A stretch of DNA of 64,000 bases from Phytoseiulus persimilis (lineage: Eukaryota; Arthropoda; Arachnida; Mesostigmata; Phytoseiidae), in assembly GCA_037576195.1 (NCBI GenBank), contig CM075101.1, positions 34,472,001 to 34,536,000 on the forward strand, given 5' to 3'. Of the stretch, positions 1 to 64,000 are shown piece after piece. Every line of letters starts with the position of its first letter. Positions within the stretch are counted from its first letter, which is position 1. The notes under the pieces are model-generated. The model saw nothing but the letters and a program-made list of their open reading frames with translations. It had not been told where the DNA came from and ran no database searches. The position numbers and the translations under genes are program-made.

Positions 1-112
1 TGGCACCTCAGAACATTTTGGAGGACATACCGGACGAAGAATTGGCAGAAAACGCACCACAAATTGACGAGGAGCGGGATCTCGACCTCATAGAAGCCGC
101 GATACTGGCTAG

Positions 113-2312
113 GAAGTCAGCATTATTTCGGCTAGAGATGATACGATACGGATAAAGTGAGTGAGACTCGTGAATTCTACTCGGTCAATGACTGCGTTGA
201 GGAGTTATCATTGTTTCATTCGAGATGACCTGACCTTGTCAACGGCTTCTACTCCAACAAGGCCTCGAGAATCAATCGTTTCGGGACCACAGGAACTCAC
301 GTAGCTTACGATGGGGTATCTCAAAAATCGTTCGAGGAAATTTATAACCAGCGGAAGAAGAACAAGCATAAAGAATGCATCCAGATTTTCAAGGTATCGC
401 TCAAATATATAATCATTTGGGATGTAGTTTTGGTTTCTGAAACTTATTGATGTATTCTGAACGAACAGAATAGCTTTCGCGAACCGTGACCGAAGCACTG
501 CCCTTACTCCCAGTATGAAACTCAGTGACTCTTCTATTTAAAGGGTCACCATAAAGGTGTGTTTCCGATCCTGTTCATACCGTTTGAAGGGGACGCTCAA
601 GCATCGGAGAATGAAGACTCTGGCGAAGAGAGCTTAGGACCCAAAGGCGACATCATAATCTCCGGTAGTTTCGACTGTTCGGCCCGGAGCTGGGATTTGT
701 ACACAGGCCGTTGTTTGAGAGTGAGTTTTCCATGATTCATGCGAGTTGGGCGCCCATGGCACTGTTTATCGGAATCCCAGAGAAGCGCAAAGCAAGTCTG
801 GTTCAGTGCAGGTCTACGACCGGTCGTTTTTATGAAGCTGACGAATCGGTCTCCATCATTGTCGAACTGTGTGGTGGACGCTGGAATATCCCTTTCGCTA
901 TCAAGAGCAACAGCAGCGAGAGCTTGGCCGAATGGGGTTCACGTATACTTAATTGGAGTTGCGAGGTCAGAGGTTCCGGTTCAGAGATTTGAACAGCGTG
1001 ACTCAGAGGCTACGCGGAAGTCGGAGGACCAACTCAGAATTACGTAGCTGTCGCACACAGTTCTGCGTAACACGATCATTTACATCCACAATTCTCTCAT
1101 ATCAACATCATTATGTTCGCCGCCTGTCCGGAACATGTGGAAGCTTGCGCTGATCGCTAACATTGCATTTTCTCGATATCAATCCGAGTTGACTACACCG
1201 ATTTCGAAGAGCACCAACGGCGTACGGAAGAGTTGAGAATGCTTGTGAGTGATTTATGCACCGTAATGAATCCCAAAATCGTTTTTCAGACGTTTAAGGG
1301 CCACACGCAGGCCGTGAACGACTTGGCGGTAGATTCTGAAGCAGAGTATTTATTCACGGGAGGAGGGGATGGATCCATACGGCAGTGGGTCCTACGAACG
1401 GGAGAATGCAAGCGAGTTCTGGTCGGGCATCAAGGACCTGTGGTTTGTCTGATTGTGAGTACCAAATGAGCCAGCCCCCTCGGTCGAACTCAATTGGCGG
1501 AATCGATGATCTTGGCTGTGCTGTCCTTCAAGGGCATCTTTTCATATTCGACGACCTGGCTAGCGAGCGAGCGAACGCATTCGAATCAAGAGTTGTTTCA
1601 GACCAGCGCGAAAATGCTCTTCTCCGGAAGCGCTGACGGAACCGCGCGATCCTGGGTGATGGAATTCGGCGAATCTACCAGAGTATATCGCGGCGCCGCA
1701 AAAACAGTAGAATGTCTACGTTACTATGACAGGATGCGTGAGTGTCTCTGGCTCGTTTCGCTCACAATCAACTCGAATTCGAGAGACCAGCAGGATGGTC
1801 GACCCAACATTAATTAGGATCCCCTCCAACCAGAGATGAACAATGTGTATTGATTGACTAGAAACGTGAACACCGAGTCGAAGTCCATTGATTGTTTCGT
1901 TGATGACCTTGCAGTGTATTCGGGCTCTAGCGATACTTCGGCCAGGATGTACGAAGCCAAGTCAGGGAGCCATAAACGATCATTCCATGGCCACGAGAAT
2001 AGTATCACGTGCTTGGAGGTGAGTGGGAATCGGAACATGGACCAACTCTCGAACCTTCGACGCATCCGTCAAGTGAGCGACTGATTTAGCCTCCCAACCT
2101 GCTGACAGCGAAATTTCATTCTGTAGGTGACTCGAGGCCGCCTCTTCACGGGATCATACGATGGAACTTTATTCGTTTGGGATACAACGGGTGTGGTGGA
2201 CGAAACGGTATTCAACGTAGAAGAAGAACCCGAAGACAGTGATATTGAAGACGACGATGAGAACATCAAGAAAGCGATGCAGATACTCGATGGCTTCGTT
2301 CACGGGACTTAG
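113..2312 (+). CDS. WDR86: WD repeat-containing protein 86-like (5' end incomplete)
   Basis: WD40 beta-propeller protein, a likely protein-protein scaffold of unknown partner. Proposed exons: 113-156, 270-393, 544-720, 1290-1454, 1602-1737, 1915-2018, 2127-2312 (stop TAG). They are phase-consistent and give 312 codons including the stop. At least five blades are visible: CIQIFKGH, CLRTFKGH, CKRVLVGHQG and SFHGHENSITCLEV, with strands such as SGSFDCSARSWD, GGGDGSIRQW, GSADGTARSW and GSYDGTLFVWD. The acidic insertion between the first full GH and the SGSFD strand matches the long loop I recall in vertebrate WDR86. The C-terminus is acidic (VEEEPEDSDIEDDDE). The first two exons are the least sure: before position 113 a different frame looks coding, so an exon boundary or an indel may be misplaced. 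The start codon and N-terminal blades lie upstream of the window. Confidence 0.72.
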
Positions 2313-2721
2313 CAGTTCATCCATCGATTTTGGCCACAAGAACATGTTTATGTACTTGTACATTTGATGTAAAATAACAATGTAGAGTTCTATCTGTTTT
2401 TCCAAATCGATTCTTCTCCGTCCTGTGCGAGCAACAAGGAACAAATTTAACGCCGATTCTGAAAGAAACTGAGTGATTCGTCACACGGCATTCGAGGTAC
2501 CGAGTTTAGATCAATCAAAGGCCTGGTCGCTCCACACCTAAGTACGCCGAAGATTCGGGATCTGCACTGGCAAATACCTTCGGCCCGATGCGAGAGGACT
2601 TTGGCTATCTTACAGCTAGGGGATGACCATTTTCTGGAAAATTTTGGACGGAACACACTCTCGCATACGGTTGTCGGCAAGCGGTGCATGTGTCAGCAAT
2701 CGCTCCATCTTGATGCGCGAT

Positions 2722-4786
2722 TCAAATGTGGTCACAAGATGACACAAATGTTTTCCATTCCTCAGATTGTGGTTTGAAAACCCCCCGCTCAGTGACAATG
2801 GCTGGAACAAAAATAGTCGTTGAGGAGTATCCATGAGGGATTCAGTGGTCATTAGGTGCCTAGACTCATCGAGCCAGCCTAGTTCTTGGGGTCTCCAAAG
2901 CATCCTCCATCCACACATGCATAGATAGATGCACGGATATCTCGAAGAATTTCACGTGATACTGTCAAATATGGGGTCGTGGTATGGGCTCAATCACAAA
3001 AGACCGGAGTATGCTACGAACTAATGACACGACCTGACATTTATCTTCCTATACATAAGGATCGATGGATGTAACATGATTGATGCCTAATTTCCCATGA
3101 TCTACTCATCGAATATGACTGTATTGGAAAGGAGCTGAACATTCTCGGATACATCTGCTAGTACCTGAGATCAAATCGTTGGGCGTGACGTCGAACGCCG
3201 GATTCCAGCAATCGTTCGTGATTCTTGTCGACACTTCGCTAGCCGGCCTTTCTTCGATAGGGATCTCTACTCCGGATCGTATTTTTGCATCAACGGTTGT
3301 GGAGGGACACGCCACCAAGAACGGGACTTTGTGATAGGACGCGGCAATGGCAGCCTGGAAACACAACGAGGCGGGGTTTGGCTGATGATAGCTGAGAAAG
3401 AGTTCCGGCAACTTTACGTCGACTAGTTACCTGGTATGTTCCGATTTTATTCGCCGTATCTCCATTCGCAGTCACGCGGTCAGCTCCGACAACAACGGCA
3501 TGGATTTGCTTCTTCCTCATCAGAAACGACACCATGTTATCACAGATCATTGTTGAAGGTATTTTTTCGGTTGCCTGCATTTCGAAAGTGGACTCGTATG
3601 GCTTCGCCAATCATCCCGGAACGAACGGTTTACAACTCTCAACTTGGTGAGAAAAGAAGAGGACATATTTGGGCCATATCCGACGGAAATATTCAAGACC
3701 ACGAACCAATTCGTAGGCTGTGAGTCTTTCACCCTGGTTATAGGGCCTGGTTTCTGTGAAATAAGCCGTTTCTAGACGGTGATCTTCATGCAGTTTTCGA
3801 ATAACTCCCAACGCTGTGCCATAGCCCGCAGTCGCCAAACTGCCCGTATTGCACACAGTCAAGACATTGACCTATAGAAACGCGGCAGATGATCAGGATT
3901 GTGCCAACCAAACCTCTGACACGAACTCATCCATTTAATCGTCCAGGAAGGAGCCATAAGCTTGAATTACCTTCTCCGTTCCAGTTGGAACAGTTCTCAG
4001 TATGAAATCGGCCCCGAACTTCGCCATGTTTTTGTTGGTTTCGACGTCTTTCCGGAGCATTCCCTCCGCTGTTTCTATGATCTTCAGTTTATGGCTCGAA
4101 CCATCGATCGTCGAGTCTTCCAAGAGCCTCGAGCTTAGGATCTGGAATTCGGTGTCTTGATCGCTTTTCTGCCTATTGTGCCGCTTCCCTGAGCGCACAG
4201 ATGTGCTGATGTCCCTCACATCTCGAACATGGCACTGGATGGCGACTCGAGTGCTTGGGAAATCTGAGATTGAACCGGGACCGATCCTCATGTCATGAAT
4301 GGATGCGATTCAGGCGGAACACTACCTTGAACTCCTGCGCGGCATTCCTCATATTCACAGCCGTTGGTCGGCTGGTGACCAAGTGGTCAAGAGCCCGAAC
4401 AATCTCTTGGTGGATCTCAAATTTATCGTCGGATTCCATGCGTGTTGCCAGGACGGCCACACTGAGGACACCCACGATGGCGATAGCTGGAGCCCCCCTA
4501 ACCTTGGGAGCGAATATGACGTTCAAACAGTAAGCGGATATTCACAGCGTGAATGCGGGAACAAATCAGAGGACAAGTGACACCCATATCGAACCCTTCG
4601 GAAAAACACAGGAATCAGCGGGGAGGGTTGGTTCCGAACCTGCATAGTGTTGATTGCGCTCCACGCATCTTCCACGCTCTTAATGGGTATGATCCGTGTT
4701 TCCTCCGGTAGTAACAATTGATCGAGAATTCGGAGAGAGCCCCTCTCGTAGAAGATCGCTGAACATTTATTCGCCTCCTCAGTCAT
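2722..4786 (-). CDS. MRI1: Methylthioribose-1-phosphate isomerase, complete in 7 exons
   Basis: Cytosolic enzyme of the methionine salvage pathway. It converts 5-methylthioribose-1-phosphate to 5-methylthioribulose-1-phosphate and belongs to the eIF2B alpha/beta/delta-like fold. Exons, in transcript order: 4786-4640, 4502-4326, 4141-3971, 3871-3707, 3574-3431, 3354-3165, 2801-2722. All have GT-AG borders and matching phases, for 357 residues against about 369 in human. Diagnostic stretches: [26 protein letters not shown] across intron 1, [70 protein letters not shown]. The two family catalytic residues are present (Cys172 in VCNTGS and Asp252 in GADRV). The last exon is only 80 nt and lies beyond a 363-nt intron. 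I chose the start MTEEANK; an in-frame ATG at 4816 would add ten residues. Confidence 0.95.
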
Positions 4787-7700
4787 CCTCGATCTGCATG
4801 GAATGCTAACTTTCACGTTCGTACCAGAGGAGACAAAACAGGCTTCTTGTCAGCCATGTTCCAGACGAGGGCATGAGCTGGCCCAGATTCGGGGGTGGTC
4901 AACGTGTGGGTGAACTCTCATTGCTCGTCACTGAATATAGCTCACCTTCGACTCACTTCGCAGCGAATCTGAGCAACTTAGAATGGAACTCACGGAGCAG
5001 TCTCGGGAGGATTCATGTGAGACCGGCTGGGCGGTCTGCACTGTGTTTGTGTGTGTGGAGAGGGAACGAGATTCACTACAACGACGCTCTCATGATAGAG
5101 TCGAGAGAGTGTCCAGTGTCCACTCGCTTGTCCGACGAGGTAACACAGGCATTCGAGTCTACTTTTATCCCATTATCTGCATCAGAGTATTACCAACAAT
5201 GGGGTCTATCGCGTCAACTCTGGGTACGACTCCAACGATATGCTTCCTACGATTTCGATTATCACCGTCGCTGCACCCTCAGTATTGAAGAGAGCTCATT
5301 GGAAGGGGGGGGGGGCAACCACAAACCGGACAGCAAGAGTCAATAAGAATCAATCGGTAGATCAATCATGGAAGGGGGTCACTCAAGACCAACGACGTTT
5401 TTCAACCGTTCTGAGAACGGGAAGTTGATCAACGTTGCTGATTGATCATCGCTCATGCAATCTCCATCGAAGCACTTAGTGAATCCACCTCAAGTGATAT
5501 TCTCGAAAATAATGTATTTTTAAGAAGCGTTGAACTCCTTACGAAAGATTCAGCTTCGTGGGTAACAGCACTTACCGGTGGCACCTCAGGCAAGGCTGAC
5601 ATTTGAAGACGGCGAACCGTCCGGGAAATGTTGGTGTTTGGAGCACCCAAACGGAACATGAGCGGATACTTTTTTTCAGCAAGTGCGACCAATGAGTGAG
5701 TTAGTAGCTAATGTCAAATCAACGTCATTCTTTTCTAGGCTGTATCCGTTTCGATTGTGGAAAAATCTTGAGAGGTCACGGCCCCGGAAACCGATGATCG
5801 CCCTTCTGATCAAGTATCACGAATACATAAATGTCAAGAACCACTTGTCGCCAGAATGCAGCAACCATGCCCATACAACAACCAGCCCATACAAATATAT
5901 GATCCCTTATTTCTTGCCATTTGAGGACGTAACCATGGGACGCACATGGCTTATCGCTGTGATTTCTATATTGTAAGGCATCAGCTGGCCGAGGATTGAT
6001 CCATATGGAGAGATTGGAAAATCCAACGAGTTGCAAAAGTTCACAGTCAGAAAAAACAAGCACCGATGTGACCGATCCACGGGGATGTGATGTGTATCCG
6101 GAGCAGTGAGAGGCTGCAGGAAACCTGCATTTCCTGTAGGCTTTGGAAATGTGACGGAGGATCCTCAAAGGCAGCTTTTCGTCGACCATCCAACCAAGTT
6201 GGACGAAACACGGGATGTTAAAACTGGTGAATGAATGGAATATCGTTATTTGGAGTCTGTGCAGCACACACACGCAAATCGCAGTGATGACGCAGACTGT
6301 CTGAAACTTCATCGTGGACCAGCTTCGAATAGATTTCATGTTGAATTTTCACTATTTGGTGCCTGCCATGTAGACATTCGGATGTCGCGGAAGCGCTGCG
6401 ACCACGTGTGGCACGGATTCGTTCTTCACCCGCTCCGAGTCGACATAGAGCCTAGCAGCAGGCGTCGTGTTCACTATCGGTTGTATGGTATAGCTGTGAA
6501 CGAGTCGACCTGGATTCAATCGAAGCTGAGAATATTCCGAGCTCGAAGAGATGATTTCGCCCTCTGGAGGTCTCCGTTACTCTTCCAGCATTTCTCAGCG
6601 GAACATTATCCTTCAAAGCTGAATAGAGTCTACCGTTTTCCACGAATGGGTTCCCACTCTACAACCATAGCTCATTCAGGACTGGGATTACTAACCTTCA
6701 AAAGGTTTCGACGGGTCGATCGGTCAATCTACAGCGGCGTGGTTTGCATAAGACTGTCGCCGTCCTCACTCCGTTGTCAGTATTAGATCACCACACATCG
6801 TCGTAAAATCGTCGACAACGACATCAGCAACCCTTCATGCCTTGGGAACGACACATCTCTCCCGAATCCTGGGATCCAAGGAATCCCGTGGATATCCGTG
6901 CGAATCCATTGGCAGAAAAAATAACGCCTCGGATGTCAATTGACGACAACCAACGACAAAGAAAGCTTTCATTCTGTGGAAAAGAAAACATTGTCCATTC
7001 CAAAATGTCGTAACTCTCGTTGAACCAAGATGCTTCTGATCTGTTCCGAATTCAGTTATCAAACCTCGTAGTCCCTTGTCCGTTATAGTTTTCCTTGGTC
7101 GGTCCATGAGAAATCATTCTCGCATCCCTTGACTGATTTCCAGCTCTCCGGAGAAGCAAGGTTCGCTCTGAAACAAAAAAGTTCATGTTACGTGATGAGC
7201 GCGGGATCTGCTCCCTGCATCCGTTGAAATCTATTTTCGCATTCCCATCAACAGCCGCGAGAAAGTGGAAGGCTTTGGTTAAACAATAAATGACTCGATA
7301 ATGTATGATGGAATTAGCGGGGAGTCCTGTCTTATTTTGCACGAAGTGTTTTAAAGACCGTGAAGGGCACCAGGAAATTGAGGTAGCCAGCATTTTTGAA
7401 CATTGATCGGCAGTGAAGGAGATTGGACATGACCACACGAGCGAACACGCGTTCCACACGCACAAGCTCATCGCTGCGGTTGCGAAAGTCTGGATCGGCG
7501 GAGAAACGGGTGCAGGAAGAGAACGCGGAATGGCCTTCATTTCAATATTCGATGATCGACGACTGCTATTTTGAAACTGAGACGTAGCCATGTCGCGGGA
7601 ACGTTTTTTGTCTCCGAATTTCGGGAAACGGCTTGCGTCGCTGAAGTATTTCGCCCAGGAATCCGCTCCTAGCTCCGAGCTGGGCGAAATCTGAGATGGT

Positions 7701-8370
7701 GTCATTCTTCAGCCGAGCCATCTTCGCTCACAGAGCCCCGATTCCATGTCTCGGATTCCGTGAAGAGCCATTTCAGCGAGGAATCGTGAGGCTACGATTT
7801 CTAGGCATTGGCATATGACCCTTCGTCTTGATAGAGGTCCCACTTTTGAATTAAGCGTATTCTACCACATTGTGCTCTCCCGTCTCCGGAAAGTACTGAC
7901 TATCTCCGTACTTCTCCCGATCTGGCTGTACTAGGGAAGCCCGTTTACCAGAGCCGATCGGCGCTCCTCTTGTGGGGTTCTCGAATATATTCCGAGAATT
8001 TCCCCTTCGCGGGAGACGCGCAAGCAATGTCTCCGCGCGCACCTTTCGGAATGAATACCACGCGGCAGAAACGATGGATGCCGCAGTAGCTTGCCATGAT
8101 CCCCCCGAGCACCGGAAGTTAATCATGCCTCCTCATCAGCTCACTGTTTCCACGAGACGTGAACCGAATGTGATGGCGCCGGATCCGTATCTGTAACGCG
8201 TAGTAAAAATTTCGTTCTGAAGGAGCGCGTGTACGCCACCAGTGCAACGGTGACATCCCTGGAAAGTCGTTCCTAGCAAGCCGAACAGGAACCCCTACTC
8301 GTGGAATGGACGGACACACTTCGTGAGAGCAGACTCCCACTTTACCGATAAATACCGATCCAGAACGATC
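4787..8370. other. No recognised gene; MRI1 upstream region and unassigned sequence
   Basis: No family could be recognised on either strand. It must hold the MRI1 promoter. An 11-base G run lies at 5305-5315. A minus-strand open stretch ending at a good donor (CCG|GTAAGT, exon end at 5576) reads KYPLMFRLGAPN then PEVPP and could be a real exon, but I found no partner in the right phase. Other minus-strand open frames (5776-6339, 7052-7705, 7851-8126) have hydrophobic or basic stretches but no motif I know. Several frames at the same place look equally protein-like, so I call none of them. Confidence 0.4.
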
Positions 8371-9394
8371 GCTCATTCCATGCCCGATTTTCCTGCCGGT
8401 TTAGCTACAATCATTCGAAGATTGTCCAATGAGCTTGTGCGGATCGTATCGGAATTCACTCTGCAGCAAGCATCTTCTGATACATTCCGTAACAAATAGG
8501 GGAGACACAACGAACGCGCCTGCCGCGAGTCGAGTCCACTCTCCTTGCACACGGGTCAATTCAGTTTCAGAGCCAGATACTCCAGTCTTCAAACACCAGA
8601 ACAGAGACTTCGACGATTCCGGTCAACCGAGTTCGTTCGAATGAAGACCCACACCGCCCAGAAACATGTTTGCACTGTGTCCCGATCTCAGTCTGAATTT
8701 TCTCAGGTCTCAATTCCAGAATGGTCGCAAGTTGAGATGGACGGAACAAACAAAGGCAGTCGTCTGTGCGCACGTCAATCGTGGACGAGCCGAGCCAAAA
8801 GTCCAGAGCTAGAAGACAAAACGCAAATCACTCAGGGAACTCCGGTGGCCCCAGCAGGAGCAATTAGTGAGTCATTGTTCGTCATGGTGCTCAGGTGTTG
8901 AGGTATCGCAAAGAAAATCCTTGTTCTGCTCAGCGCCTCATTCATATCCGCGAACGCGCGCGCGTCATCCGCGAACAACAGGAGATGCATCCAACGGTTC
9001 TGACAGTTGCGGAAGGATGGTATCAGGTGTGCGGAGAATGAGCAGGCGAGTGTGCGAAGAAGGGAGAGAAAAGGAAGAAAAATCTCTTGGAGTCAACGCA
9101 AGCACTGGCTGATGCCCCTCGCGGTGCGTGGCAGTTCTATTTGTCGACAGTGGAGTTGCAGAACGTCAGAGCGCATACAAAGCACTGCCAGCATGTCATC
9201 TTCTCAGCCAACCAGTCAGCCGCTGACCCCAGAAGGGAATCCCCGAAAGTGTAAGCTCCTTTCGCTGGAGAGGAGAAGCATTTAAAGAGTCGTGAGCCAG
9301 CGAATGCCTCGCAATCAACAATCACTCCGAACGCTCGTGGGACCGGAGAACAGCATCCTCTGAATTCGACACCGAGAACTGCCTACACTCGAAA
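8371..9394 (+). other. Unassigned stretch with overlapping protein-like frames
   Basis: On the plus strand one frame runs from about 8665 to 9250 with amphipathic, tryptophan-containing text (RELRWPQQEQL, then REQQEMHPTVLTVAEGWYQ, then GAWQFYLSTVELQNVRAH). It is broken by a TAG and a TGA. A plausible intron (GTGAGT donor just after the first piece at about 8868, acceptor CTCAG about 30 nt on) is too short to be convincing. It could be a decayed gene, a gene whose introns I have misplaced, or chance in a GC-balanced region. No homologue is recognised. Confidence 0.2.
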
Positions 9395-9512
9395 ATGTAC
9401 TGTGACCCACGGAAGTACAGAGTTGTTTTCACTGCTGTCACTTTTTGCTTGTTCGCGATTTCTATTTCTGATGCGTACATGGCACAGATTCCCAGGGTGA
9501 AAACCATCAACG
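9395..9512 (+). CDS. Candidate first coding exon with a signal-peptide or signal-anchor segment
   Basis: ATG at 9395 opens 39 codons and ends at a consensus donor (AACG|GTAAGT, phase 1). After MYCDPRKYR comes a hydrophobic core VVFTAVTFCLFAISISDAY, followed by a polar stretch. This is the layout of a secreted or single-pass membrane protein, cleavable after SDA or SDAY. I could not find the next exon with certainty between here and FKBP12, so the product is unknown. The alternative is a chance hydrophobic open frame next to a chance donor. Confidence 0.3.
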
Positions 9513-12500
9513 GTAAGTTGCAATATATCTGGACCCTCACGTTCACCTTCCCGATCCGCCACGCTAATGGGTCACTTCTCGAAACATAGAAATCGGGATC
9601 AACGGATTTTCCGAGGTCGGCCGATTTCTCCTCGTACAAGCCATTCACTCGGTTCACACGCAGCGAAGTAGTCTTCGGCTTGAAGAGAACACAGAATCAG
9701 TTTTCCGCACTTCCTTCTCCTTGGGTGGATTACGCTAGTGGATTCTAGAATTCGAATTCTCTTTTCGGGGGAGCCGAATCCACTCAAGTTTAGATCCATG
9801 TAGAGCGATCCGAAACCGCCCCGCTTCCACGAAACTTTATCCACAGGAAATTGTATTCATCCGATGTTTAATATGAAAATACCAGGGGACGAATCTTTTC
9901 ACCCGAAAGATGTTTGTGAAAGGCACACATGCAACTACGCTAAGAAGTAAGACGTGATCCCACTCTTATTGTCCCCCTCGATACACTGATATTTCAATGA
10001 ACGAGTCCCGAACTCGGTTGGCTGATCCCGTCGGGAATTGTAGATGCGACTGGTCGGCACTTGCTCCTGGACTCCTTGCAGGGCCATCACCATCTACGGC
10101 TGCGGGACCGTGATGACACCAACGGGATGCCATGCAGAGACCGACTTGACAAAGAAATATCCTGACTGTTGCATGCCCAAAATCGTGTGCCCATGAGGAA
10201 CTTGGAGAACGCTTGGAGTGTTTGACAATGCTCACCGTGATAATCTGAGCCCAAAAAAATTGACGAAGTCTCGACGAGTATGATCAAGTTCCCACTGCTG
10301 TCGGGCGGCTTGGGAGTCGGCTCCCAACCTTCAGCACGACAGAATTCCGCTGGACCAAAGCTGTATAAACAAGCCATACTTGTAGTCAGGGTAATAAAGG
10401 ACGAGTCAAGTGGTTTTCATAATTCCTTTATGCTAATGCTTCCCTGAGGCTTGATGAGGCAAGCACGGAGCCATCGCAATTGTGCTCCTGTGTCAGAAAT
10501 CAGACTCTCGTGGCCGCGATGGAATGGCTCTACCGGAACACCGCTCATTACCCGTTTTTTCTTCCGCAAGGAGATGTCAGATGTCTGAGAGTTGAAACAG
10601 ATATTGGTTGCTGAAGACGTACCCGTTGCGGATCAGGGTAGCAGGGGCTAGAGATGGGGGGCTTCTCAGCCCTGAGTGGAACAGACAAAGCGTCCATCCT
10701 CCACCAGAGAGAACTTTTTTTTCGTAACATTTCCACAAAATGCGCTTCTTCTTATTCGTTCAGGCGCGAGCGTTCGTAGACGGCCATTTCATCATACAGT
10801 CACCTGAAAAAAAACATTTCACAATTCAATCACGTTCAGTTCGCTCGTAAACCAGGAATGCATTCCGCACAGAATTTCTCAGCACTGATCTTTGAATCAG
10901 ATTCCTTTACACAAAGTCGTGGGGCAACGATAATAAAAGTGACGTCATTTCCTTCAATGTGCCACCTCATCATTGGCGGTAGCAGGCAGAGAACGGGAGA
11001 TGCTCTTTGCTCTTTGTCCGAAAAGCATGTGCGATATGGCTGGAAGGTCTCACTGGGGCGTCGGAGGAGGTGAAACATGTTTCCTTCCCCAAACTAGTGG
11101 TGAGAGATGTTTGTGCTCGTCATGAGATAGTATCATAATTTTTTTTTTTCGATCCCCAACGAAGGCTATCTGGACCTATTGTGTAAACGACAGCATTGGA
11201 CGTGTGAAACTCGTAGTCATGTCAAAGCTCCCACCGAAACCGCGATACCGAGTGCTCGAGTGCGGTCGATTCTTCACATCAGTGACGGTAAATTTTGAAT
11301 CGCCATGAAGGACAGGCTGAGGTGGAGAACTAATTTGAGCGTGGTCGATTTGATCGTGGGACTGTTACGAGCGCATAGTCAATGTGGGCGCATGCTCGGT
11401 TGTGAGATACTCATAGAAAAATTGTGAGGATCCCAAACTCGACGGCTGGAGAATCTGTCGAAGCGGGTACAGAGCATCGCTGCTCTTCCCAAGACTGCGG
11501 TACCCGCAGGGACCTGCAGCTGTCCCCGTGGTGGAAAACGCAGAAAGCCGCATGTGGACTTCATTCAACTTTGAGAGATCATGGATGCGCGCTGGGTTTT
11601 TCCAACCGTTCTTGAGTGATATTTACCAGTTGTAACGATCACATAGGAAGGAGAACGTGCTTTCTGTCGAAATCGAGAGCGGTTCATGGTTGAGCTTTGT
11701 GAGCTGCCTCTTTCAGAGGGCCCATGCGAAAGACAGGCACGTTTCTGATCCGCGTGGGAGGGGCTACGGGAACATTCATGGTCCTAATGAGAACCTTTCT
11801 GATCGAAGAAGACTGAATATTTTCGAGTATCTTCAAGATCTAACCGCAATCGAAAGGGAATTCCAGCACGCGGGAGACTCTCCTAGCAGCTTCCCACAGC
11901 GACCCGTAGATGTTCATTCCGCGTGTCGAGAGACGGGGTGCGGCGAGGAACTCCATCGCAGGAGAACTTGGAAATCGTTGGTTGAAGTGACTCGCAAAGT
12001 ACCCGAACTTGGGAAAAGGATTGACGGCATCCGCATTCCTAAAAGCTGTGAAAGCATGTGGAGCCGTGTCTCTTGATGACCAGAACCCACACTTCCATCA
12101 GTGGACATTGCCTCAGGAAGCTCCATCGTCGACCCCTCCTCGAAAAAACACGCGCTCCGAATTCCCCTTGTCTTCTTCGACCTGCCCACATTGCGTGCAC
12201 TGGTTTTTATCATCTTTGGGAACATATCAATTGCCGGCAGATACCCTACGCGGAAACTTCCGTGGCGATGACTATGAGAATTGGGAGCCACAACACGGTT
12301 TGACGCTAACGGGACCGTGTGTGGGACGAAATCGAGTTCCCGAGGAAAACTCTCAAGAGGTTTACAAAGGTCAGCGTCTTGAACAAAACCTCCGCAAAGC
12401 TTTCATTATTGTGCCGTTGATGTGTAGACTGAAGCTTTGTTACTCCTGAACATCCCCGTGCTAGAATGGACAGAGCGTTCTCGACCAATGTGTCCGTGCT

Positions 12501-13454
12501 CATCGGGTCTCCTCGCAGCTCACCCTGCCGCCGCGGGTATTTTTCTGTGCCGGCGTAGTTCCTGCGTCAATCAAATACTTTCCTTAGAAGAAGTAAGTCA
12601 CCATTTTCACCAGTTCCCAGTATGGCGCGGACACGCGGCGCTTCTTCCAAAACCCGTGAGCGCTGATCTTGTTCCAGGTCGACTCCACCGTGGCCATCCC
12701 GTTGAGCTGTGAGGCTCAGTTCCCGATCGCAGTTGAGGATTCCATCCCGAAGTTGAACCCAAACGCGCCAGAATTTGTCCCAGGATTCATGGAAGCATCC
12801 AACTGAGACGAATGCCACTTCAATAAAGCTTTTTTGAATCATTGAAATTCAACTACACCCTCCTATCACTGACGCCCACCGTGCGATTCACTCGCTCATG
12901 AAGCATTCAATCATGATCGCGATCGATATCCGAGGATTCGGCCAGTCTTCGGTTGTCTGCTAGTCCTCGATCGTACCACGGCGAATCGATTCTGTGTGTG
13001 GTTCTCTAGTGCACGACCGCCAAGCGATGCTAACCACATCGAGAAGAATCGATACCCGATTCCACGGGTCCACGGGTCATCGTTTCGAAGATGAGAACGA
13101 CCGGAAATTGGATGAAATAAATTTCCCTAGGGAGAAAACCTTTCCAATGTCTAACTCCTTTGAGGTGTTACTGTTTCCGAGAAGAGCTCAAAGTGATGGC
13201 GGGACAGCAGGTCTAGGAGTGAGGACTCGGGCCTAAGTTCATGAAGCTCTCTGGTTTTTGAGGGAAGAGCTACCCTTGACACTGAACGCTGTCGGACGGG
13301 ATGTCGACACGGGGTGCAGCCCTGCAAAACATGATTGGACTGCTAGCCCTTCGTTTGGCGCGCGTTCGTTGATCGTTTGGGAAAATCTCGTTCCGGATGG
13401 TGATCTCTGAGGAAATGCAAACAGTAATGATTCCAGCGCTTGAATCTCCGTTTC
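9513..13454. other. Unassigned region, no recognised gene
   Basis: Nearly 4 kb with only short or unconvincing open frames on both strands. It may hold introns and further exons of the candidate gene beginning at 9395. A T-rich run lies near 11140-11152. A perfect 8-bp cAMP-response element palindrome (TGACGTCA) occurs at 10940-10947, far from any recognised start codon. The longest frames (11657-12076 and 12009-12449 on plus, 11914-12291 on minus) overlap one another and show no known motif. Confidence 0.4.
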
Positions 13455-14005
13455 CTGACTTTCCCGTTCAACGGGAAACGGAAATTCATATTCGTGGAAG
13501 CACTCTCGATGTACCAGAGTAACTTTCTCCGTCACTATGAGCTTCGAAAGATAGCTTCATTACTTCCACGTTTGCTTCTCATGCCGCACTATGCTATACA
13601 GGAGAACATGATGGAGACAACTTTCGTTCAACTCACTGTGCTGCTCAATTTCGGTCATGCCACTTTTTCGCCCACGCCTTCCCGTTCGGGAAACTCCTGG
13701 AAACATTGAAGTCCGATTCTCGCACCTGGAATATCTAGCTCAAACCGGCACTTCCGCGTTCTCAGAGACGCAATCAATTGGTTGAGAAACAGTTAGAGAT
13801 AGACGGAAGGGTGTAACGACCTAAATGGTGCACCACAGTAAGCTGGGCTGAAGGGATCTCCATCGTTTCCTCCTCACAGGCACCATGACGAAAAAATAGT
13901 AAAAACAACGAAGAAATATTTTGAAGCTCGTTGCGATGGACATATTCACTTATGGGACATAGTAGTCTAACCTCAATCGTTCCTTTCTCGAACGGGAATA
14001 CAGAT
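13455..14005. repeat. Imperfect inverted duplication of an unidentified coding-like segment
   Basis: The plus strand at about 13455-13680 and the minus strand at about 14005-13795 align over roughly 200 nt at about two-thirds identity. Anchors are TTCCCGTTC, GAGCTTC, GGAG..GATGGAGA and ACTGTG.TGC. The translated copies align in the same frame: FPFNGK / FPFEKG, YELRKIASL / NELQNISSL, MMETTFVQLTV / TMEIPSAQLTV. The arms point toward each other (tail to tail) with about 115 bp between them. Either two diverged paralogous exons or gene fragments, or arms of an old fold-back element. The family is not recognised. The minus copy ends its frame at 13774, and the FKBP12 poly(A) signal follows at 14088. 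Confidence 0.6.
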
Positions 14006-14087
14006 CTATTTCTGACATATCTGGCGAGATTCACCGGAAAAATCGGAATGCGAATCAAAACGTGAAAGATTGATTTGTAATTGAGCT

Positions 14088-14093
14088 TTTATT
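14088..14093 (-). terminator. Poly(A) signal for FKBP12
   Basis: AATAAA on the minus strand, about 200 nt beyond the FKBP12 stop codon. The spacing fits a short 3' UTR. That UTR also holds an AGAAGAAG-type purine tract in the 14160-14210 region. Confidence 0.7.
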
Positions 14094-14291
14094 CCCTAGG
14101 AAGGTTCCATTTGACTGACTCTGAAATCATCCAAGACAATCTAGTCGATCGAATCCGCAGGATCGGCCTTAAATATCGAAATTCTTCTTCTACTCCTTCT
14201 TCTAGCCTCTCAAGTCATACATTTGAACGACAGTGATGAAGTAAGCAATAAGACAGTGAAGGAAAATGAAAGATGGCAGAAGAAGTCAGTT

Positions 14292-14618
14292 TCACTCAAG
14301 CTTCAAAAGCTCGACATCGAAAATCAAGGTGGCATTTGGCGGAATGATCCCGGGATGACCCCTGGATCCGTAGGCGTAATCGGGACTGCAAGTGAGAGTG
14401 GCGCGCTCGCCGACTGACATCTTCGCGACGCCTTCATCCCAGCCTTTGATGACCTCCCCGCGTCCGATCTTGAATTTGAAAGGCTTGTCCCGGTCCCGTG
14501 ACGAGTCAAACTTTCGGCCGTCGGTGAGGGTGCCGGTGTAATGGACAACCACGGTTTGGCCAGCCCTCGGATAGGTCGAGCAGTCGCCCTCGCGCGTGGT
14601 CTTCACGTCGACTCCCAT
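14292..14618 (-). CDS. FKBP1A: Peptidyl-prolyl cis-trans isomerase FKBP12, single coding exon
   Basis: Cytosolic prolyl isomerase that binds FK506 and rapamycin and, by family knowledge, regulates ryanodine receptors and TGF-beta receptors. The 108-residue frame equals the length of human FKBP12 and begins MGVDV and ends [12 protein letters not shown] hallmarks are intact: [57 protein letters not shown] and [15 protein letters not shown]. The aspartate, phenylalanine, tryptophan and tyrosine residues that line the drug and substrate pocket can be seen. No intron interrupts the coding region, unlike the vertebrate gene. A likely acceptor (CCATTCAG) sits 9 nt before the ATG, suggesting an intron in the 5' UTR and arguing against a processed retrocopy. 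Confidence 0.97.
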
Positions 14619-16936
14619 GATGGAACCTGAATGGAATCAGAACGAATTCAAGACTCCTACTCCAAGAATCACCTGAAATAGAATTCTCAAGGCTATGCCT
14701 AAAATAGGCCGGGCCGATTCCCACCGAGGAAGACGGCGTCAAGCCAAGACTCGGAGGATTCGGACGCGATCTCTGTTGTATGTGTTAAACAGTACTCGCC
14801 CCGATCGATGCGCCGGGTCGGCATCAACTAGTCGTCATGACTATTTAGACTGTTTAGATCATGAATTCTACTGAATTGGAACAATGCTCATGCGGTTCGT
14901 TGCGATACCAAGCTGTCAAAGGACTCATCCGGCGTCGATTGCCCCGACTACATTCCTCTCGAGAGTTTGATCCTTGTTGGATCGGACATCACAAGCTGAG
15001 AAAGGAGTTGAGAGTAACCAGCAACGCCCAGGTGATCTCTCTGGGCTAAATATAGGGACAGTCAAAGGCGTTCAAGGCCAAGAGATTCCCGAACGGAGGT
15101 ACAACAAAGAAGCCGCATGATATCTTCGAGGTAGTAAATAAAGCCGATCGATACTACAGGCGCCGCGACTACGAACCAGGTCTCCGTAATGTGCACGAGC
15201 TTGCCTATCAACAAGTGTTTCCAGAATCGGGATGCCGGAACCTAAATTATCTCAGAGCAGGTGTAACCGAAAGCGACTCAGGTCATGAACCGGCCGGGAC
15301 TGCTCCGTCTCTCAGGGGAGGATATTGTGGATCCAGATCTAGGAGCGACGCCCTTAAGAAAGACGCCGTCATCGACCAGGAAAACGCGAAGTAGAATTCC
15401 AGCACCGAGAGGCTAGGCGAATATTTCCGAATTTTTCTGCATATTCATGAGAATCATTCCAGACAGCAGGTTGCACTCCAAGACAGATGCCTCGCTACTT
15501 CAATCGAAGACTCTCGAGACCATTGAACGTTGAGAACCTGTTCAGCTAAGACCCGGGAGAACACTCCGGTCGAGAAAATGAAAAAATCGAAGTCCATGGT
15601 CTCGAGGAATAGCATGCCTGGCAGCCTAGCGCAGCCGAGCGCGTGTTCATATTTTACGCCACGCTAACAACGTCGATGGGGGCCTCAATCGCAAGCCGGT
15701 TCCCGACACCGCGAGCTTTTTTGAAATTTGATGGCATTCAGGCAATGAGCTGTGAGAGAAGTTGCCCCAACATGCCACTCGACTGTTCCGCAGCATACAC
15801 ACTCGGGAGAACCTCTGCGGCACATCGCAATCTCAAACTTCGTAATTGAATAACTTACTCAGCAACAAGCGGCACCAAACACAGATTCTCTCCTTTCACG
15901 TTGAGCGCTGCTAATGGTGGTGGCGCTGGTGCCTCTCCACAGGAAGTAGGCCTAAGCGGGGAACGCCGCGAAAGTTTAAATACTTGCGCGAATGTTCGCG
16001 ATGCAAAGCTTGGAGCGGTTCTTGACTTTCACAATTCTCGATCCTGCAGTGAGAGGACTCATTCCGAGCTGCTCCTCACGAAAGTAGGGCCAGTTACCGA
16101 ATCGGAGTTGATGAATTGGTTCCTCGATTTAGCGAGCGTTATCCGACGGAGACCGCGCATGGAACACTGCGTGAAAACACAGAACGTCGCGCAAGGCACG
16201 AGGCGGAGTGTTGGTGCGCGAGAAGAGAACAAGGATACACATCGCAAGCACCATGGTTGAAAGATCAGTTATGCTAATGAAGATCGGGACGGGACAGCTC
16301 TCCAGAAGCTGTGAGTTCTCACGAGGGCGCATACGTCCGGCGGCTCTGAAAGCAACTGAAATTCCGATACGAAATCAGGCCGAAGCTTTCATCTGCCATT
16401 ACGAGGAGAGACTGAACGAGAAGCCTCCTAAAATAGTGGAGCCCGACGATTGGTCCATACAGGAGGCAAACGTGACATTGACGCAGGGCTTTGAATTTCC
16501 CTGGACTCCACGGTTACTTCCATTCGCTCTGAGAAGTGAAATGGGTTTAAAATCTAGAGCATCATTCATCACCACTGACTTAGCGCCAACTTGGTTCTGA
16601 CTCTGCCACAGTGCGAATCATCGGGCGTCCACTGTAGCTGGATTGCATGCGACGGAGACCTTATGGAACAATGTCAGGCCGGGATCCTGAGGCACCCCAC
16701 ATCCTGTCGCATTCGGAAACCGAAATCTCTTCTCTGTCTCGTGCGGGCGCTCCGCGATGACTTTTCGCGGCGGGAAGTATATAGAAAACATCGATTCGAC
16801 AACCCCACATAGAACCATGAGTCGCGATGAGTCGAAGAGCGCCTCCCTTGGATGCACTTTCATTCAGATCATTTGCAGCACTTGGCAAACGTTGTCACCT
16901 GCTTCCTTCCCCCATCATGTCCTGAATCTCTCTCAG
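14619..16936. other. FKBP12 to MRPL39 divergent spacer, no recognised gene
   Basis: The two genes diverge here, so it should hold the FKBP12 promoter and 5' UTR and the missing first exon of MRPL39. A plus-strand open frame at 15901-16260 is rich in Ser, Gly and Arg without a recognisable motif. Short minus-strand frames at 16059-16332 overlap it. Nothing else can be supported. Confidence 0.4.
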
Positions 16937-18730
16937 GAAGCCTCTCTGGAGGTGACCCGATGTTGTCATACGGAGACGAAGTCTCACGGGATTGGTTTTC
17001 CACAGACTGCTCAGCTCGGATCCCTTCAACCAACCTCGAGATCATAGCCAAACGGAATGCTTTATTCACGGAGGAAAAACATCGACAGGCCGGCTTGGTG
17101 CGCAGGGTGGAGAAGATCCGCGTCGAATACACTGGGAATCCAGCTAGTTGTACGATGGTGATGAATAAGTTCATCTCAACACCAGCTGATTGTTTGAAAC
17201 GTAAGTTCTCACTGGGGAAATGTGTTGGGAGCCATCAGTTCACGACCTGATCGGGAATCCAAATCTCATGTTCCAATCATGTGGGGGGTAAGCCATCTAT
17301 TCCTGAGTCTTGAATCGTCGCTCCGCCTTCGTTCTCATCCGCTCCGATTCTAGATTTGCCGGAACGAATCGCGCAACTCTCCGTTCTCGCTTACGTCGAC
17401 GGCAAGCCGTGGGACCTCCACAGGCCGCTCAGAGATGATTGCGAATTGAGCTTCGCCCACTTCAAAGACCCTGCTCCCGCGAGAGTGCAAATGGTGAACA
17501 AGGTTTTCTGGAGAACGTGCACGTACCTACTGGGTGAGTTTCATCGGGTATTCCGATAAACAGCGAGCGCTCTGGATATTAGCGGAGCAATAACGATGAG
17601 GCCCCGATGGTGAGATGAAGAATTGGTTGTTTGTGAACGAAATAGTCCATGAACCTCTCATCCTCATTTCAGGTTTCGCGATCGAGCGTTCCTTCAAAGA
17701 CGAGCATAAAGTGCTGCTCCATTCTTGGCCGGCGCCCTCCATTAACAGTGGATCGTTCGTATACGACGCTGTCCTTCCTATGAAGAACTGGACTCCGAGC
17801 GAACGGGAACTTCTGGCCATTGGAAACCCTGTTCACAAGATGTATATGGACACGGAGATTTTCGAGAGACTAGAAGTAGAGCCTGAAGTGGCGAAAAAAA
17901 TTTTCGAGGACAACCCCTTCAAACACCAGCAAGTGGATGAAATCGCCGAAAACGGCGAAAACAAGGGTATACCGTTGTATCGGTGTAAAGATCATGTCGA
18001 CATCAGCAGAGGTCCAATGATTGCACACACAGGATTCGTTCGAGCATTCGACGTAGCTTCCGTTCACGCTTTCGATTCGCCTATCGGGCTCGTGTACCGC
18101 TTCCAGGGGGTCGCTCACCCGAGCGCGTTCACGGTAATTGCAGTTTCTCAATCATTTCATCAGAAATGAATATAAATGACTACCAGCAGAGCCTGGCAGT
18201 TCGAGCATTATCCGTTGGAGACCTGCCTTCGATCCGTTCAAGTCGAATGATAAACAAATATCTGGTGACTGAATTCTTCAGTTCTCTCGAACATGGGATG
18301 ATGCATCTTTGCGATGACCATGCATCATTCATCGAGTTATGTTTCCATTCACCGATTTTTATATGAATTGATAAGAGGTGATTAATGGAGTTGTCCCGAA
18401 CATCCAGGCTCTATTCATAAGTGACCTGAACTAAGGGTTGCGAAGCGCTCATTATTACTCAATCTTTCCCAGATGAGTCCGTTCTCCAGGAATATATTGA
18501 AGGACAGAGCCAGAGCTATGGTGAGTCGTCCAGGTATTCAGCTAACGCTCTGTAGACCTGACCAAGGGAACCGAGCTCATGAAAAAAATTCACCTTCACA
18601 GAACACCATCGGCTTACCAGCAGAATCTGAGATTTCATCCGGGCCAGGGAGGCCTGAGCCGATAGCGGAGAGCACGGAGATCGAAGAGGAAACTGAGGCC
18701 ACGACTAAGGCTCATAAGGCCGCTCAGTGA
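16937..18730 (+). CDS. mRpL39: Mitochondrial large-subunit ribosomal protein L39 (N-terminus unresolved)
   Basis: Component of the 39S mitochondrial ribosomal subunit, with a TGS/threonyl-tRNA-synthetase-like core. Exons: 16937-17200 (starts after CTCTCTCAG, phase 1, so an earlier exon is expected), 17354-17533, 17673-18133, 18473-18730 (TGA). Recognition: KRNALFTEEKHRQ, EKIRVEYTG, MVMNKFISTP, AYVDGKPWDLHRPL, LSFAHFKD, NKVFWRTCTYLLG-FAIERSFKDEH across an intron, GSFVYDAVLPMKNWTPSE, LYRCKDHVDISRGPMI, YRFQGVAHPSAFT, ILKDRARAM. These run in the same order as human MRPL39. The C-terminus is a low-complexity acidic tail. An in-frame ATG at 16960 is a poor start for a mitochondrial protein because the text after it is acidic, so the targeting peptide is probably upstream. 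Confidence 0.9.
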
Positions 18731-19498
18731 ACGGTTGTGCAGTGTTCGAAAGCCCGCTCTTCCGACAAATAGTTTGCAAATTCTGTAGATATACTAGGTA
18801 TGCGAAAAAGTAACGGCGCTTGTCGATGAAAGAATGGAATACATTTTCATACAACTTTTGCGACTCATTATTGAATCTCACCCGTCAAGTTTAGCATACT
18901 CCCTGTTGAGGAAGGAGAACACGGTGGATAACAGGGGCTTGGAGTAACAGAGAATTTTATATCCATTTGTCGAAACACTACATTTCCATCTTATATACAA
19001 AGTAGACAAAATATTTACATGATGATCCGACTATATAGACAGCTTCAGCGATAGTGGTCGAGGATCAGTCGTGGCTGGTTGAGTTTACAATAACTACCGG
19101 TCGGTGAGAAATTGAGAGAAATCGCGAGAAATCGCGGGTACTCCCATCCGACGTAAGGGTGATACCGTACGAGATTCCGTTGATGCTTTCCGAATGCCGA
19201 AGCACGGTACATCTCTGGATCAGTCATCGTCCTGTTCACCGTCATCTAATGGACCGCGTACGTATTCGATGAGAGAATGTTCAATTTCAGCTGGGATTTG
19301 GGAGATTCCCTGGTACTGATCCCCGTCAAACTACTGCTGGCTTTTTGGGAGTGGATAGAATAGAACGATGAAGATATCAATTGATGCCCTCCTCAAATGA
19401 ATCCGATAGAAACAACGCTCGTACGGCGCTCCTTCCTTATATATTATCTCGGTAGATCAGAACTCGACGGTGATAACAGTATCAGTTATAATGGGTAG

Positions 19499-19534
19499 AA
19501 TAATAATAATAATAATCATCATCATCATCATTAT
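19499..19534 (+). repeat. Trinucleotide microsatellite, (AAT)n then (CAT)n
   Basis: About six AAT units run into about five CAT units. It is followed 30 nt later by a GA-rich tract. Non-coding context. Confidence 0.9.
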
Positions 19535-22265
19535 ATCGGTAGCAATGACTGTACTGATTATAATCAGAGAGAGAGTGAGAGATAGAGCGAGAGTGCGAAG
19601 TCGAAGTTTGAGGATGTATGTATGGCTTGGTGGCCGTCGATTGGACGAGTAAAATCCGTATAAAGCTGCATTTATAAGGAGCTCAGATACATATCACCAC
19701 AGAGAGCAAACAACAAATCTTCCTCGATTTGCAAGCTCGCTTCCAGCATGCGTGTGTGAAACTTAACTTTGAATCATCACCAAGACCTCGTGATTGCTAT
19801 CACCGATCATCAGAACAACCTCAGGTTTCGGGAAAAATCATGGGTCCTCGCGAACAGCTCGCTATTTACAACAACGATGTATTTTGAACCGGCCAGCTTG
19901 ATAGCGAAGAGATTTGTTCCACGTAAGACTAGAATTAATCGCTAGACCATATCAGGTTCAGTTGGGATTCGCCGCAACATAGCGCAATTCTTCCGCTGGC
20001 TTCATCTTGATCAGCGACCTCTCCCTCTCTTTCGCCATCTCCGTGACATGAACCGAATCGGCAAAAAATGATTGATCGATGAAACCAGCGTGATGCTGTA
20101 TGATCTCGAAACGCTAGCCTCCGTTCATTTTTCTCTTGTTTGTGATAAGTACAACTTGTTTGAGCCACAAAACCGGCGGAAAACTGTACGAAGATATCCG
20201 AAGCGAAACAGTAAACGGAGCAGAATGACAATCAGACGTCCAGAGATTTGTCGGAACGGAGGAAATCCGCCAGTCGCATCGATTTTTTTTCCAATCCTGA
20301 TTTCAAAGGTTGTTCGAGCATCTGAGTGGACACCACCAAGTGCAGCGATGCTGAAGATGCTTGCTCCGAGTCCCTCTTCGCCCATAGAAGCGGTATAACA
20401 AGTACGATATCGCGCACGCATATCGTATAGAGATAGAGATGTATGTAAATGATTTGGTAGAAATATAGACTATCATTGCACAGGGTTTTTGCGGAGCCGT
20501 CGATCGCCGTGCAGGTCTGAATCGACAGAGCAAGACCGCCTCGGCCCTCATCCATATTCTTGCATCATCGACCGCGCCATCGGTTTCGAAGAGCTTGCCA
20601 TTTCTAGCCGCAAAAAACGAAGAATGGACTCGGCAGCGGTAGGCGGCCTCGTCCGATTGATCGATACGCGACCCGTTCGTTCCCTGTTTTCCCCACTCGG
20701 GCGTGTCTTTCATTTTTCTCCAGCATCTCGTCGAATCCAGATGAACGCAGTCGCTAAACGCAGGGTGTATTGGTTCAGATATTACAGAGATTGAAGAATT
20801 CCTATTCTTGTCATGGTCAAAAATACAAATCGTGGACAGCGAGTGTGGTGCGGTCGTCGAGGAAGAAGAGCAACTCAAGTGATGTGCTCATTAGGAGTCT
20901 TGCTCGCTCGCTCGCTCTGTCTGTTGTCTTTCCACTCAGTTCAACGTACATACGTCACTGAACTTCATTTAACCGCTCGCGTGCTTCCTTAATTACAGAG
21001 GATTGTCTTCAGGGATTGCTGCACTCTTCACATGCGCTCGCGCAGGTGTGAATCTCATGTGGTTTGAGGGGATCGGATTTCTTGTCGTGTTACGAAATGA
21101 GCCAGAACCGAAAGGCATTTGGGTCCCGTCGGCTCCGACGCCATCGTGAGCAGCACAAGTGGGATGCCGCCGGTTTTGTTCCGATTGGGTCGATTCCCAG
21201 GAGCGGATCTTGAACGAAGATTGCTCGGTTGATCGGACCGTCTCGAAGGACGTCGTTTCGAGAATTTTTGAGCTTGGAAAACTGTGCCGCGCGAGACACG
21301 GAGCCGACGGGATCATGACGGAAGCTCAGAGACTGGTTCCGGGCTTCCGATCAAGATTCATTGGGTTATTACCGCCCCAACCGGAACAATCAAGATTTGA
21401 CGATGCGAATGTACGATGATCAAGAACGGAGCGATTCGTGGCGTCAGGGATGATTTGTAAAGTGCGGTGTCATTCGTGAAGAGTATCGGAGCAATTAACA
21501 TTGATATTTGGGGAGCTAGCTCAATAACAAAGAGCCGTTCCTCCGATTGATGCCCAGACCTGCAGAGGTCGGCGTGTCTGGTGCACCTCATCGTATGTTT
21601 TTGGTTCTTTTGGGTTCTGTCCAAGGCCTCATCACCCAGTCGGCAATAGTTAAGTACCACCTTGCCCCTCTTGTCGGGTTCGGAGGCCGTGAACCCGGTC
21701 AGCTCAACTCGTTTGAGGGGAACTAGAAACTATTTGACCTGTCATCAAACAGCGTCTTGGTAACCGTGATAATTTCTATCTAATCTGATGTGTGTTTGCT
21801 TCGGGGAAAGAATACATTACACAAACGCGGACAACGTTCAAAATCGATCCGAGTCTCTTGCGGTAGTACGTAACAATAGGAGAAAAGATTGCACACGGCA
21901 TATTTATAGAATATATAGAAAAAGTCAAACTAAGTGTCAACGTTTTCCGATCATTCTCTCTCTCTCTCTGTCTGCCGACGCAAACGAGTAACACGGAGAC
22001 ACTACGCCCTCCAGGGGTTTTGTGCTCTTTCTGAAGCGCTCCTTTCCAACCTTCGAGAGGCCATCGCGGCTCCGAGGAGGAAGTTATGCCCGGCATAGTT
22101 TCTTCGACCTACCCGCCTACGACTCATTCACTCCGATTGTTCTTCCTTTGTTTGGCAGGCTTCCCCTTTGGTTCTTGTCCCGAGGAGTGATTACAGCCTG
22201 GTATGCATAGTTCATTCTACCTTGGCTGTCAGTCCCGATGGAAGGCATCTTCTCAAGAATCTGTT

Positions 22266-22284
22266 CCCCCCCCCCCCCCCCCCT
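22266..22284 (+). repeat. Homopolymer of 19 C
   Basis: Uninterrupted C19 downstream of the CRTC stop codon, so G19 in the transcript sense if it lies in that 3' UTR. Its length may be imprecise in the assembly. Confidence 0.9.
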
Positions 22285-22628
22285 GTTTCTCAGAACAGCG
22301 GGAGTAATGGTACCTGAACCTTCTGCTGCTCCCAAACGGTTTCCCGAAGGTTGGGGTCAGACGATCAGGAGTCGCTCCGATGAGATCCTTCGAGAAGATC
22401 GCTTCGATGGGATTCTCACGAGTCGCTCGTCAGCGCGTTTGTTCCTGATACAACTATAGAATGATCCGCCAGAAACACTCAGCTGGATCGAACAACCAAC
22501 CAATCGATCGCTCTCTCTCCCTCTCGTTGGTGATTTCGCTGCTGTCATCTCCCTCCCGTTCTGGATTGATCTTTGTCCGTCGACCCGGAGGGATCGCTAC
22601 TGTTGCTGCCTTCCGTGGACGCAGGTGA

Positions 22629-25600
22629 TTACGAGGTGAATCCTTGCGCCCCGCCTACAGCTGCAAGAATGGCGGCTTCCTGCTCGGGCAGCAACTGAAG
22701 TCCATCGAGGTCGATCTGATCGCCTTGGAAAAACTCCGAGTCGAAGTTCATCATTGAATCTAAACTGGGCGCCGAATTATTGAGCTGATTCAGTGTTTGG
22801 AGATCTGGGGGGTTCGGTGAATGTGGCAAAGGTGACCCGGTCGGGGAAGGCGATGGCGTGAAATACTGTCCTCCACTCCCGACTGAGGACGACAGTACCT
22901 TCGTCGAGTTATTACTGCACTCGTCCAAACAAGCTCCAGGCTCTGAAAAGATCGTAGAGGGAGATGAGGTTCAGAGTCGTGGTATTCGAGTATCGTCCAT
23001 GAGCCGAAGTAGCGTATCATCGATGCATATTCAATAACGCAGTCTGTAGTCGCTGATGACAGCAGCGCAGCAAAGCCGTTCGAACTAGGCTGCAGGAATG
23101 ACAATCGACTGATATGAATAAACGGGTGGCCGCACTTTACGACAGGGTGCGCGAGAAACGTGTTCGTTGGAGTGCTGCGCGGTCATCATCGTCCAGACTC
23201 TGCCGGGTGCGAATGATTCCGAATGCAAGTTGCGCATGGTGTCGCTCTCACCAGTAAGAACGATATCGGGAATTCCAGTAGAGCCCGGACTCTGAAGATT
23301 GCTGTCGTAATAGCTCTGAAGGGCTGGGGAGGGTCCGAGGTCGGGGGAAACTTGATTGAGCTTATCCAATTCGAAATTGTTGTAGTAGGAGTCGTACATC
23401 GCGTTCTGGACAACTGATCCGTTGCTCATGCTATAATTGGCGTCACACCCGCCCACCATTGGGGCATTCACGCTGCCCGACATCTGAAATAGGTGAAACA
23501 AATTATCCTCCAAGCTTCCTGTGCCGAAGCTCCGTTGGACGGAACAATCATTCCCAGAGAAGCGATCGTTCACCGCAATCCCCGCGATTCGAGACCACAC
23601 CGTGCCAGAATCCTGTATTTTCTTTCCTTGTTCAGATCATTCACTTTGCTAAGCGAATTAGCGAAACTATCCCTTCCGTTCGCTTCATCTCATGGATTGT
23701 CGTATGAGTATTCCTCAGCGAGGAGACGGCACCTTGGAACACTCGAGCGATGGAAAGCGCTCGCGGAAGAGTTTGCGAACTTGATTGATCTAGGGCCGGG
23801 ACGAGTCTATCATTCCAGCGGAACGAATGGAACACCTCTCCAACCGCTGAGAGTGCGTGAAAACACTTCGGCTCACTTCAGCGCGTGATCCGGCTCAGCT
23901 CGGTCACAGCTTCCTTTTCTCTCGAACATCATCAGGTCTCGACTGTTTCACGCGATCGATTCGTGTATATCACCCAGAACGAACTCCGCTGGGGATTGAT
24001 TCTTGCTCACAAAACACTCACCATGTCGAAATGGGGTTGAGGTGACGGCTGCTGCTGATATGCAGAAGCGATCTGGGGAACCTGGAACGAGCGCTGAGAT
24101 CAATCATTCGAACTTTGTAAGTACGTATGGATCGATATTTTGGCGGATCTATCGCCACAATCGCCACCCGGACTACATCCAATGATATCGAAGTAGGAGC
24201 AGATGATTCCCTGCGCAGGTTGACCGTGGCGAGGGAGAGGGAACTCGGGGAACTGCATGCGGGCTCAAAACGCCTCCGCGTGGATCCTGAACCTGACTCC
24301 GGGTTCGTCAAAGGAATGTTCGGGTGCTGAACTTTGCGAGAAATCTCAGGAAGCGGCTCGGATGGCTCGGCTTCTAGTGAAACTAATCTTCTCTCTCCAA
24401 CCGTCTTCGCCGTCGTCGGGACAGCGAAAAGCTCTTTGCGAACTCTGTCTAGCGGAATAAAGCGAGCAAGAGAGAATGAATAATTGGGCTGAAACGCGGC
24501 ACATCGAGGAGTCTGATCGTGCGCAGAGAGGAGAACGGCTGACGTGCCAAATGATCGGAACTTCACGAAAGGCGTCGGTACGCGATGGGCTCAGGAATAC
24601 GTTCGGACCACGCGCCCTTGTTCGCTGCCTGCCCCGAGGGGTAAAGACTGACAAACCCGCCGTGGGAATCGCTCGCAGTTCGTCGAGTCAGCCCGAACTT
24701 GATCCGAATCTGCGTTACCTACATATCATGCAACCAAAGTGAGGAAATATGAATCGGGAAAATGTCGCTCGGCAAACCTGGCTGTTGTGCTGGCTGATTC
24801 CGGGTGGGTTCGATCCCTGAGATGAGGAAACAGTCTGCTGAGTCGGTCCTGGAGGATTACTAAGAGGGGACGGAGGCGTTGACGCCAGCGGAGAACAAGG
24901 GCCAGCTTCGGAGTAAGGAGAGCCAACTCCGCCCTGGTAGCTATTTTCCAACGACAGCGCTATCGTGTCTAGCGTTAGGCCCTGCAACGAAGATGTTGCT
25001 CATAATTCTGGCTTTGGTGGTCAATGTTTCATGGAGCACACTCGAGACAACGACGTGCAGCAGCGAATCGCTCACGGCATCGAAATTCCCGTTGCCTTGA
25101 CATTGAGGCGAACAGCCGGCTGAATGATAACCATGTATAGCAAGTTCAAGATCGACTGCAATAGGGAAACCTCCAATGGTGAATTTTCCGTGTATAACGC
25201 GGAGACTGCTACGAGAACGGCTTCTCAGAGATTTCTCGTTCATTGTTGACCCCGAAAATACCCCGTGGCGGATGTTACCACAGATGTGATCGAACAGATC
25301 GGAAGACATGTCCTCGGACGGTTCGTGTGTCACGATTTCTCTGGCCAGTTCAATGTTCACCCTCGAGGCCTCTGGAGTTGAATCCAAAAAGAGAATCTAG
25401 GAAGCTGACATCTTGCCCGAAATATTAACACACTTCCAGCAAGAGAGCGAGCGCTTCTAGGACACTCGACTTCTAAAGCGTGATGCAACCTGCAGTCTAC
25501 TTGTCTGCCTGCCTGCCTGCCGGTCTGACTGTCTGTCCATCCTTCTAATGAGCAAGATCACTCACTCTGCTTGCTTGGCTTTCATACTTGGTTTGTCTCA

Positions 25601-28600
25601 TACTCAGCCGCTGACTACACGGATGAATAATCCAATCACGTCCCCACCGTGTTACACATCCGTTTTTAGTTCGTATAAAAAAAACACGGCGACCAGAAAG
25701 ACACCGATAGGAGTGACATCAATAGCGAGTCCGACATCGGTAACTGTCAGCGCTGCTGGCGGGAGGCCTTCAAGATTAGCTCATGCTGGGGAACTTACAG
25801 GAACCAAGCTCGAAAAATTGAGATGATACCATTCCACAAAGCGAAAATATTAGAGGGCGACGATGCAGTCTCCCATCGGTTGCGGAACCCCAACCGACTA
25901 TCATCTCTGGAAGGACTCGGGGAATTATTTTTGAAAAGCTCCGAGGTAGTATAATTCGATTTCCACATTTCCGCTGCGATGTTAGACTTCTCAAGGAAGC
26001 TTGTTCGCCTCTGAGGGCGCTCACGGATAGAAACCCGGGAGCAGTTTCACATGTTTGCGCTTGATTCATTCCGTGCGCCGTCACCGCAAGCAAGCACCGA
26101 TATCATTGGACACTGGACCAGCACGGACCATGGACGGTAGACGCGCCAGCTGGAATATGAGGTTCCAAACAGCCGATGAGTAGACAACTCGAAAGTCAGC
26201 CAGGCTTGCCTAGTGGCTCACCACTGTCTGACTGAGGGACAGGAGGACGAACAGACGGACGGATGGACGGACGGACAGACGGTCTATCGATCGGGAAGGC
26301 AAGCAAGCTCCACATCCGGTCCGATCAGAGAAATCTCACTCCTGCTACCGCTGATGCCGACGGCATAGTTCTGCCGCTAGAGTGGATACCGGCGCCATGC
26401 CGCGCCACTCGTGACAGCCGTAAGTGATGCGAAGGTGGTGTCCGTCGTCAGAGCAAACATTTTAGCCACCGCCACCACGAAAAAAACTTTTCAAGCTAAT
26501 AGACGAAGGCTGCCGCTTATGTTAACGCCGAGAGAAGTGGCTTCAAGAAGAGCGGCCAATCTCAAAGGATTGAATATAGGTGACAGACAAACGGTAAACA
26601 GCTGTGGCTCCGACGGCGAGACCCAGAGACGGGATTCCGTCAAATCCAAGAGGAAACACGAATCCAAGGGCAGTGCGCCCAAAGGGAGAGGCGAGGAGGG
26701 GGTTACAGCCCTCTCCGAAATTCCGGTTGGTCCCATAGGAAATGAGCCCCCAGAATGTGTCACTGTGGAGAAGAAATTGCCCGAGCCCCCTTTTTGTCCC
26801 TCCGAAAAATCCTGAAAAGGCCCCCGGCGATAAATCCCATGTTCCGAGGCGAACGACAAGAAAAATTCTCCGAAATCCGACACCACGGATTTCCTATTTT
26901 CCCAGTCAAGGATTCCGCTCTATCTTGTTGATAGATATCTTTCTAAAAAAAGGTACCCGACGGCCCTCTTTTAAAAGGCAGTCATGCTGTTGTTGGAAAA
27001 AAAGCCAGTCCAAAGTCCTGAACCATAGCGACTCAAATGGATGAAACAAACGAACCTCGACGGTAATCCTGGGCGGTGAAACTTGAGGGTTCACCAGTCG
27101 CGATCCGCCACCGTTGCTGGTGTCTTGAACCGACCGGACCGGAGAGCCCTGTGGATAATCGTGGGAGTCGTGATAGTCGCTGTAGATGCTCTCAGGAGAG
27201 CCGTCGAGGCTGGCCACACCAGACACGTGGTTCGACAAAGCTGAATTCGTATTGGAAAAATGCAGATTGGTCAAATCAGGCAACGAGCCCGAGTGGGGGG
27301 AGTGACCGCTCAATCCGAGTGGCGGGGACAAGTGGACAGGACTCGGCGCTTGCGCAAACCCCATCGGGCCTCGCGGTCCTACTTCGGCAGAACGCGGCCG
27401 ACACGGCGTCTGGTCGAATTCGTACATGCCCAACTGCTGCATCACTTCGGATTGTGAACACGAGTTCACTGAAACAACAAGAGGATCAAGGTGAGAACGA
27501 CGATTTCGGAAACATCAAACATCTGCACGGAGCCGGCACTGCTCTAATCCTGTGATTCGCGCTAACTGAGAGAAAAACATCGGGAGCCCCTTCTGCAATC
27601 TCGCGTTGACATCTTTAATTGGATTAATTGCCGGACTTGTACGTACCCGTACTTCTCCGATGCGACGGCGAGCCCGCTTGTTGGAAGTTCTCTCTTGACG
27701 GACTCTGATTTATCGCAGAGTCTGAGTTTGTCCTCCGCCAGTTGGAGTCGTGGGGCGGCGACAGGTAGTTGGACGACGAGTACGGAGACACTTCATACTG
27801 TGATTGGAAAAAAACGGAAATCAGAAACCTGGGATTAGGGGACCAACACGCAGGACGCAGTGATCGTTCTTTGTCTCGGCTGATCATCTTCCTCCACTCC
27901 AAGGAGTGCCGATGATAAGCGTTTGCCGACTTGTGCTTCAGAGCACCTTCTTGCATTTTTTTTTTCTTTTTTTTTGGCTATGGTTGAGCTCTTAAAAGCT
28001 GCCCAAGCTGATAAGGGGATTAGGCAGGCCGCATGGACGCCAGCAGACAAACGATTCAACGAAAGCCGGAGAATCGCGTCCTGAGCACAGCACGTACCCT
28101 ATGGTGGGAGCCGGCCGTTGCCGCTCTCTGTCGGTGATGGCTTCTACCTCTAGAGGGGCTCACATCTCCCCTTTTCATGCTCTCCAAGTGGCTTAGAGCT
28201 CCCTGTAGGTCGATTTGGGAATCTTTTTGTGATGAGAGAGCTTGACCTGCCCCGGGGGAAGCCGCTGTCTGGTTGACGTTAGGCAACGATCCCCCCCGGA
28301 AAGCTCCCAGCGCCCGATCAGGAATGTTCAGGTGGCCTCCATCCGCCGCTGCAGCCGGTTTCGAAACCGCGGCTTTTCCTTCCTGTAACAGAAACGATAA
28401 TCCCTCACTTAGGAAACCTCAGAAACAAACTGACAAGGCAGTGCGAGTTGATTCTGAACGCAGTACGCTGACGTTGCATTGGATCCCAGCGAATCAATCC
28501 TCAACAATGTGCGTGTCACGCCGGAACAGCAACTGCTCCAGCAGAAGACGAAGAACTGTGTAATCGAATACAAACGAACGGTAGAAGAATCAGTGTTTCG

Positions 28601-31600
28601 ATTGATGCTGGAAAGATCTCCGAAAGCCCGCATTCGATGATGGAGTGATTGGATCAGCGATACCTTGGTAAGTGAGCTCGAACGAATTCAGTCGGAACTG
28701 AAAGAAGAAAGATTCGGCGGAGCCGTTCTCGCTGCCTTTCCGACGGCAAGATTCCGACAAGCTTTTGATTATCCTGAGCCTACGGACAGATCGTGAGTCG
28801 TGAGTACTGGATCGGAAGCGAATCGAAACGGAAGTTTCTATCCGAACCTCAAGAATACTGCCCATCTAGAAGCAAGATCAAGATAACACCAGCCGCAGAA
28901 GAACCAACCAAGACGTTCCCGATGGATATTGATCGCAGAAAGTGTTTCCTGTGAGTTCCCATCGGAGCCGCACGGAAATATCTGATTTTTCCGCCAAAGT
29001 CTTCATCGATCGAAATTTCAGGTTTTCAACCTTCTGCTCTTTCCTACGTTTCTCACTCTCTTGCCCCCTCCGTCACTTTCCCTCACAACGAAGCCAATGC
29101 CTCGTCGAATCTCTTTCCGAACGTTCAGAGACCGCTTTGGTCCCGACGAAGCATCGCACGAGAGAGATCTTCGACTCGATTTTGTTGATGTCCGATCGAT
29201 GTCATAAATATGTGCTACCTGTTAGATCGGTTCGATCTGACTGACTGGGTTGAGGGGATTAATGGCTCATTGCCTCGTTTTCGGTCTGCTCAACCAGTTC
29301 AGCGACATTTGTCCTTCCTTTTTTTTTTTGAATGAGCCGTCGTTTCCGTTGAGTTCGAAGCTTGTGCGACTTGGCAATGGTTTCCGCCGTCGGGTGATGC
29401 TCGGCCGCCCGACGGCCCAACAAACGTTTGGCTCGACGAATCACGACGGGCTTTTCCACGAACATGACGGCTTCCCGAGAATACGACGGATTCTCCGTAC
29501 GGTAGGAATATCACCGCCGTACCACGATAATCATGGCGCAAAACAGTCATTGAACCACTTGTGCTCGTAACGATGTTCTTCGAACGCGCAACGATCCGAG
29601 GAGCGACTTGGAATGAAGTCGGTCGACGAGTGCCGAGTGCCCGGGACTAGTGTAAGCTTAGTGTCGTCGGCATGAGGTTGGAGTCTGATATAGACAAGAT
29701 GCGGAGTGCATCATCCACTGGTGGCTCCCGCAAGCTTTTCTCGGGAGTGAGTAACAAGCGTGCAAGCGGTAATTATGTAACCAAGGCCAGCTACTCTCAA
29801 ACAGGCCTGGGATTATCGGAGATATGCGAGTCGAGGGCGCTGGGCTGCTCGTTCCTCGGAGCGCTAAACGCAATTGCTCCGATTACCCAATGGAGACGAT
29901 AAGCTGCCGAGATTCATAATAAGCACTCGACCACACAACAAAAACTCCCGGGAAAAAAGAAATACACCTTCACGGAAACACTCTGTTCCGATCTCTCAGA
30001 TCGTAGTTTCTGCATGGGACATAGCATCGAAGCAATCGATAGAATCGATCCGATCCACGAGGGACTACGCTATGGCGAGGTGCGAATCGCGACCAAGTCA
30101 AGAAGATCGCTTTGGTTCTTCTAACAAGCTGCGCTAAGCCTCAAGGATAGAACACTGCTGACAAATCCATTGGAGGCTACAGAGCACAACAGCACCTCTT
30201 GTCTTCGTTGCGTTGTTGTTCCAAAAGAGATATCAAACCGTGTCTCTGCGCAATACGGAGAAGAAAAGACGATTTGGCAAGCGCTGCCTCTCACCTCCTG
30301 CGTGAGGTTGGGTCTGCATCGTCGCTCGACACAAGCTCGCAAAGTCTCACCGCTTTCAAGCGCGTGCTCATGCACACGCGCGCCGCTTCCCTTGTCTGCT
30401 AAGCTCCGACGTTCTCTCTTCCACGAAAGGACTCCGTGGAGAATTTTCTGGGAACCTGAGAATCGTTCCCTCTACGCGCCTCTCACAGAGAGCGGTCATC
30501 TGCGTCTGTTCCCTGGAAACAGCGGCGAAGGTACACCTCTACCCCGCGGGACGACTCAGCGGACTCGAGAGGTTCTCGATCAATCCGCCGAAGAGATCTG
30601 TGATTTTTCAATATTGACATCTTCGAACGATCCATTTCCGCCTCCTTGATACCGTAAATAAACTTATACAGTCGATTTCCAGGTGAGCATCGACTAATCG
30701 TTCTCAAGATGGAATACGATATCATAGAACGAGTCTCCAGCATTACGAACAAGTCGTCCGAAGCCGGCTGGCCATGTAGTTCTGTCCGACCACTATCGCA
30801 GAGAGGGAAACCCTGGAAATTCCGGCGGAGACAGTTCCTGATCAACAACTGCTCCGATGACACGGCCACGGTCTGCGACGCACCCGTAAAGCGCACGCGA
30901 CCTTCTCTCGCGCATCGAATCCGCGTCGTGGTCCAGGATCCATGCGACGGAGTGGCGCTCAGGTCGCTCGTTTAGGACCCGGCTCGCTATTTGCGACGAT
31001 GGTGGCGGTGATGTTCGGTCGCAGTGGTCAAACACGCGTATGAACAGGAATACAGAGAACTCCAAGTCCCTTCACTCGAGCCGCGGAGGCGCGGGGAGGG
31101 CCACGGAGCCGAGCCCATTCTCGGAACTTCGCGCTACAGCACACTCGAGCACGCAGCAAGCAAGCGAGCCACTTCTCAATGGAGATTAATGACAGAACAG
31201 CGATGCGAGATACCCCCCTCCCAGTCTGACGGCCAGCTACAGCGGCGCTGAGATAAAAGCAGAGCATTCCATTTCCACGCGATCCTGCCTCGGGTTGCGA
31301 CATGAGGATAGATCCTGGAGCATGCATTCACAGCGCTCATAAATGTAGTCATCTCACCCTGTCACGGGCCGCTGTCCTGACGCAGACGGATTCGCAAATC
31401 TTACAATAAGCGTTTTTTAAGAGCCGCTGCGATCGTCGAGACGAGGTTTCTCAAAATGAAACTCTGTGACAGCCTCGGACAACGCCATCGCTCTTGAATG
31501 GTGGGGAGGACAGATTCGGCGGCGGATCATCAATCAAAAGTCTGTTCTCCCTCCTCCGGACCTCTGTATGGAGCGGAAATGGAAAAAATCATACGTTCCG

Positions 31601-34600
31601 GGATCGAGTGCAACAAGAGAAGGTATCACCCACCACTTGCTGGGATTTTGAGATAGGAAAGAAATATTGGTGAGCCGACCGCAATACGCCGCAGGTGCAG
31701 AAACGAAGACAACGACGTTAACTACAGCATCAGGATCTCAGACAAAGACCTCGTGCTCCCTCACCACCGTTGGAGGCTCTCCGCAGTTCCGGATCCCTCC
31801 AGAATTCGATTGCCAGTGGAGATTCTGACTCCTACTGCAGGTCTGAGAGCGAAAGCATTCGCGACCTCTTAGAACTCAAAACCTTCACCCAAACGCGACT
31901 CGTCCACGTTAGACCTTGCGATAAATGGTGCGCGGTTGGTTCGACGGCGATAACGAAACCGAACAGCACGAGTCGCGCGTACAGTGCTCATGTAAGCCAC
32001 CGCCGCCACGATTGATGTTCTCAGTGATGCCGATGATGGCATAACCGCGACATGGATTTTAATCCGATCGTTGAAGCTTGCCCCAGTATTTCTTAGAACT
32101 CTGATGTGAGCTTCCCACGACCGTCGCCGCGGCAGGCAGTCCTCTAACGCAGGAGCCACCGTGATCTGAGGTACGAGGCATAGCAAACAGCACTCGCATC
32201 CGGGTTTGCAACAGCGACCTGCACCAACATTTCACCCCCCGTGAAGCTTTCGTTGCGCAACGAGGATGGAGAGCGTGCTCTTAGAACAGTTGGTCGAGCA
32301 GCGTTGTCGTTGGCCTCACAGGAGATCCTCAGAGCAATATCGAAGCGATGGAATGAGCTTCCGTTCCAGAACTACGATTGTAGGTCCCGCTGCCAAGTTT
32401 CGGACTTTCCCAATGTGTCAAATACCCGCCGAAAGTATGACGCTCACGATTTCTGTTCATCGGCAACTTGAGATGTTGGTGTTCCATCCGAATGAATGCG
32501 AATCGGCCCAATCCAATCACTGGGTCCGAGTCCTACAGACGTTCCTACGGAATGGCAGACTTGAAGCATACTGGAGAAAAGCGCTACGCAGGTGATTTCA
32601 TCCACGCCAGACTTCGAACGAGCTGGTGGCTCCCAAATAGGCAGCTCCGTCGAGAACCCGAGCGTGGCAGAGTCGGATCGGGCGGCTGGTCAGTTCCGTA
32701 GTAGAACAGAACTCGCACTGACTCGAACAATATTGACCGACAGGTGGCAGTTCCTCTGGAGCCTTGAGAATTTTTACGCGACAATTTTCGATAGTTCATC
32801 GATCACCACAAATTGATGCTCCTATGGTTCGGCAATGCAACTCGAGCGCAACGGACCTCTTTCGTGGTTGGATTGAGGGGCTGTTGAGCGGATGAATTTT
32901 GAACGGTTCCGTTTTTTTAGGAAGTTTCCATGGCAGCATTAAAAGCGACGCGCTGTGACGCGTTTATCACGAGAAAAATATACAGATATATCTGGGAGAT
33001 GATCAGATGTGACAGTGACGACGGCGTACGGAGCGCATGGACTTCGTAACTACGTAATGGCCAGAACGCTCTTGTCAAGTTCAAGAACAGAGGATGCGCG
33101 CGAGCAAACTATAGGTATGAAAACTATCGCGCGATTGTAGTTTTTCGGAAGTGATTCTGTTCAACCATCCGGCGCCGCGAATGAGGTGGGCCGATAAGCA
33201 CTTCCGAGAGCTTCGTTGTATCTTCTGAAGAAATTCTTGTCGTAGTTTTTGACACCGTCCCGTCCTGCTCAAAGAGCATCAATTCGAACGAGCTCCCGCA
33301 AGGACCCAATGCACTTCGACGACCGTCGACAAGCACATCGTTGACGCTCGAGAGCTGATTGCGTCCGCGAATTTTTTCCATTGTTCCGTTTTCCCCGATA
33401 ACCATGCTCGACTGTTGCATTCATCGAATCATCTCCTCAAAGATAAAATCATCGTCCGGTTCCGATGAGTGAACGCACCAACAGAAAATGTTATGACTCC
33501 GAGTCCATCCAAGCGACGATTGAGCATTCGCTTCGTTCGCGACGCGGAGGTTTTGATCGTGTTATGAAGGAGCAGCTTGTTTTCCTGCGAGGAAAAGTGG
33601 CTCCAGTCGAACCATGGGGTGGATCCGATGGACCTGGTTTCGAAACGCAGTTCGAGCACTCCGTCTCATTGACTGAATGCAAGAACTTTGAAGAAAAACT
33701 GCTCCTGATCAACGGGTTGGTCCATTGCTGGCTCGATCGGTCGTTTGATTTGATCAGGGAGCCATTATTGAAGTCATTAATTTTTCTCGCAGATTTCGCC
33801 ACAGCCTCCCTCATTTGCATCGAATTAAGGATGGCGACGACGACGACGACCACCACGCAGTGCACTTCACCTGCACGCTTCGAGAGCTTCGCACCGTTCG
33901 TACCTGGCTTAAATCTTACGTCCCCATTCTCTCCTCTGGAAGGTTCGAGCGCGGTTCAGGACCGATTTTCCCTCGCGCTTACCGAACGCACCACTGTGGG
34001 GTCAGCAGCACAGCAAGGTGAAGGATCGCGAGCGACGGAAAGCGACAGCAAGCAACTTAAGGAGATGCGGAAGGAAGCAAGGTAAATGGATGAAAAATGA
34101 GCCAACACGGCAGGCATCTATCTGCAGAGAGTTTCATCCCGCCTGGGAGTCGTTCGAACATTCAAGACCAGATCGATTCGAATGGATCAAGTTCCACTAT
34201 AGGTTCCAAGACGACCAGAATCTGGATTCTGACGTCTTCGAGTCAGCTTTGCTCATGATTTTGTTGTTTATGAACATGATGATGATGTCCGTCTATGAGC
34301 AACATTTTCGGTTCGTCTGGCAATTCAGAAACACGGGCCACTTCATCAGCCAGTGAGAGGAAGTCAAACAAGATTCTCAAGGTCACGCTGCAGAAATCAA
34401 GCACTCCGTCAGGCAGCCAGACCGGCGAGGAAGCGGGCAAACAGGAGGCGAGTGTTGGCATCAACGGTCGCTACCGCGGAGAATTGCTATCAATGCTCCA
34501 GAAGCATTCTTGTCGCCTTCACTGCTCGGAGGCGATCAGCCGTCGACGCTCCTCCGATTGTCTAATTGCACTTTCACTCCCGAACTTCGATTGACACAAA

Positions 34601-35758
34601 CATCACAGATCGGTTTGGCGTATCAAGCTGCACTGATCGACAAGAAGCCACATAGTGTATTGACTACGGATATGGGGCCAGTCGAAATTCCCCACGAACG
34701 ACGACGGCGGAGTCAACCTCATTGAAGCAAAGATGGGTACTGCTTGAAGGCATCTCCATATAGTCTCCGTGACAGGTCGTGGGCCAATCGAGAGCACTGT
34801 AACGTTTATTGAGAACTTGGACTGTCACTCGAGCGAATCCGCCTGGGAGTTTGCGGGTGACCGTTTCCTCCGGGTCTTATCCAAGAGAAACACACATGGA
34901 ACCACATCATGGAAGCAACAGCGTGGCGCGGAGCGATCCTCGTTTCCACGCTGACAAACCGCCACTGTGCGATGGAAGAATGGGTCGGCCAAAGGAAATG
35001 AATTCCTGGTGGTTGAACGAATGGTCTTCGGCTGGATAGCGAAGAGATCCCACTCCTACCGACGAACAGGTAGCTCACGATCAAATGCACCAGATTCACT
35101 TTCTCCCTGACCAGAAAGCGGCCAAACAGGCTCACAGATTTCAGTGGCTGGCAGGCACAGAGATTCTTAGTTGCCTGGCAGTAAGGCACTTGAACGGGCA
35201 GACGGGCACGCACGCAGGCCAACCTCGAGTGGGCCGACCAACAACAAGTCGCCCCAGTGGCCGCAACAGGACTGAGAACGGACGGTAACAAGACATACAG
35301 GCAGGCCAACAGAACGAAAGACAGGCAGGATAGTTGGCTGCCCAGTCAGCCAGCCATATGACTGACGAGGGTGCCGACGGTTTCTCGGACAGGTGGTCCC
35401 TGTCCGCCCGGGAGGAACTTGAGCTCCTCATTCGCTTCGCGTGGCTGTCGTTGCCCTCGACGTCGCTCTGCGTGCTGTGGCTAGTTCTGATTGATCTTTC
35501 TGCTTTTGACTGATTTACTGATGACTGGCGCCCTTGTTTGTGTCGTGCTGGTGCTCATATTATTGGTGGTGGTGGCAGTCGCGGCGGCGAACGACCAGCT
35601 GATCCGTGCCTGGCCCGCCGCGCCTGCGGTGCACAAGACGTACTCACCCTTGTAGCGCATACTTCGCGCATAATCTGCTCAAAGGCGGCCGTTTCCTCGA
35701 GCTGCTTCTGAGTGTGAAGAGCGATCTTTTCGCTGAATTTCCTCGGGTTGGCCGCCAT
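22629..35758 (-). CDS. Crtc: CREB-regulated transcription coactivator, 8 coding exons
   Basis: cAMP- and calcium-responsive coactivator that shuttles to the nucleus when dephosphorylated and binds CREB. Exons in transcript order: 35758-35648, 28382-28098, 27797-27647, 27468-27056, 24981-24778, 24081-24022, 23483-23141, 22942-22629. All phases agree, giving 626 residues. N-terminal CREB-binding domain: [19 protein letters not shown] then FEQIMREV. Next come [10 protein letters not shown], the SIK/AMPK phosphosite region [25 protein letters not shown] and the C-terminal [11 protein letters not shown]. The C-terminus is a Ser/Pro-rich, acidic transactivation region ending GGAQGFTS. The first intron is 7.3 kb. 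The coiled-coil segment that usually follows the first exon's residues is short or missing here, so one small exon may have been overlooked in that intron. Confidence 0.94.
25504..25521 (+). repeat. Tetranucleotide CTGC tract
   Basis: About four CTGC units followed by imperfect CTGT/GTCC units to about 25546, inside CRTC intron 4. Confidence 0.8.
26245..26292 (+). repeat. Tetranucleotide GGAC/AGAC tract
   Basis: Imperfect GGAC, GGAT and AGAC units in the same CRTC intron. Its reverse complement (GTCC/GTCT) resembles the tract near 25504-25546, so the two are roughly in inverted orientation about 0.7 kb apart. Confidence 0.75.
28383..35647. other. CRTC first coding intron, 7.3 kb
   Basis: Far larger than any other intron in the window and therefore a likely home for regulatory sequence or nested genes. 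No recognised coding exon. It holds a T-rich run near 29318-29330, several CA- and GA-rich patches, CAGG/CTGG-type tetranucleotide patches around 35.1-35.35 kb, and one long plus-strand open frame listed separately. Confidence 0.5.
33465..34085 (+). CDS. Candidate 206-residue unidentified ORF inside the CRTC intron
   Basis: Longest open frame in the window that is neither part of a recognised gene nor antisense to one. It starts [11 protein letters not shown] and has a mixed N-terminal half with [20 protein letters not shown] hydrophobic patch ([20 protein letters not shown]) follows, then a seven-Thr run from an ACG/ACC repeat, a Ser/Pro-rich stretch and a basic C-terminus ([11 protein letters not shown]). 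No family recognised. It lies antisense to CRTC. It could be a nested gene, or chance, since the Thr run is a repeat tract and another 124-codon frame overlaps it on the other strand. Confidence 0.15.
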   Translation: MSERTNRKCYDSESIQATIEHSLRSRRGGFDRVMKEQLVFLRGKVAPVEPWGGSDGPGFETQFEHSVSLTECKNFEEKLLLINGLVHCWLDRSFDLIREPLLKSLIFLADFATASLICIELRMATTTTTTTQCTSPARFESFAPFVPGLNLTSPFSPLEGSSAVQDRFSLALTERTTVGSAAQQGEGSRATESDSKQLKEMRKEAR

Positions 35759-37828
35759 CTTCGCTCTCCACTGTCTTCCTGCTGCTGCTGCCTCTGCGGC
35801 TGCTGCCTCTTCAGATTTGCGTCTTATGGAACTTGATCTGAATGCTGAGAAACGCTCAATGCGGAACTCTGATTACGACGACACATACTCGAAACGCCAC
35901 CACACGACTCAATGCATTCCGCTCACCGAGTTCACTACGGCGCTCACCACACGGGCATTGCTACTGCTGCTGCCGCTGCTACTACTAGACACACACTAAG
36001 GACTCGCCACAATCTCGCCGCAGTGGAGATATTTTTTTCCTCACAATCTCCTCCGATGGGTCGCGAGTTTTGATCTGTAGATAGCCGTGTGGAATTTGAT
36101 CTAATGAGCAGAGAACCTGGGCTGAAATCCCTCGGAGAAAGCCCTGAAATATGAAAACAGATTTCCAGGAAAGCGAGCCCGCGATCTTTCAAAGTAGACT
36201 GCGGAGTTTTCCCGCGCACTATTTCTCCACGGCTGAGGACTGTTTTTTCGGGACTTATGCGAAAGGAGAACGGCATTCAAGATGTTCGTATCGTGTTTCA
36301 AGAACCTGAGCGAGGAATAGCGGCCGACTTCCCCGGAAAAGTCGTCAGTATTCGAGGTTTGCTGCAAGTTCATGTCATTTCGTCCTCCTTGAGCAAATCA
36401 CATGCCAAACCTCATCTCTATCGATCGGATGGCCGGCGAGGTGCTTTTGAGGAGCAGTTGAAGGTCTCCGTACGGATTGGTAGCCGTTCCTCGTTGGGAA
36501 AATTCCTCTCCGTATCGCTCCGCCATTTTTCAAATTGGGCGCCTCTCCGGTCGTTGCACGGGTCTCGTTGGTGTTGCGAGCAAGGCGGAGCGATTCATTG
36601 TGAGGTTGCTGCTGCTATCTTGCCCCTTGTTTTCTGGTGGCTGTGTATTGGCTGGAAAAAGAATAGCCTCGAACGTTTTCCGTGATTTTTGAAGTTTCAC
36701 ACGGATCAACCAGAGACGAAGCTTCAACCAGAACGGACACGGGGGCTCAAAGACGCCTCGGCAAGCATACCGGTAGCCGGGCTCCTTGAGTGCCATGGCG
36801 TTGGTATGTTAACGACATCGCAAAATCCTTGCAATTCAGGAGGAAACGATCGATTCTATTCCCTGTGGGTGGCGCGGACGTTCAGTAGTGTTCTGAGCGA
36901 ATTTATCCGAAGGAACACTCCCCACGTGGCTGTTACACTCCGCGAAAATCCGCTCCTTGACCGTAGTCTGAGTCGGAAAAACGAGTTTTTTTCACGAAAA
37001 TCCGACTCTATCTTGCATCCCTGACTGTATGCAATATTCGTCAATATGATTTTACGGCTGAAACAGTGTTTTACCCGACGTGGCACTTCGGGATCTTCGC
37101 GATTTTCCCCTAGTTTCAACTCATCCAGATGCTCTCGCGATGCAAAGCTCATCCGCGATCGAAAAACCGTGAAATTTTACCCTGATGCGCATCCCGTAAC
37201 TTCAGTTCGACTCCGGCGTATTTTAGGCTTAATATCGCCTCCAACTTTGTCCTTGAAAATTTCCCCAATGAGCAGCTCTCACTGATTGTTTTTGGGCAGT
37301 TCTGACAACCCCCATCATTATCAGCTGATTTTAGAGTATCATGGAATGATTAACGGTACTTGAAGTTGTGTCGCACTTTGACCTCTGACAAGGTTGGGAC
37401 GAGTTCTTTACTCGAAGTGTCTTCCTTCAAATGTATGTCACAGTGCGCTGAGGCGAATTTCGAGCGTCTTTCGGAGCCAGAAGGAGAACGTTCGCTGCGT
37501 TCGATCTCGAAATGCTCTCAAAACACTGCTGGTCATGTTCCGGACTAATCGGTGGCATGTAGAATCGGGAATCAAAAACCCTGAGCGTTATGTTTTGGCA
37601 GACCACGTGCGTTTGTTTTCACTACCCCGGTTCCATGTGGTTTGGTAGCGCTCCCGCTCGATAACGGTCATTGCAGTGCCACCTCCGCATCGCCACACCG
37701 TCCCAGCTCATCTTTGACACCTCAGGTCTCTCAAGACCAATTTCAATGTCCAACCAAGCCTCCGAGATCTTTGTTGATGCCATCCCAGACTCACAATTCG
37801 CTGAGTGCAGTTTTTTCCGTTTCAGCAG
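35759..37828. other. Divergent CRTC/CHD1 intergenic region, with the missing CHD1 5' exon
   Basis: CRTC starts leftward at 35758 and CHD1 runs rightward from at least 37829. GCTGCTGC-type runs occur at 35760-35800 and 35960-35990. A 142-codon plus-strand frame at 36257-36685 has no known motif. The CHD1 start codon and first exon should lie here. A good acceptor (TTTTTTCCGTTTCAG, ending at 37825, alternatively CAG ending at 37828) marks the next exon. Confidence 0.4.
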
Positions 37829-40800
37829 GACGAACATGACAGTGACAGCTCAAGTTCAGCCGGTGACTCTTCGGACTCCTCAGACTTTGACGAGAATACA
37901 TCGACGAACAATCGTGAGCGATTGAACAACAACCAGATTGCCAACAGGTAACTTTCAACGTCCACCTTCGACGAAAATCAAACCCCTGGGAATCATCTGT
38001 TTCATGGCGCCCGAAAGCTTCTTTTTTGTCGACCGAGTTCGGTTTGATCCTATCGTACTCGCTCTCAGCAGTGATTTGATGCTCATGAATTGCCCAGTAT
38101 CCACAGCTCAAATCGTTCTTGTATTCCAGTGCCTCTGATGATTCGGACAGTTCGAACAACAGCTCACCGGGAGCAGTTTCTGAGTCATCTTCGGACAGTG
38201 AAGATGTACCTCAACGAAAGTCGACACCCAACAACGTGAGCTCAAATTCTATTCGGAAAGAGCGTTCACGGATAATTCAAATTGAGAAGTGATCGCCATC
38301 CCTATTTTGATGGGACTCCGTCAATCTGATCAGCAAGATCTATTCAGGAAATTTTACTGAATCACTGAGGAATCGGAGAGCATACCATTCCTGGCATTTG
38401 TTTTTTTTCCAGAAGCGAGGCTAGCCTCTTCTGTTCGACGGTTTCTCAGATGGGGAACAATTCTCTAGATTTATACCTTTATTAAATTTCAGAGGGCGAC
38501 GAGCCGGCGAAATGACGGAAAGCCGTGGGAAGACGACCCTGACATGTATGGAATTCGGAGGTCTGGAAGAGCCAAGCCTCAGACGAACAGATTCGTGAGT
38601 AGATAGCTCACGACAGTATTTTCACATGAAATGTGTTTAGTTCGAAGCAATGATCCTTCCCCGGGTGTGAACCCCCCCCCCCTTCCTTCCCACACATCAA
38701 ATCGCCTGGCGGCCTGACTTGCTCGAGTAATGAGCCTGACGAATTCTTTCCCTCTGCAGACGGTCGAAGTGAAGCCGACCAAGAAACCCCAGCCACGACG
38801 GTGCGTATCCCTTGACCTCTCACGGTTCCTTGCTGAACGTTCGTAGCTCTCGGGGGTCCGCGTCTGATTCCATAGTGATGAAGAGACTAGTTGACCGAAC
38901 AATTTCTTATAGGGAACGCGGTTGGAGCGAAGACAGTGACAGTGATGGCTCGGAGCGCCCAGTTCAGAAACGGAGACGAAAAGCCCCGTCGTCGTCCGAG
39001 TACTCGGATGACGAAGTTGTTCAGAGAGCATCGGCTCGCAGAGGAACTCGGAAAAGAGTTTCTTACAAGGAAGCCAAGGAGGACGTAACAGACGAAGACG
39101 ATCTCATGTCGGTCGACGGCGAGGAAACGAATGGAGTCGTGGAAGAGGAAAACGTCGAACAGGTGGAAAAAGTCTTGGACAAACGCCTCGGTAAAAAAGG
39201 AGCCACGGGTTCTGCCACCACTATCTACATGGTTGAGAAAAATGGGGACCCCAACGACCCTGATCCCACCGATAGAGAGCAGCAATTCCTCATCAAATGG
39301 AAGAATTGGTCTCATTTGCACAACACCTGGGAAACAATGGCAACGCTGCAGGCGCAAGGCGTGAAGGGCATCAAGCGCGTCGACAACTTTCTGAAAAAGG
39401 AAGAAGAACTCCAGCAATGGTGAGCTAAGCTCATTGGGTCGATTCAACGTCGACTTGAATTCTCATGTAAGTTTTCCTCTGAGCGACATAAGAGTACCCT
39501 CCTCTAATAAAAGAGTTTCATTCAAGGAAAATGCATGCAACGCCAGAAGAGATCGAATATTTCGATTGCCAGCAAGAAATGTCCGAACTGCTGTACCTCC
39601 GTCATCAGGTTGTGGAACGAATCATATGTGAGTTGCCTTCGAGTGCACACCATCCCGACCCTGTAACAGAGTACCACAACTCTCTACAACGCCTCACCCA
39701 AGGTATCATCAGCCCATACCATCGCATGTTTTCTACTCCATGCATGCAGCCGTTCATCTGATCAGTCGGTCTGTCCGTTGTCCGTCTCCAGCCTGTCCGT
39801 GGCCAGTACAGGCCTTCCTGATGTCGTTGCGATGCCCGCTGAGGTAATCGGATGGATACTGCATGCCGTACGATCCGCGAAAAGGATCCGTGAACTTCAG
39901 CGTGGTTTTCTATAATCTCTGGAGCTTCTCCGACGTTCCTCAACAACATCGGAGTCTGGTAGCATTCGAGATCAGCATGAAGCTCCTAGAAGATCCTCCC
40001 CTCATGCACACTGAAGGAGCTTTCAATGATCGAGCTTTCCAATGGAGTCTCCTTCTTCCGTTGAACGCGTCAATGACTTTGCGTAAAAGATCATTTTGGT
40101 CCTCCGACGAAGTAGCTTCCATCTGATAGGCCGGTCGTACTCTGCTGGGAGCGACGGACGATAGTGTTCCCAGAACCGTCACTAGCTGAACCCAAAACCT
40201 CCGTCGACGCTTACAATTGGTGTACGAAGTTAACAAGTTCCATAGTTTCTGTTACTAAGGTGTTCGTCGTTTGTCTATTCGATCATTGACCATTCTCAAC
40301 TCACAACCCCGCTCATGTAACAGTCATGAAACGATCATTTGTGTTCATTGAAACCCATTAACGGCTGACGTACCGACGGTAACCCAACACGAAGACGCAC
40401 ACACGGCGGACGATATGGACCAGGAGAACGAGCCACTCCTCTAGATCTGGTTTTCGATTCCCGGAACTGTCTTGACTAGTACTCGGGGAGATGGAGAGTT
40501 AGCACTCACGTACTCTGAGAGTCTATCAACACTGAACAGCTTTCGATCGAAAAAACTCCGAACTGAAAACTTTGTTCTTCTGTTCCTACAGCTCGGAAAG
40601 ACCGTGATGGTGCTCCTGGCGAGCTCGACTATCTGTGCAAGTGGGAAGGTCTTCCGTATTCGGACTGCACCTGGGAAGACGCATCGCTAATTCGCAAGAA
40701 GTTCAAGCCTATCATTGACGCATTCCATGCTCGGGAAAGGAGCACGACGGTGCCGGACAAGCATCATAGGTGAGGAAATCTTCCTCCGATGAGGCATGTC

Positions 40801-43800
40801 GTTCTCCGCCCGGTGTCGGAGAGGGCGGAGAAAGAGTACCAGGTGGTGAGCTATGCACGTGAATCGGTATCCAAAGCGCAGGGGTTTGAAATGTTTACTG
40901 CCTCGTTCGCAGATACTTCACGAGCCGGCCCAAGTTCCATCATATCAAGACTCAGCCGGACTTCGTTGGTGGCAGCGACCACTTAGAGTTGAGAGATTAT
41001 CAATTGGAAGGAGTCAACTGGCTGGTGAATAGCTGGTGCAAGAACAATAGCTGTATACTCGCCGACGAAATGGGTCTCGGGAAGACGATCCAAACAATAT
41101 CATTTCTCAACTACCTCTTCAACGAGTACCAGTTGTACGGGCCCTTCCTCATGGTCGTTCCGTTGTCGACACTCGTGGCGTGGCAGAGGGAATTTGTTAA
41201 CTGGGCACCAGAACTGAATGTGGTGACATATCTTGGTGACGTTTTGAGCCGAGAGAGAATCCGCGAGTTTGAGTGGTATATGACGGGTACGAAGAAAATC
41301 AAATTCAACGTCCTGCTCACAACCCCTGAGATTATGCTTAAGGACGCCCTCTATGTCGGCGAGGTCGACTGGGCCGTGCTGGCCGTCGACGAGGCGCATC
41401 GTCTAAAGAACGACGAGGCCCAACTCTACAGAACTCTCCAGGACTTCCGGACTAAGCATCGGCTACTGATCACGGGCACGCCTCTGCAGAACTCACTCAA
41501 AGAACTTTGGGCATTGCTGCACTTCATTGAACCCGATCGATTTCCTCAGTGGGATTCGTTCGAGGGAGAGCACCAGGACGCGCAGGAGAAAGGATACAGT
41601 AAACTCCATAAACAACTGGAGCCGTTCCTGCTCCGTCGAGTGAAGAAAGATGTGGAAAAATCTCTGCCTGCCAAGGTGGAGCGCATTCTCCGGGTGGAGA
41701 TGACATCTCTCCAAAAACAGTATTACAAATGGATCCTTACGAAAAACTACAAAATGCTCACGAAAGGCATGAAGGGCAGTCAAGCGAGTTTCGTCAACAT
41801 CATGGTTGAGCTGAAGAAGTGTTGCAATCACTGTCTTCTCATACGGCAGCCAGAGGTCTCCAACGGACAGGACGAGTTGACGCAGTTGATACGGGGATCG
41901 GGGAAACTGTTGCTACTGGACAAACTACTCTGCCGTCTCAAGCAAACCGGTCACAGGGTTTTGATCTTCTCGCAGATGGTGCGAATGTTAGACATCATCA
42001 GCGACTACCTCAGGATGCGGCGATTCCAGTTCCAGCGACTGGATGGATCGATCAAGGGTGAAACCCGCAAGCAAGCCCTCGATCACTTCAACGCGGAAAA
42101 TTCCCAAGATTTTTGTTTCCTTCTGTCGACGAGAGCCGGTGGGTTGGGTATCAACTTGGCAACAGCCGACACTGTAATAATCTTCGATTCAGACTGGAAC
42201 CCGCAGAACGATCTCCAGGCTCAAGCGCGAGCTCACCGAATCGGTCAGAAAAACCAAGTGAATATCTATAGGTTGGTGACGAAGAGTTCGGTTGAAGAAG
42301 ACATCATCGAGAGAGCGAAGCGGAAAATGGTTCTCGATCACCTGGTCATCCAACGGATGGACACATCGGGTCGAACAGTGCTGTCCAAAGGCGGCCCGTC
42401 CAACAGCAGTGCCAACCAGAGCAGCAGCACACCTTTCAACAAAGAGGAACTCGCTGCGATTCTGAAATTCGGAGCCGAAGACCTCTTCAAAGAGGAGGAT
42501 AACAGTCAGGATGGTGAAAACCAAGAGCTTGACATCGACGAGATCCTACAGAGAGCCGAAACTCGGGAGGACGCTCCAAGTTCGATGGGCGACGAGCTTC
42601 TCGGTTCCTTCAAAGTGCAGTCTTTCAACTTCAATGAGGAAGAGGTATCACAGACGCTTCCGGACTTCTCGGGAAAGACCTGGGAAGATATCATACCCGA
42701 GGCTGAGCGCAAGAAAATCGAAGAGGAGGAACGCCAGCGCGAGCAGATGCAACTTTACCTTCCACCGAGACAACGGCGAACCAATTTCGCCGACCTTGAG
42801 GACGGTGTGGACGCCGGTGGCAGCCAGACGGTCAAAACGGGCAAACGCGGGAGACCAGCCAAAAGCAAAGAGACATTGGGCAGTTTCTCAGACAATGAGA
42901 TCCGACGTTTCGTCAAGAGCTATAAGAAATATCCAGCAGCGATGAAGCGGCTGCCTGTGGTCGCCATGGACGCTGATCTACAAGACAAGTCCATGGTCGA
43001 ATTACGGAAGCTCGCGACAGTTCTCGAAAAAGGTTGTCGTGATTCCATGGCTGTCGTGAAGAACACGAAACAGAAGGAGAAGGAAATGAAAAAAGAGAAA
43101 AAGGATCGAAACAACAGCAACGACGACGGTGTCGGCGGCGGCGTTGAGAAAGAAGATGGAGAAGACGAGAATTCGAAGAACTCCAAGCACAAGCGGACGA
43201 CATTCGGTCTGGGAGGCATCCAAGTTAATGCGAAATCAGTCTACACAGCCATGGAAGAGTTAGAGATTCTCGAAGTTTTGATGCCTGACAACCCTGTGGA
43301 TAGAACTACGTGGAGGGCTGAATGTCCTTTCAAAGACCCTGGCTTCGATAGAGAGTGGACGCCTCAGGACGACACGAACCTCCTGAAAGGCATCTACGAA
43401 TACGGGATGGGGTCTTGGGAGCAGATGAAAATGGATCCCGCGTTACAGCTCAAAGACAAAATTTTACCCGAAAACCCCGAATCGAAACCACAGGCAAAAC
43501 ACCTTCTGAGTCGCGCCGACTCCCTCCTCAAACTGCTCAGACGAATGCACAACAAAAAACAAAAAGTGGTGAGTGCGGTTGTCTTCATCTGCTTCATCGA
43601 TTGCTATCGGAGGAGCTGCTCAATGTCGTCCTCCCTTATTCCGTCAGGTCCGTTCCAGCTTGACCGTGTTTCTTCTCTCTCTTCCAGTTGATGGCTGCAC
43701 AGAAGCGTAAGGAACGCGCAGAGAAAAGGCGCGAAGACAACAAGCGCGAGAAGGAGAACCGGAAGGAGAAGGAGAAGAAGAAGACATCGTCATCTCACCA

Positions 43801-44170
43801 TTCTTCGCACCATTCGAGTTCGTCTAGTTTCGAGCCGGTGGAAGATCTCCCTAAAGAAGTATTCAATGATTGCAAGGAAAAAATGCGTCCAGTCAAACGC
43901 GCGTTGCGGCAACTCGATTCTCAAGACAAAGAGCTTTCAAAAGAAGAACAGATTCGGCTGACTCGGCGGTGTCTCGTCAAAATCGGAGATCGTATCAATG
44001 AATGCACCGTGGAATACCCGACCGAACGAGCCAAACAGTGGAGATCGTATTTATGGGCGTTTGTGAGCAAGTTCACAGACCTCGACGCGAAGCAGCTCTA
44101 CAAACTCTACAAACACGCTGTGAAGAGATGCAGTGCCGAAGAACAAGGCAGCAATGTTCCTTCGAACTGA
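37829..44170 (+). CDS. CHD1: Chromodomain helicase DNA-binding protein 1 (N-terminal exon missing)
   Basis: ATP-dependent nucleosome remodeler of transcribed chromatin that reads H3K4 methylation. Exons: 37829-37947, 38130-38235, 38493-38594, 38760-38800, 38913-39419, 39527-39627, 40592-40769, 40913-43568, 43688-44170, phase-consistent over 1430 residues. N-terminal Ser/Asp-rich tail. Chromodomain 1 around [16 protein letters not shown] and [16 protein letters not shown]. Chromodomain 2 around [22 protein letters not shown]2 ATPase with [19 protein letters not shown] (Walker A), [10 protein letters not shown] (DEAH), [32 protein letters not shown] and [20 protein letters not shown]-like DNA-binding region ([39 protein letters not shown]). 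C-terminal DUF4208 ([31 protein letters not shown]). One 2.7-kb exon carries most of the protein. Confidence 0.97.
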
Positions 44171-46342
44171 AGGGCCCGTGAAGTCTCACGACGTGGGAAC
44201 TATCTGCTCAGTTAGGGTCAAATCGTGAATCTGCATTTTTGGTTGGCCAACATTTGGTTATCCGAGTGGGACATCCATCTGTTGCGAAAGCATCTTTTGA
44301 ATTAGAGAGCATCTGTTAAGAGGCGTCCATGCACCACGGCGAGCGTTGTCACCTTTCAGCTCATTGCTGATCTGAGAAACTGAAGCCAATGAGGACTCTT
44401 TAATTTTTCCATCCGCACCGCTTGCGTATCACCGCTGATCCGCGTACTAGGATCACGTACACGGCGGATCAACAGCGTAAGTGGTGAGATGCGACCAACC
44501 GAGTGTGTTATGCAAGGGCAGCGCTATCCGAGATCTCAAAGGGAGTGGAGCCCTTGACAACGAAGGTTCCTCAAGTCAACGTTGCCAATTAGTTCGCTGA
44601 ATACAGAATTCGACAAAGAACGCAGCAACCGATATCGACGTTAACGAGAGATCGTTCAATTGAAACCAGCGATCGAGAGCCGGTTCCTGAGATACGACGC
44701 CATCAAGCAGCGGGGAGAGTTTATTTTCGGTCAAGCGAAGGATGACATATTTAAGAGAAATTCTATAACACCTCGTGGAGCGACTCGAAAGATACGATCT
44801 CGGTTCGGCCGCGGCGCGAGATCGTAGTCTCTGTATATTTAACGAACGCGTTTGATCTTGGAAAGTATATACTGTGTACTTAGAAGATTTATATTAGACT
44901 AAACTTTAGAGCTGAGTGCTAGAGCAGAGACAACAAATTGAGATGTAGTCGAGTAGTTGAAAGACGAGAAAGTCGCGTCCATGCTCACGGCGCGTTGAGA
45001 CGTGGAAACGGACATTTTATTTTCCATGGGTTGGGCTCAGCAACTGTAATTACTGTACAGTGTCTTTGGCCGTCTGGAAGCTGAGAAAATGGAGATGTCT
45101 TTGTGAATGCTGCTCACTGACCGAGATCGTCCGGCGAAGAATATTTCAATTGTGTGTACGGTAATTGACACTTTGTCGGCTGTCGTTCGAATCGAACGTC
45201 GACCCGTCACTGAAAACTCGGACGAGCGAGCAAAGGAAATCGATGACTGATTCTTTATGAAACGAAGAAACGAAAGTCCTAGGGAATGTGATGCAGGGGA
45301 GGGATGGGTTCTGTATATATGCACATTACGTTTGTCTACTTCGCCCTGAAGAATAAACATTTATTTACAGAAAGTAATCCAATGCCGGGTTTTCATCCAA
45401 AATCCGAATATTTCATCAGAATATGCCGCGGTGATCGTTCAGCGTTCTCGATTCTACGATTTGAGCTGGGGGTCATGAGAGGGGATCTGTCCCGATCCGA
45501 CGCCGGCAAAGCTTCATCGATGCGATGGGATTTTCGCAATCGATCCACTCTCTTTAGTTCGAACGATGATTCACGGCGATTGAGTTCATATTATACTCGA
45601 GGACTTGGAAGATCCTTGATACAGGCGAGAATATACAAAATGATCGAGTGCGATCGGAAATTCGCTGCTCCTTTCTTCTGTTTGTCATAACTCGATGCGA
45701 ATTCTCTTTGATAACCAAAAGATTGGTGGGCATTTCCGTCCCTGAATCGGACAGTTGTCCTGTAGAGATGACTAATTTCAACTGATCGGGCTCGTTCGGC
45801 TGTGATTCGATGCGGCAGAGGATGCCGTTTCCACGACCCAAGCTCGCATGAAGATCCCCTCAGCGGTCGGAAGATAGCGAGCGATCGTATCAGCCTGAAA
45901 ACCGCTGATACTCCAACAAAAGATTAACTTCTCTGCATTTCCCCCGGTGTCTTCTCCAGAGAGCCCGATTCGGAAATTTTCTCGACGGCAAAGAGCTTCC
46001 CTGTCGGCCGAGACTACTCGATCAAGAAGTTGTCGTGGACCCGGAAATCACGCTCGTCCAGAGGGAGAAACCAGTCGACTCTCATATTATGGAGTCATCG
46101 TCATCTTCAAGCATATGGAAATCCAGGATCTGTTTGTTTGTCTGTCCTTGATGAAGTCGCACACGATCGGTCGCATCGACGTGGAACTGTCAGCAAGTTG
46201 TAGGGCGGCTCACAAAGAAGAACATGGGCCACCCACTCTCTCTATACTATGACCGAGATGCGAATCGTAACGATAAAGTGCACCGCCCCTATATGATGGC
46301 AGCTAGACGGATGGCCTCTCCTCAAGATCCTGAAATTCCCAC
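44171..46342. other. CHD1 3' UTR followed by unassigned spacer
   Basis: The CHD1 3' UTR probably runs about 1.2 kb to the poly(A) signal at 45352. Beyond it, a minus-strand open frame at 45554-45841 reads GNGILCRIESQPNEPDQLKL. At least two other frames over the same bases look equally plausible, so no gene is called. Confidence 0.4.
45352..45357 (+). terminator. Poly(A) signal, probably CHD1
   Basis: AATAAA, first strong signal downstream of the CHD1 stop on the plus strand, implying a 3' UTR of about 1.2 kb. Confidence 0.6.
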
Positions 46343-46360
46343 CAGTGGCGTATCTAGCTC
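46343..46360 (+). mobile_element. Possible solitary hAT-type terminal inverted repeat
   Basis: CAGTGGCGTATCTAGCTC resembles the ends of the complete hAT element 1.5 kb away (CAGTGGCGTAGCTAG). The 8 bases before it are ATTCCCAC. I found no matching inverted end followed by the same 8 bases nearby, so this would be a truncated copy or chance. Confidence 0.35.
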
Positions 46361-47845
46361 AAGCCGTGCTCGGGGCAAACGCCTCCGTTCCCCCTCTGAA
46401 CTCGCACGAATTCTATGGGCGATCGGGAGAGATTCTTGGCGTTGAAAACAAGGTCATTTTCGCCTGATGTTATCACGATGCTGTGATGATCTGAATCGCG
46501 CGCGGTGGTCCTCGTCTGCAGCGAAACTTCCCATCATAAGAGAGCCTCGAAGTCTGTTTTTTCCCGTTTCGTTCCTCTCAGTGCTCAAGAGCGTTAATGG
46601 GCCCAGCAGTCCTTGACCCATGATCCGTTTCAACTCGCTGAAAGATCTCTACCGCTGAATAATGTAACGATGGTAAGGAGAATCCGCGTGCCAACTCGCA
46701 GGTCCAGAGTTACGCTCTCATCAGCGTATCGGATGATGGAGCTGGGAAATCCCACTGGAGTCGCGACTCGGGTATGCTCCCTGGCACACAACAACATTTC
46801 ACAGTCATCTATTTATCATAAAGGCTCTTCGATTCGCCTATTCTGCGCCCTCTCAGGTCTCTGGATCGCGATTTGGTTTTAGATTTGGATTGAGTTCCCG
46901 CTGCGGTTAAGGAGCTCTGACCCTCTCGAGAGATTGAGATGCTGTTCCGTGTCCGTGTCCCCCTCAGCCCTCTGGGGCACTGGCTCCCTGTGCCTGAGAT
47001 GAGGCGACTTCCAATTGCAGCCAAAGCGATTCAAATAACTCCATTCCCTCAGGTATAGGCCTCCAACTTGTCGGGGGCGAGGATTCGTCGCCCAGACGGA
47101 TTGAATCTCCAATGCAGACACGGATATGAGCAAAAATCCATTGTCCAATCCCGATGAACGCTGTTTGCTTGCAATACATTTTCCCTCCATGTGGAATCAA
47201 ATTAGGCGATCCGAAGCTCGCTGTATCGCAGTGGTTCTCGAAGTGGCCGATATCTACCCTCAGGGGCCAATTATCGGTTTTTTACAGAGATTATTCCGGG
47301 ATGAATGTGCTTCTCGGGGTCACAGCCGATTCCCAGGCGGTCGATAATCGAGGAAATTCCAGGCCCGATCTGACCATACTTCTCGGGGTCTACGGATCCG
47401 GGGTGTTGGCGGTCGACCCTCCGGGGGTCGATGGGTCAGGGAAGTTCACGAACAACTGCTGTGAAGCCTTCTCGAAGACCTGAGAGTTAAAATATATTGT
47501 ACTTAGAACATTCCCATCGAGCTGCCGATAGTGATGTCTCGGGTGATGATTTTGGATCACTATACGTTCGATCTGTCATCTCATGTAATGATAACGATAA
47601 GGAAACGTTTGGTCCAGATTCGGATAAGTAGAGTATTGAGTGGAACTTGTATTCTGATCACAAATCTGAAGCTTTTGTGGAACCTATCGTTGAACTCGAT
47701 GAGATAAAGGGAGAATCAATGATAATTCCGACTTGTGACACTCGTCAGGGATTTAGCGGCGTTGGTTTCATGATGATTCTCTCTTACTCGAGGATCCAGT
47801 GAATGCGAGCATAATTGATGATGATAGTGATTATCAGAGCTTGGA
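46361..47845. other. Unassigned spacer before the hAT element
   Basis: No recognised gene. A strong minus-strand acceptor-like sequence at about 47482 precedes VFEKASQQLFVNF, but that frame soon stops. A neighbouring minus-strand frame then reads DPEKYGQIGPGISSIIDRLG with a second DPEKH. This could be one gene with misread introns, or nothing. Confidence 0.3.
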
Positions 47846-47853
47846 AGTTCAGG
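47846..47853 (+). repeat. Left target-site duplication of the hAT element
   Basis: AGTTCAGG, identical to the 8 bases directly after the right end of the element (49428-49435). An 8-bp duplication is the family signature of hAT transposons. Confidence 0.85.
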
Positions 47854-47866
47854 CAGGGGCGTAGCT

Positions 47867-47882
47867 GGGCGGAGTGCCGCCC
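47867..47882 (+). repeat. Left subterminal hairpin of the hAT element
   Basis: GGGCGG, loop AGTG, CCGCCC: a perfect 6-bp stem starting 14 bases inside the left end. Confidence 0.8.
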
Positions 47883-48086
47883 GGGGCCGAACTCGAAGAT
47901 CCTGAGGATGTCGCCCCCCCCCCCTCCCAACATCCAGGGAACTTGAAAGACTCTCGTGCGTGACTTCGTGCAGCCGAATCTGAGAAAAAGAAGCCAGAAC
48001 GCTCGTACGGAAGGCTGCCAGTATATTACTCCATTCCCACCACGTTCCTGAACTTCATAATGTTCCTTACAGTCCGATCTGCCGAG

Positions 48087-48395
48087 CTCTGAAGATAGCG
48101 TATTCATGTAACGCTCCTCTGAAGTCGATGCTACTGGGCAGCTCGTTCTGGTTGGAGACGCTCGCGAGATTCCACACGGAAAACCCTCATAGCTAGCAGA
48201 GCTTATCGCCAACGTCAAGGAGGCTCGCAAGCAAACGATCAGGTTCATTACATAAATGTCGAGCCCTTGGTTCATTATGAACTGCAGATGCTGAAGCAGA
48301 CGCCTTTCGGCAATTGCGTCCTTTCACTGCGTTGAACAACTTGGAAGATTTTTCGCTCGACTTTGAACTCTTCCTCGTTTATATCGAGATTGTTA
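48087..48395 (-). pseudogene. Decayed hAT transposase C-terminal (dimerisation) region
   Basis: On the minus strand about 48395-48295 reads NNLDINEEEFKVE. 48245-48186 reads NLIVCLRASLTLAISSASYE, matching the hATC pattern in which a hydrophobic strand runs into [ST]-x-A-S-x-E-R-x-F-S. 48122-48087 reads SEERYMNTLSSE, matching the later family motif S-x-E-R-L-x-x-L-A-x-L-S-I-E. The expected ERSFSKL core is destroyed between them, and stop codons separate the pieces. The order and spacing agree with a hAT transposase whose C-terminus points to the left end of the element. Confidence 0.65.
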
Positions 48396-48465
48396 GATTC
48401 TATTCACCTGGTCCGTGGTTTGTTGTATCTGATGCGTGCATTCACTACCTTTCAATACCTTTCAA

Positions 48466-48693
48466 TTAAGTCGCAAGCATGCTCAGCGGATCCTTTTTTT
48501 TGCGTTCCCATGCTCCGAGAAGTCGCTTTGTCGTGTTCAGCGATGTATGATTCAGCTCACTGGCGGAGGAGAGCAGCAAGGTGATCATTTGTGTAGCATA
48601 ATTCATTGCATCCGAAGATCCTATGGGCGAGTGCTCCGTGGCGAACTGCACATCGGTCCCAGAATGTGATTGATTGATTGGTTTATTAACCAT
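48466..48693 (-). pseudogene. Open fragment inside the hAT element, possibly upstream transposase remnant
   Basis: Minus-strand frame reading TDVQFATEHSPIGSSDAMNY then LLGAWERKKKDPLSMLAT. It is colinear with the hATC remnant downstream and begins at the edge of the AATC-repeat tail. It cannot be assigned to a named transposase domain by eye. Confidence 0.3.
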
Positions 48694-48810
48694 TTCTTGC
48701 CCATATACACTTTGTTATATGTCAGAAACCCCGTACGCGGGGGCGAGTACACTCTGCTGGTTAGGAGTGTGTCTGGGCAGTCTTCTGAAGGATCAACTGT
48801 GTCAGCTCCT
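48668..48810 (-). mobile_element. Probable 3' end of a non-LTR retroelement nested in the hAT element
   Basis: Read on the minus strand, sequence ends in TAATAAACC followed by about three AATC units. A poly(A)-like signal running into a short tandem tail is typical of 3' ends of some LINEs and SINEs of arthropods. The 5' limit is not visible, and no reverse-transcriptase motif was seen. Confidence 0.35.
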
Positions 48811-49331
48811 CTGCAGATTCACCCCCCACTTCGATGAAATGAGCGGAAGATTCGACTACGTTGATATAGGACCCACCGACTGTTGCGCAACGAAGTATCT
48901 AGCTCACCTGGTCGTCATTTGATGCTCCTGGCGTGCTGTCACAAGCGATTCAGAAATATTCAGCTTCCACCCCCTGCTTCGAATTTGTTCCCAAGGTGAG
49001 CGATCGTTTCATCTTGAATTGTTTGCGACACGTGGGACACTTCCCTTCAAATCATAGCGTCACTTCCGCGACACTGGGGTGCCGGTGTTCACGAATAACC
49101 TGAGGATCGAAGCACAGTACTTGGAGGGAGGTTTCAGAGGTTCCACCTGTGTTTGAAGAATGTGCCTTTTGTTCGGGATCTTGATGAGAGGAAGGTCTCC
49201 ATGAAGCGGAATGAAGGGATGCACTCCAATCGACGGAGCCGCTAGATCGATTGTATTGATCGCAAATCCCTGTCAGCTCACCGGTCTCGCTTCTGCGATC
49301 GCTTATCAACCAGCGCTTCTTGATGAAAAAG

Positions 49332-49356
49332 CCAGGGGCGGAAATGCCGCCCCTGG
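49332..49356 (+). repeat. Right subterminal hairpin of the hAT element
   Basis: CCAGGGGCGG, loop AAATG, CCGCCCCTGG: a perfect 10-bp stem about 70 bases inside the right end. Its core repeats the GGGCGG/CCGCCC of the left hairpin. Confidence 0.85.
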
Positions 49357-49427
49357 TGATGCCCTGAGATGTGCCTCCCGATGCGGGCCGCACCCTCGCC
49401 TCCCCCCCCCCGCTAGCTACGCCACTG

Positions 49428-49435
49428 AGTTCAGG
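49428..49435 (+). repeat. Right target-site duplication of the hAT element
   Basis: AGTTCAGG, identical to 47846-47853. Confidence 0.85.
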
Positions 49436-50471
49436 CGTCCATCATTATGTACCTTCCATCTATCTATATAGGGAGATAGATAAATCAGTCTCTGATGGCT
49501 GTGTTCATCACTTATCATATCAATGACGCATAATTCATCAATATATCTATCCATCCATCCACCCGTATATCCATGGATTGATGTGGGATGATCAATGAAT
49601 AGTGCCTGAACTTGCAAGCTCTCGTAATCATGACTGCGGGAGTGAATAGGGATGACGATATTGAAAAATATAACGTTGGTCCCTCAGTCCCGCAACACAG
49701 ACTGGAGTTTTCTCGACAGAATGCTTCGGTTACGATTCCGTCGACACTGCTTTGATCTACCCAGCTACTCAAAGTGAGTATTTTCAGGGAAACTTCACGG
49801 GGGTCGACCGTTCTCGGAGTTTGGGTTTGAACCGCGGAAGGATGTCGGCGGCTCCTTTCAATACAATGAGTAGCATAGGCGCCGTTGCTTGGAATATCTT
49901 GCATGGCACCTTTTCCTGCGTAAAACAGAGCCTTAGCTGTAGGGTGACCCTTGATAATTGTTCCCATTGTTTCGGCCATAGCTTGGCCGCTTATTTTGCT
50001 CCTCGTTCGACGACTCTTCGATAGATGCATCTCTGACCGTTTCGTTTTCGAAATTCGGTCGAGGATGGGTTATTTTGAAGCATTTTTTTCCCGACCTCAA
50101 GCTTCGAGAGAAAACTCATACATTAAGCGTCACCAGACAACTCTTCCAAGGGAAATGACGAAGAATTCCTTCTCGCCAAAAATTCCAAACAAGCTTCATT
50201 TTTGTCTCCATTACTGGAGAAAAAAGGAAGACCATTCGAATGAAGACCGAATTCTGCGGAAATCCGGGAATTTCGACATCCCATGGTACGTGAAGGGCTA
50301 GGCTATGGATTAACTTGTTTCTCCAACTTTTTCTTTCAGGAGGGGAATTCGGCTCTCGTCACGAAAATCCTGGCAAGAACTGAGAAGGGTTGAGAAGAAA
50401 CGAGGACTTCGATTCCGAGTACGTTTCCCCTATTTATATCCAACTCTATGTACAAAGTTTCCCAACCGTAT
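49436..50471. other. Spacer between the hAT element and the TFIP11 stop codon
   Basis: Includes AT-rich DNA with TATC/ATCC repeats (about 49450-49575) and the TFIP11 3' UTR. A 171-codon minus-strand frame (49515-50030) has no recognisable motif. No AATAAA for TFIP11 was found close to its stop. Confidence 0.4.
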
Positions 50472-53136
50472 CTAACAGCTATCTAGGAGGCTCTCCATGG
50501 AGGTCGGGACCCAAGTTTTCCCGTTGAAAACACAGATCACATTGCGTTCGAAATAAAAGCTCTTGTTTCCCAGTTGGTAAACTTGTCGCCCGTCTTGCTT
50601 GCGGTTCGGGATAGGGGCGAACAGGATCCCCCTCTCGTTTGCTCGGCGTTCCAGACTTTCCTGCAATGAGAAACTTCGAATTCATTGCAGGGAATCTAAC
50701 TTACCGATCCCAGCTCCCCGTGGCCTCACAGGGTGCCGGGGGCAGGGGTCTACGAGGTTGAAAAGGCCAAAGACTCTGAATGAGACCCCACAGATCGGCA
50801 GAGATTCCACGGAACTCTATTGGACTGGATCGGGGAGGCTCTTCCGATCAATTTGAGCTTGCATACCTTGAAAGTCAGAGTGAGGCTCTGAGGGGGCGCC
50901 GTTGCAGCGAATCTCTCCCGAGCTTGTTGCTGCACCGGAGCGGGTTGAGGACTGAAGCCATCCTGCGGCCTCAAGACACCCGAAACCGCTCGATTCATCT
51001 TCTCCATGGCCGAGCGGAACTGTTCTTTGATTCGCAAATCCTGATTGACCTTGTCTGGGAATGCGGCCTTCCAACGCGTGAACCAATTCAAGATATCGTC
51101 GTAGTTCTGTGAGGTCTGCAACCACTGGAACAGCACCTGATGGAACTTGGGGAAGAAATATTTGTCCAGGATAGCAACGAGGGCGGGCACGGGGGCTATA
51201 TCACCCCAAGCAGTGAACCACTGCCAGGATTCAAACTCTTGGTTGCTCGGATCGATCACGAAGTTTTGCAGAACGACGCCCAACTGAAACGATCGAAAGA
51301 AGTCTATCAAAATACGTTGTCTCCTGGTGATAAATTCCATGTCAATACGGGATTTCGCACTCAAGATTTGCTGTGTAAAACATCGGAGCAGATATCGAGC
51401 AGCTCTGGAGAGCAAGAGATTACCTTCGGAATGATGTTTGTCGCAATGAAAGCTTCAAGTGAACCTTTCGGCATGACGCCAACCCAGGGCTCCAGGATCA
51501 ACTTGGCGGAGCCATCACTTGGATGCCAATTCGTGAGTGCGTGGCCTAATTTCATCCGAATGGGTTGATAAACGGGTTCCAACGAGTCCGACATCAGTGG
51601 GAGCCAAGGATGAATCCATGTGTGTATCGGGACTGTGTCTAGCAGAGGATTCCATTGGTCAACTTCTTGTTGTATTTTCGGCAGTATGATCTGCTCATAC
51701 AAATGTTTCCCCACAGTAGGAGGGATGAGTGATTTCCATATTTCAAGAAGAACGATCAGGGGTTCTGGGTTCCGAGGAGACCAGCGAAAGATGGCAGTCC
51801 GCACAGGCTGGCACCATACCTCCCACATCAGATTATAATAGTAGTCTGGAGCGTTGCGTGGCCTATGTGGTCTCTCAAGGATGGCTTGCCACTGTTGAAA
51901 TACCTCGACTCCATAGGCGGGCTTTTCTAGGGGAGACCACGCTGACAGGAAATCTTTCATCAGTGGAAATATTATCAACGGGGCCAAATCGTAGAGCTCG
52001 AATTGCTCGAATTCTGTTTCGAAATCTTCCTTCAGTCTGCGGAATTTAACGCAAACCTCTCCAATACTCAAAGGTCTTATCGCGTGTGGCCCACAACCAG
52101 TTTCCAGATCTGCCAATGACGTTGTAAGCTTGGCCAGGATGCGCGCAAGCTTCTCACTTTCGTCTTGCTCAACGAGGATACGTTCTTGTTGGAACTTGAG
52201 ATTCGTGATACGATCTTTCTCGCTCTCTATGCGGCGCGTGCTGCGCTTGATATCCGATTCGCAGGCTTTGATCAGGACATCGAGATTTTCTTCCAATTCT
52301 GGCAAGGTGAAATTTCCCTGGGAACCTTTCGTCCCGACCTCTTCCTCGGGCCGATGATGCTGTTGGGCCAACTGATGATATCCTGCGAGCACCCTCTGCT
52401 CGGGTCCCGTCATGTCGATAACTTTGCCTGTTGGCCCGACTGGACGCTCCACGAACGTTCCACTCTCTTTCTGAACCTCTTCCAACGATTTGTAAATGTA
52501 CTTGATCTTCTTCTCCCCTTTCCTCCATTGATTGGCTTCGCGTTTCTGCTTGACCGCCTCGTCTTCGACCGCGGCAATCTTGTGCGCTGGTTTCTCCGGA
52601 CCGTAGGCTCCGATGGCTCCTTTGCCCTTGCGTACGGTTGCTTCAACGGGGGCAGATATACCCTGAAGGTCTTTACCCAAGCCCCTTCCCGGCTGATATC
52701 CCATTTTCAGAAGAAGCTTGGCTCCGATGCCTTTAGTGTGCTTCTCCCAAGTACCTATCGTCGAACCCAGAGCGCTCCTCTCACTGGCGAAGACTCCAGA
52801 GGGGCCTGCCATACTTCGGGGTCTTTTCCGGACAGCCGCGAATTCAACTTCGCCGCGGCTGCTTTCATTGTCTCCCGCTTTCTCGGTACTTGCCGATGTA
52901 CCACTGGAGACAAAAGATATGTTCTTCGAAGTTCCTTTCGTAGCTCCGCGGAACGATGGTCTTCCGTCGTTGTCGTCATCGTCATACCCTGCTGCGGGCA
53001 CTTCTCGCTCGGCCCAAACTCCGTAAATCTGGTCCTCTCTAGTTTGCTTGTAGCGCACTCGGTTGGGATTGAATTCGTTTTCCAAGTCCCACTCCGTCAC
53101 ATTGAACTCCTCCACTTCGACGTCGTCGTCGGCCAT
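50472..53136 (-). CDS. TFIP11: Tuftelin-interacting protein 11 (spliceosome disassembly G-patch protein)
   Basis: Nuclear G-patch partner of the DHX15/Prp43 helicase in intron-lariat spliceosome disassembly (homologue of yeast Ntr1). Exons in transcript order: 53136-51424, 51283-50867, 50660-50472; phases agree, giving 772 residues against 837 in human. The N-terminal acidic TIP-N domain starts MADDDVEVEEFNVTEWDLEN and includes YGVWAERE. The G-patch at residues about 133-180 reads TKGIGAKLLLKMGYQPGRGL then GKGAIGAYGP. A coiled-coil/GCF-like region contains AIRPLSIGEV. The C-terminus has YFFPKFHQVLFQWL, MEKMNRAVSG and ends TWVPTSMESLLDSC, as in human. The frame is open further upstream to 53280, but MADDD is the conserved start. 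Confidence 0.96.
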
Positions 53137-53712
53137 CGCAGGAAATCTTTGACAACTCCACTCAGCACTCAAACAGTGCTCCGATTCACATATTTCAATT
53201 CCGAATCGAACCTGCTCCTCGATTGCATACGACGCCCGTTGATCGCCGGCTCCGATCGCTCTCGTATGTTTCGAACGCAAGCAGTATAGCAGCCCTCTCC
53301 ACTCCTCTTCTCGGCATGGGGAGGCCTTTAAATTTCAATACTCTGCCCGCGATGGAAAGTGTATGAGGATCGAGATGCCGAATTTCAATTTGATCATCGG
53401 ATTGCCGCACGGTCCCTGGAATCAGCAAACTTGTCCGAGCCCATGATCGAGCGTACTCAATTTCACCCGCCGGTAATCCCTCAAACCCCGACAGGCAAAA
53501 TCAGTTCATCATCCCAGATGATATCTTGAACGCGCCAAATCTAGTTCTAAGACTCTGAAGCTATCCAGAGCATTGAGGATCGTCCAGAATCACGATATTG
53601 CCGAATTTCAAACTCCAGATCTCCTCAGGGCCAAGCGAACGTGCCTTGCAGGCTCCTGGAAGCTCGGAAGTCGAGGAGACGCAATCAGTGATCCACTGTT
53701 TATGCAGAAATT
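53137..53712. promoter_or_regulatory. Divergent intergenic region between TFIP11 and the RING gene
   Basis: A 576-bp gap between opposite start codons, with no coding exon of its own, so it probably carries both promoters. No TATA box or named element could be fixed by eye. Confidence 0.4.
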
Positions 53713-56547
53713 ATGAGTTCACTTTTTGGAGAGCGAGCCACTGCGGAGCTGGTTGGCAAATTGCGCCTCTTAACTGCTTGTGAATTGTGTAAGAAACCGT
53801 GCAGTGAAACATTTTTCGCGGTTGAATGTGGTCACTACACCTGCAAGAACTGCGTGTGTCAAGAGAAGGTTAGCATACTATAAATTCCTTCCTGCCAGAC
53901 AGCTGGAAGAATCATTGTCTCAAGGTACCTCATGTACTAACGAAGTCTCCCTCGAAAGGATGCGTGCTCAAAATGTGACGTGAGGGGGATGGTTCTTCGA
54001 GCTCACTATCTGGACCCGATCAGCGAAACCCTATTGAAACTCAAGGATCTATTATGTGGCGAACAACCCCTGAAGCCCAATGGTCTCAAAAGAAGAGCTG
54101 ACCAAGACTTGATGTGAGTCGCTCGCAGTACTCATTGGCTTTCCTGACATCATCCCATTGATTATATCCCGTTCTCACCTAAGGATGCTGACGTTCTCCC
54201 TATTCCAGGACTCCAACGACGAAAGCTATTAAGAGCTCCCCAGCAGCGTCAAACCTCAAAAGCCCGACGATCGATGCCATTTTCGCGCGCAAGTCAAAAC
54301 CCTCCAATGTGGGAAGTCCGGTCACCCCTCGACCCTTGGGTATTCCGTCCAATGCTACGGCGTCGGTTGTCAAGGGTCTAGAAGAAGTGATTCATGCGAG
54401 CGTCGACCCATCGAAATCAATCAGAGATTCTCCCACAGTCAGAACAGTTACCGATAGGAAGCAATGTGGTTGTTCATGTGACAAGCCAGGCTTTGCTCTT
54501 CTACCGAAATCGTCCGATTCGGGCGTCCAAGTTTCCAACAGGTGGGCTTCGCATATTCGACGCAGAGAGTCTCCCAAACTGACTCCGTGAAGAGTTTATT
54601 CCCATTTCAGTGTACTGACTCTAGATGTGGCCGTGCATGCGAAACCCTCAATGAAAGACAGTCAGATGCAGACCGACGAATCGATGTGCAGCCTCCAAAA
54701 GCCCGTCTCCCGATCAGCTGGTATTGAAATCTCGATCCCTCCACGAAACAAATTTGTGTAACGAGATACGTATCGATAAATCGATGAGTATTATTATTTT
54801 CAGGAGTCCAAACAGAGAAGCCGCACATACGCGTGAAACGCTTTTTCGAAACAGCAGTTCAGACAGACGAACTGATGGATAAGTTATGTGGTGAACTTTG
54901 TCCAGAAGCTAAGTCCCTGACCAGTACTCAGGCGGGGAGCGAGAATCAAACAGTGCACGCGCAACCCATAAGCCTCGACATGAGCCCTATTAAGCAGATG
55001 TATCGCTCGGACTCATCGAATAAAACTCCTTCAAAACGGGAGAACGTTAGTAACGGTTATATAAGTATACATCCAAAGATATATATGCTCAAAGGTGTAC
55101 TATTTTGATGTATCGTTGGAATCTCTCGAAATCCGAGATGGAATTCCTCGTGGGAGTTTCCTCTTCTTAAGTGTGAAATAATTCCCAGAAGGACACGTTG
55201 GATTCATTAGACTACAGAACGATGGACCTGAGAGAAGCTGGTGATGATGCCCGAGGAAAGGAAATTCCGCCCCCGAAGCAAGTGACGCCCGAGGTGAGCA
55301 GGGTCTTCCATAGTTTCGGACCTTCATAATCTTGCTTGAGTCTCCCGGCAAGGCATGAATAGGCTTGGGCTTCTCCTCTCGGATTGCGGCTTGAACTCTA
55401 CTTTTCTGAGTCTTTACACCCGCCCACAAATCATCTGGGAGGCTTTGCTCGCTCATTCCTCTAAGGCACAACGCGTTCCACTCGAGTCCCCCGAAGTCTT
55501 TCGCGTCGTCCGAGGTCTCGAGGGAAAAGACTCGAAGGTCATTTTCATTGAGATTCGGCTCATCCAGATTTTCGAGTTTACTGGACTGTACACCGCGTTT
55601 GCAACCGCGTTTGTACAACCAACGCGATTGATATCTGTCCAGCCTCGGAAACTTCTCCATCTAATCAACCTTCTGAAATCCAGCCAGATTCTCTCGATTA
55701 CCTTCCGAGTGACCTCTTCAACGAGTTGGATAAAGCGCATAAAAGCGCCCCTTCAAAAAAAAATGAGAGTCAACCAGAACAGGTACCTCGTCGATCTAGC
55801 ACGGAAGGAGAATTTCGAGCACGGCATGCCCGTCGAGCTTTCGATACAACTTTTCTGATATGGTTCCGTTAACTGCTCATTCCTCAGAGAGACACGTTAG
55901 AGTCATTCTTCAAGAGCAGTGACGAGGCGAGCATACCTGAGACCGAGCCACCGTCAAACTTTGCATCCCCGCTCAAAGCGACAAAGTCGAAACGCGCGGT
56001 TGCCAGATCCGAATCCGACAGTCCGCTCAGACTCACCGAGAAGAAGAAGAAAACCGTCATCATGAGCGACGAGGACGAGCCTCTAATCAAAACGCGGTTC
56101 GAAGGCACAGATCAGCGGAATCGATCTTTGAAAACGAAGTCGTCAACGACAGTGAAGGAGAGCCGAGCGGTAATTGCTTAGGAAGAATCTTATGCGACTT
56201 CGTCCAGTCAAATGAAAAGATCCTCACTGAGCCCCTCATTGTCTTACGCAGATGAGAAAATCCCAGTCACGAATCGCGAAAGCGTTGCCAACATTCAGCA
56301 GCGACGAGGACGATGCGGATCCGCTTCCGATGGACACTGAGGACATGCGGAACCTCGAAAAGTAATTCTAACTCTCCATTCCAAACAAAAACATCCACAT
56401 GGAACTTGCATATCGTTGTGAATCTTCAGGTATATGAGAAATCTTCATGAAAACTCATGCGCAGAAAATCTCTTTGGTTACAGGGAGATTGAGAATTTGG
56501 ATCGTGAAATGGAAGACAGTAAAACTTGTGGCAAAAGCCGCTTCTGA
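53713..56547 (+). CDS. RING-finger protein with a BARD1/BRCA1-like N-terminus, 10 exons
   Basis: Probable E3 ubiquitin ligase subunit in the nucleus. Exons: 53713-53868, 53959-54113, 54209-54541, 54611-54720, 54804-55045, 55189-55293, 55684-55782, 55888-56169, 56252-56361, 56430-56547; 569 residues. C3HC4 RING split by intron 1: Cys23, Cys26, Cys39, His41, Cys44, Cys47, Cys55, Cys58, followed by LDPISETLLKLKDLLCGE, placed like the post-RING helix of BARD1. The rest is Ser/Thr/Lys-rich and looks disordered, with acidic-Ser patches (MSDEDEPL, SSDEDDADPLPMDTED) resembling CK2 sites. QTDE occurs twice. No ankyrin or BRCT domain before the stop, so it is shorter than BARD1 (777 in human). Exons 6-8 are all phase 0 and begin with related text (KDTLDSLDY, PDSLDYLPSD, RDTLESFF). 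Lineage-specific BARD1 or a separate RING gene; family assignment is tentative. Confidence 0.8.
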
Positions 56548-58182
56548 AGGGCGGGCTCCAATAATCTATTTACGCTTTCTCAGCGGGGTTTGCAAGGCTA
56601 TGTTGACCGTTGCAAAGTCCTCCTGGTGCACGTAGCTAATATTCGGAAAGGTTTTTGCGGTAACTTATCTCTACTCAATAAATTTTATGATGCCAACAGT
56701 GGGCGATAAATCTTGCACATTTGTATTGAGTGCGAGTTTCGATCGGAACAGGTGATCATTGGTGCCTTCCACTTTTTGGGTATTCCTGATTGCGTTCCGG
56801 TCGCAGCAGATCCCAGTGCTGACTCCCATGCGCCGCTGTTATCATGCATTTTGTTCGCGACGACAAAACTACGACGGAAACCGCCATGGCTCGCCTGTCC
56901 AAAGTTCCCAGGACAGCGGAATCAACTGAACCGTAGGGAGGAATATCAGCCAGGAATATCGCGCTTCCGACAAGCTAGCAACCTGAACTCGGATTCCAAT
57001 CGGAAATCTTCTCCCAGGACCTTTGACCGTTCTACCGTTGAGATTGTTACCCTAACTACGAAGTTTGTTTCCGTGAATCTCTCACCCTCAACATTGAGGA
57101 TCTATGGTGACCTCTCAGCGCTGTCCCTCTGCTTGGAGGAAACATTTCATATGTGTTCCAGCCGAACAGCTGGAACATATTTCCCAGTTTGTTGTACGCC
57201 TATCAGGTGCTCTCTCGCATAGAGGATCCCGTGAATCAGGCTCCCACGAGGGGCTCGAGAACAGTGGCTCCCAACTTCCGCTGTCCCGTACGCAACCGGC
57301 GATACGGTCCAACGCATTCCCTGAGGTTCGCCACCTCCCCATGCTGTGTTGTTGAAGCCACCCTCTAACTCGCACGCTACAACCCGTTGAGGCCTCGAGT
57401 ATTACTTTCGCCTGTGTTGTCGCTTCCGTTCTCAACTGTAGGGGCGATGGTTGGGGCCGCGAACCTGTCGAAGCTTTCGCTCCGAGGGACTCGAAGTCAA
57501 ATACCATCGTTACCGTCCGTTGGACAGCCTGCGGAAGTGGCGTCAATATGGGATCCGTCCCCCTCCTCCCAAAGAGAACGCTTGTCTTGCGCCTGCTTCC
57601 AGTTCCAACTTCAAGTGGACAACTCCTCGCGCGGTGGAATATTATTTGCCGGAGAAAACGATTTTCGCGCGTCATTTCGAAACTCGGTGTGGTGTTGCTT
57701 TCGGCTGTCGGTCGGGTGCTTCTTCGTTCCGCATCACATTCTGTCCGAAATCGACCTGCTGTGCCATCACTGGACTCTGGAGACACAGTCGACGAACATT
57801 CAGGGCGCTCGAGCCAATAGCTGTGGAGACCTAAGAAGTGAAATCCGTTTCAAGAACGAGGCGAGTGAACTGCAGCGACTTGTCCCAGACAGGCGCCGAG
57901 CTTCAACGGGACACAAGCTGTTAGGGGATCGCAGCGCCCAGTTGCGGAGGCAGGGGCAATAGCGAGAGCCGTAGCCAGAAAGCGAGCGAGTGAGGGAGTC
58001 GGAGGGAAGAAGAAGACGTTACGAGCCAGCGAACGAGGCAGGCGACAGCAGCTATCCGGCAGCCAAGGCTAAACACTTCGACCTCGTCTCGTCTATTTAC
58101 ACCGGGCGTTCTCTTCTTCCTCTTTTTACAGTGTGTGCAGTGGTGGTGTGTTCTCCTGACGACGAGAGAGGAGTCTGTCTGT
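56548..58182. other. RING gene 3' end to zinc-finger gene start, unassigned
   Basis: After the RING gene 3' UTR comes 57.1-57.96 kb with long open frames on both strands (minus 57115-57786; plus 57387-57962 and 57451-57834). None shows a recognisable domain, and three overlapping frames cannot all be real. It may include 5' non-coding exons of the zinc-finger gene. A purine tract with AGAAGAAGA lies near 58008. Confidence 0.35.
56677..56682 (+). terminator. Poly(A) signal of the RING gene
   Basis: AATAAA 130 nt downstream of the TGA stop. Confidence 0.75.
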
Positions 58183-60372
58183 ATGGAAGAACTGGCAGAT
58201 ATCGTCAGGGTGGCTGCGGAAGCCACGAATAAGGATACGGTGTCGTTTGAAATCGGCCCCAACGAAATTCTCAATGAGCTTGTGGTGCCTCCCGACTCCA
58301 GAATCGGAGAGTGAGTATTTGATATTGCGTCCATGAAATCGCGAGTGGCGGGCATCGTTGAGAAAGTCGTGTGAGAGATGACAGATCGGTATGCAGTCTC
58401 CGACACTTGTCTGTCAGCTAGGTAGTGAGCGTCAGAGGCAGCTCTGCCGATCCGAGAGTCGGCCTACCGAACGCCTCATCCGATCGTCTCAGTGCCGTGT
58501 CATAATCGTCGACCGTTCGAGATTGCTCCCAAATAGTTTTCGCCCTGGAACCTACTCGGGTCGCTCGGTTGATGAGTTGATGACCGTTATTCAACTCTGG
58601 AATCCCTATTCTTTAAGCAGCAGGGATCTTCTCGGGCGGAGAAGACGAAGAGCAGCACCCACCGAACGGAATGTGGGAGATCACCAGTGTAGAGTTTGTC
58701 TCAAGAGATTCCGTCAGCTTGGACACCTGACCAATCATTTACGGCTGCACACAGGTTCGCCATGTACCGTCGTGAATTCATCGATATCCAGAATGCCTCC
58801 TCTCTTTGATTTCCCCGAATTTCTCATGTTCAGCTTCATGCATGAAAAGCTGAAGCTCAGTTTCATTCCCAGGAGAAAGACCGTACGAGTGCGAATTTTG
58901 TCACAAACGCTTCACGCAAACGGGTCATTTGGTTTCACACATAAGGTGTCATACGAAGACGAGACCTTACGAATGCCAGTTCTGTCGTAAGAAGTTCACT
59001 CAAAGTGGACATCTCAGTAATCATGAACGTCTCCACCTCGGTGAGTCTTTGCATATACTGGTGCTCACACTGGTTCTCTATGAATCGAAACATCTACCGG
59101 AGTTGATCACGTTCTCGGATATATTCCGGAACATCGGCACAGGGTAGCAATTAACGTCTCGTGACTCCTACCAATCGCCGGAGAAGTGTTCGGATATGAC
59201 TACTACTCGAATCCTGCACGACCCTCGTTAGGTTCGAGTGTATTAAAGTGAAGAACTTCTCGCAGGTGAGAAACCTTATCAGTGCAAAGTTTGCTTCAAG
59301 AATTTCACACAGAGTGGCCATCTGGTTAACCACATGAGATTGCACGACGGCCAGAAGCCGTTCCAATGTCCCATATGCTCAAAAAAGTTCACGCAATCGG
59401 GACATCTGAGTAACCACATTCGGCATCATGAAGGTGGCAAAACGCACCAGTGTCACTTCTGTCACAAGAAGTTCACCCAGGTGAGATACGATTGCTCATT
59501 CAAAACAAAAACTCGGCTAGGGAGCAGTGTTGTCGTTCTGGACTGCATTCCCGTCTCAGAGCCTTTTCGTCTCAGGTTCCGGATTTCACCCAGCGTCAAG
59601 CACTTCTTCTTACCCTTTCAGGCAGGTCATTTGGTAGACCACATCAGGACGCACACAAATGAACGTCCATATGAGTGTTCTATCTGCGCCAAAAGCTTCT
59701 CCCAGAACTCCCACCTTACCGCTCACATGCGAACTCACCGCAATATTGTGCTGGAGGATCGCGGTCCTCCTCCACCTGCGACCAGTGTCGGATCCTCATT
59801 GCAATCTCTCAACCAAGTCGCTGCAGTGACAGGTGTCTCCATGTCAAGCTTCATGGCACCACCTCCGATCTACGCCCCTCCGAACGCCCCTAACCTACTG
59901 CAGCTCACCACGGCCACAGCGGCTGCGATGGCTGCAATCCAGGCCGCTCGTCCTCTGATCGTCCGCGTGAAAAGGGATGAGGAAACTGGCTTGGTTGGGG
60001 CGTCAGCAGGCGCCAGTGACATATATGGGCATTCGACAGATGTACTCACAGAAGTGGATCTCGAAGAAGACACGCAGCCGGGAGAGGTGGCGGAAGACAT
60101 GGTAGGTTATTGAATACGTCCGAGCCTTGCTCAGATGAGACGGCTCTCATGGAGCAAGGGATCTCAGTGACTTTGTCTTCCAGCGTATGAATCAGCCGTC
60201 TACCTCGAGAGCCTCGTCGGTGAAATCTGCGGCTGGCTCGACGTCTTCTGGTCTCGTAGAGGAAAACAGTTCGAAATTCGAAATCGGCGAAGATGTTGCC
60301 TTCGTCGCTTCAGTAATGCACTCGCAAGAGGTCGCTAGTCTTGGGGAACTAGGGAAAAGCGCAGATCCGTGA
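58183..60372 (+). CDS. Seven-finger C2H2 zinc-finger protein, 6 coding exons
   Basis: Probable sequence-specific nuclear DNA-binding factor. Exons: 58183-58310, 58621-58754, 58873-59040, 59266-59480, 59622-60101, 60184-60372; 437 residues. Exon 1 is an acidic leader (MEELADIVRVAAEATNKD). Then RRRRR and seven C2H2 fingers over residues 66-254, joined by linkers such as HTGERPYE, HLGEKPYQ and HDGQKPFQ. Helix starts are nearly identical: RQLGHLTNH, TQTGHLVSH, TQSGHLSNH, TQSGHLVNH, TQSGHLSNH, TQAGHLVDH, SQNSHLTAH. Three introns are phase 1 in the linker Gly; a phase-0 intron splits finger 6. After the fingers comes an Ala/Pro-rich region (MAPPPIYAPPNAPNLLQL), then a Ser-rich acidic tail. Exon 2 has a CAGCAG acceptor, so one residue may be optional. 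I do not recognise a named orthologue. Confidence 0.88.
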
Positions 60373-60688
60373 GTTCCTTGAATTATTTGTCATATCATTC
60401 TTCGGGAGAGAGGTACGAAATTCGTCGGAGGACTAGCGGGAGTAGAAATTCGGGAACTTATGAGCTCTCGTTCCAGTGTTCGACTGTTCTCAATCCAAAC
60501 CATGATCGAAGGAGAAGAAATCGGAGGACGCGACTCATGATATCGGTGGTGCAACGTAGCTCGTCTATCGACTCCGAGATGTCCATATGTACAAATTAAC
60601 GGGTCACTTTCGGATGTGAATTTTGTCATTTGAACCGGATGTAAATATATGCTGTATGAAGAGAGCTAGGAATAGCCTTGAACATCAG

Positions 60689-60694
60689 AATAAA
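60689..60694 (+). terminator. Poly(A) signal of the zinc-finger gene
   Basis: AATAAA 317 nt after the stop. Confidence 0.7.
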
Positions 60695-61071
60695 TTTCCT
60701 TCGTACTGTTATCGATGAAGGTTACGATTGCCAATACTGCCGAATCTCATGGCTTGGTGCAATCATCAACCCCTCCAAGCCTCGTGCTATGAACAACGTG
60801 ATGAGAACTGCCTTAGGCTTCTGAAAATCCCCATTTTCTAAAAGCCGATGTGGATTCCGACTTTCAACCGGCCAGTTGTGAGAGGGGACACGGAAGCTTC
60901 ACGATGAGGATCAACCCAGTTCGAGGCAGTGTCAATCCAGGATTCAAGGAGAAGTAGATTGCGAATGCGCGAACCACCTTCCTCCCCTTGCACTCAGGAG
61001 GGCAGATCAATGCCTATAGTTACATGCAAATCAGCACTAACGACGCTGTTTTTTCGGGTCTAGTTGTATTG

Positions 61072-61077
61072 TTTATT
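61072..61077 (-). terminator. Poly(A) signal of COX7C
   Basis: AATAAA on the minus strand, 57 nt after the COX7C stop. Confidence 0.8.
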
Positions 61078-61133
61078 ATACAGAACAGAATTTTTCTTCA
61101 ACCCCGGCGAGCTGATTACCGCTATTGTATCAT

Positions 61134-61639
61134 CTAAGATGTCCTCTTCGAAAGAAGCTGGTGGCGCACCATAAGGAACGGAGCAGAGAAGCCCGAACCG
61201 AAGAACAAGGCAAACTTGATGGCCAAAGTATAGGGATTCTCAATAGAGAATGGGAGATTCTGCAATGGTAGATGCGCTGATGTTAGAAGTATGATAGCGG
61301 CGGAACTCCGACTGGAAGGTAGGGTAACAACTAAGATGCGTTGCTGTTGTCTACGTTGCCACAGTTCGTTTGTGGACGCTAAGAGTTTCCTCTCCAGTTC
61401 CAGACTCTAGGTAAACTGCAAACGATCAGTCTGGTAATCCACATTGTCGAGTGAATCGAATCTCCGTCTAGTAACCCACAGAATCTACCGCTACGGTCGA
61501 TGCAGTTCGTGTAGGTGCAACGAGTGAAACTTACGGCTCCGATAACATTCGAGGGCTCGTGTCCGTGGAGTCGAGGAGCGGATGTAGCGATGCCCCTTCG
61601 GACCACTTGCCCAGCTTGCAGGATTTTGCGTCCGATCAT
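61134..61639 (-). CDS. COX7C: Cytochrome c oxidase subunit 7C, two exons
   Basis: Small single-pass subunit of mitochondrial complex IV in the inner membrane. Exon 1 (61639-61535) encodes a basic targeting presequence, MIGRKILQAGQVVRRGIATS, then HGHEPSNVIGA. Exon 2 (61259-61134) gives NLPFSIENPYTLAIKFALFF, GSGFSAPFLMVRHQLL and a SKRTS tail; phase 0 at the junction, 76 residues in total. NLPF, the FFGSGF.APF membrane segment and VRHQLL are the family signature. The intron is 275 nt. Exon 2 is only 42 codons with its stop and would be missed without the splice site. Confidence 0.95.
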
Positions 61640-62048
61640 TTTCCTCGGATTTCACGAAGGTTACTTCGGGGACGATAGAGCCAGCACGGATAGCAGACGC
61701 TAGCAGGCGAGCACAGTGTTGGGCAGAGGGCGCCACCGATCTGGAAGAGAGTAATTCTGAAAATCAGAACGCAGTCTCCACGCCGGATTGAGAAATCCAT
61801 CGAATCGGGGACGCTCGGAGCTGCAACGTTCCTTCCGAGTTTCTGGACTCCGAATCCGATCGATCCCAGTGGGAGAAGATTTCGCGCCATTTCTGTCCGC
61901 TGTATCGATAATATTTCGGATTCGGCGTGTGGTGCTCGTTCGCGGTCTCCGCAGAGCTGAAGCTGGGCAGCCGGCAGTGTGTAATGCGAGAAGACTGCTG
62001 CTTTGAAAAATAGGCACTGCAAACAATTCAGCATTGTCTCCTGAAAAG
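61640..62048. promoter_or_regulatory. Divergent promoter region between COX7C and Nup205
   Basis: 409 bp between opposite start codons. No TATA-like box near either start was noticed, which would suit two housekeeping genes sharing one region. Function is inferred from layout only. Confidence 0.45.
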
Positions 62049-64000
62049 ATGTCTTCGCTACAAGCGAACTATTTCAACACTCAGTGCTGTCTAATATGGG
62101 AACCGTTCAAAAACCTCCAGTCGCGAATAGAAGCGGCCGTTCTGCGAGAGGACCCGGCGAGCCTCGAGGGAATTTCGAATTTGTTGAGACAGAACTTCGT
62201 GAACTTTAATTCGCTTCTGTCGCCTCCCGCGAGATCCCCGCAACACAGAGACATCGTCTCCAAAGGTGACACGGAAGGTTTCAAAACTTCAGCGAAGGCC
62301 AGTGAAAACATCAAAGTCTCCTCGGAGTTCGTTCGCGACGCTCTGAAACTCAGCGATGTCCTCGATTTGGATGAACTACGAGGTGTGTACGACTTCAGGA
62401 GATTCAGGGTATCCGAATTCCTGTCAAAGAGCCGCAGATACGATCCCCTGAACGACCTCATTCTGGAACCGACTCCCTTGAATCCTCGATTAGCGAATGG
62501 TTGAGTGCGTGCAACAAGTGATTCTTATTTCAGCCGCCGAACTCATCACGCGTGCGGAGATGCAACTGCCTGCCTTCCCTGGCATGCCGAAGGTTTCCTT
62601 GGCGGCTATGCTGTATTTCGATGGACAATTCGCATTGGCCACAGCACTGTCTCAGGTCACTCGGGCGAGCAGTGGACGTTCCTGGCTGGGTTTGATCCGG
62701 TCGCCAGCAAGAGTGAGTTGACCTTTCCTCGATGAGATGAATGTACACATCATGTTGGTTGTACTTCCCGGAATCACTCCCGTTTCAATCGATTCGTTTG
62801 ATTGCAGCAACAATTGGACAATGCTCTCATGCAAATGATGGTCCAGAAGGACCTGTTTGGGAGTCTATTGGCACGCCTCAAGAACTTCGATCCCATGAAC
62901 GTCAGGCGTAATCTTGAGTGTCAGCGCTTGTTGGCGATCCCTGCCATCCATCAGTGAGTTTCGGATTCAATTTCACCTGACAGACGGACGCTCAAGAGTG
63001 ATCTCTAGGGTCTGACCGGGTTGTTCTGAATGACACATTTCAAAGCATCGACATGTTGCAGGCGGACTCTGATAAAAACAATCCAGGCAATCGAGGATAC
63101 CGTCTGCGAAACGATTTTCCATTGGTGCGCTCAACAGTGTATCACGGCCCCGCAAGCGCTGGCCTTATTCCAACTTTTGGGTTCCAAATGTCAGCTGACG
63201 GCGAAAAACTTCCTCAACAAACCCGGGGCGATGTTGTTAACCGCCATGTTGAATGTGCTAGATCTTCACTGTCTCCAGGATGCGCTCCCAAGCGATGCGA
63301 AGTTGTCACTTGTCGAATATCCGGAAATCGCCGAGAGGCTGCTCGATATAATGAGAACCACATCGGATTCGGATCTGCGAGTGAGTGCACTCTCATATCT
63401 ATGGTATTCCGGAAGATTTCACCTCGATACTAATGTTCGAGAGGGAATCTCCTCGGGGCTGATCACTTGTTCCTTCGAAGGAATCCTAATTCAGAAGAGT
63501 AAATCGCTCCACAGATTCCCGCAGTGAAGAGCATTCTGCAGTTTGCGCTGACGGTTGCAGTCAACGCATATCAGCTCGCTCCGCCGCGAGGCCAGACACC
63601 CGGAGTCATCCAAGCTGTCCTCGAAGACCAAGAACGATTGATTGACGACGCTCTGCAGATGAATGTGAGTGAATTTCCATCGCTTGCAGGAACGATGGTT
63701 ATATTCGATCAGTCGTGTACAAAGAGCTCGCTCGTTCCGTGTAAGGTTAGCTGAAGCGGTGACCTACATTGCAGGTGTTCCAACACATGGTCGATCTCAT
63801 TGGGCACAAGCAGAGCGTCATCCACTCGGAATATTATTTGATGCTATCATGGCACAACCTGATCACCGACTTCATCGTGCAACAACCCCTGAAACTTCAA
63901 AAAATCAGAATGATCGCCGATGAAGTCGGCCGTACTTCTATGTGCTACCAGTCTGAGCACGGGGTCAATCCACCAACCGCGACACACAACTTCGAGTTGC
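62049..64000 (+). CDS. Nup205: Nuclear pore complex protein Nup205, N-terminal part (runs off the window)
   Basis: Large alpha-solenoid scaffold nucleoporin of the inner ring (yeast Nup192 family). Exons: 62049-62382, 62534-62712, 62808-62953, 63062-63380, 63515-63664, 63775 to beyond 64000; phases agree over 451 codons of a protein that is about 2000 residues in vertebrates. Matching text in order with human: LWEPFK-type start (IWEPFKNLQSRIE), FVRDALKLSDVLDLDEL, AAELITRAEMQLPAFPGMPK, LAAMLYFDGQFALATALSQV, then RLLAIPAIHQ and, in the last exon, SEYYLMLSWHNLITDFI. ATG context is fair, and another in-frame start is not needed. Confidence 0.9.

Follow-up and report, generated by a model that had tools for sequence, protein, structure and literature searches.

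On contig C1 of the Phytoseiulus persimilis assembly lies a predicted gene for a C2H2 zinc-finger protein whose seven fingers all carry Gln at helix position -1 and His at +3, residues that are retained throughout the first five fingers of two paralogues. The protein is probably a transcription factor that reads a 15-21 bp element made up of consecutive NGA triplets, and its family has at least three members in this genome. The gene was found in a stretch of 64,000 nucleotides, hereafter the window, and the assembly searched comprises 181 Mb in 127 contigs, the first four of 54.7, 52.0, 38.9 and 28.1 Mb.

Gene model and domain content

The gene is predicted to consist of six exons spanning 58183-60372 on the plus strand and to encode 437 amino acids, with five introns that are all of the GT-AG type (Table 1); the start codon and the splicing are predictions from the sequence. 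Because the 3' splice site in front of exon 2 reads CAGCAG, this exon could begin in frame at either 58621 or 58624. Intron 4 has a length divisible by three and no in-frame stop codons, so translation of unspliced RNA would remain possible, with finger 6 broken. Retention of intron 4 would disrupt finger 6 and spare the other fingers, a possible switch of array length.

Table 1. Predicted exons, the intron inside finger 6, paralogue loci and NGA runs near the start codon (window positions, except for the paralogues; finger positions run from first Cys to last His, and helices are read from -1 to +6)
Feature	Position	Strand	Description
Exon 1	58183-58310	+	Predicted start codon 58183-58185; N-terminal 42 codons and two bases; GT donor after 58310, in frame with exon 2
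Exon 2	58621-58754	+	Finger 1 (58688-58750, QLGHLTN)
Exon 3	58873-59040	+	Finger 2 (58890-58952, QTGHLVS); finger 3 (58974-59036, QSGHLSN)
Exon 4	59266-59480	+	Finger 4 (59283-59345, QSGHLVN); finger 5 (59367-59429, QSGHLSN); first half of finger 6 (59451-59480)
Intron 4	59481-59621	+	141 bases; interrupts finger 6 between helix -1 and +1
Exon 5	59622-60101	+	Second half of finger 6 (to 59654, QAGHLVD); finger 7 (59676-59738, QNSHLTA); C-terminal tail begins
Exon 6	60184-60372	+	Remaining C-terminal tail and stop codon
Paralogue L031	C2:46461747-46462290	+	Array search
Paralogue L032	C2:46174822-46175328	-	Array search
GGAAGAAGAAGA, four NGA triplets (AGAAGAAGA of the original prediction, near 58008)	58005-58016	+	Upstream of start codon; one of 19 window runs
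AGAGGAAGAAGA, four NGA triplets	58112-58123	-	

From the first Cys through the last His, the seven fingers span residues 66-254, and each begins 28 residues after its predecessor. The helix residues are exactly those claimed in the original prediction at every finger, that is, Gln(-1) in seven of seven, His(+3) in seven of seven and N, S, N, N, N, D and A in order at +6. Of the six linkers, the one between fingers 1 and 2 is the sole member of the TGE(K/R)P type; the other five (TKTRP, LGEKP, DGQKP, EGGKT and TNERP) are non-canonical, so simultaneous binding by all seven fingers is not required.

The protein belongs to the C2H2 (Kruppel-type) class, since its fingers follow CX2CX12HX3H with 7-residue linkers and PF00096 and PF13465 score over the cut-off. 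Ten Pfam families match at E 0.001, every match being inside the fingers, and DUF5810, over its cut-off at residues 176-195 and overlapping finger 5, is taken for a cross-match. No BTB, ZAD, KRAB or SCAN domain was found by Pfam at E 0.001, a result that depends on the predicted start codon, and both tails are without a recognised domain; apart from the two exons that encode it, a search with the C-terminal tail gave one match, at E 0.53. GAF is defined by a GAGA-factor finger (PF09237) together with a BTB domain, and as neither was detected (Pfam, E 0.001) the protein falls outside that class. In addition, matches to PDB sequences at E 0.001 comprise 257 and 255 distinct sequences, with ZNF568, Aart, CTCF and PRDM9 among the best 60 listed in each case. 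Apart from the uniformity of its helices, the protein looks like an ordinary zinc-finger regulator.

Paralogues and retention of the helix residues

The search of the genome with the array gave 173 matches, with 150 of 495 candidates scored, and the two paralogue loci share 61-73% identity with the array versus at most 52% for the other matches listed outside the gene. The three genes constitute a family of at least three members, having intron positions in common and QxGH helices in fingers 1-5. As read by eye, the introns in the linkers of fingers 1-2 and fingers 3-4 are placed alike in all three, and the intron inside finger 6 is common to the window gene and L031. The helices of fingers 1-5 are QMGHLRN, QSGHLVS, QSGHLRN, QSGHLVN and QSGHLSN in L031, and QKGHLRS, QSGHLIS, QSGHKRN (with Lys at +4), QSGHLVN and QSGHLSS in L032. 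Fingers 6 and 7 of L031 (HADFLEG, across the intron, and TEDYLGI) are without Gln(-1)/His(+3), and fingers 6-7 were not seen at the L032 locus; the pair is consequently present in 17 of the 19 array fingers of the family. Upstream in L031 there is one more match resembling a finger, with helix TANELKE; it also lacks the pattern and possibly lies outside the gene.

Fingers 1-5 were compared for the pairs window-L031, window-L032 and L031-L032, and values are given in this order. Positions -1 and +3 are identical at 10 of 10 places and +2 (Gly) at 5 of 5 in each of the three pairs, against 25, 19 and 28 of 55 for the other exposed positions. Position +6, which is N or S throughout these fingers, is identical in 5, 3 and 3 of 5, and +1 and +5 in 6, 5 and 8 of 10. 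One-sided Fisher tests of -1, +2 and +3 against the other exposed positions give 5.6e-5, 2.6e-6 and 2.1e-4, values that are descriptive, as pairs and fingers are not independent. Furthermore, at 52 of 81, 40 of 71 and 44 of 83 identical residues (Met and Trp excluded) the codons differ, and at several fingers this holds between paralogues for Gln and His too. Since identical residues are written with different codons, protein-level constraint is favoured over recent copying, and the retention of the helices fits selection on base-contact residues since the divergence of the three genes. The five-finger core is conserved whereas fingers 6-7 are altered in a paralogue, which hints at the fingers that matter.

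Candidate orthologues outside the genome came from scans with the paralogue alignment, one locus from 22 pattern matches in viral contigs and two loci from 78 in genome contigs, and at 37-41% identity they were not accepted. One is a C2H2-like stretch on an IMG/VR contig (L071, 37% identity to the query). The others are C2H2-like stretches with 38 and 41% identity, on contigs labelled Kistimonas, a metagenome bin (L072), and Endozoicomonas acroporae (L073), and these may be contamination or bacterial C2H2 arrays.

Other zinc-finger arrays of the genome were surveyed at 40 loci, picked by their match to zinc-finger queries and not at random, which gave 35 non-family strand rows of four or more fingers and 368 fingers in total; the regular expression used is blind to intron-split fingers and detects six of the seven in the window gene. 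Gln(-1) occurs in 90 of the 368 non-family fingers, His(+3) in 79 and both in 47, of which 29 belong to one giant array. None of the 35 rows is uniform for the pair, the highest shares being 2 of 4 (L045) and 29 of 67 (L050), so that the surveyed arrays bear out the earlier statement that most multi-finger proteins vary these positions. The product of such frequencies is an unfair test, because tandem fingers are related by duplication; the comparison of the paralogues is the fairer one. At locus L046 (C1:53761000-53765500, minus strand) five of six fingers carry Thr(-1)/Asn(+3), and near-uniform helices are therefore uncommon in this genome but not unique.

The giant C2H2 coding array lies at C3:21186143-21206296 on the minus strand (loci L050, L003, L012, L015, L016, L019, L021, L023, L024 and L030). 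In it, two adjoining open frames, which share a reading frame and are parted by one stop codon, encode 84 fingers in 2,482 aa and 69 fingers in 2,021 aa; further frames hold 28 fingers in 1,239 aa and 5 fingers in 256 aa, and a few repeated helices (QSSHLAS, QSNHLAS, CSGNLAR and CSGSLAR) make up most of the array. Its number of fingers per frame exceeds that of any described protein known to us. An artefact of the assembly may account for it, or it may be a pseudogene or coding satellite.

Predicted triplet preference and rival readings

Gln at -1 in general prefers A, and His at +3 prefers G. By the usual rule, position -1 contacts the third base of the triplet, position 3 the second and position 6 the first (excerpt of PMC6613534). 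In the excerpted tables of engineered modules, QSGHLQR is assigned to GGA, QLAHLRA to AGA and QAGHLAS to TGA (PMC3607563); QSGHLQR is also used twice running for GGA GGA in a nuclease labelled active (PMC3237566) and serves for GGA in a protein of seven fingers labelled (++) (PMC4219604). A nuclease labelled inactive contains the AGA module QLAHLRA (PMC3237566). In three papers, moreover, GGT is assigned to QSSHLTR (PMC3237566), paired with QSGHLTR in a table (PMC5260015) and, in the weakest binder of three, paired with QSHR (PMC5260074). Each finger had been proposed to read xGA or AGA; the module tables for GGA, AGA and TGA make xGA plausible, but, because some QxxH helices are tabulated for GGT, it is credible and not certain. 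As excerpted, the engineered modules resemble the window gene at -1 and +3 and mostly at +2, but they carry Arg, Ala or Ser at +6, whereas the window gene has mostly Asn there, plus Ser, Asp and Ala, and is a natural gene with seven such fingers running. These +6 residues match the modules poorly, so the first base of the triplet stays open, and the array is predicted to target (NGA)7, of which (NGA)5 is the conserved core, rather than (AGA)n.

Within a literature coverage that takes in few subscription papers, searches by helix string and for natural GA/GGA-reading arrays showed no natural protein with such an array among the papers listed and no occurrence of the string TQSGHL. The excerpts of PMC4627083, PMC2999557 and PMC11613955 hold nothing on these helices; in the last, the MAZ and PATZ1 motifs are described as resembling the CLAMP motif.

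The occurrence of the predicted sites was counted as exact 21-mers with overlapping matches over the 181 Mb; the DNA search is flagged as skipping simple repeats, and the pattern counts for GA dinucleotides and (CGA)7 are stated as whole. (AGA)7 is the rarest of the four pure NGA repeats, with 6 matches at 5 places, and (TGA)7, (CGA)7 and (GGA)7 have 39, 130 and 13 matches, against 12, 38 and 11 for the reversed-pattern controls. The comparison repeat (ACA)7 has 39 matches and GA-dinucleotide 21-mers have 2,872 overlapping matches; for AGA, ACA and GA the reversed pattern equals the pattern and gives no control. The window contains 19 runs of at least four NGA triplets and 4 of at least five, whereas 60 first-order Markov sequences average 5.8 (maximum 12) and 0.4 (maximum 3), respectively, an excess that coding bias could produce; runs of six or seven are absent from the window, the longest being five triplets. 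The 40 surveyed regions hold 39 runs of at least four in 190,537 bases. Three runs of four lie within 58005-58651 and three more start within 56039-56302, a clustering noticed post hoc. At the paralogue loci, a single run of at least four occurs at L032, on the opposite strand and upstream of finger 1 by about 3.4 kb, and the 9 kb at L031 contain none. Autoregulation through the tract near 58008 was considered and rejected, as this tract has four triplets and is one of the 19 window runs, and L031 has no such run.

These counts bear on the idea that the protein is a reader of simple repeats, binding (AGA)n or GA-rich microsatellites and organising chromatin like fly GAF and CLAMP, which we regard as improbable. 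The uniform helices, the excess of NGA runs in the window and the CGA and TGA repeats above their controls would suit such a protein, but (AGA)7 is found at only five places in the genome, (GGA)7 is barely above its control and the longest window run falls at five triplets. Besides, GA-dinucleotide tracts would place GA in register at alternate triplets only, and CGA and TGA repeats can encode acidic runs, a possible cause of their number. A reader of (AGA)n is not our preferred reading, given how seldom perfect 21-base sites occur; with the first base not fixed, that part of the original prediction is not supported, and neither is a GAF- or CLAMP-like action, the abundant GA tracts being out of phase with a triplet reader. 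Since GA repeats fit alternate triplets only, a role at GA/AGA microsatellites becomes weaker and a mixed NGA element of 15-21 bp stronger.

Another reading, unlikely in our judgement, is that the uniformity was mainly inherited by tandem finger duplication and kept by slow drift or fold constraints, so that few fingers would contact DNA and the motif would be short or different. It draws on the commonness of Gln(-1) and His(+3) among the non-family fingers, on the near-uniform L046 and on the five non-canonical linkers, and it is opposed by positions -1, +2 and +3, which are fixed in fingers 1-5 of the three paralogues despite wide synonymous divergence while the remaining positions in the same fingers did drift. 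Some C2H2 proteins bind RNA or protein, and the non-canonical linkers would agree with an array that chiefly does so instead of binding a DNA series; the retained positions, however, are the base-contact positions, and this reading is very improbable.

Proposed mode of action and related systems

If the protein is expressed and reads mixed NGA elements, its fingers would follow the major groove of an (NGA)5-7 element of 15-21 bp, finger 7 taking the 5' triplet of the strand read and finger 1 the 3' triplet. Gln(-1) would contact the 3' A and His(+3) the middle G, and the first base would be loosely set by Asn, Ser, Asp or Ala at +6. Fingers 1-5 would form the conserved core on about 15 bp, fingers 6-7 being under less constraint, and the protein, presumably nuclear, may bind promoters or enhancers and recruit partners via its tails.

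Drosophila CLAMP is likewise a multi-finger C2H2 array, and its long GA-rich motif is better bound by six fingers than by four (excerpt of PMC4945028). Compared by description, CLAMP has six C-terminal fingers and a Gln-rich domain, whereas the window protein has seven fingers and other tails. C. elegans EOR-1 and Drosophila GAF have GA-rich targets (excerpt of PMC5741055), as proposed for the window protein; EOR-1, however, is a BTB-zinc finger protein, according to a reference title in the same excerpt, and the window protein is without a BTB or GAGA-factor domain (Pfam, E 0.001). The structures 5wjq and 5v3m of Zinc finger protein 568, the best PDB sequence matches, likewise consist of many C2H2 fingers set in a 28-residue register, but their helices differ from those of the window gene in the alignments shown, and the best 60 of the 257 PDB matches are named as other proteins.

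Because every finger would read the same NGA word, the array could dock in several registers three bases apart. A doubtful but conceivable extension is that these proteins are homotypic zinc-finger "rulers", whose affinity would count the length of an NGA-phased tract rather than recognise one unique site, the paralogues counting with five to seven fingers. If the motif holds, the protein would be a naturally occurring equivalent of the homotypic arrays made by design, and it would offer a clean test of the predictive power of the C2H2 recognition code in a little-studied species, with one protein and one repeated prediction.
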